From Bombella saccharophila (GTDB lineage: Bacteria; Pseudomonadota; Alphaproteobacteria; Acetobacterales; Acetobacteraceae): a stretch of DNA of 64,000 nt. The notes under the pieces were generated by a model. That model did not search any database. It was not told where the DNA came from and saw only the letters and a list, made by a program, of their open reading frames with translations. The DNA is taken from the NCBI RefSeq assembly GCF_026385475.1, contig NZ_JANIDW010000003.1:186001-250000 (forward strand), in the 5' to 3' direction. A program made the translations under genes and the position numbers. Positions 1-64,000 of the stretch are shown piece by piece. Position 1 is the first letter of the stretch, and each line of letters starts with the position of its first letter.

Positions 1-1674
1 GCTGCGGATAAAACGATAGAACCGCAGACCGTTGGCGGGGGCACGCAATATTTGTTCAAGCAAGATGGGCAGCATGCATCCCCACCGTTGCATACTGACC
101 CTCCGCTTGCGCCCGCTCAGACACAACGGGCGATGGCTGAGCGTACGGCCAAGGATTTTATTCATCACATGGGGATGAAAACCCAGCCTTATTCCAATTA
201 CCCTAAAGAAGAGTTCGGGGTTTTTGGAGAAAATGGACGCGAGTTGCTGGAGCGGGTGAATATTCCGTTGCATGCGGGTGACCCTGAGAGCAAATCTGGC
301 CCGCCATTACCGCAAGCTGAGGCTCTGTTGCCTGAAATGCACTGGAATCGCTGGTTGCGAGACCGGGGCGTGGCTTTCATGTTTGATACAACAAATGAGT
401 TTGCCGGGGCCATTACTAGCCCGACAAAGGGGTTGGGTCTAAAGCAGGGTGCCTCTAACGCTGGGCAATATAGTTTTGAAAATGATATTGATTGGTATAA
501 ATTAGCCGGTATTCGTGGTTTCGAGACGCATGTTATTGGCGTGGGCCGTTATGGTATTTCCGCGAGTAAGATGTTTGGGGATAATACAAACCCCAGTCAG
601 GAAATCTATGGCGGTGGCGGTAATGTTGTGTTCCATCTTGTCCATTTTTATGGGGAAGAAACATTATGGGGTGGGCGTCTGAATATTGCTATGGGGCGGA
701 TGTCCAGCAATACAGATTTTGCCAATAGCCCGCTTTACTGTAACTTTATGAATAACGCCTTCTGCGGTAACCCGAAGGCGGTGACGGATAACTATGTGCG
801 TTCCTCTTATCCGGGGACAAGCTGGGCGGCGCGTATTCGGGCACGGCCAACAAATAGTACGTATATTCAGGTTGGTGTGTATTTCCCAGAGCGCGGCATT
901 TACGGTGTGCAGGAGAATCGAACTGGTTTTAAATTCAATGGCGCGATGATTAGTGGTGTCTTGACGCCTATTGAGTTCGGTTGGGAGCCAGAGTTCGGTA
1001 AAGCGCATTTATCTGGCCATTATAAAGTCGGTTTTGCGCCTGATACATCAGACCATTATCTTGGGGTGTATAACCCCCCTAATCGCCGTAATGCCGGGCA
1101 AACAATGATGAGAATCCCGAATTGTCCGACCTGCAATGGCGTTGGGGATGCGGTGCCGGGGACAGGGATTCGCCGTAACTTCAACTGGGGTATGTGGTTC
1201 TTGGCCGACCAGATGATTATCCGCCATCCTACGAAAGATACGGTGGAAGGGGGTTTGATTGCCTTCTTTGATGCGTATTGGAACAAGCCAGATGTTGCCA
1301 TGCGCGGTAAATTATACGCTTTTGGGTTGGTTGATACTGGTTTTTGGCGTGCGCGCCCGCTTGATACGGTGGGTGTATCTTTCTCTTATACAGGTTCTAG
1401 CCATTCCACACGGGCGGCGCAGCGTTTCCAGGTGGAGCATGGCATGGCTCCAGCGGCGGGCAGCCCTTATTATTCCTCTGGCGGGGCCCCGCTTATGTGG
1501 GGGTCTTATGGGGTGCAGCGTTGGGGGAGCACGCTGGAGGCCACATACCGTATCCATGTCATGCGGGGTGTGACCTTCGCGCCGGACTTCCAATATTACT
1601 TTAACCCCGGCATGCAGCGCGTTTTAAAAGATGCGGCGATGCTTGGCTTTAAATCACACGTTCAGTTCTTCTGA
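1..1674 (+). CDS. oprB: Carbohydrate porin, OprB family (5' end outside window)
   Basis: Outer-membrane beta-barrel porin for diffusion of sugars. The reading frame is open from base 1 without a stop, so the gene starts left of the window; the first in-frame start-like codon (TTG at 52) has no signal peptide and is probably internal. About 557 codons are visible. The product is rich in Tyr, Trp, Gly and Phe in alternating patterns, has family-like stretches such as GFWRARPLDTVGVSFSYTG, and ends in Phe-Phe, the terminal aromatic expected of a barrel recognised by the BAM complex. OprB porins are common in acetic acid bacteria and fit the sugar-handling genes (edd-eda, aldose epimerase) further on. 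The stop codon lies 13 nt inside the end of the convergent psiE-like gene, so the two 3' ends overlap. Confidence 0.85.
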   Translation, partial: AADKTIEPQTVGGGTQYLFKQDGQHASPPLHTDPPLAPAQTQRAMAERTAKDFIHHMGMKTQPYSNYPKEEFGVFGENGRELLERVNIPLHAGDPESKSGPPLPQAEALLPEMHWNRWLRDRGVAFMFDTTNEFAGAITSPTKGLGLKQGASNAGQYSFENDIDWYKLAGIRGFETHVIGVGRYGISASKMFGDNTNPSQEIYGGGGNVVFHLVHFYGEETLWGGRLNIAMGRMSSNTDFANSPLYCNFMNNAFCGNPKAVTDNYVRSSYPGTSWAARIRARPTNSTYIQVGVYFPERGIYGVQENRTGFKFNGAMISGVLTPIEFGWEPEFGKAHLSGHYKVGFAPDTSDHYLGVYNPPNRRNAGQTMMRIPNCPTCNGVGDAVPGTGIRRNFNWGMWFLADQMIIRHPTKDTVEGGLIAFFDAYWNKPDVAMRGKLYAFGLVDTGFWRARPLDTVGVSFSYTGSSHSTRAAQRFQVEHGMAPAAGSPYYSSGGAPLMWGSYGVQRWGSTLEATYRIHVMRGVTFAPDFQYYFNPGMQRVLKDAAMLGFKSHVQFF

Positions 1675-2168
1675 GGTGGCGTGTCTTGGCTTGTCTGTGA
1701 GGGTGGAGGGATTGTGGCATCAACACGTGCCATCGCCTTACCCCGGACAAGCCAATAAGCCGCAGAAAGTGATAAAACAGCAGCGGAGAGGGCGAGCAGT
1801 TCGCGAACATTGACACCGTTAAGGTCCAGCACGATGAATTTGCGCACCGCGGCCATCATGCCGATGAGCAAGACCGAACGCATACGAATCATCCCCTGAG
1901 ATTCCGAACCTGGTAGGACGAGGATGGAATGGCGGAACTCCAAAGCAATCAGTACAATGAAGAAGAGGCCGAAGACTTCCTGCAATATAGCGGGGTCTGT
2001 AGGTTGTAAGCCTGCATGAAGCACCAGCTTTACAACGGCTACTACGACATGCAGCAACCCTAAGCAGGCGACAATGGTGATGCAGAGGGAGAGGATGAGC
2101 ATAGCTCCCCCCTCAAAAATATCAAATAAACGGGCAAGCCCGATGAAACCGGGGAAGGTGTTTTTCAT
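1662..2168 (-). CDS. PsiE-like phosphate-starvation-inducible membrane protein
   Basis: About 168 residues with four hydrophobic helices, including LILSLCITIVACLGLLHVVV, a middle one with EVFGLFFIVLIALEF, and two near the C-terminus. The spacing and the FFIVLIALEFRHS-like motif resemble the PsiE family, whose biochemical role is unknown. A start at 2168 (MKNTFPG) puts the protein close to family length; an in-frame ATG at 2219 would add 17 polar residues, and neither has a strong ribosome site. The C-terminal tail is rich in Pro, Gln and Thr. The 3' end overlaps that of the OprB gene on the other strand by 13 nt, so the two transcripts must run into each other. No Pho box was recognised. Confidence 0.65.
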   Translation of the reverse strand: MKNTFPGFIGLARLFDIFEGGAMLILSLCITIVACLGLLHVVVAVVKLVLHAGLQPTDPAILQEVFGLFFIVLIALEFRHSILVLPGSESQGMIRMRSVLLIGMMAAVRKFIVLDLNGVNVRELLALSAAVLSLSAAYWLVRGKAMARVDATIPPPSQTSQDTPPQKN

Positions 2169-2382
2169 GAAACGGCAAAAGCCTTTACTCTGTGAGGGAT
2201 GACGCCTATCTGGGCGCATTATGTCATGTCATAACCATCATCTTATGGCGAGGAAAGGCTTTATATCACAAGCAGAGGGGGCAAGTGCTAGTCTTGCGCT
2301 TTATTGCTGCTTTTAGAAAGAGCTAGATAGTGTGCGTGAAATAACGTAACGCTTATCGGGTATGTTTTTGGAGGTTAAGAGA

Positions 2383-2763
2383 ATGAAACGTCTTTTACTA
2401 TGTGCCACTCTGCTTCTGCCTTTATCTGCCCCGGTAGCGGCACATGCTGCGGATGCACAACAGGTGGATATACAACATGCGGAAACGCAGCATCTTGTTG
2501 TGGGTATTGGTCTGAAACATTGTAAGTTCCACTTAAACAGCAAAGACCCTATGGCAAAGCCTTTGGTGTATAGCTGGGTGCAGGGCGCGATCACCGGCAT
2601 TGATAACGCTATGGCCGCTGCAACGGGGAAAGAGCTGCTTATCAATAAGGTGACATCTAGCGATGTTATTATCTCTGTGTTTGATAGCGTCTGTCGCTCT
2701 AATCCTACAATGACGATTGAGGCCGCAGCGAATGAGACATATGGTAAATTGCTAAAGCGGTAA
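2383..2763 (+). CDS. Small exported two-cysteine protein, possibly HdeA-like
   Basis: 126 residues from an ATG at 2383, chosen because GGAGG lies 8 nt upstream (2370-2374); an ATG seven codons earlier lacks this. There is a clear Sec signal peptide (MKRLLLCATLLLPLSAPVAAHA), probably cut after AHA. The mature part has two Cys (in LKHCKF and DSVCRS), suited to one periplasmic disulfide, plus a W-x2-G-x-I-T-G-I motif. This pattern recalls small periplasmic stress proteins of the HdeA or Rap1a type, but I cannot assign it. It stands alone, with a hairpin downstream. Confidence 0.6.
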   Translation: MKRLLLCATLLLPLSAPVAAHAADAQQVDIQHAETQHLVVGIGLKHCKFHLNSKDPMAKPLVYSWVQGAITGIDNAMAAATGKELLINKVTSSDVIISVFDSVCRSNPTMTIEAAANETYGKLLKR

Positions 2764-2785
2764 TAACATGAGCACGTTATAAACG

Positions 2786-2825
2786 GCATGCTGCCTCCCC
2801 TATTTTTAAGGGGGGGCAGCGTGCT
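2786..2825. terminator. Strong hairpin after the small exported protein gene
   Basis: Arms of about 15 nt (GCATGCTGCC on the left, GGCAGCGTGC on the right, with G/C runs inside) around an A/T loop, starting 22 nt after the stop codon. There is no long T tract on either side, so it may work as an RNA-stabilising or weak bidirectional terminator between this gene and the minus-strand tRNA. Confidence 0.5.
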
Positions 2826-2928
2826 TATTATGCTCAAACAAAGTACGCTTAACCTGTACCTAGCCTTAAGGCTGCCCTACAGGCGTCGCAGGCGCGCACT
2901 ATACTCATTTAACAATATAGGGAAATCA

Positions 2929-3003
2929 TGGTGCCGGATGAGAGATTCGAACTCCCGGCCTTCGGTTTACAAAACCGCTGCACTACCACTGTGCTAATCC
3001 GGC
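2929..3003 (-). tRNA. tRNA-Thr (anticodon TGT)
   Basis: On the minus strand the 7-bp acceptor stem GCCGGAT/ATCCGGC pairs perfectly, the T loop reads TTCGAAT, and the anticodon loop TTTGTAA gives TGT, which reads Thr ACA and ACG/ACT by wobble. The discriminator is A and CCA is encoded (2929-2931). Length is 75 nt including CCA. No second tRNA lies beside it. Confidence 0.95.
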
Positions 3004-3089
3004 GACGGAGGCTTCATCTCATTTTTGGAGCGTTAAATCAAGAGGGAAAATGCACGAACGGAGAAATAGCCGCAGCTTCAAAGCAAGGC

Positions 3090-3290
3090 TTAATGTGAGG
3101 CTGAGCCTTGATGCTGGGTGAGATGCTCTGGCGGGGCGAGGACGGGGCCATTCGCGACAAAGCCGTACCCATCTGAGGAGAGGCCGCGATGAGCGACCTC
3201 TTGATGAGTGATGCAGGCCGTAAGGCTAACGCACATCATAGTAAGGCTGATAACGAGGAGCCATTTGTGAGGGGAATAAAGAGAGGCCAT
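3090..3290 (-). CDS. Small putative lipoprotein
   Basis: 66 residues with a hydrophobic N-terminal helix followed by a lipobox-like LTAC, so Cys26 could be lipidated. The remaining 40 residues are polar, with several His, and resemble nothing I recognise. The ribosome site is weak. It lies between the tRNA-Thr gene and the end of the mrp gene, all on the minus strand. It could be a chance reading frame, but the signal peptide and lipobox make a real gene somewhat more likely. Confidence 0.45.
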   Translation of the reverse strand: MASLYSPHKWLLVISLTMMCVSLTACITHQEVAHRGLSSDGYGFVANGPVLAPPEHLTQHQGSASH

Positions 3291-3345
3291 AAACTATGCT
3301 TTCAGAAGATGATGGGCGTTTTATACCAAAAAATGGATAACAACA

Positions 3346-4506
3346 TCACGCCGCGTCATGGTGGCTGAGCTGGTCCTTTAGGTGGCGGGCGATGGCTGTA
3401 TAAGCCTGCGAGGCGGGGTTGTCAGGCTCGCGCAGGACGAGGGGGGTGCCTTCATCGGCACTGCATCGGATGTCGCGCAGCAAAGGAATCTCACCTAAAA
3501 AGGGGATGTTAAGGGTGTTTGCTTCTTCCTTTGCGCCTCCATGGCCAAAGAGGTCTGTTCGCTCATGGCAATGAGGGCAGCAGAAAAAGGACATATTCTC
3601 AATCAACCCTAAAAGGGGCGTGCCTATTTTCTCAAATAATGTCACGCCACGGCGGGCATCTAGCAGGGCAATATCTTGGGGGGTTGAGACAATCACAGCC
3701 CCGCCCTTTTGTAGTTTGTCAGATAATTTCCGTGTGAGGGTGAGTTGCGCATCACCCGTACCGGGGGGGAGGTCCACAATGAGAACGTCTAACGCCCCCC
3801 ACGAGACATCGCTCATTAATTGAGTGAGGGCTCCCATGACCATGGGGCCACGCCAAATCATCGCTTGCTCTTTCTCAACAAGATAGCCGATGGACATGGT
3901 CTTAAGCCCCCAACGCTCAAGCGGGAGGAGCTTGCCATGGTCCACTATGGGTTTTTGGGTTTCACCTAACATATGCGGGAGGGAGGGGCCGTAAATATCG
4001 GCATCAAGCAAGCCGGTTTTCAGGCCCAGCCGCGCAAGGCTGCAAGCGAGATTGACGGCCGTGGTGGATTTACCAACTCCCCCTTTGCCAGAGGCCACAG
4101 CGATGACGGCTTTTACCTCTGGCAAGTATGCCTCTGGTGGGGCGGCATGATTTGTAGAGCCGGGTTTAGGGCGTTCACCTAAAGCGAGCGGGCGATGGCC
4201 ACCTGTAGAAGGGGCCGCTTGTGATGGGCTGGTGGACGGTGAACGATGGGCTGTCAGAGATAGTGTGAGTCGCTCTATAGCTGGATGATGCGTAATAGCG
4301 TCCTCAAAAGCTTGACGGTTTTTATGCAAAAGAGGCGCGCCTTTTGCGGTGATGCGTAGAATGAGATGGGCATGGCCATGCTCTAAGGTTAGGGCCTCGA
4401 TTGTGGCATGAGGGGCTAAATGATGGGCCTCAAGCAGTGTTGTGATGTGCTGCGTGAGGGTGGTTGTGTCGTCTTGAGCAGTCATGGGGCAAGGTCTCTC
4501 GTGCAT
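3346..4506 (-). CDS. apbC: Mrp/ApbC-family P-loop ATPase, Fe-S cluster carrier
   Basis: 386 residues. The N-terminal ~90 residues form a divergent MIP18/DUF59-like segment, then an Ala/Pro-rich linker, then a deviant Walker A (ASGKGGVGKST). DADIYGPSLPHMLG and IVDLPPGTGDAQLTL follow, all diagnostic of the family. A CxxC motif (FFCCPHC) near the C-terminus is the site where the dimer holds a transferable 4Fe-4S cluster. These proteins load clusters onto apo-enzymes in the cytoplasm. The start at 4506 has GAGG about 8 nt upstream; an ATG at 4485 is the alternative. It is divergent from the DegP-type protease gene. Confidence 0.92.
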   Translation of the reverse strand: MHERPCPMTAQDDTTTLTQHITTLLEAHHLAPHATIEALTLEHGHAHLILRITAKGAPLLHKNRQAFEDAITHHPAIERLTLSLTAHRSPSTSPSQAAPSTGGHRPLALGERPKPGSTNHAAPPEAYLPEVKAVIAVASGKGGVGKSTTAVNLACSLARLGLKTGLLDADIYGPSLPHMLGETQKPIVDHGKLLPLERWGLKTMSIGYLVEKEQAMIWRGPMVMGALTQLMSDVSWGALDVLIVDLPPGTGDAQLTLTRKLSDKLQKGGAVIVSTPQDIALLDARRGVTLFEKIGTPLLGLIENMSFFCCPHCHERTDLFGHGGAKEEANTLNIPFLGEIPLLRDIRCSADEGTPLVLREPDNPASQAYTAIARHLKDQLSHHDAA

Positions 4507-4589
4507 AAAACTGCCTCATGAGGCAAAAAAACATAAACAAGCGCGTTGGAAGGATGACGGCCAGCGCGTGGTGGGGTAGTTTCTATCAC

Positions 4590-6224
4590 ATGAGCCGATT
4601 CATGTATTCTTCTCTTCTTTCATCTTCGCGTGCATGGCTGTCTTGCATGGTGTCATGTGCGCTCCTCTCTGGTGTGATGGTGCCGTCTCATAGGGCATGG
4701 GCGCAAGGGGAGGCAGGGACGGAGGCCCCCGCTGCTACAGGGCCTATGACGACCGCGCAGGAGGCCGGGGCAGCACGCGCAGCGCATGAGGCGGCGATGA
4801 TGCCCGGCTTTGCAGCCTTAACGGATAGGCTTTTGCCTGCGGTGGTGAATATTTCCGTCTCCAGCGTTATCCATGCTGATGAGCATCAGCCAGAGGGCCC
4901 CGATGGGAGTGCCCCCGCCGGGCCGCAATCCTCGCCTTTTCCCCCCGGTTCGCCCTTGGAGAAGTTTTTTCATGATTATCTCCATCATCGGCATGAGGAT
5001 GGTAAGCCGGAGCGGCAGGTGCAGGCTTTAGGCTCAGGCTTTATTATCGACCCTTCCGGTGTGGTCGTGACGAATAATCATGTGATTGAGAATGCACAGC
5101 AAGTCAGCGTGACCCTCTCCGATGGGACGGAGTATCCTGCGCGGATTGTAGGGCGGGATAGTAAAGAGGACCTCGCGGTGTTGCAGGTCACGGCGGATCG
5201 TCCTTTACCCTCTGTCCCGTTAGGCCGTAGTGATGAGGCCCGGATTGGTGATTGGGTCTTAGCCATTGGTAATCCTTTTGGGTTGAGCGGTACGGTGACA
5301 GCGGGGATTATCTCCTCGCGTAAGCGCAATGTGGACCATGGTTTGTATGATGATTTCATCCAGACTGATGCGGCTATTAACCATGGTAATTCTGGTGGGC
5401 CACTCTTTAACCTGAAAGGGGAAGTGATTGGCATTAATACGCTGATTTATGGGGGCTCAGGCGGGGATTCGATTGGTATTGGCTTTGCCATCCCCGCTGA
5501 TGATGCGCGTGGGATTATCGCTCAATTACGGCAGAGGGGCTATGTACGCCGGGGTTGGTTGGGCGTGCGGTATCAGGATGTTACGCGGACGATGGCAGAG
5601 GACCTCTCCTTCCATAAAGAGGGGGATTCAATGGGGAAGATGTGGGGGACAGGGGCCATTGTAGCAGAGGTTATGAAGGATGGTCCTGCTCAAAAGGCAG
5701 GGTTACAGGTTGGTGATATTCTCACCGCTCTAAACGGCCAACCCGTGACAGGCCAAACATTGCCACGCCTTGTTGCAGGGCATGAGCCGGAGGAGCATGT
5801 TCGTTTCACCCTATGGCGGCGTGGGGCGTATCAGGTGGTGGACTTCACGTTAGGGAAAAACCCGGAGGAGAAAGACCCGCTCCCCTCCGATACGCATCCG
5901 CCTGAGCATGCCGTAAAAACACTGCATGACCTCGGCTTGAAGCTCGGGGTTATCGACCAGACAGCCCGCACACAATATGAGCTGAGTGATAGTCAGCGTG
6001 GTGTATTGGTGTTGCGTGTGTTTGATGGCAGCCCTGCTGCGAGCCGTATGATGGCAGAGGGGAATGTGATTCTCCAAGTGGGGGAACAAGAGGTGAATAC
6101 GCCAGATGCGTTACAACACGCCCTTGACCGCGCACGGGAGCTGAAACGGACGGATATTCTGCTGCTTGTGCAGGATAAAGAGGGCCTGCGCTGGGTGCCG
6201 CTCCCGCTGGGAGTCACGCCGTAA
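4590..6224 (+). CDS. degP: Periplasmic serine protease, DegP/HtrA (Do) family
   Basis: Envelope quality-control protease-chaperone. The catalytic triad is visible: His in NNHVIEN, Asp in SKEDLAVLQV and Ser in GNSGGPLFN (codons near 5079, 5169 and 5391). Two PDZ domains follow: one around GAIVAEVMKDGPAQKAGLQVG-like sequence, the second near the C-terminus (RGVLVLRVFDGSPAASR). The signal peptide ends near RAWAQ. I prefer the start at 4590 (MSRFMYSS) because it gives a normal signal peptide and leaves about 80 nt for promoters facing the divergent apbC gene; in-frame ATGs at 4518 and 4554 give an overlong n-region. A Pro/Gly/His-rich insert precedes the protease domain. Confidence 0.9.
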   Translation: MSRFMYSSLLSSSRAWLSCMVSCALLSGVMVPSHRAWAQGEAGTEAPAATGPMTTAQEAGAARAAHEAAMMPGFAALTDRLLPAVVNISVSSVIHADEHQPEGPDGSAPAGPQSSPFPPGSPLEKFFHDYLHHRHEDGKPERQVQALGSGFIIDPSGVVVTNNHVIENAQQVSVTLSDGTEYPARIVGRDSKEDLAVLQVTADRPLPSVPLGRSDEARIGDWVLAIGNPFGLSGTVTAGIISSRKRNVDHGLYDDFIQTDAAINHGNSGGPLFNLKGEVIGINTLIYGGSGGDSIGIGFAIPADDARGIIAQLRQRGYVRRGWLGVRYQDVTRTMAEDLSFHKEGDSMGKMWGTGAIVAEVMKDGPAQKAGLQVGDILTALNGQPVTGQTLPRLVAGHEPEEHVRFTLWRRGAYQVVDFTLGKNPEEKDPLPSDTHPPEHAVKTLHDLGLKLGVIDQTARTQYELSDSQRGVLVLRVFDGSPAASRMMAEGNVILQVGEQEVNTPDALQHALDRARELKRTDILLLVQDKEGLRWVPLPLGVTP

Positions 6225-6235
6225 CGTCGTGGCGG

Positions 6236-7069
6236 TTATAGACCGCGATCGCGTTTAATTTGGTCCCATGCGGCATTGATGCGCGCGATGCGCTCTTGCG
6301 CGGCTTTGCGCTGAGCGTCGGTCATGGGTTGTTGGGCGAGGCGGTCAGGGTGATATTCACGGATTAAGACGCGCCAACGGGTGCGGACCTCGCTATCACT
6401 GGCTTGTGCGCTAATGCCGAGGATGCGGTAACAATCCGCCGCGGAGGAGGTCGATGCGGCACGGGCTTGGCCTGTCTCTGCGCGTTCCCATACACGGGCG
6501 GAAAGGCGAAAGGCCTGATGAGTCCGGCGGAGAAAGTCTTGCTCTAAGGGGTGAAGTTCCGCCCCAGCGGGGAGGTCAGCTTTCGCAATCCGAAAGAGGA
6601 CGGTCAGCAGGCTTTCTAGCGGTTCGGGCTTATCGGCAAAGGCACGGCCAAGCTCTTGGGCGTATAGTTCAAAATCATCTGTCCGTTCGCGGGCGCGGTC
6701 AAAAAGGAGGCCGACTTCCTTTTGATTCTCCGCTGGGAAGCGAAATGCCGCTTTAAATGCGTTAATTTCTGCCCGATTTACGGGGCCGTCAATTTTGGCC
6801 AATTTGGCCGAGAGGGTGACGACCCCCAGCCCGTAAAGCTGGTCTGTTTTACCAAAAAGAGCCGCGAGTTTTGCCGCTGTAAAAAAGGCAGCATTATGGG
6901 GGTCTGGCCGCCCTTGGGTGGGGAAGCGATCCCCCCATGTGCCAGAAGGCGGGGTGAGAATCTTATCCGTATCGGTAAGGTGCCCTAAAATCATCCCAAG
7001 AAGGCCACCGACCGGCCCGCCAGCGGCAAAACCGGCTACCCCACCAAACATCTTTCCCCAGAAAGCCAT
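6236..7069 (-). CDS. djlA: DjlA-like membrane-anchored J-domain co-chaperone
   Basis: 277 residues. The N-terminus is a glycine-rich hydrophobic segment (GGVAGFAAGGPVGGLLGMI) that can anchor the protein in the inner membrane. It is followed by a TerB-like helical domain and a C-terminal J domain from about residue 210 with the invariant HPD motif (REYHPDRLA), which stimulates DnaK ATPase. This architecture is that of DjlA. It converges with the protease gene, with 11 nt between their stop codons. The gene ends almost immediately after the J domain. Confidence 0.88.
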   Translation of the reverse strand: MAFWGKMFGGVAGFAAGGPVGGLLGMILGHLTDTDKILTPPSGTWGDRFPTQGRPDPHNAAFFTAAKLAALFGKTDQLYGLGVVTLSAKLAKIDGPVNRAEINAFKAAFRFPAENQKEVGLLFDRARERTDDFELYAQELGRAFADKPEPLESLLTVLFRIAKADLPAGAELHPLEQDFLRRTHQAFRLSARVWERAETGQARAASTSSAADCYRILGISAQASDSEVRTRWRVLIREYHPDRLAQQPMTDAQRKAAQERIARINAAWDQIKRDRGL

Positions 7070-7167
7070 CGCCGCCTCCGTGATTCGAGCATGGTCAGCT
7101 TATCATGGAGATTAGAGCAGCGGGAATAGGTAAGAGCGTATAATAGGCGTGATGAAAGCGCAGCGCG

Positions 7168-7416
7168 TTAGGGGGGTGTATGATGCTGGTGTTGGGCAAA
7201 ACGTAAGGCGGAAAGGCGCAAGAGCGAGGCCAGTGATTGTTCTGGTGGGCGGTCTGTATCAAGCTTAGCGATAAAGGTAGCCAAGGGGCATTGGGCGTGG
7301 CGGGCCATGCTCTCCAGCACTTGCCAAAACTCTGCTTCTAAAGCGATGGAGGTCCTATGCCCATATAGGCTGAGGCTGCGTTTTTGGAGGCGATACGCTG
7401 TTGGGTTGTGCTGCAT
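7168..7416 (-). CDS. Ribbon-helix-helix domain protein
   Basis: 82 residues matching the RHH_4 type seen in Alphaproteobacteria: a basic strand (QKRSLSLYGHRTSIALE), a short helix beginning FWQVLE, and a second helix ending in LASLLRLSALRF. It may bind DNA as a dimer, but no target or antitoxin partner is apparent. The last ten residues are His- and Pro-rich. It stands alone, divergent from the adenosine deaminase gene. Confidence 0.75.
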   Translation of the reverse strand: MQHNPTAYRLQKRSLSLYGHRTSIALEAEFWQVLESMARHAQCPLATFIAKLDTDRPPEQSLASLLRLSALRFAQHQHHTPP

Positions 7417-7498
7417 AAGGGGAGATTGTGACAGGTCGCGCCGTATGGGGGAAGGGGATTTTCTTGTCAGTTACGCGTAGGGACGCCATGATAGGGCT

Positions 7499-9064
7499 AT
7501 GAGAGTCTTACAGCTTTTATCCTGCCTTATTATTATGATGGTTCACCCAGCTTATGCGGCGGCGGGTGTGCCCTCGGTCCCCGCATTATTTGAGTCGCTT
7601 AAAAGTGACCCTGTGCGGCTGGAGCTTTTCTTACGAGCCTTCCCCAAAGGGGCGGATTTGCATAATCATCTCTCTGGTGCGGTATATGCGGAGAGCTTTT
7701 TAAAATGGGCCGCGCAGGATGGGCTTTGTGTTTCGCTTACAGAGCAAACGATTCTATCTAAACCATGCCCTCATCCGGCAGCGGGGCAGATACAGGCGGC
7801 TTTGTTAGCGGATAATGCCGCAGCGTGGGATAAGATGGTCAATGCGCTTTCCATGCGGCATTATGTGCCAACGGGGGAGGATCGCTCCGGTCATGACCAT
7901 TTCTTTGCGACCTTTTTGCGGTTTGCTGTGGTGGATCAGGCTCATCAAGGCGATATGTTGGCCGAGGCAGCCAATCAAGCCGCCCGTGACCATGTGCATT
8001 ATGTAGAGCTACAAATTGCCCCGCTCTCCTTCCCCCTTTTAGGGGAGATGATGCATAAGGCCTCCTTACCGCCCCTCAAAAATGCGGCTGATTTAAAAGC
8101 CGCTTATGAGGCTCTGCGTTCTGCGTTGGGCCAGATGGGCGCGCGCTCGCGTCAGGCTGTGGATGCGATGGAGGCCCGCGCCCATGCTGTGATGCAATGT
8201 GGCACCAGCCATGCCGCAGCTGGGTGTGGCGTGACGATACGTTATCATTATTCTATTTTACGCATTTTCCCTGCGCCTTTTGTATGGACGCAGCTTGTGG
8301 CTGCTTATGAGAGCGTTAAGCAGGATGCGCGTTTTGTGGGGGTGAATATCGTAGCCCCAGAGGATGACCCCATCGCCCTGCGTGATTATGACCTGCATAT
8401 GCAGATGTTCCATTATCTCAATCAACGCTACCCCGGCACGCATTTGAGCCTTCATGCAGGGGAGGTAACACCGTCTCTCGTGCCTGCGGCGGATTTGGAC
8501 CATCATATCCGTGAGGCGATTGAGGTCGCAGGGGCGGAGCGTATTGGCCATGGGGTGGATGTGCTGTGGGAGCGCGACCCGGTAGGGTTGCTACATGAGA
8601 TGGCAAAGCGGAAGATTTTAGTGGAGGTGAATCTCACCAGTAATGATGAGATTTTGTCCGTTAAGGGCGCGCGCCATCCTTTCCCGCTTTACCGTCATGC
8701 GGGTGTGCCTGTGGCCCTCTCCACCGATGATGAAGGCGTCTCGCGTAGTGATTTAACGCAAGATTATATGCGGGCCGTGCTGGCTTATCATCTGGATTAT
8801 CCGACGCTTATTCAGCTTTCCCGTACGAGTTTGGAATATGGGTTCCTACCGGGGGAGAGCTTATGGGTAGGGCGGCAACCGGGGCAGATTGTGCCTTCCT
8901 GTGCAGGGGGTGGAGAGTGGGGGCGGGCTGATAATATCGCCTCTGATTGCACCCGCCTTCTACAGCGGAGTTTAAAGGCCAAGTTGCAATGGCAGTTAGA
9001 GGCGGCCTTTCACCACTTTGAGGCCGATATAATGGCAAATCCTTTATTGACTTCTACACCATAA
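7499..9064 (+). CDS. Exported adenosine deaminase-like amidohydrolase
   Basis: 521 residues with an N-terminal signal peptide (MRVLQLLSCLIIMMVHPAYA), so it likely acts in the periplasm. The metal site of the adenosine/AMP deaminase family is complete: HNH at residues 55-57, HAGE at 319-322, RIGHG shortly after, and STDD with Asp410-Asp411. The length and secreted form resemble the growth-factor-like (ADGF/ADA2) subgroup rather than the ~340-residue cytoplasmic Add. It should convert adenosine, and perhaps deoxyadenosine, to inosine. The NUP-family gene begins 33 nt after its stop, so the pair likely forms one transcript. Confidence 0.85.
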   Translation: MRVLQLLSCLIIMMVHPAYAAAGVPSVPALFESLKSDPVRLELFLRAFPKGADLHNHLSGAVYAESFLKWAAQDGLCVSLTEQTILSKPCPHPAAGQIQAALLADNAAAWDKMVNALSMRHYVPTGEDRSGHDHFFATFLRFAVVDQAHQGDMLAEAANQAARDHVHYVELQIAPLSFPLLGEMMHKASLPPLKNAADLKAAYEALRSALGQMGARSRQAVDAMEARAHAVMQCGTSHAAAGCGVTIRYHYSILRIFPAPFVWTQLVAAYESVKQDARFVGVNIVAPEDDPIALRDYDLHMQMFHYLNQRYPGTHLSLHAGEVTPSLVPAADLDHHIREAIEVAGAERIGHGVDVLWERDPVGLLHEMAKRKILVEVNLTSNDEILSVKGARHPFPLYRHAGVPVALSTDDEGVSRSDLTQDYMRAVLAYHLDYPTLIQLSRTSLEYGFLPGESLWVGRQPGQIVPSCAGGGEWGRADNIASDCTRLLQRSLKAKLQWQLEAAFHHFEADIMANPLLTSTP

Positions 9065-9097
9065 GGGCCGTGTGATGATGAGAGGGAAGGCATGATC

Positions 9098-10192
9098 ATG
9101 AGTTGTAGCAGGATGAGACGGTTTTGCAGCGTTATGCTAGCGGGCGTCATAGCTGGGCTAGGGGTAGGAATAGGGGTTAAAGCCCACGCGCAGGCCGCGC
9201 CGCTGGAGGTGCGCGTTGTGGTGGTGACGACCTTTGAGCTTGGGCAGGATAGAGGCGATATGCCGGGGGAGTTTCAACATTGGGTGGAGCGTTACCCGTT
9301 GGAGCAAAGCTTCCCTGCACCGGGGACGGAGCATGGTGTGCTGCGCTATAACGCGCAGGACCATGTGTTGGGGCTTGTAAGCGGGGAAGGCCCCAGCCAT
9401 ATGGCCGCCGCCATTACGGCTTTAGCGTTAGACCCTCGTTTTGACCTCCGTCATGCTTATTTCATATTAGCTGGGATTGCGGGGGTGAACCCATATAAAG
9501 CAAGCCTCGGCTCGGCCGCTTGGGCGCGTTATGTGGTCAATGGTGGGGCTGCACATCTTATTGATTCACGTGAAATACCAGCCGATTGGCCGGATGGCTT
9601 TACGCCTCTCCAAGGGCATGTACCTGATGAGTACCCTCGCCCGCCGCTTCACTCCATCGCGGGGGATATGGCGTATCAGTTACGGCCTTCTCTGGTGCAA
9701 TGGGCGTATGAGCGCACAAAGGCCATAACTTTGCCCGATAACGCAGCCTTACAGGCCCATCGTCATGCTTATCAAGACTTCCCCGAGGCTCTAAAGCCCC
9801 CTCATGTGATGATAGGCGATACTATCTCTAGCGAGACTTATTGGCTCGGGGCGCGGATGAATCGTTGGGCAGAGCGGTGGGTGTCTTATTGGACGGACCA
9901 TCAAGGGGAGATGGTGACAACAGCGGAGGAAGATATTGCCCTCTGCCAAGCTTTGGCCTTGCAAGCGAAAGCGGGCCGTGTGGATGCGCAGCGTATCCTT
10001 ATCCTACGGACTGCCAGCAATTTTGATATGCCGCCCACCGCCATTACCCCCGCGACGATGTTGGCCAATGCCGCGCATGAGGAAAATCTACCGGGCCTTC
10101 ATGCCGCAACGGACGCCGCTTATCGTGTTGCCAGCCCCATTGTGCGGCACTTAGCGACAGATTGGGCCCGGTATAAGGAGCATGTCCCCTAA
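9098..10192 (+). CDS. NUP family protein ('purine nucleoside permease')
   Basis: 364 residues. I place the start at 9098 because GGGAAGG (9084-9090) is then 7 nt upstream; the ATG at 9092 is too close to it. A signal peptide (ending near AHAQA) is followed by the NUP family core: VVVVTTFELGQD, GLVSGEGPSHMAAAITAL, HAYFILAGIAGVNP and later RTASNFDMPP. Members are named permeases after a yeast phenotype, but this protein has no membrane segment beyond the signal peptide, and its layout resembles nucleoside phosphorylase-fold enzymes. I therefore infer a periplasmic enzyme or binding role on nucleosides, working after the upstream adenosine deaminase. Confidence 0.82.
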   Translation: MSCSRMRRFCSVMLAGVIAGLGVGIGVKAHAQAAPLEVRVVVVTTFELGQDRGDMPGEFQHWVERYPLEQSFPAPGTEHGVLRYNAQDHVLGLVSGEGPSHMAAAITALALDPRFDLRHAYFILAGIAGVNPYKASLGSAAWARYVVNGGAAHLIDSREIPADWPDGFTPLQGHVPDEYPRPPLHSIAGDMAYQLRPSLVQWAYERTKAITLPDNAALQAHRHAYQDFPEALKPPHVMIGDTISSETYWLGARMNRWAERWVSYWTDHQGEMVTTAEEDIALCQALALQAKAGRVDAQRILILRTASNFDMPPTAITPATMLANAAHEENLPGLHAATDAAYRVASPIVRHLATDWARYKEHVP

Positions 10193-10211
10193 CCTTAAAA
10201 GAGGGGGAGAG

Positions 10212-11405
10212 TTAATCTTGATGGTAGCGAGGCATGGGGTATTCCTCCTCGCTCCAATCGCCTTTGGCCCAGTTTTGGCGGAGTTCGGCTGCGGTTTGCT
10301 CTAACGTGCCCGCTATAATCGCAGCGCGAATTTGGCGCATGAGCCGTTGATAATAAGCAAGATTATGAAGGGTGAGGAGCATCGGCCCTAACATCTCATT
10401 CGCGCGGAAAAGATGATGGAGATAAGCGCGGCTATAGCGGCCTGCCATAGGGCTATCATCATCTGGCGAGATAGGCCGTGTATCTTCAGCAAAGCGGGCA
10501 TTGCGGAGGTTTAATGTCCCGCGCTCGGTATAAGCGCGGGCAGTACGGCCAGCACGGGAGGGCATGACGCAATCGAACATATCGCAGCCACGCATAACGG
10601 CTCCTAAGAGGTCATCAGGTGTGCCAACACCCATGAGATAGCGTGGTTGGTCCTCAGGGAGGAGGGGGGTTGTATAATCCAGCGTGGAGAACATCAGCTC
10701 TTGCCCTTCCCCCACGGCGAGGCCGCCAATCGCATAGCCTTCAAAGCCGATGTCACGCAAGGCGCGGGCGGAGTCTGCGCGTAAGTCGGGCTCTGTCCCA
10801 CCTTGGACAATGCCGAATTGCCCATAGCCGGGGCGGGCGATAAATGCCTCGCGGGAGCGCGCTGCCCATCGCATAGAACGCTGCATGGAGGCCGCTAGCA
10901 CCTCTTTAGTAGCGGGGAGGGCAGGACATTCATCAAAGGCCATCGTGATGGTGGCATCTAGCTTATATTGGATGTCTGTCGAGCTTTCAGGCGTGAGGCG
11001 GTGGGCACTGCCATCAATATGGGAGCGGAAGGTCACGCCATCTTCATCCATCTTACGCAATGGCCCTAAGGACATGACTTGGAAGCCACCAGAATCGGTT
11101 AGGATAGGCCCTGGCCAATCCATCATGCGGTGTAAGCCCCCTAGGCGTTGTACGCGCTCTGCGGTGGGGCGGAGCATGAGGTGATAGGTATTGCCCAGCA
11201 CAATACCAGCCCCGGTAGCCCGCACATTATCCATCGTAATGCCTTTGACCGTCCCGACCGTCCCAACAGGCATAAAGGTTGGGGTGGGGACACTGCCGTG
11301 GCGTGTGTGCAGCCAGCCCGCTCTGGCTTGCCCAGACTGAGCTTCCTTTTGCCAATGCATATGCTCGGAGGCGGTAAGGGTTGGGCGAGGGGTGGAGAGT
11401 GTCAT
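10212..11405 (-). CDS. tgt: tRNA-guanine transglycosylase (Tgt) lacking the zinc cysteines
   Basis: 397 residues. It exchanges G34 of tRNAs with GUN anticodons for preQ1 in queuosine synthesis. The start at 11405 overlaps the queA stop as ATGA, which suggests translational coupling; an in-frame ATG at 11426 is less likely. Present are the [11 protein letters not shown] motif with its catalytic Asp and the nucleophile region MFDCVMPSR. Oddly, the usual Cys-x-Cys-x2-Cys zinc triad is replaced: residues 316, 318 and 321 read Asp, Ser and Ala (PDDDSPMAG), while the fourth ligand, His347, remains. The gene is otherwise intact and sits in a normal queA-tgt operon. Confidence 0.93.
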
Positions 11406-12466
11406 GGGGTGCGCTCCAATAAGCAAGCATCGCCGTAGGAGTAAAATCGTAATCCCTCAGTGATGGCGTAATGATAAGCATGGCGCATAGTGTCCGTCCC
11501 TGCAAAGGCGCACACCAGCATAAAGAGGGTTGAGCGTGGTAGATGGAAGTTTGTGAGCAGCGCATCAACAGCGCGGAAGCGGTAGCCCGGCTTGATGAAA
11601 ATGGATGTCTCCCCCTGCCAAGGGTGAATGAGTCCATGCTCATCAGCCGCACTCTCTAAGAGGCGGAGGCTTGTCGTTCCCACGGCGACAATACGGCCCC
11701 CACGGGCACGCGTCTCATTGATTCGCTGGGCTGTTTCGGGGGTGATATGCCCCCATTCAGCATGCATTTTATGCTCGGCAATGCTACTGCGAACAGGCAG
11801 GAATGTCCCCGCCCCGACATGGAGGGTGAGTGTTTCCTGCGCGATTCCTTTGGCAGTGAGGGCTTTTAAGACGTCATTGGTGAAGTGTAGTCCCGCCGTT
11901 GGGGCGGCTACAGCCCCACGAAAGCGGGAGAAAATAGTGCGATAATCATGCGTATCCGCCTCTGTAGGGCCATGAGGCCGAGCAATATAAGGTGGCAGGG
12001 CCAGAGCTGCGCGGCGTTCTAAAAACCTATCGAACGCATCCCCCTCAACTGAAAAACGAAGGGTAATCGCTCCATCGCCCTCATTGGTGAGGATGGTGGC
12101 GGTGACGGGGTCATTCTCAAAATGGAGTGTATCATGAGGGCGTAATTTACGCGCATTGCGGGCAAGCGCGTGCCATTGCCCCTCTGGTAAGATGCGGTCG
12201 AGCGTGATGCCAATGCGAGCCTCGCCCCGGCGGGCTTCCATCTTAGCAGGGATGACCTCTGTATTATTTGCGATGAGGAGGTCGCCCTCTTTTAGCAGGT
12301 CTGGGAGGTTATGGATGCGGTGGAGGGTGAGGCGGGCTTGCTCTGTTCCTGTAAGGGCGGGGGGGATGACGTGGAGGAGACGCGCCGCATCACGCGGGCG
12401 GGCAGGTTCGGTCGCGATGGAGTCGCGCGGGAGGGTGAAGTCGTAAAGGGAGAGTTCGTCTGTCAT
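11402..12466 (-). CDS. queA: S-adenosylmethionine:tRNA ribosyltransferase-isomerase QueA
   Basis: 354 residues. It transfers and rearranges the ribosyl group of SAM onto preQ1 in tRNA to give epoxyqueuosine. Recognised from the N-terminus ([20 protein letters not shown]), [16 protein letters not shown], and the C-terminal [19 protein letters not shown]. It is the first gene of the queA-tgt operon; its stop codon overlaps the tgt start. Confidence 0.95.
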
Positions 12467-12496
12467 GCGGTGTGAAGAAGATAGGGATACTTAGTG

Positions 12497-12520
12497 AAAA
12501 GGGGGCCGAACGCCCCCTTA
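12497..12520 (-). terminator. Rho-independent terminator of mlaA-mlaC
   Basis: Read on the minus strand: a 6-bp GGGGGC/GCCCCC stem, 5-nt loop, then TTTTC. It lies about 30 nt past the mlaC stop codon and before queA. Confidence 0.7.
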
Positions 12521-12547
12521 TGTTGGATCACTATAGCGTGCCGTGTT

Positions 12548-13153
12548 TTATTGGCGGCCAAGCTGATGTTTTAGCGCATCAATAAGAGCCTGCACCTTAT
12601 AGCCGTGGCGTGTGAGGTAAGCGGTGTAATCGCTGCGCTGGGTCATCCGCATGCTTGCGCCCTCGCCGTAGAGGTCCACGACCTTGGGAGGCTCGCCATC
12701 AATAACGGCTGTCATCATTACAGAAGGATGATTTGGACGGCTGATTTGGAGCGTCACTTTCTGCCCTGCGGGGGAAGCGACATTATCGACCAAACGGAAG
12801 GAGATATTCTCATATTCCCCCATCCGGGCGGTTACAGCATTGAGCAGCACATCCTCAAACAACTCAAGATAAATCTTTTGCTGTTCTGGCGTGGCTTGCC
12901 GCCAGAAACGCCCTAGGCAGTACCGCCCAATCCCTTGCACATCCACATTCTGACGCAGGAGCGGGAGGAGGGCGTCGCGTTTTTTATCCAATGTCGTGTT
13001 ACTATTCATAACAGCGACTAACTTCCCGCCAAAATCATTAACAAACGCACTCGCTTCCTCGCTGGAAGGTGCGGCGAATGCCAACATGGGGGCGAGAGCG
13101 AGTAGGCTGGCAGCTCCCAAAATGGTGCGGCGTGTAAGCTGACGGAGCATCAT
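12548..13153 (-). CDS. mlaC: MlaC-family periplasmic phospholipid-binding protein
   Basis: 201 residues. The start at 13153 has GGAAGG 10 nt upstream. The N-terminus (MMLRQLTRRTILGAASLL) has a twin-arginine-like pattern before the hydrophobic stretch, so export could be by Tat or Sec. The mature part shows family hallmarks: Y-C-L-G-R-F-W-R-Q-A-T-P-E-Q, later F-E-D-V-L-L-N, and VVDLYGEGASMRMTQRSDY. MlaC ferries phospholipids between the outer-membrane MlaA and the inner-membrane MlaFEDB transporter. It follows mlaA by 47 nt; the transporter subunits are not in this window. A HpnM-type (hopanoid) MlaC homologue is the alternative. Confidence 0.82.
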   Translation of the reverse strand: MMLRQLTRRTILGAASLLALAPMLAFAAPSSEEASAFVNDFGGKLVAVMNSNTTLDKKRDALLPLLRQNVDVQGIGRYCLGRFWRQATPEQQKIYLELFEDVLLNAVTARMGEYENISFRLVDNVASPAGQKVTLQISRPNHPSVMMTAVIDGEPPKVVDLYGEGASMRMTQRSDYTAYLTRHGYKVQALIDALKHQLGRQ

Positions 13154-13200
13154 GTGTAGGGATCCTTCCAAAAAGGGCTGTCCTGAAGGGGACAAGATTG

Positions 13201-13989
13201 TCAGTACCAGTCTGGCGTTGTGGCGCGATGATCGGCCTTAAGGGCGTCAATCTGGCTCTGACGTTGCTGCTGCCATGCACTCCGCATGAAAGCGTATGGG
13301 TCTAGGCTTTGATGTTCCAGCTGGTCGAGCTGGTCTGTATTATCGGCGAAAGTATTGAACGTGCCAAGGATGTTATAGCCCCAATTGAAGCTGATAAGCC
13401 CATAACCGCTGGGCACATAGTTAATTGGCGTTAGCCCCTGACCCAGCGCATAGCCTGCCGCATCGCGGAAGCTGCTTGGCCCCAAGCCGGGGAGAAAGAG
13501 ATACGGGCCGGACTTAACCCCCCAGAGGGCAAGGACCATGCCAGGGTCTGTCTCATGCTGCTTATAGCCTAAATGTTTGGCAACGTCATAAAAGCCTGCC
13601 GTTGTCATATTTAGGAGGAAACGCATAAACGCATCACCAGCGCGGCGGGGACGCCCCGCCCCCACATCGGAGAAGAAAACCGCAGGCTCCCGCCATGTTT
13701 CATTCAATGTCGCAACCGAGGTGCGAATGGGCTGGGGGACGTGCTTTTGCCAGAATCGACCAACAGGGCGGAGGGCCTTATGATACACCCACATATTGAT
13801 GTTGAACATCTTGCGGTTGAAAGGCTCAAACTTATCATTCGCGGCTTTATAGTCAGCCAGCTCATCAGGGTCTTTAGGGGGCTTAGCGGTGCATCCTGCA
13901 AGAGAGGAGAAGGTAAGGCAGCCGACCAGTGTAAAAAGGGCAGTTTTTCTGCCTTTATGATGCTGCATTGTGCTGCCTTTGCACGCCAT
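13201..13989 (-). CDS. mlaA: MlaA (VacJ) outer-membrane lipoprotein
   Basis: 262 residues from an ATG preceded by AGGAG at about 10 nt; an internal ATG at 13968 is possible. Signal peptide with lipobox LAGC. Family features: DKFEPFNRKMFNINMWVYH, the amphipathic donut region, and the motif WGVKSGPYLFLPGLGPSSFRD. MlaA removes misplaced phospholipids from the outer leaflet of the outer membrane. It is the first gene of the mlaA-mlaC operon. Confidence 0.92.
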   Translation of the reverse strand: MACKGSTMQHHKGRKTALFTLVGCLTFSSLAGCTAKPPKDPDELADYKAANDKFEPFNRKMFNINMWVYHKALRPVGRFWQKHVPQPIRTSVATLNETWREPAVFFSDVGAGRPRRAGDAFMRFLLNMTTAGFYDVAKHLGYKQHETDPGMVLALWGVKSGPYLFLPGLGPSSFRDAAGYALGQGLTPINYVPSGYGLISFNWGYNILGTFNTFADNTDQLDQLEHQSLDPYAFMRSAWQQQRQSQIDALKADHRATTPDWY

Positions 13990-14315
13990 GTTGTTGCCGC
14001 TCCTGCTTCTTTTAAGGCCCGGCTATGGGAGGCATCTCCCCGGTGGTAGAGGGGAAATGCCCAAACGGGAACGGGCCGGGACTGTAACGCGTTATAGTTC
14101 TACATAAGACAGGTTATAAAACCTACGCAAGGGAACATATGTTACTTGCCTTTCCTTGCCTACCCCTTTCGCATATCAGAATTGTATTAGAAATGAGGGT
14201 ATTGCATTTTTGCATCGTTAAGCGTTGAGATGAAACTCCACCTTGGTATGGATGCTCTTGGGTCATGGGGGTGTTTCCAGGGCGGCTTTATCTTTTATGG
14301 AGTGGGAGAAATCAT
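13990..14315. promoter_or_regulatory. Divergent intergenic region mlaA / galM
   Basis: 326 nt without a convincing gene. It contains several short palindromes: TAACGCGTTA near 14086, AGGTT...AACCT around 14112-14125, and the 10-bp perfect AACATATGTT near 14138 flanked by GCAAG on the left and CTTGC on the right. These could be operators for the epimerase gene or chance. Promoter elements could not be assigned with confidence. Confidence 0.3.
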
Positions 14316-15482
14316 ATGCCCCGTTTTCTAAAAAACCGTATTGGGCTTTTATCGGCCAGTGCTTTAGTGGCTAGTGTTGCTCTGTCTGGTATGGCGGTAG
14401 CGCACCCAAAGGTTAATGTTCAGGAGTGGGGGCATCTTTCTGATAAGCAGAAAGTAAAAGCAATTACGTTAAGCAATGATGACGGTGTAAAGGTCACAGT
14501 GCTGACCTACGGGGCGATCATTCATAGGATGGATGTGCCCGATAGTAATGGCCATCTTGGCAATGTTGTTCTCGGTTTCCCTAATATCGAGGGTTATGAG
14601 CGCAATAATGCAGACCCTCATTTTGGGGCGGTATTGGGCCGTGTTGCCAACCGCATTACTAACGGGACCTTCACATTAGAGGGTAAAACCTATCATACCC
14701 TTACTAACGAGGGCGCTAATACCCTCCATGGTGGGCCTGACAGCTTCGACCGCAAGCTCTGGACGATTGAGCGTAAAGGGGTGGATGCTGATGGGGCTTT
14801 TGTAGAGTTGAAGATGGTAAGCCCTGATGGTGACCAGGGATTCCCCGGCACGTTAACAACACATGCTATTTATCGTCTGCGCTCTGATGATACGCTGAGC
14901 TTACGCTTCCAAGCGACAACGGATGCACCAACTATCGTAAACCTCTCCACACATAATTATTGGAACCTCAATGGCGAGGGTTCCGGTGCTGTGGATGATG
15001 AAACGGTGCAGATGTATGCGGACCGTTATTTAAAAACAGATGCGCAATCCATCCCAACGGGTGAGTTTGCCTCTGTTGATGGCACACCGTTTGACTTCCG
15101 CCAGCCGCGCCGTGTTGGGGATGGCTTGCGCCAGCCGAACCCGCAAATGTTGCCACAAACAGGCTATGACAAATGCATGGTTCTTAATGGGCCGTCCAAA
15201 CCCGGTGATGTAGAGCGCGTTGTGGCCCGCGTGACAGACCCTCATTCTGGTCGTGTGATGGAGGTTTCCACCAATATGCCGGGGATGCAGTTCTATTCTG
15301 CAAATCATATTTACGGCACGTATTATGGGCCTGCTGGCAAGACATATCGGCAGGGTGATGCTTTAGCGTTTGAGCCGGAGTTCTTCCCCAACAGCCCCAA
15401 TACGCCGTCCTTCCCCAGTATTGAGCTAAAACCGGGGCAAACCTATGATTATTCTATGAGCTTCCATTTCTCTCATCAATAA
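14316..15482 (+). CDS. galM: Exported aldose 1-epimerase (mutarotase)
   Basis: 388 residues. The start at 14316 is set by GGGAG 7 nt upstream and by a good signal peptide (MPRFLKNRIGLLSASALVASV...AVAHP), so the enzyme acts in the periplasm. It interconverts alpha and beta anomers of aldoses such as glucose and galactose. GalM motifs: GFPNIEGY, NRITNGTF, LHGGPDSFDRKLW, LSTHNYWNLNG with a catalytic His, and FEPEFFPNSPN with the catalytic Glu. Periplasmic mutarotase suits acetic acid bacteria, whose membrane glucose dehydrogenase prefers one anomer; that link is inference. Confidence 0.93.
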   Translation: MPRFLKNRIGLLSASALVASVALSGMAVAHPKVNVQEWGHLSDKQKVKAITLSNDDGVKVTVLTYGAIIHRMDVPDSNGHLGNVVLGFPNIEGYERNNADPHFGAVLGRVANRITNGTFTLEGKTYHTLTNEGANTLHGGPDSFDRKLWTIERKGVDADGAFVELKMVSPDGDQGFPGTLTTHAIYRLRSDDTLSLRFQATTDAPTIVNLSTHNYWNLNGEGSGAVDDETVQMYADRYLKTDAQSIPTGEFASVDGTPFDFRQPRRVGDGLRQPNPQMLPQTGYDKCMVLNGPSKPGDVERVVARVTDPHSGRVMEVSTNMPGMQFYSANHIYGTYYGPAGKTYRQGDALAFEPEFFPNSPNTPSFPSIELKPGQTYDYSMSFHFSHQ

Positions 15483-15520
15483 GAGGAAAGGGGGGCATAA
15501 ACCCATCGGTTAAAAGAGAG

Positions 15521-15557
15521 GCTGACGTGGTGCTACTCATCACGTCAGCTTTTTTTG
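15521..15557 (+). terminator. Rho-independent terminator after galM
   Basis: Twelve-bp stem (GCTGACGTGG paired with CATCACGTCAGC, one G-T wobble) with a 5-6 nt loop, followed by seven T. It lies 38 nt after the galM stop codon. Confidence 0.9.
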
Positions 15558-15688
15558 TTGGAGGAAAGAGCCACAGCTTGAAAGGGCTATTTTTGAGGAG
15601 TCGTGCGATTTTATCCACATTTTTCCCGCTCTGGCACACAGGATGATGCCCCAACCTATCCCCGAAATTGGGGATAACTGAGGGGGGG

Positions 15689-16495
15689 CTAGATTTGGTA
15701 GTTTGTGAAATCTTGGTCCATATCACCAAAACGGACGATGCGGGCGGGGTTGCCTACGGCGGTGGAGCGTGGTGGGACATTGCCTAATACAACTGAGGCA
15801 GCGCCGACTCTTGCATAGGCCCCAATTTCTAAATAACCGAGAATTTTTGCCCCAGCCCCAATCATACAGCCTTGCCGAATAATAGGGTGGCGTTGTCCCC
15901 CATTTTTACCCGTGCCGCCAAGGGTGACATCTTGGAAGAGAGAGACATCATCCTCAATGATGGTCGTCTCCCCAATAACGATGCCCGTGCCGTGATCAAT
16001 GGTAATGCGTTGTCCAATTTGTGCTGCGGGGTGGATGTCGATGCCGAATTTTTCATTCACACGGCTTTGGAAGTGATAAGCAAGTGGCTTGCGGTCTGCT
16101 TGCCAGAGATGATGAGCAATACGATGGGCTTGGAGAGCTTGAAAGCCCTTAAAGAAGAGAAAAGGCGTTACAAGGTCTGGGCACGCCGGGTCGCGCTGAA
16201 ATGTAGCAACAATATCGGAGGCAGCCGCACATGTGATGGTCGGGTCGGCTTTGAGAGTGGAGGCGATAAGGCGCATGAGTGTGGGCTCTGCCATAGCACG
16301 ATCTGTCAGCTTAGCGCTGAGTAGCGATGCTAAAGCGGAGGCAAAATCCTCATGATTACAAATGTTAACAGCAAAAAGATCTCGGATGAGCGCATCAGAG
16401 CAGCAGCAAGCTTGTGCCTGCATGACGGCCCAAAATTCGGCCAGAAATTGTGGCTCAGAGGAGGATTGCGGGAATGTATCAAGAAAACCGGCCAT
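15689..16495 (-). CDS. cysE: Serine O-acetyltransferase
   Basis: 268 residues from an ATG at 16495, which gives the usual length; an upstream in-frame ATG would run back into ubiH. It makes O-acetylserine from serine and acetyl-CoA, the first step of cysteine synthesis. The N-terminal helical domain is followed by left-handed beta-helix hexapeptide repeats with the signature DHGTGIVIGETTIIEDDVSL and VTLGGTGK. The gene follows ubiH by 22 nt, so the two are likely co-transcribed although their pathways are unrelated. Confidence 0.92.
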   Translation of the reverse strand: MAGFLDTFPQSSSEPQFLAEFWAVMQAQACCCSDALIRDLFAVNICNHEDFASALASLLSAKLTDRAMAEPTLMRLIASTLKADPTITCAAASDIVATFQRDPACPDLVTPFLFFKGFQALQAHRIAHHLWQADRKPLAYHFQSRVNEKFGIDIHPAAQIGQRITIDHGTGIVIGETTIIEDDVSLFQDVTLGGTGKNGGQRHPIIRQGCMIGAGAKILGYLEIGAYARVGAASVVLGNVPPRSTAVGNPARIVRFGDMDQDFTNYQI

Positions 16496-16517
16496 AATGA
16501 GGAGACTGCCTTTAAAA

Positions 16518-17738
16518 TTATAAACCCATAGCGCGTCGGACAAACCCTTGCCGTAGGGTTGGGAGCCGTCGTAGGGCCATAAGCCCTGCATGACGGGCAT
16601 GACGGATGAAAGGGGCATCCGTGCTGAAAAGACGTTCCATCATGTCACATCCAGCGAGCATGGCAAGATTACCGGGGCGGCTTAGCTGTTGGTAACGCCG
16701 TAATAATGCAGGGGAGCCGAGGTCCTCCCCATGGGCGAAGGCCTCCCCCAATAGCGCAACGAGTGTGCGGACATCACGAAAGCCAAGATTCATCCCCTGT
16801 CCTGCAACGGGATGTAAGCCATGGGCGGCATCTCCTGCTAAAATCAGCCGTGTGGCGTAATAGCGATGGGCATATTGGGAGGCGAGCGGGTAGGTCCAAT
16901 GCGTGCCGATCAGCTCCAGTGATCCAAGCTCCTCGCCACAAAGCCGCTCCTCAATGAGACGGGCAAAATGGTGTGGGGCAAGGCTCGTGAAATGGGCGAT
17001 GCGTTTAGCGCGGTCGGTCCATACAATAGCGGAGCGGTGCGGGTGGCCTTCTATGCCGGGGAGAGGAAGGCGGGCAAAAGGGCCTTGAGGGAGGAAGTTC
17101 TCCAGCGCACTACCATGATGAGGCAGCGTATGAGCTAACACGCTGACAAGGGCCGTTTTATGATAAGGGATGCGTGTTAGGCCGATTCCAGCTTGTTGGC
17201 GTAAGCGGGATTGGCGTCCATCAGCCGCGATGACTAAAGCTGCGGAGACTGTTTCACCCGTTGAGAGCGTAATACGGGCTTCATTTTGCGTAAACTGGAA
17301 CTGCCCTGTAGCGGGAGCGCGTACATCCAGCCTCGGTTGAGAGGTGAGGGTGCGGGCAATAGCGGCGAGGAGATTATGAGCTTCGACCATCCAGCCAAAA
17401 GGGCGGTGGTCTGGGGCATCATCTTCGGTAAAGCTTAGCCCATCAGCAAGGGTGCTGCGGGAGGCTGTGGGGATTCGCCCTTGGCTATCTGTGACATGGA
17501 TGGTCGTAATCGCCTGCGGTGGTAAGGGCAGGGCCTGCCAGATACCAGCCTCTTCTAATAAAGGGCGGACACCCTCGGCTAGGGCATAAGCGCGGCCATC
17601 AGGGTTTTGGTCTGGCGTGGGGGAGAGAGGCGCGCGTTCTAATAAGAGAATACGCAGCCCCTTTTGTGCCAGAAGGCACGCCAGCGTCGCCCCGATGGGA
17701 CCGCCACCATTGATGCAGAGGTCGTAATCTGTGCGCAT
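16518..17738 (-). CDS. ubiH: UbiH/UbiF-family FAD-dependent ubiquinone hydroxylase
   Basis: 406 residues. Rossmann FAD site at the N-terminus (CINGGGPIGATLACLLAQKG), the middle DG motif (VIAADGRQSRLRQQAG), and the second FAD motif LILAGDAAHGLHPVAGQGMNLG. It hydroxylates the aromatic ring during ubiquinone synthesis; the exact ring position cannot be told from sequence. GGGAAGGA lies about 10 nt before the start. A terminator-like hairpin sits in its leader. Confidence 0.88.
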   Translation of the reverse strand: MRTDYDLCINGGGPIGATLACLLAQKGLRILLLERAPLSPTPDQNPDGRAYALAEGVRPLLEEAGIWQALPLPPQAITTIHVTDSQGRIPTASRSTLADGLSFTEDDAPDHRPFGWMVEAHNLLAAIARTLTSQPRLDVRAPATGQFQFTQNEARITLSTGETVSAALVIAADGRQSRLRQQAGIGLTRIPYHKTALVSVLAHTLPHHGSALENFLPQGPFARLPLPGIEGHPHRSAIVWTDRAKRIAHFTSLAPHHFARLIEERLCGEELGSLELIGTHWTYPLASQYAHRYYATRLILAGDAAHGLHPVAGQGMNLGFRDVRTLVALLGEAFAHGEDLGSPALLRRYQQLSRPGNLAMLAGCDMMERLFSTDAPFIRHARHAGLMALRRLPTLRQGFVRRAMGL

Positions 17739-17762
17739 AAGCAGTCTGTCCTTCCCGGCCTA

Positions 17763-17785
17763 CAAAAAAGGGGCTGGAGGCCCCT
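17763..17785 (-). terminator. Terminator-like hairpin in the ubiH leader
   Basis: On the minus strand a GGGGC stem, CTCCA loop and GCCCC arm are followed directly by six T, then TGTAGGCC and the ubiH ribosome site about 10 nt further. No minus-strand gene lies upstream to be terminated, so this may be a transcription attenuator for ubiH-cysE or the end of a short leader RNA. Confidence 0.5.
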
Positions 17786-17905
17786 CCAAGAGGGTGGCTT
17801 TTTTGCCAGAGGGGCGGGTCTTTTGTGTCTAGCCCTATCTTTGATGAAAAGAAAGTCTTGCAGAAATCGTTATGAAGGTGGCACGATTTCATTCCAGTGT
17901 AGTAA

Positions 17906-18273
<368 letters not shown>

Positions 18274-18274
<1 letters not shown>

Positions 18275-19545
18275 TGCGTGCGATTGATACAGGCGATACG
18301 TCATGGATGTTGGTCAGCACGGCTCTTGTCTTGCTGATGACAGTCCCCGGCCTAGCGTTGTTCTATGCTGGGATGGTGCGGCGGAAGAATGTCCTCTCCA
18401 CTATGGTTCAGTCCTTTGGGATTTGCTGTATTGTGAGCATTGTGTGGATGGTCCTCGGCTATAGCCTAGCCTTCTCGACCGGGACGGCATGGATTGGTGA
18501 TGCCTCTCGCTTTTTCCTACGGGGGATTGCGTCGCAATTCCATCAAGGGACGGACGGAGCCTTTACCTTAGGGGCGGGGACTCCGGCAGAAACACCTATG
18601 ACCATCCCCGAGAGCGTTTATCTGATGTATCAGATGACCTTTGCCATCATCACACCAGCCCTGCTGACAGGGGCTTTTGCAGAGCGTATCCGCTTTGCTG
18701 GGCTGTGTGTTTTTACGATTCTATGGTCGTTGCTGGTTTATGCGCCGGTGGCTCATTGGGTATGGAGCCCACTTGGCTGGGTCGCTGGGTTAGGGGCTGT
18801 GGACTTCGCCGGGGGTACAGTTGTTCACATCAATTCTGGTGTGGCCGGGTTGGTTTGTGCCTTGATGATTGGCCGCCGTTATGGGCTAAAGCGTGATGAT
18901 ATGTCCCCCTATAATCTGGCTTATGCGATTATCGGGGCCTCGTTGCTTTGGGTAGGCTGGTTTGGCTTTAATGCAGGCTCTGCCCTTGGGGCGAATGGTC
19001 GGGCCGGTATGGCGATGCTCACAACACAGGTCGCGGCTGCTGGCGGTGGTATGGGCTGGATGCTGGTAGAATGGTGGCGTCATGGCAAACCGACCGCGTT
19101 GGGGATTATCTCTGGCGTGGTGGCAGGGCTTGTGGCGGTAACACCGGCCGCGGGCTTTGTCCTCCCCAGTGGGGCGTTAGCGATTGGGCTGATTGCGGGG
19201 GGTGTGTGCTTCTATAGTGCTGCGGTGTTAAAAACACGTTTAGGGTATGATGACAGCCTAGATGCCTTTGGTGTGCACGGCGTAGGGGGCATTGTTGGGG
19301 CTTTACTGACGGGCGTATTTGCTTATGGCCCGCTCTCTGCCACGGCCTCAAACCCAGCTGGAGTGAGTGGGAGTTGGGCGCAGTTAGGGCGGCAGGCTGA
19401 GGCTGTGGGTGTGACGATTATATGGTCTGTTATCCTAACAGCTATCATCTTCTGGCTCGTCGATAAGATGATTGGTATGCGCGTTTCCTCTGATGAGGAG
19501 CAAATGGGGCTGGATCTCACCCAACATGGTGAGCGGCTCAATTAA
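18274..19545 (+). CDS. amtB: Ammonium transporter AmtB
   Basis: 423 residues with about 11 membrane helices. Family motifs include PGLALFYAGMVRRKNVLSTM near the N-terminus, FAGGTVVHINSGVAGLV, and the pore His region DAFGVHGVGGIVGALLTGVFA. It carries ammonium across the inner membrane under P-II control. Translationally coupled to glnK through the one-base stop/start overlap. Confidence 0.96.
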
Positions 19546-19659
19546 ATGTGTTTTATCGGTTTTGCCCTGCCTTGGCGGGGCACGCCGCTTGCACGATGAG
19601 AGGAAATAATGGCACTACTTACCGGATGGTTTTAACAAATAGGTAAGGGTAGTAACAGA

Positions 19660-20124
19660 ATGAAATGTTCAGCTGTGAGCGTCTTCATGATGATGTGTGC
19701 TATAAGCGGGGGGAGTGCTGCATTAGTGGCACCGTCTTTTGCCGCGGGAACCTCCTCTTTTGCCGCATGTCATAAAGCTTTTAATGAGGCTAAAACAACG
19801 GGGACGTTAAAAGGGCAGGACTACGCTGCTTTTAAGAAAGCTCATTGCACTGGGGAGGCTCCTGCTTCTAGCACATCGGCCACGCCAGAAGAGGGCAAGA
19901 AGCCAGCCGCCGCAGCCCCTGTTGTGAGTGGGGATGTGCTTTTTCCTCAACGTATCGCGCCTGAATTTGCGTCTTTATCAGAGGGGAAAGCGCGGATGAA
20001 AACCTGCCTTGCTCAGTATAATGCTAATAAAAGCACGGGGCGTAATGGTGGGCTGAAGTGGATTCAAAAGGGTGGTGGGTATTACTCCGCCTGCAATAAC
20101 CGGCTGAAAGGCGCGGCCCAGTAA
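19660..20124 (+). CDS. Small exported Cys-containing protein, possibly PsiF-like
   Basis: 154 residues with a signal peptide ending near SFAAG. The mature protein has two segments of similar layout, each with two Cys about 27-30 residues apart: FAACHKAFNEAK...AHCTG and MKTCLAQYNANK...SACNN. They are joined by an Ala/Ser/Thr/Pro-rich linker. The repeat recalls PsiF-type or phage-like Cys repeats but the match is weak and the function unknown. It stands alone and is followed by a terminator. Confidence 0.6.
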   Translation: MKCSAVSVFMMMCAISGGSAALVAPSFAAGTSSFAACHKAFNEAKTTGTLKGQDYAAFKKAHCTGEAPASSTSATPEEGKKPAAAAPVVSGDVLFPQRIAPEFASLSEGKARMKTCLAQYNANKSTGRNGGLKWIQKGGGYYSACNNRLKGAAQ

Positions 20125-20171
20125 CGGTTGTGTCTCTCACATGTTGGTTTCTCAAAATGGTGAGAGAGGAA

Positions 20172-20200
20172 GGCCCGCTCTAAAAAGCGGGCTTTTCTTT
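20172..20200 (+). terminator. Rho-independent terminator
   Basis: Stem GCCCGCT/AGCGGGC with a CTAAAA loop followed by TTTTCTTT. It terminates the plus-strand small exported protein gene and directly abuts the end of ispE, for which the reverse strand is a weaker terminator. Confidence 0.85.
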
Positions 20201-21098
20201 ATGCCAGTACAGCCCCTGCCCAGCTCCACCATGTTTTTGCCGCGGGGTGCTGTGTGAGGTGAAGGGCCGCCTCTTGCGCGGCGTGAGGAGTGTCGAACAA
20301 CGCAAAGCAGGTCGCACCAGAGCCGCTCATACGGCTAAAACGGACCTGTGGGAGTTGGGCTAGATGTTCCAAAACCGTGGCGATGATGGGCTCCTGAGCG
20401 ATAGCATGGGGTTGGAGGTCGTTTTCCGTTCCATTTAGGAAGGTAACAAGGGCATCTATTGTAGGCCATCCTGCTGTGGGGAGAGACAAAGCGGCGCGTG
20501 CGCGCGGTCCCCCCGTGGTAGCGAGTCGTTTAAAGATCGTCGGGGTGGAAACACTCACGCCGGGATTAACAAGCATAATGCCCATTTTGGGTAGAGCCGG
20601 TGCAGGGGTAAGGATTTCGCCAATGCCTTCCATACGTGTTGCTTTTTGGTGCAAACATACAGGGACATCCGCTCCCAAGGTTGGGGCGACAGCGACGGCA
20701 GCCTCCGGTGAGAGGTGCCAATAGCGCGTTAGCAGCCGTAAGGCGCAAGCAGCATCGGCAGAGCCTCCACCAATGCCGGAGGCAATGGGGAGTTGTTTAT
20801 TGAGGCGTAAAGTAGCAGCTGGTAGCTTGCCTTTTATCTCACCCTGATGGTGCCGAAGAGCGGAAGCTGCACGTAGGACGAGGTTATTGCTATCGGCCTC
20901 TAAGCCTTGGGAGAAGGGCCCCTGTAGGGTAAGGTTTTCACTCATTTGTGCGGGTGCGGCGGTTGTAAGGCAGAGTTCATCTCCCGCACCCGCAAAAATA
21001 GCAAGACTATCAAGGAGGTGATAGCCGTCATCACGGCGGCCAGTGACATGAAGGAATAGATTGATCTTAGCGTGAGCTGTATCTTGATGCAGCACCAT
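20199..21098 (-). CDS. ispE: 4-diphosphocytidyl-2-C-methyl-D-erythritol kinase
   Basis: 299 residues with the start at 21098, where GAAGGA is about 11 nt upstream; the ATG at 21110 touches that ribosome site. A GHMP kinase of the MEP isoprenoid pathway. Visible: the N-terminal AHAKINLFLHVTGRRDDGYH, the glycine-rich ATP motif LPIASGIGGGSADAA, and the C-terminal MSGSGATCFALF. Isolated gene. Confidence 0.93.
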   Translation of the reverse strand: MVLHQDTAHAKINLFLHVTGRRDDGYHLLDSLAIFAGAGDELCLTTAAPAQMSENLTLQGPFSQGLEADSNNLVLRAASALRHHQGEIKGKLPAATLRLNKQLPIASGIGGGSADAACALRLLTRYWHLSPEAAVAVAPTLGADVPVCLHQKATRMEGIGEILTPAPALPKMGIMLVNPGVSVSTPTIFKRLATTGGPRARAALSLPTAGWPTIDALVTFLNGTENDLQPHAIAQEPIIATVLEHLAQLPQVRFSRMSGSGATCFALFDTPHAAQEAALHLTQHPAAKTWWSWAGAVLA

Positions 21099-21284
21099 GG
21101 TACAGGGCATCCTTCATTATGAAACCGGAAGAGGCTGGGGGAGACTCGTACGCCTATATAAGGTCCGGATGGTGTGTTTATGTGCAGAGAGTCTCTCTAA
21201 CAAATTAAGAGACTAAAAGCCATGTAAAGAGGATGGTTGAGTCCTGTCTGTTAGAGTTATGTAAAAGAGAGTCCTTAATTTCTT

Positions 21285-22097
21285 ATGGTATCTTCCTCAT
21301 CATCATATCCCGTACAGGACATGCTTGCAGCTTTGCATCTGCATCAAGAATGGGGTGTGGATGACCTGATAGAAGATCATAGTTGGGATGTGTGGGAGGA
21401 GCGCTCCATACAGCGTGACCCTCCACCTAAAGGTCAGCCTATAGTGATGGCAGCCCCCGCGCGTGAGAACGTAAAAGGAGCGGAGGATGTTCTAGCAGCA
21501 CTCGCTACAGCACAAGATGTAGAAACGTTAAAGCAGGTGAGCCAACACATACCCGGTATTACCCTCGCGCGGACAGCAAAGCATCATCTAGCCCCTGTTT
21601 TGGTAAAGGATGCGCCTTTTCTTTTAATTGGTGACGTGCCTAATGAAGATGAGGATCGGCATGGCACTTTATTTGCTGGCGAGATGGGCGTTTTGTTGGG
21701 GCGTATTTTGGCATCTATTGGCCTAAAGCGTGATCAGCTTTCCATGGCACCGGCTATTCCATGGCGACCACCTGGTGGGCAGCGTGCCTCTCAGCGTGAG
21801 TTGGAGCTTTGTTTGCCTGTGTTACAGCGCATTGTCGCGCTGGCTAAGCCGCAGCGTATTGTAACAATGGGGACAATACCGGCAGGTATGTTGTTGCATC
21901 AGGAGGGCCCCCGGCTCAGCCAGCTGCGGGGGCGGTGGCATGAGGCGATGATTCCCGGTTTTGCACAGCCAATTCCGTTGTTGCCTCTATGGCATCCTGC
22001 ACAACTTGGCGATAATGCAGGGCGACGGCGCCACCTATGGCACGATCTTTTATTGCTGGAAGCGAGTCTTCAAAAAGGCAACGAGGGTGAAGATTAG
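21285..22097 (+). CDS. Uracil-DNA glycosylase superfamily protein without Fe-S cysteines
   Basis: 270 residues. From residue ~110 it follows the family-4-like UDG layout: LLIGDVPNEDEDRHGTLF (where GEAPG...ED..G.PF is usual), GVLLGRILASIGLKR, PWRPPGGQR, IVTMGTIPAG, LRGRWHEA and LWHPAQL. The protein appears to contain a single Cys, so it cannot hold the 4Fe-4S cluster of classical family 4 enzymes. The GEAPG motif is altered to GDVPN. The N-terminal 100 residues are acidic and poorly conserved. It may still remove uracil from DNA or may have diverged. Confidence 0.7.
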   Translation: MVSSSSSYPVQDMLAALHLHQEWGVDDLIEDHSWDVWEERSIQRDPPPKGQPIVMAAPARENVKGAEDVLAALATAQDVETLKQVSQHIPGITLARTAKHHLAPVLVKDAPFLLIGDVPNEDEDRHGTLFAGEMGVLLGRILASIGLKRDQLSMAPAIPWRPPGGQRASQRELELCLPVLQRIVALAKPQRIVTMGTIPAGMLLHQEGPRLSQLRGRWHEAMIPGFAQPIPLLPLWHPAQLGDNAGRRRHLWHDLLLLEASLQKGNEGED

Positions 22098-22303
22098 CGA
22101 GTCGTTTATATGAACAAATAGTTAATTACCAGATATAACAGAATGGTAAAATAAGGCAAAATAAATTACGAAATTACCCAGAAAAGAGAAGAACTCTCTG
22201 GATTCTTCCCCAGGCAAGGCGTATCATGGTGGAAGCGGTGGGTTTTCTCGGTTTAACTTTCAAGGGTTGCCAGTAAAGAAAAACCACGTTACGCCCCGAC
22301 ATT

Positions 22304-24244
22304 ATGCGATGGATATTTCCAGGTGGGTCTAGCGCAGTATGGTGTAGCGTTCTCTTGAGTGCTGCACTTCTGACAGGACACGCTGTTTTTCCGGCGCAGG
22401 GGCAGGGTATGTCTCTTCCGTCCCACGCGCCGGGGCATCCCGAAGGTGAGCGTCCCAGCGTTTCATCTCGTTCCATAGTAGGGGCTTCTTTGCCGCAGCC
22501 TTTACCGGCGGCTGTTGCAGGGCGTTATCGGGCTCTCTTTGCGGCTGTGCGCGAGGGGGATATGGGGCGGTTAGATGTTTTGCATTATGCCTCTGGCCCT
22601 AATGAAACAGCAGAGAATCTGTTGCTCCCTGATTATTTGGCAGAGCGCTATCTCAATACGGCTTTTCATCCGTCCGAGGCGGAATTGACGGAGTGGTTAC
22701 GGCGTTATTCGTCATTGCCTGATGCGCCATTGATACAGCAACAGCTTGATGTGATGCGTCGAGGAGGCACTATCACGGGGGGGACGCTGCCTAGTGGCTA
22801 TGACACTGTGGCGGATCTACACCGCGTGGAGCGCGCGTTGCCTTTCTCGCAGACGTTAGTACGGAATAATCGATTAGAGCGCGCTTTGATGGAGGAAGCT
22901 GCCCAAGGGGTTGTTGGCGCGCAGCGTGCCATCGTGCAGGTGCAATCTACACCGGGTATGACGCCTATCTATGCGGCACAGCTGCATGGTGAAATTGCGA
23001 TGCAGCTTTTAAGCCAGGGGGAGACACGGGCCGCGCTGCGGATAGGCTCTGCTGGCATGGATGTAGGGCATTATAAGGTCGGTTTTCCCGCTTTTGTGGC
23101 TGGTTTGGCGGCATGGCGTGAGGGATATTTGGATGCGGCGTATGATCTGTTTGAGAGTGCTGCTAATGCGGAGCAAACAGATGGTGACATACAGGCAGCA
23201 GCGTCTTTTTGGGCTGGTCGTGTAGCAGAGCGACATGGCGATGTCGGTCTGTATCATACATGGCTACATCGGGCCTCTGTGCAGAGTGAAAGCTTTTACG
23301 GGCTGCTAGCAGAACGGATGTTGCGAGAGAAACACACCGATGAGACCGCGCTCTCTGGTGTGTTATCTACGATTGGCCTAGCGGGTGCGACACAAACCGC
23401 TTTGAGTGAAGTGGACGTTAAGGTGGTGTCGTCCATGGAGGAAGGGCCGCATCTTTTTGCTTTGTTGCAGATTGGTGAGCAAGGGCGTGCAGAAATGTTG
23501 GCACGCCAGATGTGGCAAGAGGCTCTTTTGGACCCTGTGCGGGCTCATTCTCTTCAATTAGTGGTGCAAAAAGCGGGGATGCTCGCTTTGGCAGAGCAGA
23601 TGCAGCACGCTTTAGAGCGGCTGGATCATAATGAATTGAAGGAAGTGCTTGGCCCCTTGCCAGAGCTACATCCATATAATGGTTTCCGTGTCTCTTCGGC
23701 TTTGGTTTATGCCGTAGCGAGAATGGAGTCGAATTTTGATGCACTGGCAGCCTCGCCGGCTGGGGCTTACGGGATGATGCAGGTCATGCCTATAACAGCG
23801 GATTGGATCAGTAAGCAGTATCATCTTCCGCAACCTGTTTCGGCTTCTTCTGGGGAGCGGTTTTATCAGGAGATGGAGCGGCGTTTGCAGGAGCCGGGCT
23901 ATAATTTGGAGGTAGGGCAGCTTTATATGCTCTATCTCGCCCGCATGATTGCACAAAATGAACCCAGTGGAGAGGCTTCTTTATTGAAAGTTCTTGCCTC
24001 TTATAATGCGGGGCCATTGGCGATTAGCCGGTGGCAGAGCGGGCAAAAAGGCTTGCAGGACCCGCTTATGTTTATTGAGTGCCTGCCAAGCTCGGAGACC
24101 CGGCAATATGTTCGTAGTGTTTTGACGAACGATTGGGTCTATGGCCGTAGATTGCATGTTGCAACTCCTTCGCTCGTAGCTCTTGCTGCGGGGCGTTGGC
24201 CAAGTTTCCGCGAGGAAGAACAGGAGCGTGACTCGCCCAGCTAA
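22304..24244 (+). CDS. slt: Soluble lytic murein transglycosylase
   Basis: 646 residues. A signal peptide is followed by a ~430-residue superhelical alpha domain of Slt70 type and a C-terminal SLT domain. The catalytic Glu is residue 475 in ARMESNFDALA; SPAGAYGMMQVMP and LASYNAGP follow as expected. It cleaves peptidoglycan to 1,6-anhydro products in the periplasm. The ribosome site is weak. A possible terminator lies at 24281-24332. Confidence 0.9.
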   Translation: MRWIFPGGSSAVWCSVLLSAALLTGHAVFPAQGQGMSLPSHAPGHPEGERPSVSSRSIVGASLPQPLPAAVAGRYRALFAAVREGDMGRLDVLHYASGPNETAENLLLPDYLAERYLNTAFHPSEAELTEWLRRYSSLPDAPLIQQQLDVMRRGGTITGGTLPSGYDTVADLHRVERALPFSQTLVRNNRLERALMEEAAQGVVGAQRAIVQVQSTPGMTPIYAAQLHGEIAMQLLSQGETRAALRIGSAGMDVGHYKVGFPAFVAGLAAWREGYLDAAYDLFESAANAEQTDGDIQAAASFWAGRVAERHGDVGLYHTWLHRASVQSESFYGLLAERMLREKHTDETALSGVLSTIGLAGATQTALSEVDVKVVSSMEEGPHLFALLQIGEQGRAEMLARQMWQEALLDPVRAHSLQLVVQKAGMLALAEQMQHALERLDHNELKEVLGPLPELHPYNGFRVSSALVYAVARMESNFDALAASPAGAYGMMQVMPITADWISKQYHLPQPVSASSGERFYQEMERRLQEPGYNLEVGQLYMLYLARMIAQNEPSGEASLLKVLASYNAGPLAISRWQSGQKGLQDPLMFIECLPSSETRQYVRSVLTNDWVYGRRLHVATPSLVALAAGRWPSFREEEQERDSPS

Positions 24245-24573
24245 TGTTTGTTTGGGTCATAGAGGGACGTATTTTGCAAAGCCCAGACGGGAGTTTCATG
24301 CATGGCAGTGTGAGGCTTCATCTGGGTTTTTTGTAGGGAAAACCTTTAAAAACTGCTCTTTTAAGGGATGTGCCTTGTGTTGGGTGATGGGGAGATGGGC
24401 GGCTTGTGCATGGGGGGTGGCTTGCCCGTTGGGGCGTCTTTCCTTACATAAAGGCAGTGCGATGCTTTCCTTATTTAGTCGGGGAAGTAAGCGGATGATA
24501 ATATGATACCGTGTCTCTCAGGGGGAATTATCCGTCTGTCTGTGGGGTGTCCAGCCGAACAGCGAGTGCTTCA
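24245..24573 (+). promoter_or_regulatory. Intergenic region slt / edd
   Basis: 329 nt without a convincing gene. At 24281-24332 the pair CCCAGA...TCTGGG followed by TTTTTT could terminate slt through a long-loop stem. The rest should hold the edd-eda promoter, but I could not assign -35 and -10 boxes confidently. Confidence 0.35.
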
Positions 24574-26442
24574 ATGTCTCTGAATTCCGTTGTTGAGAGT
24601 GTAACGTCCAGAATTATCGAGCGGTCCAAGACGTCCCGCCGTCGTTACCTCACTCTTATGGAGCGTAACCGTGAAAAAGGTGTAGACCGGTCCCGTCTCA
24701 CGTGCGGGAACCTGGCTCATGCCGTTGCTGCCTCCAGCGCTGCTGATAAGCAGGAGCTGGTTTTTGAGCAGCGTGCTAATTTGGGCATTATTACAACTTA
24801 TAACGATATGCTTTCTGCCCATGAGCCTTATGCTCATTACCCGGAGCAGATGAAGCTTTTTGCACGTGAGGTTGGGGCTACAGCACAGGTTGCTGGTGGG
24901 GCCCCGGCGATGTGCGATGGTGTCACGCAAGGCCAAGAGGGGATGGACCTCTCCCTTTTCTCGCGTGATGTAATTGCACAATCCACCGCCGTAGGGCTGA
25001 GCCATGGTATGTATGATGCTGTAGCTCTGCTTGGTATTTGTGATAAAATTGTTCCCGGCTTGTTGATGGGTGCGCTGCGCTTTGGTCATCTGCCGGGTAT
25101 GTTGATTCCCTCTGGCCCGATGACCTCTGGCCTGCCGAACAAGGAGAAAGTCCGGGTTCGTCAGCTTTATGTTCAAGGGAAGATTGGCAAAGATGAGCTG
25201 ATGAAGGCCGAGATGGCCTCTTATCATGCCGAGGGGACTTGTACCTTCTACGGGACAGCCAATACCAACCAGATGATGGCCGAGTTCCTTGGGCTTATGA
25301 TGCCGGATTCGTCCTTCATCCCTGTTGATACGCCACTGCGTCAGGCTGTGACCCGTGCCGGGGTCCATCGTTTGGTGGAGATTAGCACAAAGGGTAAAAC
25401 CCCACGCCCAATGGCCGAGGTCGTTAATGAGAAGGCCATCGTGAACGCCATTGTTGGTCTGATGGCTACAGGTGGGTCTACCAACCATACGATCCACATC
25501 CCCGCCGTGGCGCGTGCTGCGGGTATTATCGTTAATTGGGAAGACTTCTCCGACCTTTCTGCTGCGGTGCCGACCTTGTGTAAGGTGTATCCAAGCGGTC
25601 CTTCCGATGTGAACAAGTTTAACGAGGTTGGCGGTTTGCCGACTGTCATTGCTGAACTAGCCGATGCTGGCTTGATCCATCCTGATATTCCCACTGTCTC
25701 TGAGAATGGGTTGGAGGATTACGCCAAACGCGCCCTGCTAGGCAATGATAAGAATGTTGTTTACACCCCCGCTAAGCCATCCAGCGATGTTGAGATTCTT
25801 CGCGGTGTGAAGGACCCATTCCACCCAGTTGGGGGGATTCAGTTGCTTCAGGGTAATCTGGGTCGCGGCGTGTATAAATCCAGTGCTGTGGCGGATAACC
25901 TGCTGACCATTGAGGCCCCGGCCCGCGTCTTTAACTCCCAAACGGCGGTGAAGGAAGCGCAAAAGGCTGGTGAGTTGCATCGGGATGTTGTGGTTGTGGT
26001 GATTGGCCAAGGCCCGCGCGGCAATGGCATGCCAGAGCTGCATAACTTGATCCCCTCCCTCGGTGTGGAGCTGGACCAAGGCTTTAAGGTGGCATTGGTT
26101 ACGGATGGCCGCCTCTCTGGTGCGAGTGGTAAGGTCCCCGCTGTGGTGCATGTTGGGCCGGAGGCGCAGGTTGGCGGACCGCTGGCTAAGGTGCGCGATG
26201 GCGATATGATCCGCGTTTGTGCCCGTACAGGGCAGTTGGAAGCTCTGGTGGATGAGAAGGAATGGAACGCACGTACGCCGACCAAACCGCATCGCGCCAC
26301 AGCTGGCACAGGGCGCGAGCTGTTTGCCCTCATGCGTGAGGTGGCACCGTCCGCCGAGCAGGGGGCTTCGCCGATGCAGTTCATGATGGATCGTGAGCTG
26401 GATGAAATCGGTGATGATGTTGAGAAAGGAACCGAGGTATGA
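24574..26442 (+). CDS. edd: Phosphogluconate dehydratase (Entner-Doudoroff)
   Basis: 622 residues with the start at 24574 (MSLNSVVESV), matching the family N-terminus; an in-frame GTG at 24511 would add 21 unlikely residues. It dehydrates 6-phosphogluconate to KDPG. Fe-S ligand Cys appear in APAMCDGVTQGQ and LGICDKIVPG, and the IlvD/Edd motif TDGRLSGASGKVPA is present near the C-terminus. The stop overlaps the eda start as ATGA, so the pair is coupled. Confidence 0.96.
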   Translation: MSLNSVVESVTSRIIERSKTSRRRYLTLMERNREKGVDRSRLTCGNLAHAVAASSAADKQELVFEQRANLGIITTYNDMLSAHEPYAHYPEQMKLFAREVGATAQVAGGAPAMCDGVTQGQEGMDLSLFSRDVIAQSTAVGLSHGMYDAVALLGICDKIVPGLLMGALRFGHLPGMLIPSGPMTSGLPNKEKVRVRQLYVQGKIGKDELMKAEMASYHAEGTCTFYGTANTNQMMAEFLGLMMPDSSFIPVDTPLRQAVTRAGVHRLVEISTKGKTPRPMAEVVNEKAIVNAIVGLMATGGSTNHTIHIPAVARAAGIIVNWEDFSDLSAAVPTLCKVYPSGPSDVNKFNEVGGLPTVIAELADAGLIHPDIPTVSENGLEDYAKRALLGNDKNVVYTPAKPSSDVEILRGVKDPFHPVGGIQLLQGNLGRGVYKSSAVADNLLTIEAPARVFNSQTAVKEAQKAGELHRDVVVVVIGQGPRGNGMPELHNLIPSLGVELDQGFKVALVTDGRLSGASGKVPAVVHVGPEAQVGGPLAKVRDGDMIRVCARTGQLEALVDEKEWNARTPTKPHRATAGTGRELFALMREVAPSAEQGASPMQFMMDRELDEIGDDVEKGTEV

Positions 26443-27059
26443 GCTACATCAAGAGACTGGATGCGGTAATGGACCGCAGCCCGATTATGCCTGTTCTGGT
26501 TGTTGAGGATGTGGCTACGGCCCGTCCGATTGCTGAGGCCTTGGTCGCTGGTGGCATCTCCACCCTTGAGGTGACATTGCGTACACCAGCTGCTTTGGAG
26601 GTCATCTCTGAGATGTCCAAAGTGGAAGGGGCATTGGTCGGTGCTGGTACGGTGCTGAACCCTAAGCAGATGGACCAGGCTATGAAGGCTGGTGCAAAGT
26701 TCATGGTCAGCCCCGGCATCACACCGGCTTTGGTGAAGGAAGCGTTGGACCGTGACGTACCGTACCTCCCCGGTACAGCTAATGCTAGCGACATCATGAT
26801 GGGTTTGGACCTAGGGCTACGCCGCTTTAAGTTCTTCCCTGCTATGACTAATGGCGGCATCCCGGCATTAAAGGGGCTTTCCGCTGTGTTTGGTAGCTTG
26901 GGCGTGCGCTTCTGTCCTACAGGGGGCATTACCGAGGCTACATATAAGGACTGGTTGGCCCTGCCGACAGTCGCTTGCGTTGGTGGCTCTTGGTTGACCG
27001 CTGGCAATGCTTCCGCTGAGGAAGTAGCGAAGCGGACAAAGGCTTTGGGCTTGCGCTAA
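26439..27059 (+). CDS. eda: KHG/KDPG aldolase
   Basis: 206 residues, full length. It splits KDPG into pyruvate and glyceraldehyde 3-phosphate. The Schiff-base Lys lies in RRFKFFPAM, the substrate region EVTLRTPAAL and GAGTVLN are present, and CPTGGIT marks the phosphate site. Second gene of edd-eda, followed by a terminator. Confidence 0.96.
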   Translation: MSYIKRLDAVMDRSPIMPVLVVEDVATARPIAEALVAGGISTLEVTLRTPAALEVISEMSKVEGALVGAGTVLNPKQMDQAMKAGAKFMVSPGITPALVKEALDRDVPYLPGTANASDIMMGLDLGLRRFKFFPAMTNGGIPALKGLSAVFGSLGVRFCPTGGITEATYKDWLALPTVACVGGSWLTAGNASAEEVAKRTKALGLR

Positions 27060-27094
27060 GCTTTAGCCCTTCTCGTCTGAGACGTTAAGGCAAA

Positions 27095-27135
27095 GCGGGA
27101 CCATGCGGCTTATGGCTGTGTGGTCCCGTTTTTTA
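27095..27135 (+). terminator. Rho-independent terminator after eda
   Basis: CGGGACCA at 27096-27103 pairs with TGGTCCCG at 27121-27128, followed by a T tract (TTTTTT). Confidence 0.85.
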
Positions 27136-27225
27136 TGGGAAAAGTTTGTTGTTTTTAAGTAACAGACTGGTCGGATAATTTCAAAAACATTAGGCTCTTT
27201 ATTAAGTGATATGCCAATCTCTGAT

Positions 27226-27246
27226 AGAGGTTTGACCTCTTGGTCA
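27226..27246 (+). promoter_or_regulatory. Two overlapping inverted repeats before the efflux operon
   Basis: AGAGGT-TTG-ACCTCT (27226-27240) and TGACC-TCTT-GGTCA (27233-27246) share the central ACC, so only one can form at a time. They end in the AGGAGG ribosome site (27246-27251) of the MFS gene. They could be an operator or an RNA switch. Confidence 0.45.
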
Positions 27247-27256
27247 GGAGGATTGG

Positions 27257-28876
27257 TTGCAGGCTATTCGTGCCCATATGACATCTATCATCGGTCTCGC
27301 TGGCGTTTTGCTGGTAGCGGTGATGACAACGTTAAATGAGCAAGTCTCCCTCCAAGGTCTTGGTGATATTATGGGGGGGATGGGCCTTAGCCGGGACCCG
27401 TCCCGGTGGTTTGTTAGCCTCTATACCTCCGCACAGGTGATTGGGGCAGGGCTCTCCCCATGGATGGCTATTACGTTTAGCTTGCGCCGTTGGGCTTTGT
27501 TTGTGCTGGCCCTTGCTCTAAGCAGCATTGTGCCGATGGCTTTTTGCACGATGCCCATAGCCGTTTATAGTTTGCGCAGCGTGCAGGGTTTGGCTGGTGG
27601 ATTTGCCATCCCTTTGCTGATGTTCTCCATCTTGCGGATTCTGCCTTTTCATCTGCGGGCTTATGGGCTGGTGGCTTATACGCTTGTCTCCACCTGTTTT
27701 CCTTATCTCGGTACGGCTTTGGCTGGGATATGGACGGATTTTTTCAGTTGGCGGTTTATCTTCTTGCAAGCTATCCCGTTAGGCGCGTTAGCGGGGGCAT
27801 GTATTTGGTATGGTATGCCTGTTACGGAGCCACAACATCATCGCTTAAAGCGGTTTAATGGTTATGGCTTGCTATTTTTTGTTATAGCCGCTTGGTGCCT
27901 AACAACGGTGCTGTCCCTTGGTGATTGGCTGGACTGGTTCAATTCATCCCTTATTTGCGTCTTGAGTGTGATTGGTGTCGCAGCCATCCCCCTTTTGGTG
28001 TGGAATGAATGGCGGCATCCTTTGCCTTTTTTCCGCTTTCAACTTCTCAGTCGGAATAATTATTTCTACGGGGTAGGGGGGATTAGCCTCTTTGTGGTGG
28101 TCTCACTCTCTGCCTCGGCTGTGCCTTTGCAGTTTCTGACAAAGATAGTGGGCTATCGGCCGGAGCAAAGCTATCTCATCACCTTAGAAGTCGCAGCGGT
28201 GGAGATATTGGTCGCGCCTTTTGTGGGGTATTTGCTCAATAGGCGGGAGGTGGATTGTCGCATCATCGGCTTTAGCGGCATGGTTTGCATGTTCATCGCC
28301 TGTTGTGGGGATTCCCTCGTTACCTCCGTATGGCAACGGCCGGAGTTTTATCTCTGGCAGTTTTTGCAAGGCATAGGCGGGGTGATGGTGTTGGCCTCCC
28401 TGTTGATGATGTCCACCAATGCCGTTGTGGCAGAAGAATCACCTTTTGCCGTTGCGTTGGTGAATATGCCGCGTGCCTTCATGATGGTGGGGGGCACATG
28501 GTTGGTGGATTTAGTGACGCGGTGGCGCGGTGGCCTGCATGAGGGCCGCTTGGCAGACCGCTTGGGCCAATATCGGTACGCGCTTGTGCAAGGTAGTAGC
28601 CCTTTATTGCAAAGCCCTACGCCTTTTTTACCAGATGGAACACCGCGTTATCGCGGGAGTATGGCGTATCTTAAACAGCAATTTCATCATCAAGCCACTG
28701 TGCTGACGTTATCGGATTTATTCTGCGTTTTGGCAGCATTGTTAGTGGTGTTGATGGTTTTTATCCTCATTGTGCCTGTGCGAACTTATCCACCATGGGT
28801 TGTATTTGCACCACGAGTTGTGACATCGCCAGAGCAGCCAGAGGCCCAGCGTGGGGAAGGGGTGGAAGAAGAATGA
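27257..28876 (+). CDS. MFS multidrug efflux permease, DHA2/EmrB-like
   Basis: 539 residues with about 14 membrane helices. The TTG start at 27257 is 5 nt after AGGAGG; the alternative ATG at 27278 loses seven residues and has no such site. MFS motifs are loose: LQGLGDIMGGMGL in the first helices, and RSVQGLAGGFAIPLLM like motif C of DHA2 transporters. It is the inner-membrane pump of a tripartite system; the stop overlaps the adaptor start as ATGA. Confidence 0.87.
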   Translation: MQAIRAHMTSIIGLAGVLLVAVMTTLNEQVSLQGLGDIMGGMGLSRDPSRWFVSLYTSAQVIGAGLSPWMAITFSLRRWALFVLALALSSIVPMAFCTMPIAVYSLRSVQGLAGGFAIPLLMFSILRILPFHLRAYGLVAYTLVSTCFPYLGTALAGIWTDFFSWRFIFLQAIPLGALAGACIWYGMPVTEPQHHRLKRFNGYGLLFFVIAAWCLTTVLSLGDWLDWFNSSLICVLSVIGVAAIPLLVWNEWRHPLPFFRFQLLSRNNYFYGVGGISLFVVVSLSASAVPLQFLTKIVGYRPEQSYLITLEVAAVEILVAPFVGYLLNRREVDCRIIGFSGMVCMFIACCGDSLVTSVWQRPEFYLWQFLQGIGGVMVLASLLMMSTNAVVAEESPFAVALVNMPRAFMMVGGTWLVDLVTRWRGGLHEGRLADRLGQYRYALVQGSSPLLQSPTPFLPDGTPRYRGSMAYLKQQFHHQATVLTLSDLFCVLAALLVVLMVFILIVPVRTYPPWVVFAPRVVTSPEQPEAQRGEGVEEE

Positions 28877-29994
28877 CACAACAAGCAGCAGAACATCATG
28901 GCCATAAGCAGCAAGGGCGTTTTTTGGGGCAACGCTGGCCGGTCTGGTTAGCGGGGGGGATTCTGGCTCTTTTTGTGGGTGTGATTCTGGCGATTGTGTT
29001 CATCCCTGCTGCACGCGTATGGACGAATGATGCGTATGTGACGGCACATTATAGCGTTATCGCCCCGCGTGTACCGGGGCAGGTTGTGGCTGTGGCAGTG
29101 GATGATAACCAGAGTGTTCATGCAGGGGATGTGCTGGTCCAGCTCGACCCACGTGATTATCAAACTACATTAGACCAAGCCCGCGCGACCGAGGCGCATG
29201 ACCGTGCGGTGGTGTTGGATGCTGCTGCTACTGTAGCGCGTCAACCCGCTTTGATTGCCGAGGCTCAAGCGCATGTGGCGCAATTAACCGCGCAGTTGAT
29301 TTTCGCCCGGCAGAATGCAACCCGTTATGCCCATTTGGCGCGTAATGGTGCGGGGAGCCGCGAGGAGGGCGAGCGCACACGGGCAAGTTTGGATGAGCTG
29401 GCAGCGTCCCTCCAAGCCGCGCAAGCGCAATATGCCGCAGCCCAAGCGCAGCTACGTGTGTTGGAGGCTGTGCAGGATTCAGCACGCCGCCAAGTGGAGG
29501 TGGATCATGCACGGGTGCATCAGGCAGAGTTGAACCTTTCTTACACCACCATTCGTGCGCCTTTTGATGGCATGGTTGGGGAACGCACCGTTCAGGTGGG
29601 AAATTACGTTCCTAATGGGGCGGCGTTGATGGCCCTTGTGCCGATGGACCAACTTTGGATTGAGGCAAATTATCGGGAGTTAGCCCTCCAGCATATGCGC
29701 CCCGGCCAGAAGGCCCGCATCCATGTTGATGCTTATGATATTGACCTTGAGGGCGTCGTGGATAGTGTCCCGCCTGCCTCTGGAGCGGCTTTTGCGCCTT
29801 TGGCACCAGAAAATGCTACGGGTAATTTTACAAAGATTGTCCAACGTCTGCCGGTGAAAATTACCCTTCTTCCCGGTCAGCCTCATGCACGGCTATTGCG
29901 GATGGGGCTTTCGGTCGAGACAACGGTGGAGACGCATTTAGCCAATATTGTGCAGGCTCAAAAGCGGCTTGACCGTGGGGTGACGGATAAATGA
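28873..29994 (+). CDS. HlyD/EmrA-type membrane fusion protein
   Basis: 373 residues. The start at 28873 overlaps the MFS stop (ATGA). One N-terminal membrane anchor (WLAGGILALFVGVILAIVF), then a biotinyl-lipoyl-like half (VIAPRVPGQVVAVAVDDNQS), an Ala/Gln-rich coiled coil of about 130 residues, and the second half (YTTIRAPFDGMVGERTVQVG). It links the MFS pump to the outer-membrane channel. It in turn overlaps the next gene by ATGA. Confidence 0.9.
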   Translation: MTQQAAEHHGHKQQGRFLGQRWPVWLAGGILALFVGVILAIVFIPAARVWTNDAYVTAHYSVIAPRVPGQVVAVAVDDNQSVHAGDVLVQLDPRDYQTTLDQARATEAHDRAVVLDAAATVARQPALIAEAQAHVAQLTAQLIFARQNATRYAHLARNGAGSREEGERTRASLDELAASLQAAQAQYAAAQAQLRVLEAVQDSARRQVEVDHARVHQAELNLSYTTIRAPFDGMVGERTVQVGNYVPNGAALMALVPMDQLWIEANYRELALQHMRPGQKARIHVDAYDIDLEGVVDSVPPASGAAFAPLAPENATGNFTKIVQRLPVKITLLPGQPHARLLRMGLSVETTVETHLANIVQAQKRLDRGVTDK

Positions 29995-31502
29995 GGCAGC
30001 GTAGTTTTTGGCTTTTAATAGGCCTATTAGGGCTGGGTGGGTGTATCCGCACGGGGGCGGATTATAAAACCCCAAAAGAGACGGACCAACCTAGTGGCTG
30101 GGAGAAAGCGGCTGATGTGCATGAGGCACGGACGCGCGGTTTTATTCATGCAGGGGATGTGGATACGACATGGTGGCAGCAATGGCACGACCCTGTTTTA
30201 AATAAATTGGTCGAGCGGCTTTCGCGCGATAATTTGGATATTCGGCAAGCGGCCACGCGGGTGCTTCAAGCTCGTGGGGAGCTTAAAGTAGTCGCCTCGG
30301 AAGGGGTGCCGAGCCTAAATTGGGCAGGCTCTTATACATGGACGCAGCAGAGCACCCACGGCTTTCTCACCCTCGCTCAGCCTGCACCGGGGGCGAATTT
30401 GCAATATCAGCAATATGCCAATGTTGGTTCAGCCTCGTGGGATATGGATTTATTTGGCCGTATTCGCCGCCTTGTAGAGGCAGGTAAAGCCCGCGTGGTG
30501 GAGCAGCAAGCCTATGCGCGTGGGGTGGCGTTGGGACGGCTGGCCGACCTCGTGGAGGCTTATTTGCGCCTTCGTGCTGTGCAGGCACAGATTCACCTTA
30601 CAGAGCAACATCAAGCCCTTGTGCGGCACGACCTTGCCCTTGTGTTAGCACGGCAGACAGAAGGAGCCGCGAATGACTTGGAGGTCGCGCAGGCGCGTGG
30701 GCAGGTGGAGCAAACCGATAGTGCTTTACCCCCTTTACGGGAGATGCAAGCGGCATTGATTAACACGATTGGCGTGATGCTTGCTTTGCCGCCTCGTGCG
30801 TTGGAGGGGGAGTTACTGCCTATACGTCCGCAGCTGGACCTCCCTGTTTCGGTCGGGGTTGGGGTGCCATCCAGCCTCGCCCAACGGAGGCCGGATATTA
30901 TGATGGCTGATGCACGGCTCCATGCCGCTACGGCAGAGGTGGGGGCGGCAAAAGCGGCCTTTTACCCTGATATTAATCTAGCGGGTAATTTAGGAACACA
31001 AAGCCTCTCTGCGGGGGATTTCTTCATGCCGGGGGCGAAATATTTTACCCTTGGCCCTACTGTCAATGTACCGATTTTTGAGGGGGGACGTTTACGCGGC
31101 ACCTTGGCTTTGCGTAAGGCGGAGCAGCAGGAGATAGCCCTTGCTTACCGGCAAACAGTCTTAGAGGCATGGCGGGATGTTGATGATGCAATTACCCGTA
31201 TGGCGCAACTCCAGCTACGGTATCAGCATATCATGGAGCTTGTTCGTCAGAATCGTAAAGCCTATGAGGCAGCACGGCTGCAATATCGGGATGGTGCGGT
31301 GCCTTTCTTAGAGGTGGACCGCGCGGAATCCATGTTGCTTTCCAGCCAAGTGGTGGAGGCAGAACTCCATATGCAAACAGCGTTAGCCGCTGTGGGCCTC
31401 TATCGTGCTTTGGGTGGTGGATGGCAAACGATGATGGCGACAACAGAGCAGCGCATGATAGGTAATCATGCGCATGAGAGCCAGATTGAACATCAAGAAT
31501 AA
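29991..31502 (+). CDS. NodT/OprM-type outer-membrane efflux lipoprotein
   Basis: 503 residues. Signal peptide with a lipobox-like LGGC, then the duplicated TolC-fold helical repeats: WWQQWHDPVLNKLVERL near the N-terminus, SLAQRRPDIMMADARLHAATAEVGAAKAAFYPDI-like sequence, and PIFEGGRLRGTL. It is the outer-membrane exit duct, completing the MFS-HlyD-OMF operon whose three genes are joined by 4-nt overlaps. Confidence 0.92.
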   Translation: MRQRSFWLLIGLLGLGGCIRTGADYKTPKETDQPSGWEKAADVHEARTRGFIHAGDVDTTWWQQWHDPVLNKLVERLSRDNLDIRQAATRVLQARGELKVVASEGVPSLNWAGSYTWTQQSTHGFLTLAQPAPGANLQYQQYANVGSASWDMDLFGRIRRLVEAGKARVVEQQAYARGVALGRLADLVEAYLRLRAVQAQIHLTEQHQALVRHDLALVLARQTEGAANDLEVAQARGQVEQTDSALPPLREMQAALINTIGVMLALPPRALEGELLPIRPQLDLPVSVGVGVPSSLAQRRPDIMMADARLHAATAEVGAAKAAFYPDINLAGNLGTQSLSAGDFFMPGAKYFTLGPTVNVPIFEGGRLRGTLALRKAEQQEIALAYRQTVLEAWRDVDDAITRMAQLQLRYQHIMELVRQNRKAYEAARLQYRDGAVPFLEVDRAESMLLSSQVVEAELHMQTALAAVGLYRALGGGWQTMMATTEQRMIGNHAHESQIEHQE

Positions 31503-31568
31503 CCCTTAAAGAGGCTTTTTAGCGCGGATGGTTCTGAATCTATCTTGCACAGGAGGGAGGGGGGCGAT

Positions 31569-31583
31569 ATGCCAAAACCATGA
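31569..31583 (+). CDS. Four-codon upstream ORF overlapping the purH start
   Basis: ATG CCA AAA CCA TGA (peptide MPKP). It has a strong ribosome site (GGAGG at 31556-31560, 8 nt away), while the purH ATG at 31580 is about 19 nt from that site. The uORF stop overlaps the purH start as ATGA, so ribosomes ending here could restart on purH. Confidence 0.4.
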
Positions 31584-33178
31584 CTGATACACGCTTCTCC
31601 CCTCGTCGTGCCCTTCTTTCTGTCTCCGATAAGACTGGGTTGGTTGTACTCGCTCATGCCCTCATCGCAAAGGGGGTGGAAATCCTCTCGACAGGAGGGT
31701 CCGCTCGCACATTGCGCGATGCTGGCCTGCCGGTGAAGGAGGTCTCCGACCATACAGGCTTCCCCGAGATTTTGGATGGCCGTGTTAAGACGCTCGTACC
31801 GTGGATTCATGGTGGTATTCTTGGCCGCCGGGATAAGGCAGAGCATCAAGCGCAAATGCAGGAACATGGGATTGCCCCGATTGATTTGGTTTGTGTCAAT
31901 CTTTACCCATTTGCAGCGACTGTCGCTTCCGGCGCGGATGAAGAACAATGTGTCGAGAATATTGATATTGGCGGCCCGGCTATGGTGCGCGCGGCGGCGA
32001 AGAATTTTGCCTCTGTAGCGATTTTAACAAGCCCAACCCAATATGAAGCGTTTTTGAACGCCCTAGCGCAAGGGGGGACAACCCTAGCAGAACGCCGGGC
32101 ATGGGCTGCTGCGGCTTATACCCATACAGCAGCATATGATGGGATGATTGCTGCATGGTTCACCCAGCAGGATGATGAGGCAAGCAAAATAAATGGCGTG
32201 AGCTTACCGCCTGTTCTTACCCTCTCTGGCCAGCGTGATACGCTTTTGCGTTACGGTGAGAATCCTCATCAAGCAGCAGCGTTTTATCGGGATGGTAGTA
32301 CGCGGCCGGGTCTTGCTACAGCACGGCAGATTCAGGGGAAGGCTCTAAGCTATAATAACCTGAATGATACTGATGCCGCTTTTGAGGCTGTAGCAGAGTT
32401 TGAAGCCCCTACAGTGGTGATTGTGAAGCATGCAAACCCTTGCGGTGTTGCGTCCGCTGGGAGTGTTGTGGAGGCATGGAAGGCCGCCTTACGCTGTGAC
32501 CCAGTCTCTGCCTTTGGGGGGATTGTCGCGTTGAACCGGACGCTAGATGAAGCAACAGCGGAGCAGATTAGTGCCATCTTTACCGAGGTGATTGTCGCCC
32601 CAGATGCAGAGGAAGGGGCAAAGGCTATTCTTGCGAAGAAGAAGAATCTTCGTCTCTTGCTGACAGGTGGCGTGCCAGAGGCACAAGCACCGGGGCTGTC
32701 CTTCCGCTCGGTTTCGGGTGGGTTCTTAGCTCAGAGCCGGGATAATGGCCATGTCACGGAGGATATGCTGAAGGTCGTCACCAAGCGTCAGCCAAGCAAG
32801 GAGGAGATGGCGGACCTCCTTTTTGCTTTCCGCGTTGCCAAACATGTGAAGTCTAATGCCGTGATTTATGTGAAGGATCAGGCTACGGTTGGCATTGGTG
32901 CGGGGCAGATGTCCCGTGTGGATAGTGCGCGTATTGCAGCGCGTAAAAGTGAGGATGCCGCACAGGCTGCGGGGGAGACTGATGCTTTGACAAAAGGCTC
33001 TGTTGCTGCTTCTGATGCCTTCTTCCCCTTTGCTGATGGGCTAGAGAGCGTGGTAGCAGCCGGGGCTACGGCGGTGATTCAACCTGGTGGTTCCATCCGT
33101 GACCAAGAGGTGATTGATGCTGCTGATAAAGCAGGGATTGCGATGGTCTTTACGGGTATGCGGCATTTTAGGCACTAA
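31580..33178 (+). CDS. purH: Bifunctional AICAR transformylase / IMP cyclohydrolase
   Basis: 532 residues. It performs the last two steps of IMP synthesis. The N-terminal MGS-like cyclohydrolase domain shows SVSDKTGL and [17 protein letters not shown]. The C-terminal transformylase shows [41 protein letters not shown] and the terminal TGMRHFRH. It is preceded by a tiny overlapping ORF with the better ribosome site. Confidence 0.96.
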
Positions 33179-33188
33179 GGAGCATGTG

Positions 33189-33575
33189 ATGATCGCTCGT
33201 TTTTCTGCATTTTTTGTCATCATGATGGGCTTACTCGGCATGATGCCGGCTTTCGCCCATGCTGCGGAATGTCAGTATGATGTGCGGCCCTTGCCTGTTT
33301 TTACAGGGACAGTAAGCCGCATTACGGGCGATGGCGTGCTTTTTACCGATGGGCGTACAGTCGTCATGCCGGAATCTCTTTTGCCTTTTGTACGGTTGGA
33401 TAAAGAGGTGAAGTTGCATGGTCTGCTCAGCCTTGATGGGCATAAGATTTGGATGCTGGCCCTTTATGATAAAGAGCAGCTTATTTGCCCATCCGCGTTG
33501 GATGTCCGCAAAGGGGCTTATCCCGGCTCCCCTGCTTATGATGTCATTGAGCATAAGAGTGGTGAATCCCCCTGA
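33189..33575 (+). CDS. Small exported protein of unknown function
   Basis: 128 residues. The start at 33189 is set by AAGGAG 5-6 nt upstream (the purH stop lies inside that site). Signal peptide MIARFSAFFVIMMGLLGMMPAFAHA, then a small all-beta-looking domain (VFTGTVSRITGDGVLFTDGR) with two Cys, near positions 28 and 105, which may pair. I do not recognise the family. It sits 10 nt after purH and 8 nt before nadK, so likely one transcript. Confidence 0.7.
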   Translation: MIARFSAFFVIMMGLLGMMPAFAHAAECQYDVRPLPVFTGTVSRITGDGVLFTDGRTVVMPESLLPFVRLDKEVKLHGLLSLDGHKIWMLALYDKEQLICPSALDVRKGAYPGSPAYDVIEHKSGESP

Positions 33576-33583
33576 GTGCCTCT

Positions 33584-34342
33584 ATGAATATTGCCTTTGT
33601 CGCAGCGGGGACGGACGCCGCGCAGGAAGCCCTCACGCGCTTTACGGAGCGTTATGGCAATGTCCCGTTAGAGCAAGCTGAAGTTCTCGTCTGCTTAGGC
33701 GGCGATGGCTTCATGCTGGAGACATTATTGCAAATTATTGGGCGTAATATCCCTGTCTTTGGTATGAATTACGGGACGGTTGGTTTTTTGATGAACCATC
33801 CAGAGGAGGATCAGCTCCCTCAACGTCTAGCTTATGCTCAGCATACGGAGATCGCCCCGCTGCATATGTGGGCGCGCACCACAGCGGGTGAGATGCATGA
33901 GGGTGTCGGCTTTAATGATGTGTTCCTTTACCGCGAGACACGCCAGACGGTTCATATCGGTATAGAGGTTGATGGCCGCGTGCGGATGCCGCGCTTAACT
34001 TGTGATGGCGTTATTCTGGCTACTCCAGCGGGATCAACTGCTTATAATCGTTCTGCTCATGGGCCGATTATTCCTTTAGGGGCGGAGCTTTTATCCCTTA
34101 CACCAATATCGCCTTTTCAGCCGCGCCATTGGCGGGGGGCGTTATTGCCAGCGGATGTAACTGTACGCTTTACTTTGGCAGATACCAAAAAACGCCCCGC
34201 CTCTGCCGTTGCCGGGCCGGAGGAAATACGCGATGTGGAGGAGGTTATCGTCCGGTTAGACCAAGAGAAGAAAGTTACTCTACTGTTCGACCCTGACCAT
34301 AGCCTATCGGAACGGATTATTGCTGAACAATTTGCTGAATAA
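33584..34342 (+). CDS. nadK: NAD kinase
   Basis: 252 residues, short alphaproteobacterial type. It phosphorylates NAD to NADP. The ATP-binding motif VCLGGDGFMLETL (GGDG) and the glycine-rich ATPAGSTAYNRSAHGPI region are present, as is FGMNYGTVGFLMN. It starts 8 nt after the small exported protein gene. Confidence 0.93.
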   Translation: MNIAFVAAGTDAAQEALTRFTERYGNVPLEQAEVLVCLGGDGFMLETLLQIIGRNIPVFGMNYGTVGFLMNHPEEDQLPQRLAYAQHTEIAPLHMWARTTAGEMHEGVGFNDVFLYRETRQTVHIGIEVDGRVRMPRLTCDGVILATPAGSTAYNRSAHGPIIPLGAELLSLTPISPFQPRHWRGALLPADVTVRFTLADTKKRPASAVAGPEEIRDVEEVIVRLDQEKKVTLLFDPDHSLSERIIAEQFAE

Positions 34343-34462
34343 ATTGTACATAATTAAAAATAATGCTGTGACATTTTATTTAATGGATAGTTTTTGATGG
34401 GAGGACCCGTTATAGCTATTCAATATGTTCTGTTTAGGTAATGATTCCGTTGGAGAGATAAA

Positions 34463-34939
34463 ATGCGTGGAACAATTCTAAATTATGATATTCGCATTGG
34501 TGAAGGGCTGATTAGCGGTGATGATGGCAAGCGTTATACGTTTAAGGGAAGCAGCTTTGGCTCTGACAATGTTTTTTTAAAAAACGGAGTCGCTGTGGAT
34601 TTTGAAGTAGAGAATGATGAGGCACTCTCTATTTTTGTCGTACCAGGAACAGGCCAGACATCAACAAATGATATTTTCGAGGGGATTGGCGGTAAGTCTA
34701 AAATGGTTGCCGGGCTTCTTGCTCTCTTTGTGGGTGGGCTTGGTGTCCATAAGTTCTATTTAGGTTATAAACGAGCAGGCATTATTATGCTTTTGGTGAC
34801 TATTTTTGGGATTATCTTGCTAGGGATTCCAAGTATTATTATTGGGATTATTGCCTTTGTTGAAGGGATTATTTACCTCACAAGGTCTGATGAGGGTTTT
34901 TATCGAACATATGTGCAAAATCGCCGGGAGTGGTTTTAA
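34463..34939 (+). CDS. TM2-domain protein with an N-terminal cold-shock-like domain
   Basis: 158 residues. The first ~65 residues (MRGTILNYDIRIGEGLISGD...) have the look of a CspA-type OB-fold: short beta strands with G-x-I-S-G-D-D-G-x-x-Y-x-F. The C-terminal half is a TM2 domain with two hydrophobic helices separated by a short turn (VGGLGVHKFYLGYKRAGIIMLL). Function unknown. The gene is AT-richer than its neighbours (many ATT and AAA codons), which may point to transfer. Confidence 0.8.
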   Translation: MRGTILNYDIRIGEGLISGDDGKRYTFKGSSFGSDNVFLKNGVAVDFEVENDEALSIFVVPGTGQTSTNDIFEGIGGKSKMVAGLLALFVGGLGVHKFYLGYKRAGIIMLLVTIFGIILLGIPSIIIGIIAFVEGIIYLTRSDEGFYRTYVQNRREWF

Positions 34940-34968
34940 CCCTATCGGCTGTGGAGAGATGAAAATAG

Positions 34969-35001
34969 AAAGCCCGGCAGGCCTTCCCCTGCCGGGCTTT
35001 G
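34969..35001. terminator. Bidirectional terminator
   Basis: A perfect 11-bp stem (AGCCCGGCAGG at 34971-34981 with CCTGCCGGGCT at 34988-34998) and 6-nt loop lie between convergent genes, with short T runs on both strands. Confidence 0.85.
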
Positions 35002-35028
35002 CTGTAAGGACTTTACGATGAGACCTGT

Positions 35029-35964
35029 TTAATATGCAGGGGTCAGGAGGGGTTTACCGCTGAAATAGGCGTGCAAATTATCAATGATATTTTGCCCCAT
35101 TGCTAAGCGTGTCTCTATCGTTGCGGAACCTTGATGGGGTTGAAGGACGACATTCTCCAGCGCGAAAAAGGCCGGATTAATCTTTGGCTCATTCTGAAAG
35201 ACATCCAGCCCCGCCCCGGCAATGGTTTTGTTTTGGAGGGCAGTGAGCAGGGCGTCCTCATCCACCACGCTACCGCGAGCTGTATTGATGAGGACGCCGT
35301 CCTTGCCGAGGGCTTCAAGAATCTCCGCATTAATCAACCCTTTTGTTTGGGCTGTTGCGGGGAGGGTTAGCACCAAAACATCTGCCCAATGGGCAAGAGC
35401 TTTTAAATCTGACTCAAAAGCTAGTGGACTATTGGCATGGTGATGGCTACTAAAATAGGCGACCTCCATAGCACTGGCCTGCGCGCGTTGCGCTACTGCT
35501 TGGCCAATACGGCCAAACCCGGCAATCCCTAATTTCCGCCCTTTTAGGGAATGGGCGAGGGGTGGCAATGTCCCATCAGCCCATGTGCCTTTGCGTAAAA
35601 ACGTCTCATTGGCTCTTAGATTACGCTTGAGCGCGAGTAGAAGTAGCATGGCCATATCGGCTACATCATCGGTGGAGATGTCGGTTGTGACAGTGACGCG
35701 GATAGCGCGCTTTTTGGCCTCTGTCAGGTCGATGCGGTCTAACCCCACACCATTAACAGCGATGATTTCGAGATTAGGTAAGGCGGCCATGATCTCTGGG
35801 GCAACGCCGTAGGAGCCGCCTGTAGCAACTGCCCGAATGGTAGGTGCAACCTCTTTAAGAGCGTCTAACGTGCTGAATTGTAGAAGCGTGAAGTCCTTTG
35901 TGAGGGCTTCCATCGTAGGGGCGGGGAGGGGTTCTAAAAGCAGGAGGGGTTGTTTTGGGGACAT
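35029..35964 (-). CDS. D-isomer-specific 2-hydroxyacid dehydrogenase
   Basis: 311 residues. Rossmann motif GIAGFGRIGQAVAQRA, then the catalytic Arg in INTARGSVVDEDAL, Glu in NEPKINP and His in PHQGSATIETR. It reduces a 2-keto acid with NAD(P)H. Hydroxypyruvate/glyoxylate or 2-ketogluconate are likely substrates in this family, and the latter would fit an acetic acid bacterium, but sequence alone does not decide. GAAAGG lies 9 nt before the start. Third gene of a minus-strand operon, 13 nt after the phosphatase. Confidence 0.9.
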   Translation of the reverse strand: MSPKQPLLLLEPLPAPTMEALTKDFTLLQFSTLDALKEVAPTIRAVATGGSYGVAPEIMAALPNLEIIAVNGVGLDRIDLTEAKKRAIRVTVTTDISTDDVADMAMLLLLALKRNLRANETFLRKGTWADGTLPPLAHSLKGRKLGIAGFGRIGQAVAQRAQASAMEVAYFSSHHHANSPLAFESDLKALAHWADVLVLTLPATAQTKGLINAEILEALGKDGVLINTARGSVVDEDALLTALQNKTIAGAGLDVFQNEPKINPAFFALENVVLQPHQGSATIETRLAMGQNIIDNLHAYFSGKPLLTPAY

Positions 35965-35977
35965 GATGAAGGACCTT

Positions 35978-36466
35978 TCAGAGAGAGGAAGACTCTAAAT
36001 AACGTGCTGCAAGAGCTTTACAGCCAGCTTCCACATCGTGCCATGTGGTCTCAAAACCGGCTTCAGGGCCATAATAGGGGTCGGCTACATCGCGCCGTGT
36101 TTCATGAGGGATATGCTCTAATAAAAGGCTGAGTTTCGCTTTGCTTTGGGCAGGCTGCATCTTTTGCAAGGCGGCTAGATGGGAGCGGTCTAAAGCAATG
36201 ATGTGGTCGAATCGTTCAAAATCTTCTTTACGGACTTGGCGGGCGCGGAGGGGGTCGGCATTCAACCCATGGCGGCGCGCTGTAGCGCGGGCGCGTGGGT
36301 CTGGTCGGTCGCCTTCATGCCAATTCCCCGTCCCTGCGGAGTCGATATCTGCCATGAGGCCGCGTTGTTCAATTTCGCGCCGCATAGCGAGTTCTGCCAA
36401 GGGAGAGCGGCAAATATTGCCGGTGCAAACAAATAAGAAGGAAGGCGCAGAGGAGAGGCAGCTCAT
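35978..36466 (-). CDS. Low-molecular-weight protein tyrosine phosphatase
   Basis: 162 residues. The start at 36466 overlaps the AEC transporter stop (ATGA). The P-loop CTGNICRS near the N-terminus holds the nucleophile Cys14 and Arg20; the general-acid Asp is in DVADPYYG. It hydrolyses phosphotyrosine; substrates here are unknown, and no tyrosine kinase gene lies nearby. Confidence 0.92.
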   Translation of the reverse strand: MSCLSSAPSFLFVCTGNICRSPLAELAMRREIEQRGLMADIDSAGTGNWHEGDRPDPRARATARRHGLNADPLRARQVRKEDFERFDHIIALDRSHLAALQKMQPAQSKAKLSLLLEHIPHETRRDVADPYYGPEAGFETTWHDVEAGCKALAARYLESSSL

Positions 36467-37449
36467 GAATGGGTCATCCAAATAAAAAAGGCTAAGCTGA
36501 ATATGGCACTTACCGTGCCGAAAAAAAGGACCGAGGCAATTTCGCGCTCCATTATGTGATAACGCATGGCGAGAATGACATTGATAGCCGCACTCGGCAT
36601 CGCCATAGCAAGAACGCCTTCTTGCATGGTGAGAGTAGGGAGATGCCCAGCAAAGGCTAAAGCGCATACCCCAAGAGGGATGAGAAAATTACGCCCTAAA
36701 ACCATTAATCCTACAGAGAGGCTAAGGCGGACTTGCCGGGCGCATAACACTACGCCGGAGGCAAAGAGGGCCGTTCCCCCCGTGGCATGGCCGAGTAGTT
36801 GGAAGGCATGTGTGAGTGAAACGGGAAGGCCTATACCAAGCAATACGAGCAAGAAGGCCAGCATTGGGGCCCAGACAACAGGCTCTTTGCAGGAATGGAG
36901 GAGATGCCCGCCCAGTTCGCGCATGGTGGTATGCCAGCTATAAGGCCCTTCATGCTGACATTGTTGGCGTTGCTGGTCATGATTCATCAAAATGAGGGTC
37001 AGGGGGATTTGGCAGAGATTCATCACCAATGAGCCAACGGAGATTGGCACGGCACTGCTAGGGCCAAAGAGCTGCCCTAAAACGGGAATCCCAATAAAGG
37101 GGACAGAAGGGCCGGTGATTGTCATGGCGATGAGGGCTGCTTCGCTCTGTCTGCGCTTCATCACCCAACGGAGAAGGCAGAAAAGAACAACATAGATACC
37201 AAGCATCGCCACAAGAATGAGTCCCGCTAAAGGCCCAGCGGAGAGAATATGTGCGCGTGGTGTGCTGAGGATGGAGGTAAACAGAGCCAGCGGCAGGGCA
37301 TAAAGCATCACGAGGCGGATTAAGATGCTTGCCTGTTGGGAGTCAAAATCCCGCCGCCAAGCCGCCACATAACCCAGCCCTAATGTAATTAATATGGGCA
37401 GGATGGCATTTATAATTGTCAGGAAAAGGGCTGTTGTCATAGCGGCCAT
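36463..37449 (-). CDS. AEC-family (auxin efflux carrier-like) transporter
   Basis: About 328 residues and ten membrane helices in two groups of five, separated by a polar loop around residue 170 (NHDQQRQQCQHEGPYSW). The N-terminal LPILITLGLGYVAAWRRDFD and the final helices are typical. Bacterial AEC members move organic acids such as malate or malonate. Start at ATG 37449 (AGGA nearby); TTG at 37452 or ATG at 37440 are possible. First gene of the AEC-phosphatase-dehydrogenase operon. Confidence 0.88.
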   Translation of the reverse strand: MAAMTTALFLTIINAILPILITLGLGYVAAWRRDFDSQQASILIRLVMLYALPLALFTSILSTPRAHILSAGPLAGLILVAMLGIYVVLFCLLRWVMKRRQSEAALIAMTITGPSVPFIGIPVLGQLFGPSSAVPISVGSLVMNLCQIPLTLILMNHDQQRQQCQHEGPYSWHTTMRELGGHLLHSCKEPVVWAPMLAFLLVLLGIGLPVSLTHAFQLLGHATGGTALFASGVVLCARQVRLSLSVGLMVLGRNFLIPLGVCALAFAGHLPTLTMQEGVLAMAMPSAAINVILAMRYHIMEREIASVLFFGTVSAIFSLAFFIWMTHS

Positions 37450-37539
37450 CAATCCTGCCTTGGGGTGGAGAGATAACCCTATGATTTTTTGCAGAATAAG
37501 GGAAGGGAGCGTGTTTGCTCCCCCCCTATTGTTAATGGG

Positions 37540-40500
37540 TTACAGAGCCTCCCCCTCAGGAGAAAGCGAATAAGGGCCACCAGCCTGCACCTCAATTGTT
37601 AAGATTTGCTGGGTCGCGCTGACAGGGGGGCTATCATGTAGGGGTAAATCCGCTTCGCCTTTAGTCCAACGATGCGGCCCTGCTTCAATGATATCCCATC
37701 CCTCTAGCCCTCTATCGGTCAGGTGGCGTGTAATGATCGTCTCGCGCCCGCCATTCCAAAGTGATACTTGCCCGATGAGGATGCCGAGCTGCCGTCGGTC
37801 ATCCAAATGTGGCCCTACAGCTTCGGAGGGACGGAAAGTGCGCGAGCCAATCGTAACCTGCTGCGTATAAGCAGGGAGAGTAAAGAGGTAACGTCCTGCT
37901 TCATGCCGATGTGGGTAGAGTGTGGCACCATTTTTCAAACGGATATAGGGTGTAGGGTCTAATGTGGTTGCGTCGGCTTTATGCGTATGCGCAGGGCTTG
38001 TGAGGCCTAGCTTTGCCGCGCGAGCAGCAAACTTGTCATGCAAGGGCTTGACGAACTCTTGAGTAACACCCAGCGGAGCCGCGGCATTCTCATTCCAATT
38101 GAGTTGCTCTTGTTCGACCAAATGTAGGATGTTCGTATCATTTGCCTCATAGTGGTCTTGCAGGTCAGTATCAAGCCAGCTTTCTGTCAGCACATTATTT
38201 GCCCAAATAATGGAATGAGGGTCCGTTTTAATGTGATAATAATCATACTCTACTTGACTATGGTCATAGCGGATGGAGGTCCCATTGATGAGCATGCGAG
38301 CTGGGACGAAGTGACCTTCAAAATAGAAGCAATGCTCCGGTGTTACAGAGAGGTCTTGCTCAGGAAGGCCAGGGCCGAAGGCGTCTTTTGCTACAATAAC
38401 AGACCAACCGGCTAAATCTTCCGGTTGTGATGTGTTAACACGCGCACGACGCTGAATAACAGCTGTGATTGTGCGGGTTTCTTCATGCCCATTTTGATAG
38501 ATGCAAATCAGTTCGCCTTTACGTAGCCGTTCTACAGCTTTGTTGCCCGTAGGGGTACGGATCATACTCCCGGCGAGGAAACATTTTTCATAAATAAGAA
38601 CGGTATTGCCTTGCCCATCGTCATTAAGGACAAATCCGCCAGCATTGTAATTGCCTTTGAGGCTGAGTTGCCATGTTGTGGCACCAGACCCATTGGTTCC
38701 CCCCTCTGTAACAAAGACAGTGTTGCCTACAACGCTGGTGTGCCAGTTATCAGAGTATTTTAACCCCGCGATGCGAATACGGGCATTATACCCCATAGAG
38801 GTGTTAATGAGCGTTGCACCGGATTCTATAGTGAGCAAGCCACCGAGTTGATTAGGGTCGGCAGACCCATCGGCACCAAGAATGGTGGCCCCGGAGACAT
38901 AACCACCAGAGCTGACCATCGTATAGGGGTTTTGTGCATAAGGCCCATTGCCGGAATCGAAAGTGACAACTGTATCTAATGCTGTCCCGTTGGAGCCGAC
39001 GGCAAGTTCGTTATTGTTAGAGATACGGGCGCCACTTACCCAACCGCCGCTATTGACATCAATATGTTGAACCGAGGCCCCGGGCATCAGCACGCCAGAG
39101 GCGCCGCTCATGATGGTAAGACGGCTGATAAATGCACCAGATTGAACAGTTGCGTTACCGGCAGATAAAAACACGCTATTAATGTTAGCACCAGAATCAA
39201 TGATGCTGGTCGCCCCACTGACAGCAGAAAGAGTTTGTACCCCCGCCCCGCCGACAGGGATCTCCACCGTAGCTCCGTTGAGCATAATATTGGGGACAGT
39301 AGCCCCGCTGGAGAGAAGTACAGACCCCCCACGATTAACACCTAGTGCACTGACAACAGCCCCAGAGAGGATGTTCCCTGTTCCGCGGGAGCCAAGGGTG
39401 ATGGCATCAACTGTCCCACCAGTGTTAACAGAGACTACAGCACTATTAAGGCCAAGGGCGCTGGCTGTAATATTTGTTACATGGACGCCTGAATCAAGCG
39501 AGATGAGGCCGCCCGTTAGTTGGGCTGTGGCGCCATCTGCAACATAAGCCCCTGTTTGGAGGGTAACCGTGCCGTTACTGATGGGGGAAAAATTGCTGGC
39601 TGTCCCGCCAGAGCCTAAAATGAGCTGACCATTTCGTTGCGCCCCGGCTATAGAGGTTACTGCCCCTCCATTGACCATGACAGTCCCACCAAAGGCGGTG
39701 CTATTATTGGGGTCGTATCCGGCGATAGCCGCCCCAAGGGAGACGCCACTTTGTGTAAGTAAGCCTGTTCCGTTGGAGCCTGCGGCGTAAATAGCGGATA
39801 TAGTCGCCCCGGGGTTAGCGATAACCGTCCCCGCACTGGCAACAAGATAATCTGCCGTTACGCCAGAGACAGGTGCAAGGGTTTGGTTGCCATCATTGAG
39901 GGTCGCCCCACTATAGATGATAGCGCCAGGATCGATTGTCCCAGTACCGCCACTATTGATGACGAGGTTACCTGCGGTCCCCCCGCTATTGAGCAAAACG
40001 GTACCTTGATTATTAATCCTAACGGCAGAGCCTGTTCCTCCAGTGGCGATTTGGATGGTACCATTACTGGCTGCCCCAATTGTTGTGGCCATCCCGCCAG
40101 AAGAAATGACGATATTACCACTTGTAAAGGCAGAAAGATTGGAGCCAAGCGCCCCAGAAGAGAGGGTGATATTGCCTTGTTGGAGGACAGACCCACCGCT
40201 TATAAAACCAGCATTACTGACTAATTCTGTTCCGCCAGAGACAAGCGGGGCAAGAGCAGAGCCACCACTTAAGACGGTGCTGATGCCGCCTGAGAGAATT
40301 GTAGAGCGATTGGCTGAGCCATCCATACCGACAATCTCTGTCCCGCCGGAAGAGACGATGTCATCAAATGATGTCCCATTGCCATAATTAAAGGTTGAAG
40401 TAACGTACCCGGAATTAAGCCATGTCAGGTAGGTGCCGCCATTTACCATGAGGGTACCACCATTAACAGCAACCATCTTGCTGGTTGTACCGCCTGAGTT

Positions 40501-41235
40501 TAAGCCTGTTGCCCCACTTAGTACGGTGGACTGAGATGCTAGGCCATTACTAAGGATAGATTGTACCGCGCTTGACCCAACAAAGAGTTGATTAATGGAT
40601 GTCCCGTTGGAGAAAATGGATTGATGGCCACCAACAGTGCCCCCACTTGCAACCCCGCCATTTCCAACCGCGTAGAGACTGCCGGGATTGAATGTTCCCC
40701 CCAGCATGACGCCGCCACTTCCGTTGGCGGAAAACCCCTTTACAATGAAGTTTGTACCCCCGCCCCCAACGAGCGCATACCCTCCTGATCCAACAATAGG
40801 ATTAATGACGGTCCCAAAGCCTTTAACACTACCGACGTCATATTGATTATTCACTGAGGATGTTACGGCACCGGCAAAGATGGCCCCAGAAGAGCCCACA
40901 ACCCCACCGCTAATGACACCACCGCCAATAGCTTCGATAGAGGCGTTGGAGAGAGCCGTTGCCCCGTACATAACGCCTCTGAGGCCCGCAATAGCGAGGG
41001 AGCCGCCATCTACGGCAATACCGTTAGTCAATGTGTTGTTAATAGCGGCAACAAGAGAGTTGGTTACCGCCCCATTAGCCCCGCTAGAGCTGCCGCTAAC
41101 ATAATAGTTTGAGACATTGGAATTCACCCCACGCGTATCGCTACCGCCGCTGAGAACCTGCGTCCATCCAGCGGGTGCTTGGTTAACGCCAATAGGGGGT
41201 AGGTCATCATATCGAGAGTCGAAACTGTAAGCCAT
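37540..41235 (-). CDS. Giant beta-helix repeat protein with Hint (Hedgehog/intein) domain
   Basis: 1231 residues. Residues ~1-880 form a Gly/Ser/Thr/Asn/Val repeat region with units of about 15-25 residues built on V-x-S-G-G-T-type turns, as in AIDA-like adhesin stalks; it seems to contain no Cys. The first Cys, Cys885 in EKCFLAGSMIRTP, opens a Hint_2 domain with the block B motif TPEH (residues 965-968) and YYHIKTDPHSIIWANNVLTESW. A charged ~190-residue C-terminal part follows. There is no Sec signal peptide and no autotransporter barrel, so export and attachment are unclear. Hint domains can cleave before the Cys. GGAAGG lies 12 nt before the start. Confidence 0.9.
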   Translation of the reverse strand: MAYSFDSRYDDLPPIGVNQAPAGWTQVLSGGSDTRGVNSNVSNYYVSGSSSGANGAVTNSLVAAINNTLTNGIAVDGGSLAIAGLRGVMYGATALSNASIEAIGGGVISGGVVGSSGAIFAGAVTSSVNNQYDVGSVKGFGTVINPIVGSGGYALVGGGGTNFIVKGFSANGSGGVMLGGTFNPGSLYAVGNGGVASGGTVGGHQSIFSNGTSINQLFVGSSAVQSILSNGLASQSTVLSGATGLNSGGTTSKMVAVNGGTLMVNGGTYLTWLNSGYVTSTFNYGNGTSFDDIVSSGGTEIVGMDGSANRSTILSGGISTVLSGGSALAPLVSGGTELVSNAGFISGGSVLQQGNITLSSGALGSNLSAFTSGNIVISSGGMATTIGAASNGTIQIATGGTGSAVRINNQGTVLLNSGGTAGNLVINSGGTGTIDPGAIIYSGATLNDGNQTLAPVSGVTADYLVASAGTVIANPGATISAIYAAGSNGTGLLTQSGVSLGAAIAGYDPNNSTAFGGTVMVNGGAVTSIAGAQRNGQLILGSGGTASNFSPISNGTVTLQTGAYVADGATAQLTGGLISLDSGVHVTNITASALGLNSAVVSVNTGGTVDAITLGSRGTGNILSGAVVSALGVNRGGSVLLSSGATVPNIMLNGATVEIPVGGAGVQTLSAVSGATSIIDSGANINSVFLSAGNATVQSGAFISRLTIMSGASGVLMPGASVQHIDVNSGGWVSGARISNNNELAVGSNGTALDTVVTFDSGNGPYAQNPYTMVSSGGYVSGATILGADGSADPNQLGGLLTIESGATLINTSMGYNARIRIAGLKYSDNWHTSVVGNTVFVTEGGTNGSGATTWQLSLKGNYNAGGFVLNDDGQGNTVLIYEKCFLAGSMIRTPTGNKAVERLRKGELICIYQNGHEETRTITAVIQRRARVNTSQPEDLAGWSVIVAKDAFGPGLPEQDLSVTPEHCFYFEGHFVPARMLINGTSIRYDHSQVEYDYYHIKTDPHSIIWANNVLTESWLDTDLQDHYEANDTNILHLVEQEQLNWNENAAAPLGVTQEFVKPLHDKFAARAAKLGLTSPAHTHKADATTLDPTPYIRLKNGATLYPHRHEAGRYLFTLPAYTQQVTIGSRTFRPSEAVGPHLDDRRQLGILIGQVSLWNGGRETIITRHLTDRGLEGWDIIEAGPHRWTKGEADLPLHDSPPVSATQQILTIEVQAGGPYSLSPEGEAL

Positions 41236-41334
41236 GCAGGGGAGTGTCCTTCCAGCGAATACGGCAGAGTGGAATCACGCCCGTGCATGGTAAATCACCA
41301 ATTAACAAAACTCTACAAAAATGTATCTACTTGG

Positions 41335-41859
41335 CTAAAAAATAGTAGTGATGTTAGTTGTGCATCTATAAAAATGCTGCGGTTTATTTATGCTAAAGAA
41401 TAGAAGAAGCCCATCTTTGTTAGGGGCGTGGAATTCTATTTTCGTCCCTCCTTGTATGGTCATAGTGGAGAGCATGTTGTCTTGTAGCATAAGAGGGTGT
41501 GGAGTCTCTAAATCGTCACCCGGTGGTCCATCAGGATACATGCCCTTTAAGTAATCATCAGGGGATGGAATGGCGTGGTCATTAGAGTTAGGGGAGGTGA
41601 CAACGTCAAAGGTTAATGACCCACCTAAAAACATGACGATCATGTCATCGGTCTCTGGGAGGGTTAGTAGGAAATGCCGTCCCGTGGGGATAAGGCAAAG
41701 CTCTGCCTGGTAACCATTGCGCCGGTATAAGGTGATGGTTGTGATCCCATCTTTATGGCATGTGGGTTGATGCAATGGGATGCGACGTAATCCGGGGCCG
41801 GCGGGGGAGAGGAACCATTGACGGAAAGCGTCTAGGCTTTCGATGATAGGCTGGGTCAT
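41335..41859 (-). CDS. Unrecognised 174-residue protein upstream of the Hint giant
   Basis: No signal peptide and no membrane helix. The central part (TGRHFLLTLPETDDMIVMFLGGSLTFDVV) looks like a beta-rich, possibly cupin-like barrel, and the C-terminus (KDGLLLFFSINKPQHFYRC) also reads as strands. Three Cys are present. It is 99 nt upstream of the Hint gene on the same strand and may be co-transcribed. It could be a cytosolic partner or regulator of the giant protein; this is inference. Confidence 0.6.
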   Translation of the reverse strand: MTQPIIESLDAFRQWFLSPAGPGLRRIPLHQPTCHKDGITTITLYRRNGYQAELCLIPTGRHFLLTLPETDDMIVMFLGGSLTFDVVTSPNSNDHAIPSPDDYLKGMYPDGPPGDDLETPHPLMLQDNMLSTMTIQGGTKIEFHAPNKDGLLLFFSINKPQHFYRCTTNITTIF

Positions 41860-41921
41860 CCCGTTATGTCCTAGAGAAAGATGTTGCTTTTGCCTCTATG
41901 GCGTTTTGCGCGCGAGAGAGT

Positions 41922-42259
41922 TGGTGTCCGCGGGGGGATTCGAACCCTCGACCCCAGGATTCATACCACTTCGATTTTCATCGCCAGGCCCTTTCCGCAA
42001 CATAGGAGGGGCTGTTCGTGGTCTGGACTGTCTCTTCACCACAGGGAGGCCCTGCCGCGGTGTCGCCCGTACAGTCTCTACACCTTCCTGCGTCATCCAG
42101 AAGAATGAGGCAGGCTTGGCTCGGGATTGGCATAGCCCCTTAAATTTTTAAAGAGGCTTTAGCGTTCCCCGAATTTGAGCGAATTCACCGGATGGTTTGC
42201 CAGCCCGGTGCCCAATTAACTTAGGAATCCTGTGCTCTATCCTGCTGAGCTACGCGGAC
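41922..42259 (-). tRNA. tRNA-Arg (anticodon CCT) interrupted by a group I intron
   Basis: The 5' exon is 42259-42223 (37 nt) and the 3' exon 41961-41922 (40 nt, CCA encoded). Joined, they give a 77-nt tRNA: acceptor GTCCGCG/CGCGGAC, D arm GCTC/GAGC, anticodon stem CAGGA/TCCTG, loop TTCCTAA and T loop TTCGAAT. The T stem has one A-C mismatch. The 261-nt gap falls directly 3' of the anticodon. A possible upstream promoter on the minus strand is TTGCGA (42298-42293) with TAGGCA (42275-42270), spacing 17. Confidence 0.93.
41962..42222 (-). ncRNA. Group I intron in tRNA-Arg(CCT)
   Basis: 261 nt, inserted after U36 of the anticodon CCU and ending in G. The exon CCU can pair with GGG about 12 nt into the intron, giving a 3-bp P1 with the required U-G pair. 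Core elements of the tRNA-type (IC3-like) introns are readable: CAAATTCGGGGAA..CTAA (42177-42156), AATCCCGAGCCAAGC (42128-42114), GAAGGTGTAGAGACT..ACGGG..ACACC (42087-42059), and TGGTGAAGAGACAGTCCA (42041-42024). No homing endonuclease gene is inside. It is expected to self-splice with guanosine. Confidence 0.92.
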
Positions 42260-42494
42260 ACGCAGGCTCTGCCTAGCGGCTTTTTTACGCTTTCGCAAGC
42301 CTGTCTATGCAGCATAGCCCTTGGCCTGTGAGGGTGAGCGCGATATGAAGGGGGACGTTTGGATCATTTATGATCGCTAGGCTTCCATCTCTGCCATGTT
42401 GGAAGCTTTGTTTGAGACCGGCCCTGGCACGGCCTTTGCAGGTTTGCTCATGTTAATGTCATCATCGCGTTCAGCCTTTCGCTCTTTTGTCTCT

Positions 42495-42989
42495 ATGTGC
42501 AATATGCCGCGTTATGCGGTGTTACCTCTTGTGGCATTATTGGCTGTTGGTGGTCTGGCAGGGTGTGGTGGTGATAAACGCAATCCATCTTCTTTAGCCG
42601 TACCACGCAATCACCTGTTAGGGGTGGATCGTGGTGCACAAGGGGGTGATGACCAGCTTCGCGGTGGGGTAAATGCTTATCTCTGGCGTGGGGCGATTGA
42701 TACGCTCTCCTTCATGCCGATGGCCTCTGCTGATGCGCAGGGGGGTGTTATCCTTACAGATTGGTATCAGCCAGCGGGTGCGCAGGATGAGCGTTTTAAA
42801 ATCGCAGCTTATATTCTGGACCGCCGGTTACGCTCTGATGCGCTCCGTCTGAGTGTCTTCCGTCAGACGCGCCTTAATGGGGGGGAATGGCAGGATGCCC
42901 CCGCTGCACCGAACACAGCGTCGGATATTACAGCGCGTATTTTGGAGCGTGCGCGTCAGTTACGCGCTGAAAATGGCGGCGGGAAGTAA
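42495..42989 (+). CDS. DUF3576-type lipoprotein
   Basis: About 164 residues with the start at 42495 or 42504; a longer in-frame form from 42396 adds 33 non-signal residues. Signal peptide YAVLPLVALLAVGGLAGC with a clear lipobox. The mature part contains NAYLWRGAIDTLSFMPMASADAQGG-like sequence and DWYQPAGAQDERFKIAAYIL, typical of a conserved alphaproteobacterial lipoprotein found before leuS. Its role is unknown, probably in the envelope. It precedes leuS by 9 nt. Confidence 0.85.
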   Translation: MCNMPRYAVLPLVALLAVGGLAGCGGDKRNPSSLAVPRNHLLGVDRGAQGGDDQLRGGVNAYLWRGAIDTLSFMPMASADAQGGVILTDWYQPAGAQDERFKIAAYILDRRLRSDALRLSVFRQTRLNGGEWQDAPAAPNTASDITARILERARQLRAENGGGK

Positions 42990-42998
42990 GAGACATTT

Positions 42999-45608
42999 AT
43001 GAGCGATAAAACAGCCAGCAATATCGCCGAGGCCGGCTTTGACTTCCATGCGCGGGAGCCACATTGGCAAGCCCGTTGGGCTGAGGCGGAGACCTTCCAT
43101 GTGCCGGATGTACCGCCAGCCGAGAAGCCCAAATATTACGTGCTGGAGATGTTCCCGTATCCTTCCGGGCAGCTCCATGTAGGGCATGTGCGTAATTATA
43201 CGCTGGGTGATGTCGTAGCACGTTATAAGCGCGCACGGGGTTATGCCGTGTTGCACCCTATGGGGTGGGATGCGTTTGGCCTCCCAGCGGAGAATGCCGC
43301 GCGGGAACGTGGGGTGCATCCGGGTACATGGACATTGCAAAATATCGCCACCATGCGCGGCACGTTGCAACGGCTAGGCTTCTCGCTGGATTGGAAGCGA
43401 GAGATCGCTACATGCTTGCCGGATTATTACGGCCAGCAGCAAAAGCTCTTTCTCGATATGTTGGCAGCGGGTTTGGTAGAACGGCGCGATTCGTCAGTGA
43501 ATTGGGACCCGGTGGACCAGACCGTTTTGGCCAATGAGCAAGTCGTGGATGGGCGCGGTTGGCGGTCTGGCGCGTTGGTGGAGAAAAAGACGCTCTCCCA
43601 ATGGTTCCTCAAAATTACCGATTTTGCTGAACCCCTTTTGGAGGGGCTGAAAACACTTGATAAATGGCCAGAGCGTGTCCGCACCATGCAGGAGCGTTGG
43701 ATTGGCCGTTCTGAAGGGGCGCGGATTCGCTTCAGCCTGCATAATCCTCCGCAAGGCTATGATGTGGATGGCGATTCCATTGAGGTTTTCACCACCCGTC
43801 CTGATACGCTCTTTGGGCTAAGCTTTATCGGTATTGCAGCGGATCATCCCTTGGCGCGTAAGATTGCGGCGGGCAATGCTGAGGCGCAGAGCTTTATTGA
43901 GGAGTGCCAGAGAGTTGGCACGTCCGAAGAAGCGTTAAGCACGATGGAAAAACGCGGCTTTGATACGGGCCTGCGTGTGGTGAACCCATTGAACCCAGAG
44001 CAAACCGCCCCGGTCTGGATCGCTAACTTCGTGCTGACAGAATATGGCACGGGTGCTGTGTTCGGGTGCCCCTGTGGGGACCAAAGAGACCTCGATTTTG
44101 CGCGTAAATATGGGTTGGATGTCCCTTCCGTTCTGCTGCCTGCAGGTGAGGAAGAAGCGACGTTTAAGGTCGGGAAGAAGGCCGTCACAGGTGAGGCCAC
44201 GCTTTATAATTCCGGCTTTTTGAGCGGTAAGACGACCAAAGAGGCGATTCGTGCAGCTATTGCGCGGGTGGAGGAGCTTGGCGTTGGGCAGGGTGTAACT
44301 AATTGGCGTTTGCGCGATTGGGGTATTTCTCGCCAGCGTTATTGGGGCTGCCCCATCCCTATCATCTACTGTCCATCTTGTGGTGCGGTCCCCGTGCCAG
44401 AGGCAGAATTGCCGGTGACCTTACCAGAGGATGTCAGTTTTGACGTACCGGGCAATCCGCTAGATCATCATCCAACATGGAAGCATGTTGCTTGCCCTAA
44501 ATGTGGGGCAGAGGCGCAGCGGGAAACTGATACATGCGATACGTTTGTTGATAGCTCATGGTATTTCGCCCGCTTTACCGCCCCACAGGCCAAAACACCG
44601 ACAGAGCGTAAGGCTGTTGATGGCTGGCTTGCGGTGGACCAATATATTGGCGGCATTGAGCATGCGATTTTGCATCTTCTTTATGCACGCTTCTTCACGC
44701 GCGCGATGAAGAAGACTGGCCATCTAGATGTGAGCGAGCCTTTTGCTGGCTTGTTTACGCAAGGGATGGTCACTCATGAGAGCTATCGTGATGGAAACCA
44801 ATGGCTATATCCTGATGAGGTCGAGCAGCGCGGCGCTGAAGTTGTGCGGAAGGATAACGGCAAAGCCGTGACGGTTGGACGCTCGGAGAAGATGTCCAAA
44901 TCCAAGCGTAATACGGTCTCGCCTGTGGAGATTATCGAGCGTTACGGGGCTGATACAGCGCGGTGGTTTGTGCTTTCCGATAGTCCGCCAGAGCGTGATA
45001 TGGAGTGGACAGCAGCCGGTGTGACGGCGGCCGGACGTTTTATGCAACGTCTGTATCGGTTGGTTCAGACGGTTGCTGCGCAGGATGATCCTCATGCCGC
45101 GCATGATACGGCAGGGGATGAGTTGCGCCATGTGACTCATCGCACCATTGTCGCAGTGACGGAGGCATTGGAAGGCTTTACGCCGAATGTGGCTGTTGCG
45201 CGTCTGCATGAGCTGGCCTCGGCACTGGGTGAGGCCACTGGCCATGAGGAGGGCCTTCCCGCAGCGCGGCGTGAGGCTGCTTATGTGCTGGTGATGTTGA
45301 TCTCTCCTATGATGCCGCATCTGGCAGAGGAATTAATGTCCCTCTTAGAGCCAGAAGGCCCCATGGTTGTGGAGCGGCCTTGGCCGGAGGCAGATGAGAG
45401 CTTACTGGCGGTAAAAAAAGTCACGATTGCTGTACAAGTGCTTGGTAAGCTGCGTGGGACGATTACATGCGCCCCTGATGAAGCCAAAGAGGTTGTTATC
45501 GCGCAAGCCAAGGATGAGCCAAATGTGGCAAAGGCTTTGGCAGGCAAGCGGATTGTTAAGGAAATCCACGTGCCAAACCGCATTGTTAATTTCGTGGTAG
45601 CAGGGTGA
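42999..45608 (+). CDS. leuS: Leucyl-tRNA synthetase
   Basis: 869 residues, full class I enzyme. HIGH motif in [19 protein letters not shown], an editing (CP1) domain in the middle, zinc-binding-like Cys pairs ([21 protein letters not shown]), and KMSKS in [14 protein letters not shown]. It charges tRNA-Leu. In an apparent operon with the DUF3576 lipoprotein, lptE and holA. Confidence 0.97.
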
Positions 45609-45622
45609 GTAAGAGGGGCTGG

Positions 45623-46369
45623 ATGAGCAATATGTGCCAAATGCAGCGTATTATACGCGGAGGGCTTGTTATTCTTGCCGCAGGCTTAGGGATTACGAGC
45701 CTTGGGGCATGTGGCTTCCAGCCTCTTTATGGCAAGCAATCAGCTCAGAAAGAAGCTGCGGTTAATGACCAGCTGAAGAATGTCTTCGTTGCGAACATTC
45801 CCAGCCGTTTTGGGCAGGAGATACGCCTTGCTCTGCAAAAAGAAATGGCCGGGGATGGGCCAGAGCGGCCAGAAGGCTATGTGCTGCGTGTGAGTGCGAC
45901 AGCCTCGTTAGAATCAGTTGATGTGCATGAAGATAACACATCTGGTCGGACGCGCGGTGTTGGTTGGGCGGATTGGCGTTTATATCGTGTCGGAGACATG
46001 GATAACGTTTTAGCACGTGGTTATGCTCGGACGATGGATGGCTATAATATGTATATTGAGCAATATTTTGCTCAAACCTTAAATAACGAGACGCTCTATA
46101 AACGGATTGGCGAAAATCTCGCTCATGAGATCACCATGCAAGTAGCGGTGTGGTTTAAGGCGCATCAATCCCTTGGGCAGGAGAAATCCATTCGTCCCGG
46201 GCGTGACCCTTATTTGGACCGTCTGCCAGGGATTCAACGGACAGATATGCAGAATCTGGGGGTGGATGGCTTCCCTGCGAGTATGACGGGGCGTAGTAGC
46301 AATAGCGTTACAACCTCGACAGGTGAGGATAGCCGCCACCTACAGGAGGAAGAGGATAACGGCCTGTGA
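45623..46369 (+). CDS. lptE: LPS-assembly lipoprotein LptE
   Basis: 248 residues with the start at 45623 (AGGGG upstream); a GTG at 45605 overlapping the leuS stop is the alternative. Signal peptide with lipobox LGAC, then CGFQPLYGK, the LptE hallmark just after the lipidated Cys. LptE plugs the LptD barrel that inserts lipopolysaccharide into the outer leaflet. The C-terminal ~40 residues are a Ser/Thr/Glu-rich tail. Overlaps holA by GTGA. Confidence 0.88.
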   Translation: MSNMCQMQRIIRGGLVILAAGLGITSLGACGFQPLYGKQSAQKEAAVNDQLKNVFVANIPSRFGQEIRLALQKEMAGDGPERPEGYVLRVSATASLESVDVHEDNTSGRTRGVGWADWRLYRVGDMDNVLARGYARTMDGYNMYIEQYFAQTLNNETLYKRIGENLAHEITMQVAVWFKAHQSLGQEKSIRPGRDPYLDRLPGIQRTDMQNLGVDGFPASMTGRSSNSVTTSTGEDSRHLQEEEDNGL

Positions 46370-47382
46370 AGATAGGCACGCAGGCTGCCGAGCGGACTAT
46401 TACCGAGGCAGCTCGTTGGCGTGTTGTTCTTCTTCATGGGGAGGATCATGGTCTTATTCGTGAGCGCGCTAAGCGTGCGGTGCAAACGGTTCTTGAGGAT
46501 TTGGATGACCCTTTCCGCCTTGCTCGGTTAGAAAGCGAGGAACAAGGCCGTTTTGAGGAAGAAGCCTCGGCCCTTTCTTTAACAGGAGGGCGGCGGGTTG
46601 TTTGGGTGCGTGGGGTGCAGGATGGGCTTTTGCCTCCGCTTAAAGAAGCCCTAGCTCAAGAGAGTGATACGCTGATCGTGCTGGAGGGACCGGAGCTGAC
46701 AGCACGCTCTAAGCTGCGACAATTTGCGGAAAAACATGAACAGGTTGCCGCCATAGGCTGTTATCCTGAAGAGGGGCGGGCCTTATCGCGCACGGTTACG
46801 GATATGTTGGCTGAAGAGCGTATAACGCTCGATAAAGAGGCGATGGTTTGGTTCCTCGAGCATGTGGGTAATGACCGCAGCCTTGTGCGCAGTGAGGTAG
46901 AGAAGCTCCGCCTCTATGGTGAGCCGGGAACGAGATTGGATATAGAGGCGGTACAGGCTTGTGTAGGGGATTCCGGCCAAGCTTCGCTAGATGATGCTGT
47001 ATATGCAGCCTTAGCGGGTAACCGGCTGAAGGCGGACCGGGCTTTTGAGCGCGCTATGGCTGATGGCACAAGTGCTGTAGCCTTTGCGCGTGTAGCATTG
47101 TCTGTATTGGAGCGGATGCAACAAGCGCGTTTACGCGTTCAGCAAGGGGCCTCGCGGCAAGAGGCGATGGCGGCTTTAAAACCGCCTGTTTTCTTCCGTC
47201 GTAAAGATGAGTTTCTCGCTGGGCTACAACGCTGGTCCTTCCCAGTTTTGCAACAGGCTGCACGCGCTACGCAAGCTTTGGAGCTTGCATGTAAACAAAG
47301 CGGCGCACCTGATGAGCTATTATGCCGCCGTCACGTAGTCAGGCTATGTTACCCTCGACTTTTCGAGCAGGATTCTTTTTAA
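46366..47382 (+). CDS. holA: DNA polymerase III delta subunit
   Basis: 338 residues from a GTG start at 46366 that overlaps the lptE stop. AAA+-like domain 1 (VVLLHGEDHGLIRERAKRAV, typical 'G.D..L' start without a true Walker A) and helical clamp-loader domains follow, with FLEHVGNDRSLVRSEVEKL characteristic of HolA. It opens the beta clamp. The leuS-lptE-holA order is common in Proteobacteria. Confidence 0.9.
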   Translation: MKIGTQAAERTITEAARWRVVLLHGEDHGLIRERAKRAVQTVLEDLDDPFRLARLESEEQGRFEEEASALSLTGGRRVVWVRGVQDGLLPPLKEALAQESDTLIVLEGPELTARSKLRQFAEKHEQVAAIGCYPEEGRALSRTVTDMLAEERITLDKEAMVWFLEHVGNDRSLVRSEVEKLRLYGEPGTRLDIEAVQACVGDSGQASLDDAVYAALAGNRLKADRAFERAMADGTSAVAFARVALSVLERMQQARLRVQQGASRQEAMAALKPPVFFRRKDEFLAGLQRWSFPVLQQAARATQALELACKQSGAPDELLCRRHVVRLCYPRLFEQDSF

Positions 47383-47561
47383 AAGTCTGGGTTTGTAATT
47401 GATAAATTCTATCAATAAAGGTGATTTTTCAGACCGTAACTTATCCTAACTGTAATGTTATATTATGCCTTATCTTACTGAAAAAACAGGGAATTATATG
47501 TGATTTTGGGTAAGATGAGGTTTGCAGGAAGGTAATTAAATTAAGTTTTATTATTAAATGA

Positions 47562-47576
47562 AAATGATTATCATTT
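47562..47576 (+). promoter_or_regulatory. Fur box upstream of TonB receptor 1
   Basis: AAATGAT-T-ATCATTT, a perfect 7-1-7 inverted repeat that matches the Fur consensus core (AATGATAATCATT type). It lies 39 nt before the receptor start, a position for repression when iron is plentiful. Confidence 0.8.
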
Positions 47577-47588
47577 AGAAAGGAGAGA

Positions 47589-47609
47589 ATGATGCTCCTT
47601 GTATGGTGA
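47589..47609 (+). CDS. Six-codon leader ORF before TonB receptor 1
   Basis: ATG ATG CTC CTT GTA TGG TGA (MMLLVW) directly after AGGAG. The receptor ATG at 47615 is 6 nt past its stop and has no ribosome site of its own; a TAA right before that ATG rules out an in-frame earlier start. Confidence 0.35.
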   Translation: MMLLVW

Positions 47610-47614
47610 TGTAA

Positions 47615-49993
47615 ATGAGTCGATTTATCCGCAGCGGTCTTAAGCCTTTTTCGGCAGCTCTAACGGCAGGAGGCGTTGCGGGAGGAGCATATGCCAGTAC
47701 GGCTGCCCCTCCTAATGTAGTTCACTCCGATGTACAGGCGACAGAGGCAGAGCCGGATGGTGACCAAACAGCGGCGGATGTTGGTGTTCAAGCTAAGGGT
47801 GTGGAGCGCATTCATGTAGTGGGGCACCCATTTAATACATTGCATGCAAGCAATGATATGGGGCGTATGCCGCAAGATGTGATGCATACCGCTCAGACAA
47901 TTGATGTTGTCCCGCGGGAGTTGATTAAGCAGCAGAATGTCAAATCTCTTGATGAGGCCCTGAAGAATGTGCCCGGTATTACAGCCTCTGTCGGGGAGGG
48001 GGCTGGTGGGATGAGTGGGGATCAATTTCTCATCCGTGGGTTCCCTGCGCAAAATGATATTTATGAGGATGGCTTGCGGGATTTTGGTGTTTATACCCGC
48101 GATAGCTTCTTCCAAGATTCGGTGAATGTCATTAAAGGCCCATCATCTGAAGTATTCGGTAATGGGACAACGGGCGGGGCGATTAATATTGTTACAAAGA
48201 CCCCGACATTACATGACCATTACGGTGCTGACTTTAGCGGTGGGTCGGCTAATTTTTATCGTGGTGTTGTGGATGTTAATAAACGCATCAATGATACATC
48301 AGCCTTCCGTGTGGAAGGTATGGCTAACTCCAACGATGTTGTAGGGCGCGATTATGTATATTCCCATCGTTGGGGTGTTGCGCCATCTATAGCTTTTGGT
48401 TTGGGGACTAAGACAACTGTTGTGTTGCAGGTGATGCACCAAACATCGCGTAATGTTCCCGATTATGGTGTACCCGTTGTGAATGGCCATCCCATAACGG
48501 AGAGCTCGTCCTTTGGGGTACGGCGTAGTAATATTTATGGTAAATCGCAAGACCATGATAATAGTGACGATACAATGGAGACGCTGCGTTTAAAGCACGT
48601 CTTTAATAAGCATCTTACCTTCCATAATGATTTACGCTTTGGTGAATATAGCCGTGACTTTGCGGCATCTTCACCACAATGTGCTAATGCGTCATGCTCG
48701 GAATTGCAGATTTATAATCCGGGTTATAAGAAGGTGGAGCCTGCGGCGGGGATTGGCCTTAATGGCGGGCCAATGCCGTATAAGCAAAAGAGCTGGTCTT
48801 TCCAAGATGTGGCCTCCCTACAGGCTGATTTTAAGACAGGCTTCTTGCGCCATCAGCTCGTAACGGGGGCGGATTTTGAATATGTGCAGGATTCCCGGCG
48901 GCAATATGCGTATGATGCTGTAGGGGCTAATCGGGCAATTCCGTGGCAGAATACATATCATCCTCAGCGTGATAATTATGGCTATGGGACGTGCCGCGCT
49001 GATTCTGGGAATTGTTGGAAGAATACGAATTATAGCCTAGGGCGGCCTGATTCCCATGGTTATGGGTTTGATACGGGTTTATTCTTGTACGATCAAATCT
49101 GGTTTGCAAAATGGGTGTCCATCAAAGGGGGATTCCGGTGGGACCGTTGGCAAACAGCGTATAAAACATGGGGGGCTGATGGGCAGGAAAGTGCTGCTGC
49201 ACGGGGCCCGCAAGGGAAGGCTCCCTCTGCTGCGCTAAATTATCACGATACAAAAGGCGTCTTTAACCCGACAGCCAGTTTGCTCATTACTCCCAATAGC
49301 TGGCAGACCTTTTACTTCACTTATGCGAGCTCTACCACGCCGATGGGCATGTATGTGACCAATGGCGCAATCCCTATTCGCCCCCTTAATGGGCAGGTTG
49401 CTACTCAGCCAGAGCGGGCAAAGCTCTATGAGGTCGGCTCGAAGATGAGCTTCTTGCATGACCGTTTAGGGGCGACAATTTCGCTTTTCCGGCTGGATAA
49501 GAGCAACGCTCTGACAACCGACCCGATTGCGGGGCAGGTTTTGGCCACAGGGGTGAAGGAGCGTAACCAAGGCTTGGAGCTCTCCCTTGGGGGGATGATT
49601 CTGCCGGGTTGGAACATTACCGGGACGTATGCTCTATATGACCCTCGCGTGATGTCCGGCGCGAATCACGGGCGGAATATCCAATATGTGCCGCATAATC
49701 AGGCGACCTTATGGACCGCGTATGAAGCCTTCCCCGGTAAGTTGTGGAACTTTACGATTGGCGGAGGCGTTACATGGCGAGAAGGCGTGTATCTGGACCT
49801 CGCAAATACGGCGAAAGTCCCGGCTAATGTGGAGTTCGATTCTTACATATCCCATCGTATCAATCGGCATTGGGTCGTATCGCTTAATGCGTATAACCTC
49901 TCCAACCGTTTGAATTATAATTCCCTCTTTACAAACCGCGTTACCCCAGCGCCGGGCCGTGCCTTCTTGGGGCGGTTGAGCATGGATTATTAA
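47615..49993 (+). CDS. TonB-dependent siderophore receptor (Fiu/PiuA-like), copy 1
   Basis: 792 residues. Signal peptide (MSRFIRSGLKPFSAALTAGG...AYAS), a possible TonB box (VERIHVVG near residue 65), plug domain with QFLIRGFPAQNDIYEDGLRDFGVYTRDSF and KGPSSEVFGNGTTGGAINIVTKT, then a ~600-residue barrel ending in FLGRLSMDY (terminal aromatic). The plug motifs resemble catecholate receptors of the Fiu/PiuA type, and the downstream piuC supports this. A paralogue follows immediately; no siderophore synthesis genes are in the window, so foreign siderophores are the likely ligand. Confidence 0.92.
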   Translation: MSRFIRSGLKPFSAALTAGGVAGGAYASTAAPPNVVHSDVQATEAEPDGDQTAADVGVQAKGVERIHVVGHPFNTLHASNDMGRMPQDVMHTAQTIDVVPRELIKQQNVKSLDEALKNVPGITASVGEGAGGMSGDQFLIRGFPAQNDIYEDGLRDFGVYTRDSFFQDSVNVIKGPSSEVFGNGTTGGAINIVTKTPTLHDHYGADFSGGSANFYRGVVDVNKRINDTSAFRVEGMANSNDVVGRDYVYSHRWGVAPSIAFGLGTKTTVVLQVMHQTSRNVPDYGVPVVNGHPITESSSFGVRRSNIYGKSQDHDNSDDTMETLRLKHVFNKHLTFHNDLRFGEYSRDFAASSPQCANASCSELQIYNPGYKKVEPAAGIGLNGGPMPYKQKSWSFQDVASLQADFKTGFLRHQLVTGADFEYVQDSRRQYAYDAVGANRAIPWQNTYHPQRDNYGYGTCRADSGNCWKNTNYSLGRPDSHGYGFDTGLFLYDQIWFAKWVSIKGGFRWDRWQTAYKTWGADGQESAAARGPQGKAPSAALNYHDTKGVFNPTASLLITPNSWQTFYFTYASSTTPMGMYVTNGAIPIRPLNGQVATQPERAKLYEVGSKMSFLHDRLGATISLFRLDKSNALTTDPIAGQVLATGVKERNQGLELSLGGMILPGWNITGTYALYDPRVMSGANHGRNIQYVPHNQATLWTAYEAFPGKLWNFTIGGGVTWREGVYLDLANTAKVPANVEFDSYISHRINRHWVVSLNAYNLSNRLNYNSLFTNRVTPAPGRAFLGRLSMDY

Positions 49994-50019
49994 ATCACCA
50001 CTCAAAATATCAGGGTGTG

Positions 50020-50067
50020 AACCGCGCTTGCTTGCCTTTCAGAGAAGGGCAAGGGGCGCGGTTTTTT
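50020..50067 (+). terminator. Rho-independent terminator after TonB receptor 1
   Basis: AACCGCGC at 50020-50027 pairs with GCGCGGTT at 50056-50063, with an inner TTGCC/GGCAA extension, then six T. It separates the two receptors into independent transcripts. Confidence 0.85.
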
Positions 50068-50252
50068 GTGAATGCGCGTTTGTTATCTCACTGTTCTGTA
50101 ACATTTATGAGGGGAGAGGCACGCACTTAAAGCGGTTTTTATGATGGGGCCCTTGGCTGAATGATAGGAGAATACTGCGCTTTTTGTGTTGTGGCAATTA
50201 AGACACAATCGCAACTTTAAATAGTTTGTCATCTTTTTTAATGTTTGAAATT

Positions 50253-50265
50253 GAGAATAATTATC
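50253..50265 (+). promoter_or_regulatory. Fur box upstream of TonB receptor 2
   Basis: GAGAAT-A-ATTATC, the 6-1-6 Fur core with one mismatch to GATAAT-N-ATTATC, 62 nt before the receptor 2 start. Confidence 0.65.
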
Positions 50266-50327
50266 ATGTAGGAGAAAAATCATCCTCTTTCGAGGGGCTG
50301 TATCATTCTTGCTGTGGAGCATCTTTT

Positions 50328-52769
50328 ATGAGCCGTTTTATTCACCGGTGCCTTAGGCCAGCATCTGCCGCTCTGACATTAGGGAGTGTTGCAGGGGGAG
50401 CTTATGCTGCTGATGTGGCTGCAAGCCAGCATCAGGATAGTGCGAAACCAGGTGATAAACATCATGTCGCTGCAAAGGCTGAGCATAAGGCTGTCACTCA
50501 ACAACATGCGCCGTCATCTGCGACGCAGGGGAGCGCAACGCAGCTGGCTTCAGCGCAAACCACCCCGCAGCAAGAGGGAGTCCAAGCGAAGGGTGTAGAG
50601 CACATCCATGTGATTGGGCATCCTTTTAATACCATGCATGCAAGCAATGATATGGGACGCTTGCCGCAGGATGTGATGCATACGGCGCAGACGATTGATG
50701 TTGTTCCGCGGGAGCTGATTAAGCAGCAAAATGCGAAATCATTGGATGAAGCCTTGCGCAATGTCCCCGGCATTACGGCTTCCGTTGGGGAAGGGGCTGG
50801 TGGGTTGAATGGCGACCAATTCCTCATCCGTGGCTTCCCTGCGCAGAATGATATTTATGAAGATGGCTTGCGGGATTTTGGTGTCTATTCACGCGATAGC
50901 TTTAATTATGATTCCGTGAATGTCATTAAGGGGCCATCCTCTCAGGTCTTTGGGAATGGGACGACCGGCGGGGCCATCAATGTCGTTACAAAGACCCCGA
51001 CGGTTAATAATCATTATAATGTCGATTTTAGCGGCGGGTCTGCCGATTATTTCCGCGGTACGGTGGATATTAACCAGCGTATTAATGATACAACGGCCTT
51101 CCGTATAGAAGGGCTGGGGGCCTCCAATAATGTTGTCGGGCGGGACCATGTGTGGGACCACCGCTGGGGGATTGCGCCTTCTATCGCGTTTGGGCTGGGG
51201 ACAAAGACAACCGTTGTCCTGCAAGTCACACACGAGACGGATAATAGCGTACCTGATTATGGGATGCCCGTTGTCAAGGCGCGTGGCTCAGCCTATGGGC
51301 GGCCTATCTCAGAATATGGCGTCCCGCGGGAGAATTGGTACGGCAAACGCCAAGACCATAACCATACTGATGATACGATGGAGACATTGCGGCTGAAGCA
51401 TATCTTCAACGACCATTTAACTTTCCATAATGATACGCGTTTTGGTGAATATAGCCGTAATTTTGAGGCGTCTAAGGTCTCTTGTGGGGCGCAATGTGTG
51501 AATGCGCTCAATAGTGGCAATTACGGGGCTGGGAGCATTATTCGTAATACAAATGGGAGTGTGCCGCTGCCCTATAAGCAGAATAGCTGGTCCTTCCAGG
51601 ATGTAGCGTCTTTGCAGGCTGATTTTAAGACAGGCTTCTTACGGCATCAGGTCGTGACGGGTGTTGATATGGAATATGTCCATGATTCTCGTCATCAGGA
51701 CACTTATGCGGGTGTGTCCACCACCACGCCTGTACCTACGGCGAATATGCTTAACCCTAACCCCGATAATGTGCCTGATGCGATGGTCTATCGTGTGCCC
51801 GCACGGGCGAACTCTATGCCGAATATTGCCGGGATTGGGAAGAAGCCGAGCAGCCGTGGCTATGGGTTTGATACGGGTATCTTTTTGTATGACCAGATTT
51901 GGTTTACCAAATGGGCGTCTATTAAAGGTGGCTTCCGTTGGGACCGTTGGCAGAGCAATTATAGGGTTTATGGTCTTGAGAACTTGCCTAACAATCCTGA
52001 CCGTAGTTTCCCGCAGACGAAGAATACCTTTAACCCAACGGCTAGCCTGATTTTAACGCCTACAAAATGGCAGACGATTTACTTCACCTATGCGAGCTCG
52101 ACAACCCCAACGGGGATGTATGTAACAAGCGGGGCTGTACCCGTACGGCCGGGGGCGCAAGGGGGTGTGGATACGCGGCCGCAAAAAGCACGTCTATATG
52201 AGGTAGGCAGTAAGTTCAGCCTATTGCATGACCGTTTAGGGGCTACCATCTCGCTCTTCCGGTTGGATAAGGATAATGCGCTGACGACCGACCCCGTCTC
52301 TAACTCCACCATTAATACAGGGGCCCAGCAGCGTAACCAGGGGATGGAACTCTCCGTTGGGGGGATGATCCTACCGGGATGGAACATCACAGCGACTTAC
52401 GCATTATATGACCCCAAGACATCGCCTAACGGTGGGGGGAAGATGCATAATCAAATCCAATATGTACCTCATAATCAGGCGACCTTATGGTCTGCTTATG
52501 AGGCCTTCCCCGGTAAACCGTGGAACTTTACCATCGGTGGGGGGCTAACATGGCGTCAAGGCGTGTATTTGGATAATAATAATACGAGCAAGGTCCCTGC
52601 CAATTTGGACTTTGACTCCGTTATTTCTCATCGTTTTGGGCGGCATTGGGTTGTCTCTCTTAATGGCTATAACCTCGCCAATCGTCTGAATTATAATAGT
52701 CTCTTTACAGGCTATGCGACCCCAGCACCGGGGCGGACCTTCTTGGGCCGTTTGACGATGGATTATTAA
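50328..52769 (+). CDS. TonB-dependent siderophore receptor (Fiu/PiuA-like), copy 2
   Basis: 813 residues from ATG 50328 (GGAG 8 nt upstream). Clearly paralogous to copy 1: the signal peptide, the ~100-residue plug start (HPFNTMHASNDMGRLPQDVM) and most barrel strands are nearly the same. Differences lie mainly in an extra His/Gln/Ala/Thr-rich segment of about 40 residues before the TonB box and in several barrel loops. This suggests tandem duplication with loop divergence for another siderophore. It ends in FLGRLTMDY. A terminator-like hairpin then precedes piuC. Confidence 0.92.
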   Translation: MSRFIHRCLRPASAALTLGSVAGGAYAADVAASQHQDSAKPGDKHHVAAKAEHKAVTQQHAPSSATQGSATQLASAQTTPQQEGVQAKGVEHIHVIGHPFNTMHASNDMGRLPQDVMHTAQTIDVVPRELIKQQNAKSLDEALRNVPGITASVGEGAGGLNGDQFLIRGFPAQNDIYEDGLRDFGVYSRDSFNYDSVNVIKGPSSQVFGNGTTGGAINVVTKTPTVNNHYNVDFSGGSADYFRGTVDINQRINDTTAFRIEGLGASNNVVGRDHVWDHRWGIAPSIAFGLGTKTTVVLQVTHETDNSVPDYGMPVVKARGSAYGRPISEYGVPRENWYGKRQDHNHTDDTMETLRLKHIFNDHLTFHNDTRFGEYSRNFEASKVSCGAQCVNALNSGNYGAGSIIRNTNGSVPLPYKQNSWSFQDVASLQADFKTGFLRHQVVTGVDMEYVHDSRHQDTYAGVSTTTPVPTANMLNPNPDNVPDAMVYRVPARANSMPNIAGIGKKPSSRGYGFDTGIFLYDQIWFTKWASIKGGFRWDRWQSNYRVYGLENLPNNPDRSFPQTKNTFNPTASLILTPTKWQTIYFTYASSTTPTGMYVTSGAVPVRPGAQGGVDTRPQKARLYEVGSKFSLLHDRLGATISLFRLDKDNALTTDPVSNSTINTGAQQRNQGMELSVGGMILPGWNITATYALYDPKTSPNGGGKMHNQIQYVPHNQATLWSAYEAFPGKPWNFTIGGGLTWRQGVYLDNNNTSKVPANLDFDSVISHRFGRHWVVSLNGYNLANRLNYNSLFTGYATPAPGRTFLGRLTMDY

Positions 52770-52822
52770 TTTTGGTCTATCCTTCTTGCATCGCAGGGAG
52801 GATGGGGTGAAAGTTTCACAAG

Positions 52823-52850
52823 GAGCAGGCAGGAGAGCCTGCTCTTTGTT
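52823..52850 (+). terminator. Hairpin between TonB receptor 2 and piuC
   Basis: GAGCAGGC (52823-52830) pairs with GCCTGCTC (52837-52844), followed by TTTGTTTG. The T tract is broken, so it may only partly stop transcription and let piuC be co-expressed at a lower level. Confidence 0.65.
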
Positions 52851-52900
52851 TGATTTTAATGATGGCCTGCCAATAAGGCTTTATGGAAAGGCATGATCTT

Positions 52901-53584
52901 ATGATGTTGCATATTCCTGCGGTTCTCTCCGCGGAGGAGCTGGCAGAGCTACGGTCTCGTCTTGCCGCGGGGGAATGGGTTGATGGCCGTGGGACGGCGG
53001 GGCCGCAATCGGGCAGTGTAAAAAACAATCTCCAAATCGCGCCAGATAGCCCTTTAGGGCGTGAGCTTTCTACCTTTGTGCTGCGCAAATTGGGGACGAA
53101 CCCTCTTTATAATAGCGCAGTCCTCCCTTTACGCCTCGTTCCCCCTTTATTTAATCGCTATGATGTCGGGATGAATTTTGGGGCGCATGTGGATAATGCG
53201 TTGCGCCCTATCCCCGGTACCGGGCAACGTATTCGGACGGATGTATCGAGTACACTCTTTATTTCCGATTTGGATGAATATGAGGGTGGGGAGCTGGTTT
53301 TGCATGGCCCTTCGGAGGAGAAGCGCGTGCGGCTTCCTGCGGGGGATATGATTGTTTATCCCACAACAGCGTTGCATACTGTAACACCTGTTACGCGTGG
53401 TAGCCGTTGGGGGTCGTTCTTCTGGGCGCAATCAGTGATTCGCTCGCAGGAGCATCGGTCTATTCTGTTTGATTTGGACCAGAGCATCATGGCCCTGACA
53501 CAAACACACGGGCCGAAGGACCAAGAAGTCCTAAGACTGACCAATGTGTATCATAATCTGCTACGTAGCTGGGCAGAATTATAA
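52901..53584 (+). CDS. piuC: PKHD-type Fe(II)/2-oxoglutarate hydroxylase (PiuC/YbiX)
   Basis: 227 residues. I choose the ATG at 52901 (MMLHIPAVLSAEEL) because GGAAAGG is 9 nt upstream and it matches the start of YbiX; an ATG at 52883 adds six residues. Iron ligands His and Asp in FGAHVDNAL, distal His in TALHTVTPVTRG with the 2-oxoglutarate Arg. In E. coli and Pseudomonas this gene sits beside the catecholate receptor genes fiu and piuA, the same partnership as here. Its substrate is unknown; it is iron-dependent and usually Fur-controlled. Confidence 0.92.
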   Translation: MMLHIPAVLSAEELAELRSRLAAGEWVDGRGTAGPQSGSVKNNLQIAPDSPLGRELSTFVLRKLGTNPLYNSAVLPLRLVPPLFNRYDVGMNFGAHVDNALRPIPGTGQRIRTDVSSTLFISDLDEYEGGELVLHGPSEEKRVRLPAGDMIVYPTTALHTVTPVTRGSRWGSFFWAQSVIRSQEHRSILFDLDQSIMALTQTHGPKDQEVLRLTNVYHNLLRSWAEL

Positions 53585-53613
53585 AAGACAGCGTTTAGGC
53601 TCTAAAAACCAGC

Positions 53614-53633
53614 GGCGGAGCAAAGGCTCCGCC
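53614..53633. terminator. Hairpin between piuC and minE
   Basis: GGCGGAGC and GCTCCGCC form a perfect 8-bp stem with an AAAG loop, between convergent genes. On the minus strand a TTTTT run follows a few bases later, so it may end the min operon. Confidence 0.6.
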
Positions 53634-53662
53634 TGCATGATAGCCATAGTTGAATAACGCGC

Positions 53663-53971
53663 TTAAAGCTCGTCATTAGGGGTGACGGTGGAGACCTGAG
53701 CGCGCAAACCACTTTGGGGGACTTGGATATCAATCTCCAATTTGGAGCATTTCTGCCCTCTATCGAGTTTTACGCGAACATTATCTTCATCCACGGAGAC
53801 ATGGCGTGCCAGTACTTCGAGGATTTCAGCATGGAGGGTACGCAAGAGCGTGGAATCCCCCCCAGCTTGTGCTTGGCGTTCATGCGCAAGAAGAATCTGC
53901 AAACGGTCCCGTGCGACATTACTGCTCGTAGCGGGGCGTTTTTTGTTAAAGAAGCTATCCAGAAAACTCAT
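53663..53971 (-). CDS. minE: Cell division topological specificity factor MinE
   Basis: 102 residues. The N-terminal membrane-targeting/MinD-interacting helix region (RDRLQILLAHERQ) and the C-terminal dimer domain (SKLEIDIQVP) are as in the family. MinE drives pole-to-pole oscillation of MinD-MinC. Its start overlaps the minD stop (ATGA). Confidence 0.95.
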   Translation of the reverse strand: MSFLDSFFNKKRPATSSNVARDRLQILLAHERQAQAGGDSTLLRTLHAEILEVLARHVSVDEDNVRVKLDRGQKCSKLEIDIQVPQSGLRAQVSTVTPNDEL

Positions 53972-54783
53972 GAGCCCCTCTTTTTGAAGATACGGTCAAA
54001 CAGGCCACGTTTTTCTGTGGGAATATTAACAGGGATGTCCTTGCCTTTAAGCCGTTCTACAGCCTCAAAATAAGCAGCGGCAGGGGCACTTTCTGGGGAA
54101 GCAAGGGTTACAGGGGCCCCTACGTTGGAGGCTTTAAGGACATCCTCACTCTCTGGCACAACGCCAAGAAGTGGCAAGGAGAGGATACCCACCACATCCT
54201 CTACACTGAGCATCTCTCCACGGGCCGCACGGCTGGGGTCGTAACGTGTTACGAGGAGGTGTTTTTCTACCGTTTCACCCTGTTTTGCACGGGCTGTTTG
54301 GCTATCTAACATCCCGATAATACGGTCGGAATCACGTACAGAGCTGACCTCTGGGTTTGTGACGATAACCGCATGGTCAGCATGGTGCATCGCTAATTGT
54401 GCCCCGCGCTCAATCCCTGCTGGACTGTCACAGAGGATCCAGTCAAAACGTTCTTGCAATTCCTGCATGACGCGGGCGACGCCATCGGCGGTGAGGGCGT
54501 CTTTATCGCGTGTTTGGGAGGCTGGGAGGATGGAGAGGGTCTCGCAGCGTTTATCGCGAATGAGGGCCTGGGTGAGGGTTGCTTCCCCCTGGATGACATT
54601 GATCAAATCGAAAACGACCCGGCGTTCCACCCCCATGATGAGGTCAAGATTACGCAACCCAACGTCAAAATCGACTACAGCCACATTCTGTCCGCTACGC
54701 GCCAAGGCGGCACCTAGGGCGGCTGTCGTTGTCGTTTTACCAACGCCCCCTTTACCGGATGTAACAACAACGATCTTTGCCAT
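53968..54783 (-). CDS. minD: Septum site-determining ATPase MinD
   Basis: 271 residues. Deviant Walker A KGGVGKTTTTAALG at the N-terminus, VVDFDVGLRNLDLIMGVERR, and a C-terminal amphipathic membrane-targeting helix (GLFDRIFKKRGS). It recruits MinC to the membrane to block polar division. Middle gene of minC-minD-minE; 181 AT-rich nt separate it from minC and may carry its own promoter. Confidence 0.96.
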   Translation of the reverse strand: MAKIVVVTSGKGGVGKTTTTAALGAALARSGQNVAVVDFDVGLRNLDLIMGVERRVVFDLINVIQGEATLTQALIRDKRCETLSILPASQTRDKDALTADGVARVMQELQERFDWILCDSPAGIERGAQLAMHHADHAVIVTNPEVSSVRDSDRIIGMLDSQTARAKQGETVEKHLLVTRYDPSRAARGEMLSVEDVVGILSLPLLGVVPESEDVLKASNVGAPVTLASPESAPAAAYFEAVERLKGKDIPVNIPTEKRGLFDRIFKKRGS

Positions 54784-54964
54784 GAAGTCCCCAGCCTTCC
54801 AAATAGTGGCTTATTAGCCCAGTGTTATATGAAACATATACAGAACAATGGAGGGATTATAGCATAACCCTTCCCCTTATATCCATACTCTATAGTGGTC
54901 TTTAGAAATTGATAAGACGCTTTGTACAAAAATAAGTAAAATTCCTTTCATAAAGGTAAAAATA

Positions 54965-55741
54965 CTAGCCTTTTATGGGTGGTGTTTGCAGGGGGACGAT
55001 TTTTAAACGTTCTTCTTCCAGGTAAACTTGTGATGCTTGTCCAATAGGCTCGCTGGGCATTTCTTCTGCGACCATGTAGAAGCCATCAATAGCGAGCAGT
55101 TCGGCTTCCATTTTGGTGGTATAGATGCGCGCTTGTGGGCGACCATCTACCCCCGCAATGGCGCGCCCACGTAAGGGGCCATAAACATGGATGGACCCAC
55201 CAGCGATAATTTCCGCCCCAGAGGAGACTGGCCCCAAAATAATGACATCACCATCAGGGTTTTGGATAGACTGCCCAGAGCGTACGGGGCGGTTGATGAT
55301 GAGGGGTTCTTTTATCGGGTTAAGAGGTGGGGTTTCTTCTTCCGCTTCGGGGAGTTGGACGGGCCCGCTGGGGCGGCCGCCTTGGAGCTCGATAGGCCAT
55401 TCCCATGTTTGTAGGGCTTGCCAGTGGCGGTCAGCCCCTTCTATGCCGATAAGGTGGATATGGCGTTGGCGGAGCTCTTGTTGAAACTCTGCAAGGCCTT
55501 CAGTGTGTTCGTCTAGTAAGCTGAGGTCCAGAATGATTGGCTGACGGTTAAAGAACCCAGCCGCCCGTTGCATATGATTATCTAGCCCAGCGAGCCAGTC
55601 TTTAAGAGGGGCTTCTGGTGAGAGAATAAGTGCGAGGAAGGAGCGACCACGAGCACGAATGGTCATGCGGGTTTGTGTTGAGGCTTGCACTGAAGGCGCA
55701 TCTGATGGATGAAGTGGCTGAGATGCTGACGGGTTGGACAT
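54965..55741 (-). CDS. minC: Septum site-determining protein MinC
   Basis: 258 residues. N-terminal FtsZ-inhibiting domain, a ~30-residue acidic/Pro linker around residue 135, and the C-terminal beta-helix domain with VRSGQSIQNPDGDVIILGPVSSGAEIIAGG and IHVYGPLRGRAIAG, which are diagnostic. The N-terminal 25 residues are a Ser/Gln/Pro-rich extension. Confidence 0.94.
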   Translation of the reverse strand: MSNPSASQPLHPSDAPSVQASTQTRMTIRARGRSFLALILSPEAPLKDWLAGLDNHMQRAAGFFNRQPIILDLSLLDEHTEGLAEFQQELRQRHIHLIGIEGADRHWQALQTWEWPIELQGGRPSGPVQLPEAEEETPPLNPIKEPLIINRPVRSGQSIQNPDGDVIILGPVSSGAEIIAGGSIHVYGPLRGRAIAGVDGRPQARIYTTKMEAELLAIDGFYMVAEEMPSEPIGQASQVYLEEERLKIVPLQTPPIKG

Positions 55742-55825
55742 GAAGCTGGGGTCACCTGGCTGTTTGTCAGAATTATGGAGTGTCTTTTAATGGTCCATAG
55801 CATAAAAATGCATTAGGAAAGACAT

Positions 55826-56494
55826 ATGCGTATATTGCATCACTTACCCCTCTCTCCGCAATCGCGTTTTGTACGTCTTATGTTGACAGAGAAAGGCTTG
55901 CCCTTTGAGCTTGTCGTAGAAAAGACGTGGGAGCAAAATGAATCCTTCCATAAGTTAAATCCCGCAGGGGAAGTCCCTGTCTTGGTAGAAGATAACGGTA
56001 TGGTCGTACCTGGTTCGCGGGTTATTGCTGAGTATTTGGAGGATGCTTATCCCGATACGCCGCTATTGGGGCGGACAATGGGGGAGCGCGTTGAGATACG
56101 CCGTTTAGTGGATTGGTTTGAGAGACTCTTCCAACAAGAAGTTACAGTAAATTTGGTGGGAGAGAAGGTAGAAAAACGCCTTTTTGGGCAGGGCCATCCA
56201 GATGGGAATATTCTACAAGCTGGCTATAAAAATCTTCGCTTCCATTTAGATTATGTCGGTTATCTTGCTGAGACACGCACTTGGTTGGGAGGGGCTACAC
56301 TCTCTGCGGCGGATTTTATTGCTGCGTCACATTTATCTGCGTTGGATTTTCTAGGTGATATTGATTGGCGTGCAGCCCCTTGTGTGCGCGATTGGTATGC
56401 CCGTATTAAATCACGCCCTTGTTTTCGGGATTTGTTGAGCGATCGTGTGAGTGGCGTTACCCCGCCTGCACATTATGCGGATCTCGATTTTTGA
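55826..56494 (+). CDS. Glutathione S-transferase family protein
   Basis: 222 residues. Thioredoxin-like N-terminal domain (HHLPLSPQSRFVRLMLTEKGL) with the GSH-binding NPAGEVPVLVEDNG and the Ser in VPGSRVIAEYLE, then an all-helical C-terminal domain with TLSAADFIAASHLS. It has no adjacent substrate pathway. The next gene starts at the base right after its stop codon. Confidence 0.88.
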   Translation: MRILHHLPLSPQSRFVRLMLTEKGLPFELVVEKTWEQNESFHKLNPAGEVPVLVEDNGMVVPGSRVIAEYLEDAYPDTPLLGRTMGERVEIRRLVDWFERLFQQEVTVNLVGEKVEKRLFGQGHPDGNILQAGYKNLRFHLDYVGYLAETRTWLGGATLSAADFIAASHLSALDFLGDIDWRAAPCVRDWYARIKSRPCFRDLLSDRVSGVTPPAHYADLDF

Positions 56495-57679
56495 ATGTGG
56501 GATGTTATCGTCATAGGGGCTGGTGCAGCGGGGATGATGGCCGCTGCTCATGCAGGGCAGAAGGGTGCGCGCGTCCTTGTGCTGGATCATGCAGAGCAGC
56601 CGGGGCGGAAGATTCTGATTTCTGGCGGGGGGCGATGTAATTTTACGAACATTAAGGCAGATTGGAGGTATTATCGCTCCGAAAATCCGCATTTTTGCCG
56701 TTCAGCCCTAGCGCGTTATCGCCCTCAAGATTTTTTGGCTTTGGTGGAAGCTCACAAGATAAGCTGGCATGAGAAGGAAGATGGTCAGCTTTTTTGTGAT
56801 GAATCTGCCCGGCAGATTGTCACAATGTTGGAGGCTGAATGTCGTGCCGCGCATGTGCGTTTTCAGCTTGGTTGTGTGGTGCGGGATGTCGCGCATGATG
56901 GCCATGTTTTTGCGGTGGAGACCGTGCAGGGTGTGCTGCAGGCGCGGGCGGTGATTTTGGCAACCGGAGGGTTGGCTTTGCCAAAATTAGGGGCAACGGA
57001 CTTCTCTTTACGCATCGCGCAGCGTTTTGGGTTGCGTGTGGTTGCACCGGCTCCAGCCTTAGTGCCCTTTTGTTTGGCTGAGGCCCAGCCGGAACTTGCC
57101 GGTGTGTCTTTGCCTGTTACGGTGTCTCTTATGGGGCGGAAAAAACCCTGCTTTACGGGGGGTATGGTCTTTACGCATCGGGGTGTGTCTGGCCCTGCGA
57201 TTTTACAGATTTCTTCATGGTGGGAGAGGGGCGAGGCTGTGCGTCTTAATCTTCTTCCCGGTCGAGATGTGTATGAGATGATGCGGACTATCAGCCAGAA
57301 ACGGCCCAAGGCCCATGCTGCGGCTTTGGTGGAGGCCTTGCCTGCACGTCTAGCACGATATCTTATTCATGGGCGGATGGATGGACGTCCCTTGGCAGAA
57401 CAGCCCGCAAAATCTGTGCGTGTTTTAGCAAACTATGTGGCAGATTGGACGATAAGGCCGAGCAGCACGGAAGGGTATGCTAAGGCGGAGGTCATGCGGG
57501 GAGGAGTGGATACGCGGGACTTGTCCTCCCAAACGATGGAGGCACGCTCTGTGCCGGGGCTTTATATTGTGGGGGAAGCGGTGGATGTGACGGGTTGGTT
57601 GGGGGGCTATAACTTCCAATGGGCATGGGCGAGTGGTGCGGCAGCAGGACAGGCTGCGGCAGAGCGAGCTAGTGTATGA
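56495..57679 (+). CDS. HI0933/YhiN-family flavoprotein
   Basis: 394 residues. FAD Rossmann motif VIVIGAGAAGMMAAAHAGQKG followed by the family signature GRKILISGGGRCNFTN. Towards the end: GLYIVGEAVDVTGWLGGYNFQWAWASG, also diagnostic. BaiN/YhiN-type oxidoreductases are poorly characterised. It abuts the GST gene with no spacer. Confidence 0.9.
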   Translation: MWDVIVIGAGAAGMMAAAHAGQKGARVLVLDHAEQPGRKILISGGGRCNFTNIKADWRYYRSENPHFCRSALARYRPQDFLALVEAHKISWHEKEDGQLFCDESARQIVTMLEAECRAAHVRFQLGCVVRDVAHDGHVFAVETVQGVLQARAVILATGGLALPKLGATDFSLRIAQRFGLRVVAPAPALVPFCLAEAQPELAGVSLPVTVSLMGRKKPCFTGGMVFTHRGVSGPAILQISSWWERGEAVRLNLLPGRDVYEMMRTISQKRPKAHAAALVEALPARLARYLIHGRMDGRPLAEQPAKSVRVLANYVADWTIRPSSTEGYAKAEVMRGGVDTRDLSSQTMEARSVPGLYIVGEAVDVTGWLGGYNFQWAWASGAAAGQAAAERASV

Positions 57680-57723
57680 GGGTGAGAATGATGGTACATT
57701 GCCTAATAGAGAGCATATAACCG

Positions 57724-58479
57724 ATGGCAGAGACGACATTGAAAAAGAACGAACGGCAACCCTGGCCTAGCGAAACCCACCGTGAGGGGGAAAATCAAAC
57801 GCCGATAAATCTTCTCTTGGTAGAAGATGATGATAGCCTCGCAGAAGAGATTGTAGAGGATTTACGCGGGCGTGGTTATGTCGTGAAACGCGCGTCTACA
57901 GGCCCAGAAGGCTTAGAGATGGCCCGAACAGGCGAGCATGACCTTTTGGTGATGGACCGTATGTTACCGGGGCTTGATGGGTTGAGTGTCTTAGAGACGC
58001 TGCGTGAGCAGGGGATGACAATGCCTGTCTTAGTCCTCTCGGCGTTATCGGCGGTAGATGATCGTATTAGCGGGCTTAAAGCGGGCGGTGATGATTATCT
58101 GACGAAGCCTTTTGTAATGGAGGAATTAGCCGCACGGCTAGAGGCCCTATTGAGGCGGCCTATTTATGGGCGGACGTCTATGTTGAAGTTAGGGCCGTTG
58201 GAGATGGACCTGTTAGAGCGGCGTGTCCGGCGCGAGGGCCGGGAGATTGACCTATTGCCGCGTGAGTTCCGCTTGCTGGAATATATGATGCGCCGGCCTA
58301 ATACTGTCCTTACCCGGACAATGTTGCTTGAGGATGTGTGGAATTACCGCTTCGTCCCACGGACAAATTTGGTGGATGTGCATATCGGTAAATTGCGCCG
58401 TAAGGTGGATAAAGAGGGGGATGAGCCTTTAATCCAAAGCATTCGTGGGGCGGGGTTCTGTTTGCGTGTCCCGGAGTGA
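57724..58479 (+). CDS. OmpR-family response regulator
   Basis: 251 residues. About 27 polar residues precede the receiver domain: acidic cluster VEDDDS, phospho-acceptor Asp78 in VMDRMLPG, Lys in LTKPF. The C-terminal winged helix shows LLPREFRLLEYMMRRPNTVLTR and DVHIGKLRRKVD. It pairs with the overlapping histidine kinase gene and may control the RND pump 1.6 kb downstream. Confidence 0.93.
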   Translation: MAETTLKKNERQPWPSETHREGENQTPINLLLVEDDDSLAEEIVEDLRGRGYVVKRASTGPEGLEMARTGEHDLLVMDRMLPGLDGLSVLETLREQGMTMPVLVLSALSAVDDRISGLKAGGDDYLTKPFVMEELAARLEALLRRPIYGRTSMLKLGPLEMDLLERRVRREGREIDLLPREFRLLEYMMRRPNTVLTRTMLLEDVWNYRFVPRTNLVDVHIGKLRRKVDKEGDEPLIQSIRGAGFCLRVPE

Positions 58480-59899
58480 CCTTTTCCGCACGGCGGCCTT
58501 TAGGCTGACTTTAGGGCTGGTTGGCATCATCGTGTTGGGGATGCTGTTGGAGTTGGTTTTGCTCTATGGGCAGATCAGCACCTATGAGAAGCTCCGCACT
58601 GATGATTTATTGCGGCGTTCGGCCTCGGTTTTAATGCAGGAAGCCCCGGGTGATCTTGAGGTCCGCTTGAAGGAGCGCAGCACGAGTGAGTTGCGTGTTT
58701 TCCTCAATGCCGCAGCGTTGTTTGATAAAAATCGTCACCCTATAGCGGGGGATATGAAGGCATGGCCCGCAGGGCTTAAATTTGGCCCGACCATGCAGAA
58801 GCTCTCCTTTGTGTTGCCAGACCATAGCGTTACAGTCATGCGTTTTTTGGTGGTGGAAGTCCCAGGGATGCAGCCGGGGCGGACGCGGCTTTTAGTGCTA
58901 GGTCGCTCCCGTCATATGATCAACGAGCTATGGCAGGTTGCGCAGCGTTCAGCTTTATTTGCGATGGTGCCGGTGGTGCTGTTCGCGTTGTTAGCGGGGA
59001 TGGTCCTTAGCCGCAGGGCCTTGGGGCGCATTACCAAAATGCACTCCTCTATTGAGCAAATTATGAAAGGCCAAATGCGTGAGCGTTTACCTGTTGGGCG
59101 CGGGCATGATGAGCTAGACCGTCTCGCAGGCTCGGTAAACCGTATGCTGGATAGGCTAGAGCAGCTTATGGGGGAGATGCGCGATGTGGGTAATGATATC
59201 GCTCATGACCTCCGCACCCCTCTAGCGCGCGTGCAAGCGCGCTTAGATCGCGTCAATGCTGTGGCGCAGAGTTTGGATCCCTCCATAGAGGATAAAGAGC
59301 GTTTTGAGCGTGCGATGGGGTTATGCCAGCGCGATTTGGAGCAATGTTTCTCCATCATCACGGCGTTATTGCGGATTGGTGAGATTGAGACAGGCCAGCG
59401 GCGGGCGGGCTTCCAGCAAATGGATGTTGTGCCTTTGATTATGGATATGGCTGATTTGTACGAGCCAATAGCGGAGATGCAAGGTTTATCCCTCTTTGTT
59501 GTCCCGCATGAAGGGCCAGTCTCTTTATGGGGGGATGCAGATTTATTGAATGAAGTTTTGGCGAATTTGCTGGATAATGCTCTTAAATTTACCGAGGCAG
59601 GAGGGCGCATTACATTGCGAGCCGGCTGTAATGAGCTACAGGAGCCGTGGTTTGAGGTGCGTGATACAGGTGTCGGTATCGCTGTGGAGGAGCGCAGTGC
59701 GGTGATGGGCCGCTTTTACCGTGCGGATAAAAGCCGTCATATCCCTGGGAGTGGCCTTGGTCTCAGCTTAGTAGCAGCGATTGTCTGTTTGCATGAAGCC
59801 CGATTGGTGATTGAAGAAAATAATGAAGAAGATGTGGTAAGTGGGACTGTATTTCGTCTTATTTTTCCATCCGTGACGGAGGGGGATCGGCTTGCCTGA
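58466..59899 (+). CDS. Sensor histidine kinase
   Basis: 477 residues from a GTG at 58466 (GGGG 10 nt upstream); a GTG at 58445 is possible. Both overlap the regulator gene. Two membrane helices flank a ~110-residue periplasmic sensor part, then HAMP, HisKA with His247 in NDIAHDLRTPLARV, and HATPase_c with NLLDNALKFT, DTGVGI and GSGLGLSLV. The periplasmic segment gives no clear hint of the signal. Confidence 0.92.
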   Translation: MSRSDLFRTAAFRLTLGLVGIIVLGMLLELVLLYGQISTYEKLRTDDLLRRSASVLMQEAPGDLEVRLKERSTSELRVFLNAAALFDKNRHPIAGDMKAWPAGLKFGPTMQKLSFVLPDHSVTVMRFLVVEVPGMQPGRTRLLVLGRSRHMINELWQVAQRSALFAMVPVVLFALLAGMVLSRRALGRITKMHSSIEQIMKGQMRERLPVGRGHDELDRLAGSVNRMLDRLEQLMGEMRDVGNDIAHDLRTPLARVQARLDRVNAVAQSLDPSIEDKERFERAMGLCQRDLEQCFSIITALLRIGEIETGQRRAGFQQMDVVPLIMDMADLYEPIAEMQGLSLFVVPHEGPVSLWGDADLLNEVLANLLDNALKFTEAGGRITLRAGCNELQEPWFEVRDTGVGIAVEERSAVMGRFYRADKSRHIPGSGLGLSLVAAIVCLHEARLVIEENNEEDVVSGTVFRLIFPSVTEGDRLA

Positions 59900-60063
59900 A
59901 ATATGGCGATATATGAAGGAGGCGTGTTGGAGATAACGTAATCGTGTTATGTAAAAATCTTTTCAGATAAAAAGGATTTTTCTTTAACTTGTCCCGTTAT
60001 AATCTCTGCCTGTAGGATAAAATCTGCTCAAATGTGACCCGGTGGAGAAAGATATTGCCCCGA

Positions 60064-60129
60064 ATGATGAAAAAAGAGATGGATGCTTTCTCTGACATAA
60101 TGAAGGGCGTAAGTGAGTTAGCCGTATGA
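60064..60129 (+). CDS. 21-codon upstream ORF overlapping the RND pump start
   Basis: Peptide MMKKEMDAFSDIMKGVSELAV; its TGA overlaps the pump's ATG as ATGA. The pump itself has no good ribosome site, while GGTGGAG lies 16 nt before this ORF. Could be a coupling leader or chance. Confidence 0.3.
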   Translation: MMKKEMDAFSDIMKGVSELAV

Positions 60130-63100
60130 ATGCGATTGTTCTAACGGCGTTACGGCGGCCTTACACCTTTGTGGTGATGTCCATCATCATTGTGATTTTT
60201 GGTGTAAAGGCCATTTTGGGAACACCGACTGATGTGTTCCCTAATATCAAAATTCCCACTGTAGCGGTTGTTTGGTCTTATACCGGGTTAATGCCGGAGG
60301 AAGTCTCAGGCCGTATCGTTTATTATTACGAGCGCGCTTTAACAGCGACCGTGAATAACATTGAGCATATAGAGAGTAACTCTTATTACGGGCGCGGTAT
60401 TGTAAAGATATTCTTCCAACCTGGGACGGATGCTGCTGTTGCGCAGACGCAAATTACCTCTGTATCGCAGACGGTTATTAAGCAACTTCCCACAGGGGCA
60501 ACCCCGCCTTTGATCCTGGCGTTGGATGCGTCCTCTGTCCCCGTGCTGACTTTACAGGTCAATAACCCGAATATGTCCGCTTCGGAGGTCTATAATATGG
60601 CCTCCAACCTCATCAGGCCGGAGCTTGTCTCAGTCGCTGGGACGGCCATCCCTAACCCCTATGGTGGTGTGGCAGCGGATATCATGGTGGATATCGACCC
60701 CGTGAAATTGCTGGCTCATCGGCTCTCCCCAGTAGATGTCGCCAGCGCGTTGAACCGGCAGAATATCGTTCTCCCCGCTGGGGATCAGAAAATTGGGCCG
60801 ATGGATTTCATGGTGAGGACAAATTCTGCCCCCATGGATATTGCGGCTTTTAATAAGATGCCGATTAAGCAGGTAGGCAACTCGGTCATCTATATGCGTG
60901 ACGTTGCCTGGGTGCATAAAGGTGGCCCTCCGCAGACAAATGCCGTGCTTGTCCGGGGTAAGCAGGCGGTGATGATCGTCATCCTTAAAAGCGGAAATGC
61001 CTCGACCTTAGAGGTCGTTAATGGCGTGAAGAAGCTCCTCCCAGATATTCAAAAAACCCTGCCAGAGGGGACAAGCATGAACATCCTGACGGATGCTTCT
61101 AGCTTCGTGAAGGAATCTGTGGTGGATGTGGTGCGGGAGATGATTACCGCGGCTATCCTAACAAGCCTTACCGTACTGCTCTTTCTTGGTTCATGGCGAT
61201 CGACCGTTATCGTGGCGGTGTCTATTCCCTTAGCGATGTTATCGGCTTTAATTTGCCTAAGCCTTGCTGGGCAGTCCATTAATGTCATGACCTTAGGTGG
61301 TCTGGCGTTGGCTGTGGGCATTCTCGTGGATGATGCCACGGTGATGATCGAGAATATCGATGCTCATTTGCATATGGGTAAAGAGTTAGAGCAGGCTATT
61401 ATTGATGCTGCGAACCAAATTGTTATTCCAACCTTTGTTTCCACAACCTGTATTTGTATTGTTTGGTTCCCTCTTTTTGAGTTAACAGGCGTCTCAGGTT
61501 GGTTGTTTATGCCAATGGCAGAGGCAATTATTTTTGCGATGATTGCGTCTTTTATTCTTTCCCGAACTCTTGTTCCAACCATGGCAAATTGGCTGCTTGC
61601 TGCACAAGTACAGCAGCAACGTAGTGCCGAGCATAAAACGAAGCAGCGCGGTATTTTGGGGCGGTTTCAAGACGCTTTTGAGGCACGGTTTGAACGATTC
61701 CGCCATCTCTATCATGAGGTTCTGTTACGCGCTTTAGCGAACCGGAAGCGGTTTATTATTATTTTTCTCTCTGGGGCGTTATCGTCATTATTATTGTTAC
61801 TGTTTGTCGGGCAGGATTTTTTCTCGGAGATTAAGTCCGGTACGATGCAGATGCATTTTCGCGCTCCGATTGGCACACGTATTGAGGAAAGTGCCAAGCT
61901 TAGCGGCCTTGTAGAGAAGAAAATCCGTGAGACATTGCCCGGCCAAGTTAAGTTGATTGTCAATAATTGTGGTTTGCCGATGAGCCAGATCAATCAGGCT
62001 ATGGTCCCTTCACCGACAACGGGCGCGCAAGATTGTGACGTGACTATCCAATTAGCGGAATCCGAAAGCCCCGTTGCAACATACCGCAAACAGTTACGTA
62101 AGGCGTTGAGTACGGCCTTCCCCGGTATGGTCTTTACCTTCCAGCCGGGGGACTTGACGGCAAAAATCCTCAATTTTGGGCTGCCATCACCGATTGATGT
62201 ACAAATTGTCGGGCGTAATTTGCAGGATAATTACGCTTTTGCAGTCCGTTTAGCCCAGCGGCTGCGGAAGATTCCGGGTGCGGTGGATGTAAGTATTCAA
62301 CAGCCGATGACCCAACCAACCATGCTCATCAATGCACGGCGGAGCTTTGCGCTGGGGACGGGCGTTTCCGAAAAAGATATTGCCTATAACGTGCTGACGA
62401 CCCTCTCGGGTAGTTCTCAGGTGGGGCAGACTTATTACCTCAATGCCCAAGGGACATCGCAGCTGATTGATGTGCAAGCCCCAGCGAATTATTTGCAGAC
62501 GCTTAATGATCTCCAAAAGGTGCCGATTGATAAAGGCGATGGCAACCCGCAAAACCGGACTATGCAGATTATGGGGGGCTTGAGCCAGATTGTGCAGACA
62601 GGCACGCCCGCTGAGGTCTCACATTATAATATCATGCCGGTTTTTGATATTTATGTCGCGCCAGAGGGGATAGACCTTGGCAGTCTATCGCGGGCTGTAA
62701 AGCGGGAGGTAGAGGCTATGCGGGCAGATTTGCCCCGTGGCTCTAGCATGGTAGTGCGTGGGCAAGCTGTGACGATGAACAACGCTTATATTCAGCTCAT
62801 TGGTGGGTTGTTGCTCTCTATCGTGCTGGTTTATTTGATTATTGTTGTTAATTTCCAATCATGGTTGGACCCGTTTGTGATTATTATGGCCTTACCAGCT
62901 GCTTTGGGAGGCATTGCGTGGAGCTTGTTCCTTACACATACGACCCTCTCCGTCCCAGCCTTAACGGGGGCGATTATGTGTATGGGTACCGCAACAGCTA
63001 ATGCAGTGCTGGTGGTCGCCTTCGCACGGGAGCGGTTGGAGGACCATGGCGATGCCATTTTAGCGGCCTCCGAGGCGGGGTTTGAGCGTATTCGCCCCGT

Positions 63101-63305
63101 GTTAATGACGGCTCTTGCCATGATGATTGGTATGATTCCTATGTCCGTCAGTAATTCCTCCAATGCAGCTTTAGGGAAGGCGGTGATTGGCGGGTTGCTG
63201 ATGGCTACTGTGGCAACATTACTGTTTGTTCCCTGTGTGTTTGCTATGATTCATGGTGGTGCCCCGAAGGGGAAACGGGCTGCTACGCAAGGAGAAACGG
63301 TATGA
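60126..63305 (+). CDS. RND-family efflux pump permease
   Basis: 1059 residues with 12 membrane helices in the RND pattern: one at the N-terminus, a large periplasmic loop, helices 2-6, a second loop and helices 8-12. Motifs: DVFPNIKIPTVAVVW after helix 1, GILVDDATVMIENI in helix 4 with the proton-relay Asp pair, and GTATANAVLVVAFARERL in helix 10. The overall type is closer to hydrophobe pumps than to CusA. It precedes its adaptor gene with an ATGA overlap. Confidence 0.92.
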   Translation: MNAIVLTALRRPYTFVVMSIIIVIFGVKAILGTPTDVFPNIKIPTVAVVWSYTGLMPEEVSGRIVYYYERALTATVNNIEHIESNSYYGRGIVKIFFQPGTDAAVAQTQITSVSQTVIKQLPTGATPPLILALDASSVPVLTLQVNNPNMSASEVYNMASNLIRPELVSVAGTAIPNPYGGVAADIMVDIDPVKLLAHRLSPVDVASALNRQNIVLPAGDQKIGPMDFMVRTNSAPMDIAAFNKMPIKQVGNSVIYMRDVAWVHKGGPPQTNAVLVRGKQAVMIVILKSGNASTLEVVNGVKKLLPDIQKTLPEGTSMNILTDASSFVKESVVDVVREMITAAILTSLTVLLFLGSWRSTVIVAVSIPLAMLSALICLSLAGQSINVMTLGGLALAVGILVDDATVMIENIDAHLHMGKELEQAIIDAANQIVIPTFVSTTCICIVWFPLFELTGVSGWLFMPMAEAIIFAMIASFILSRTLVPTMANWLLAAQVQQQRSAEHKTKQRGILGRFQDAFEARFERFRHLYHEVLLRALANRKRFIIIFLSGALSSLLLLLFVGQDFFSEIKSGTMQMHFRAPIGTRIEESAKLSGLVEKKIRETLPGQVKLIVNNCGLPMSQINQAMVPSPTTGAQDCDVTIQLAESESPVATYRKQLRKALSTAFPGMVFTFQPGDLTAKILNFGLPSPIDVQIVGRNLQDNYAFAVRLAQRLRKIPGAVDVSIQQPMTQPTMLINARRSFALGTGVSEKDIAYNVLTTLSGSSQVGQTYYLNAQGTSQLIDVQAPANYLQTLNDLQKVPIDKGDGNPQNRTMQIMGGLSQIVQTGTPAEVSHYNIMPVFDIYVAPEGIDLGSLSRAVKREVEAMRADLPRGSSMVVRGQAVTMNNAYIQLIGGLLLSIVLVYLIIVVNFQSWLDPFVIIMALPAALGGIAWSLFLTHTTLSVPALTGAIMCMGTATANAVLVVAFARERLEDHGDAILAASEAGFERIRPVLMTALAMMIGMIPMSVSNSSNAALGKAVIGGLLMATVATLLFVPCVFAMIHGGAPKGKRAATQGETV

Positions 63306-64000
63306 CATCGACCTCACAACAGCCATCATCTCCTATGCGTGGTAAGGGGCGTGTGTGGCTTTATGGCTTGCTGGCTGTGTTGGTGGGGCTGGTGGTTATC
63401 GGCTTGCTGCAACGGGCATGGCATCATGCAGCCTTAGAGCGGGAGGCGGCTGATGAGGCCATTACCCGCGTGGTGTTAATTAAGCCACAGCCCGGCCCTG
63501 CCACGCGTGAGGTCGATTTACCAGCGAACTTAGCCGCATGGTACGAGGCCCCCATCTATGCGCAGGTCTCCGGCTATGTGAAGATGTGGTACAAAGATTA
63601 CGGTGCGCATGTAAAACGGGGGGATTTGCTCGCAGAGGTCAGCACACCGAGTATTGATGCCCAATATGCAGCGGCTAAGGCACATTATGAGGTGATTAAT
63701 GCCCGGTATAAATTGGCGTTGATTACCACCCAACGTTGGACGGCTTTACGCAGCACGCAGGCGGTCTCGCGCCAAGAGGTGGATGTGCAAGCCGCTAATG
63801 CAGCGGCCCAACGGGCCGAGTTGGATGCGGCGGCTCATGAGGTAGAGCGTGTCGAAGCGTTGGAGAACTTTAAGCGGATTGTTGCCCCTTTTGATGGCAT
63901 TGTAACCTCGCGTTTAGTCAATGTTGGGGATTATGTTAACGCCACAGGCGGCAATATGAGCGCGCGTGGGGCTATGGCGGAGTTATTCTCCGTTGCGGAT
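63302..64000 (+). CDS. RND periplasmic adaptor (3' end outside window)
   Basis: 233 codons are visible with no stop before the window edge. The start overlaps the pump's stop. One N-terminal membrane anchor (VWLYGLLAVLVGLVVIGLL), then the HlyD-like half APIYAQVSGYVKMWYKDYGAHVKRGDLLAEV, an Ala-rich coiled coil, and IVAPFDGIVTSRLVNVGDYV. Adaptor-after-pump order is less usual than adaptor-first. Confidence 0.9.
   Translation, partial: MTSTSQQPSSPMRGKGRVWLYGLLAVLVGLVVIGLLQRAWHHAALEREAADEAITRVVLIKPQPGPATREVDLPANLAAWYEAPIYAQVSGYVKMWYKDYGAHVKRGDLLAEVSTPSIDAQYAAAKAHYEVINARYKLALITTQRWTALRSTQAVSRQEVDVQAANAAAQRAELDAAAHEVERVEALENFKRIVAPFDGIVTSRLVNVGDYVNATGGNMSARGAMAELFSVAD

What the first reader, a model, noticed from the sequence alone, without database searches (positions are those of the whole stretch)
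41922..42259. tRNA-Arg(CCU) split by a 261-nt group I intron
Seen: two tRNA halves 261 nt apart join to a full tRNA-Arg, and the insert carries readable group I core motifs (P4-P6 and P7/P3 regions), a 3-bp CCU/GGG P1 with a U-G pair, and a terminal G. Known: similar introns occur in tRNA-Arg(CCU) of some Alphaproteobacteria and in Azoarcus tRNA-Ile. Inference: if this tRNA is single-copy, the cell depends on self-splicing for decoding AGG. No endonuclease is present, so it is likely vertically kept or moved by recombination.
Basis: partly seen in the sequence, partly recalled or inferred. Interest (0 to 1): 0.75.

Follow-up and report, generated by a model that had tools for sequence, protein, structure and literature searches.

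The report
Self-splicing intron splits arginine tRNA gene
A bee-associated acetic acid bacterium (Bombella) carries one known copy of an arginine tRNA gene that is interrupted by a small self-splicing type of RNA intron; this is a known kind of intron, seen here in a lineage where one of its conserved folding contacts appears to have been lost.

Summary
On the minus strand, 42259-42223 and 41961-41922 are the two halves of a tRNA-Arg(CCU), separated by a 261-nt group I intron (42222-41962) between U36 and A37. ARAGORN finds nothing without its intron option and tRNA-Arg(cct) i(38,261) with it. A 16-helix model that includes the P3/P7 pseudoknot pairs in 97.8% of cells over 55 relatives, with 39 of 77 pairs changed on both sides.

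The gene is the only tRNA-Arg(CCU) found in this Bombella genome. The intron is in 10 of 10 Bombella genomes, 17 of 50 other genera of the family, and four alphaproteobacterial orders. The family is already described: Bartonella BbgpI splices in vitro and in vivo, and Asaia bogorensis has a homologue. This is a new member of a known kind.

That AGG decoding depends on splicing is not shown: tRNA-Arg(UCU) is present and AGG is rare.

One detail looks new. All 10 Bombella introns have lost the L2 GAAA loop and the matching P8 receptor base, which every other readable row keeps; one further relative has lost only the P8 base.

The parts
42223..42259 (-). tRNA-Arg(CCU) 5' exon, 37 nt, ends in the anticodon CCU
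41962..42222 (-). group I intron, 261 nt, between tRNA positions 36 and 37
   Evidence: ARAGORN with intron option i(38,261); RF00028 44.1 bits; covariation
41922..41961 (-). tRNA-Arg(CCU) 3' exon, 40 nt including encoded CCA
42211..42225 (-). P1: CCUAA/UUGGG, U.G pair at the 5' splice site
   Evidence: CC:GG and U.G in 55 of 55 sequences
42186..42210 (-). P2 with loop L2 (CAAA at 42199-42196; GAAA in the other genera)
   Evidence: 9 of 10 pairs changed on both sides; loop tally
42177..42182 (-). P3 5' strand (3' strand 42068-42063)
   Evidence: 100% paired, 3 of 6 pairs changed on both sides
42167..42172 (-). P4 5' strand (3' strand 42126-42121)
   Evidence: 100% paired but invariant
42118..42120 (-). 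P6 5' strand (3' strand 42084-42082), extended by P6a
42072..42076 (-). P7 5' strand (3' strand 42030-42026), the G-site helix, pseudoknot with P3
   Evidence: 100% paired, one both-side change
42037..42062 (-). P8; base 42058 is G where the 126 readable non-Bombella rows have U at the receptor
41966..42021 (-). P9 (42021-42018 / 41969-41966) with P9b hairpin and GAAA loop L9
42396..42989 (+). DUF3576 protein, divergent neighbour
   Evidence: PF12100
42999..45608 (+). leuS; tRNA-Arg lies within 4 kb of it in 22 of 27 intron-bearing genomes of the family

Best explanation
This is a small group I intron (sub-type IC3 by its form, not formally tested) in the only tRNA-Arg(CCU) gene found in a Bombella genome. 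The precursor folds so that the anticodon CCU pairs with GGG of the intron as P1. Guanosine bound in P7 attacks after U36, the freed 5' exon attacks after the terminal G, and the exons join to an ordinary tRNA-Arg(CCU). Shown here: boundaries, fold, covariation, copy number, distribution. Inferred: that splicing takes place in this organism; the Bartonella bacilliformis intron of the same family splices in vitro and in vivo. It has no endonuclease and is inherited with its tRNA gene in this genus.
For: Intron-aware ARAGORN call. Rfam E 5.5e-10 (4). Structure over 55 sequences. Unconstrained fold. 113 of 119 loci found by pattern (112 named genomes and 1 viral contig) are complete and fit the same 5' boundary, P1 and G|AATCC 3' boundary; these were required by the pattern and the script, so that agreement is by construction. 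Without such a requirement on P1, 26 of 26 DNA-similarity relatives have the same junctions. 10 of 10 Bombella genomes, 17 of 50 other genera of the family. leuS synteny in 22 of 27. Intron and LeuS distances correlate. Self-splicing of the Bartonella member: PMC7717549, section 20 read.
Against: Rfam score is under the curated cut-off (44.1 against 50). P4 and four of five P7 pairs do not vary, so covariation there is silent (55). No RNA data. With one genome per genus the intron/LeuS correlation is weak (r 0.36, 325 of 9,999 permutations as high), and of 28 intron-less family genomes only one has its tRNA-Arg next to leuS, so deeper history need not be vertical. Bombella lacks the L2/J8 contact that its relatives keep (81), which could lower autonomous activity.
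Confidence: 0.95

Rival explanations
1. A dead tRNA pseudogene that keeps an inert intron; AGG is read by tRNA-Arg(UCU) alone.
For: tRNA-Arg(UCU) is present and AGG is rare. 8 of 10 Bombella rows have an A.C mismatch in the T stem.
Against: All 10 Bombella genomes keep both exons and the whole core. The acceptor stem stays 100% paired with 4 of 7 pairs changed on both sides over 55 sequences. Decay would not keep P3, P7 and P8.
Confidence: 0.03
2. A mobile intron newly acquired by Bombella through transfer.
For: Sporadic presence in the family: 17 of 50 other genera. Related introns sit in several other tRNA genes. One viral contig holds an intron-bearing tRNA-Arg.
Against: No endonuclease ORF (113 complete relatives are 213-318 nt). 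Present in 10 of 10 Bombella at the leuS locus. The intron tree puts Bombella with Gluconobacter and Neokomagataea. leuS synteny in 22 of 27 carriers of the family.
Confidence: 0.05
3. The intron works only with help of a host protein in this genus, because a tertiary contact is lost.
For: L2 CAAA and altered P8 in 12 of 12 Bombella rows, against GAAA in 128 of 128 others. PMC7717549 notes that cofactors are presumed in vivo (passage).
Against: The L9 GAAA loop is kept; loss of one contact need not stop splicing; lower-affinity pairs at L2/J8 are said to be frequent (PMC4705646, passages).
Confidence: 0.2

Closest known systems
tRNA-Arg(CCU) group I introns of Alphaproteobacteria (Agrobacterium; Bartonella BbgpI, PMC7717549; Paquin 1999, known to me only through that paper's text and reference list)
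   Same: Same gene, CCT on both sides of the intron, same type of intron without ORF; Bartonella members align end to end with it and are in the same tree.
   Different: Longer (261 nt against a median of 229), by eye through P5, P6a and P9; L2 is CAAA and the P8 receptor is altered. B. bacilliformis itself was not among the loci compared by name.
Asaia bogorensis tRNA-Arg split by a group I intron homologue (PMC4596401, table footnote, passage seen)
   Same: Same family Acetobacteraceae and same amino acid; two Asaia loci (L172, L188) are in the tree.
   Different: Both Asaia loci keep the L2 GAAA loop.
Azoarcus tRNA-Ile group I intron (solved structure 1U6B)
   Same: Small tRNA intron; its L2 and L9 GAAA loops dock into 11-nt receptors (PMC3494683, table passage), and GAAA at both loops is what nearly all introns here have.
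   Different: Other tRNA. The window intron keeps only the L9 loop. No direct sequence comparison with Azoarcus was made.
tRNA-Leu(UAA) group I introns
   Same: Same core, found in several Acetobacteraceae and other Alphaproteobacteria.
   Different: Inserted in tRNA-Leu at the UAA anticodon.

Membership tests
Group I intron | Conserved core P3-P8 with the P3/P7 pseudoknot | tested here: met
   P3, P7 and P8 100% paired over 55 sequences; controls far lower
Group I intron | P1 with U.G at the 5' splice site | tested here: met
   U37.G47 in 55 of 55; part of P1 was in the search pattern for the 50 loci
Group I intron | Terminal guanosine | tested here: met
   G before AATCC in the window and 26 of 26 relatives; required by the script for the 113 loci
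Group I intron | Match to RF00028 | tested here: inconclusive
   44.1 bits, E 5.5e-10, under the gathering score of 50. Of 11 related loci 6 gave an RF00028 hit at E 0.001 and only 1 exceeds 50, so the cut-off is poor for this branch
Group I intron | GTP-dependent splicing | not testable with these tools
   Needs RNA; splicing of Bartonella BbgpI is reported in PMC7717549
Alphaproteobacterial tRNA-Arg(CCU) intron family | Position directly after the CCU anticodon, CCT repeat on both sides | tested here: met
   ...TTCCT | intron | AATCCT; repeats named in PMC7717549
Alphaproteobacterial tRNA-Arg(CCU) intron family | Sequence kinship with named members | tested here: met
   Alignment A3 and tree with 23 complete Bartonellaceae and 51 complete Acetobacteraceae loci
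Subgroup IC3 | No P5abcd domain (PMC11835236, passage); L2 and L9 GAAA loops with receptors as in Azoarcus | tested here: inconclusive
   No P5abcd in the drawn fold and L9 GAAA kept, but L2 is CAAA and the P8 receptor is lost; no formal subtype model was run

The most novel reading that the evidence does not exclude
On the branch leading to Bombella the intron lost both partners of one conserved tertiary contact: the L2 GAAA loop became CAAA and the P8 (J8) receptor lost its U. Only the L9 contact is left, so the ribozyme of this small-genome bee symbiont is a natural one-contact version, whose splicing may rely on its longer P5/P6/P9 arms or on a host protein.
Probability: 0.5. Interest if true: 0.4.

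Novelty: new member of a known kind. Interest (0 to 1): 0.22.

Why it matters
A single-copy tRNA gene with a self-splicing intron is missed by default tRNA and Rfam searches, so annotation of such genomes can lack this gene. The Bombella set, with Saccharibacter and Gluconobacter as near relatives that keep the L2 GAAA loop, is a ready natural series for asking how a group I ribozyme tolerates loss of a tetraloop-receptor contact.

Tried and rejected
Rejected: chance; second intact tRNA-Arg(CCT); endonuclease gene (8 overlapping ORFs of 25-102 aa; the only one on the sense strand that lies wholly inside the intron is 51 aa, too short for a homing endonuclease as I know them); recent arrival by transfer in this genus; phage or plasmid copy of this intron (phages: no match; plasmids: 5 records with 70-72% identity over 46% of the query; the one read at base level, L209, is a tRNA-Leu intron).

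Led nowhere: alignment A1 mixed strands because genome-search loci are not re-oriented; replaced by A2 and A3. A short pattern search was too unspecific. Model R1 had a wrong RNAalifold topology; R2 was used. RF00028 at E up to 1 rings in 8 of 14 control genomes, so loose hits mean nothing. Script 92 misread L2 in many loci and 94 found none; one search replaced them. Its 24 unread loci of 65 and one evident misread (L330) are left out of claims. Host tRNAs of the survey loci were only partly classified (in one search, 19 of 28 loci were not found by the script's motif). Paquin 1999 is not held. On the gene's strand the scan shows one weak promoter-like site downstream of the gene and no terminator. 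The integrase of the viral record lies at 16139-16519 of 18519 and the tRNA was not in the last 4.5 kb, so an integration site is not shown. tRNAs for Ile(GAT), Ala(TGC) and one CAT are missing from the own-genome census; I take this as the unassembled rRNA operon, which I did not test.

Full report
What is there. On the minus strand, 42259-42223 reads GTCCGCG...CAGGATTCCT and 41961-41922 reads AATCCTGGGG...CGCGGACACCA. Joined, they are a 77-nt tRNA-Arg with anticodon CCU; ARAGORN calls tRNA-Arg(cct) on the joined exons and tRNA-Arg(cct) i(38,261) on the unspliced DNA when its intron option is on. Without that option nothing is found. The insert is 261 nt (42222-41962) and lies between U36 and A37. 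Rfam at its curated threshold does not report it; in E-value mode RF00028 matches 42228-42012 at 44.1 bits, E 5.5e-10.

Structure. The unconstrained minimum-energy fold of the 338-nt precursor already shows the acceptor, D, P1, P2, P3, P4, P5, P6, P8 and P9 helices (-133.1 kcal/mol, z -2.9, 1 of 100 shuffles as low). I drew the model including the P7 pseudoknot on the window and counted it on alignment A3: the window, 4 of the 9 other Bombella genomes, and 50 loci (the 52 left after thinning 113 by k-mer likeness, less L117 and L119, which have long inserts; two of the 50, L122 and L140, are also Bombella). Result: 97.8% of 4,223 cells pair; 39 of 77 pairs have a change on both sides; 0 of 500 shuffles reach any of five measures; sliding the partner by 1-3 columns gives 34-42%. 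P2, P3, P6a, P8, P9b and the acceptor stem carry most of the covariation. P4 and four of five P7 pairs never vary and so say nothing. P1 is CC:GG plus U.G in 55 of 55, with two more A-U pairs in the window; for the 50 loci part of P1 was in the search pattern.

Copy number. The genome (G000, 1.91 Mb, 17 contigs, listed as 100% complete) has 45 tRNAs over the Rfam cut-off. ARAGORN read all 45: none is CCT. Arg(TCT), two Arg(ACG) and Arg(CCG) are there. Ile(GAT), Ala(TGC) and one CAT tRNA are missing, which would fit an unassembled rRNA operon (inference). The own genome has no second match to the gene beyond a 22-base T-arm stretch in two other tRNAs, one match to the intron-core model R2 and no other credible RF00028 hit (second hit E 0.8). 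AGG is 30 of 17,164 codons in 38 long ORFs of the window, present in 19 of them.

Organism. The contig of the relative G004:C5 (411,263 bases) equals that of Bombella apis MRM1 (L140) in length, and both carry a 232-nt intron; genus g1 is therefore Bombella.

Distribution. Among 100 genomes, the own one included, a match over the gene with intron is found in the own genome, 9 of 9 other Bombella and 17 of 50 other genera of the family (G010 lacks the last 3 bases; G056 matches in two pieces around an insertion); of 40 genomes of other families one (G066) has it in pieces. At least 18 of the 33 family genera without it show the two exon halves abutting, that is, an empty site at the same position (listing truncated). 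With one viral contig that makes 119 loci, of which 113 were complete at both ends (112 named genomes and the viral contig); introns are 213-318 nt, median 229. In an even draw of 387 alphaproteobacterial genomes the core model R2 matched in 48 (55 matches in any tRNA or place).

History. The tRNA lies next to DUF3576-leuS in all 10 Bombella and within 4 kb of leuS in 22 of 27 carriers; the other 5 have them on different contigs. Against a simple picture, of 28 intron-less family genomes checked (of 33) only G038 has its tRNA-Arg half within 1 kb of leuS, G046 has it 14 kb away, and 26 have it elsewhere: the leuS neighbourhood belongs mostly to the carriers. Distances of intron and LeuS correlate: r 0.74 over 26 genomes (0 of 9,999 permutations as high; G026 dropped for a split leuS), 0.64 within Bombella (10 genomes, 1 of 9,999), 0.36 with one genome per genus (17 genomes, 325 of 9,999). 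In the intron tree Bombella is one starred clade inside a starred Gluconobacter/Neokomagataea set, next to Asaia/Swaminathania with weaker support (bootstrap not settled, 50 of 118 inner branches open). So: vertical in the genus and its near kin, undecided deeper down.

A lineage-specific change. PMC3494683 (table passage) lists the L2 and L9 loops of the Azoarcus intron as docking into 11-nt receptors; [quoted passage not shown] In 140 rows (27 and the 113; several genomes occur twice), 128 of 128 non-Bombella rows hold GAAA in the P2 region (a string test; the closing pair was not required), and 126 of 126 with readable P8 have U as the first receptor base. 12 of 12 Bombella rows (10 genomes) have CAAA and A or G. 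Truncated Saccharibacter L093 keeps GAAA and CCTTGG. Among 40 readable loci of the wider set, which includes introns in other tRNAs, only the window lacks GAAA; L306, a tRNA-Arg(CCU) intron of the same family, keeps GAAA but has lost the U, and L330 is probably misread; 24 loci could not be read. L9 GAAA is kept in all 10 Bombella genomes. This is one event on one branch, so its functional weight is inference.

Known or new. PMC7717549 (section 20 and passages) describes the same family in Bartonella bacilliformis, with self-splicing in vitro and splicing in vivo, and names its first description in Agrobacterium and Paquin 1999 (not held). PMC4596401 (passage) notes in a table footnote a tRNA(Arg) of Asaia bogorensis split by a sequence homologous to a group I intron. 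Searches for Bombella with intron (4 papers, listing only, none on this by title or abstract), for Acetobacteraceae with group I intron and for tRNA-Arg introns of Alphaproteobacteria (22 and 25 listed only part of their hits) showed me no Bombella case and nothing on an L2/J8 loss in this genus; the library lacks most subscription papers. Verdict: a new member of a known kind, with one detail that looks new.

Noticed in passing
L078-L087, L277-L331 (relatives): The same intron core sits in other tRNA genes of Alphaproteobacteria: of 55 survey loci, intron-aware ARAGORN calls Leu(UAA) in 12, Arg(CCU) in 11 (the window among them), Thr(CGU) in 5, Thr(GGU) in 3; by eye I add Leu(UAA) 6, Arg(CCU) 1 and Lys 1 (ARAGORN named these otherwise); the rest are unsure or unread. 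One literature search on tRNA-Thr listed no bacterial case by title or abstract; papers not opened.
   Followed up: partly
L209:2390-2690 (also L208, L210): A tRNA-Leu(UAA)-like gene with a related group I intron lies unannotated near aac(3)-IId in a Salmonella plasmid record; Klebsiella and Acinetobacter plasmid records match the intron core, also near that gene. Described only.
   Followed up: partly
L207:236-551: A viral contig (IMG/VR, 18.5 kb) holds an intron-bearing tRNA-Arg(CCU) whose intron groups with Skermanella; the record also has an integrase match at 16139-16519, and the tRNA is not in its last 4.5 kb.
   Followed up: partly
window 41949-41933: T stem of the tRNA has an A.C mismatch in 8 of 10 Bombella; the other two pair fully.
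   Followed up: no
window 37540-41235 (-): 1,231-aa repetitive protein with a C-terminal Hint_2 domain (PF13403), downstream of the tRNA.
   Followed up: no
window 41335-41859 (-): 174-aa protein without Pfam match; a 35-53% identical relative lies beside the tRNA in 8 of the other 9 Bombella: fast evolving.
   Followed up: no
L117, L119, L306: tRNA-Arg(CCU) introns of Acidicaldus (318 nt), Bartonella tamiae (278 nt) and an unnamed member of the family (314 nt) have larger inserts.
   Followed up: no
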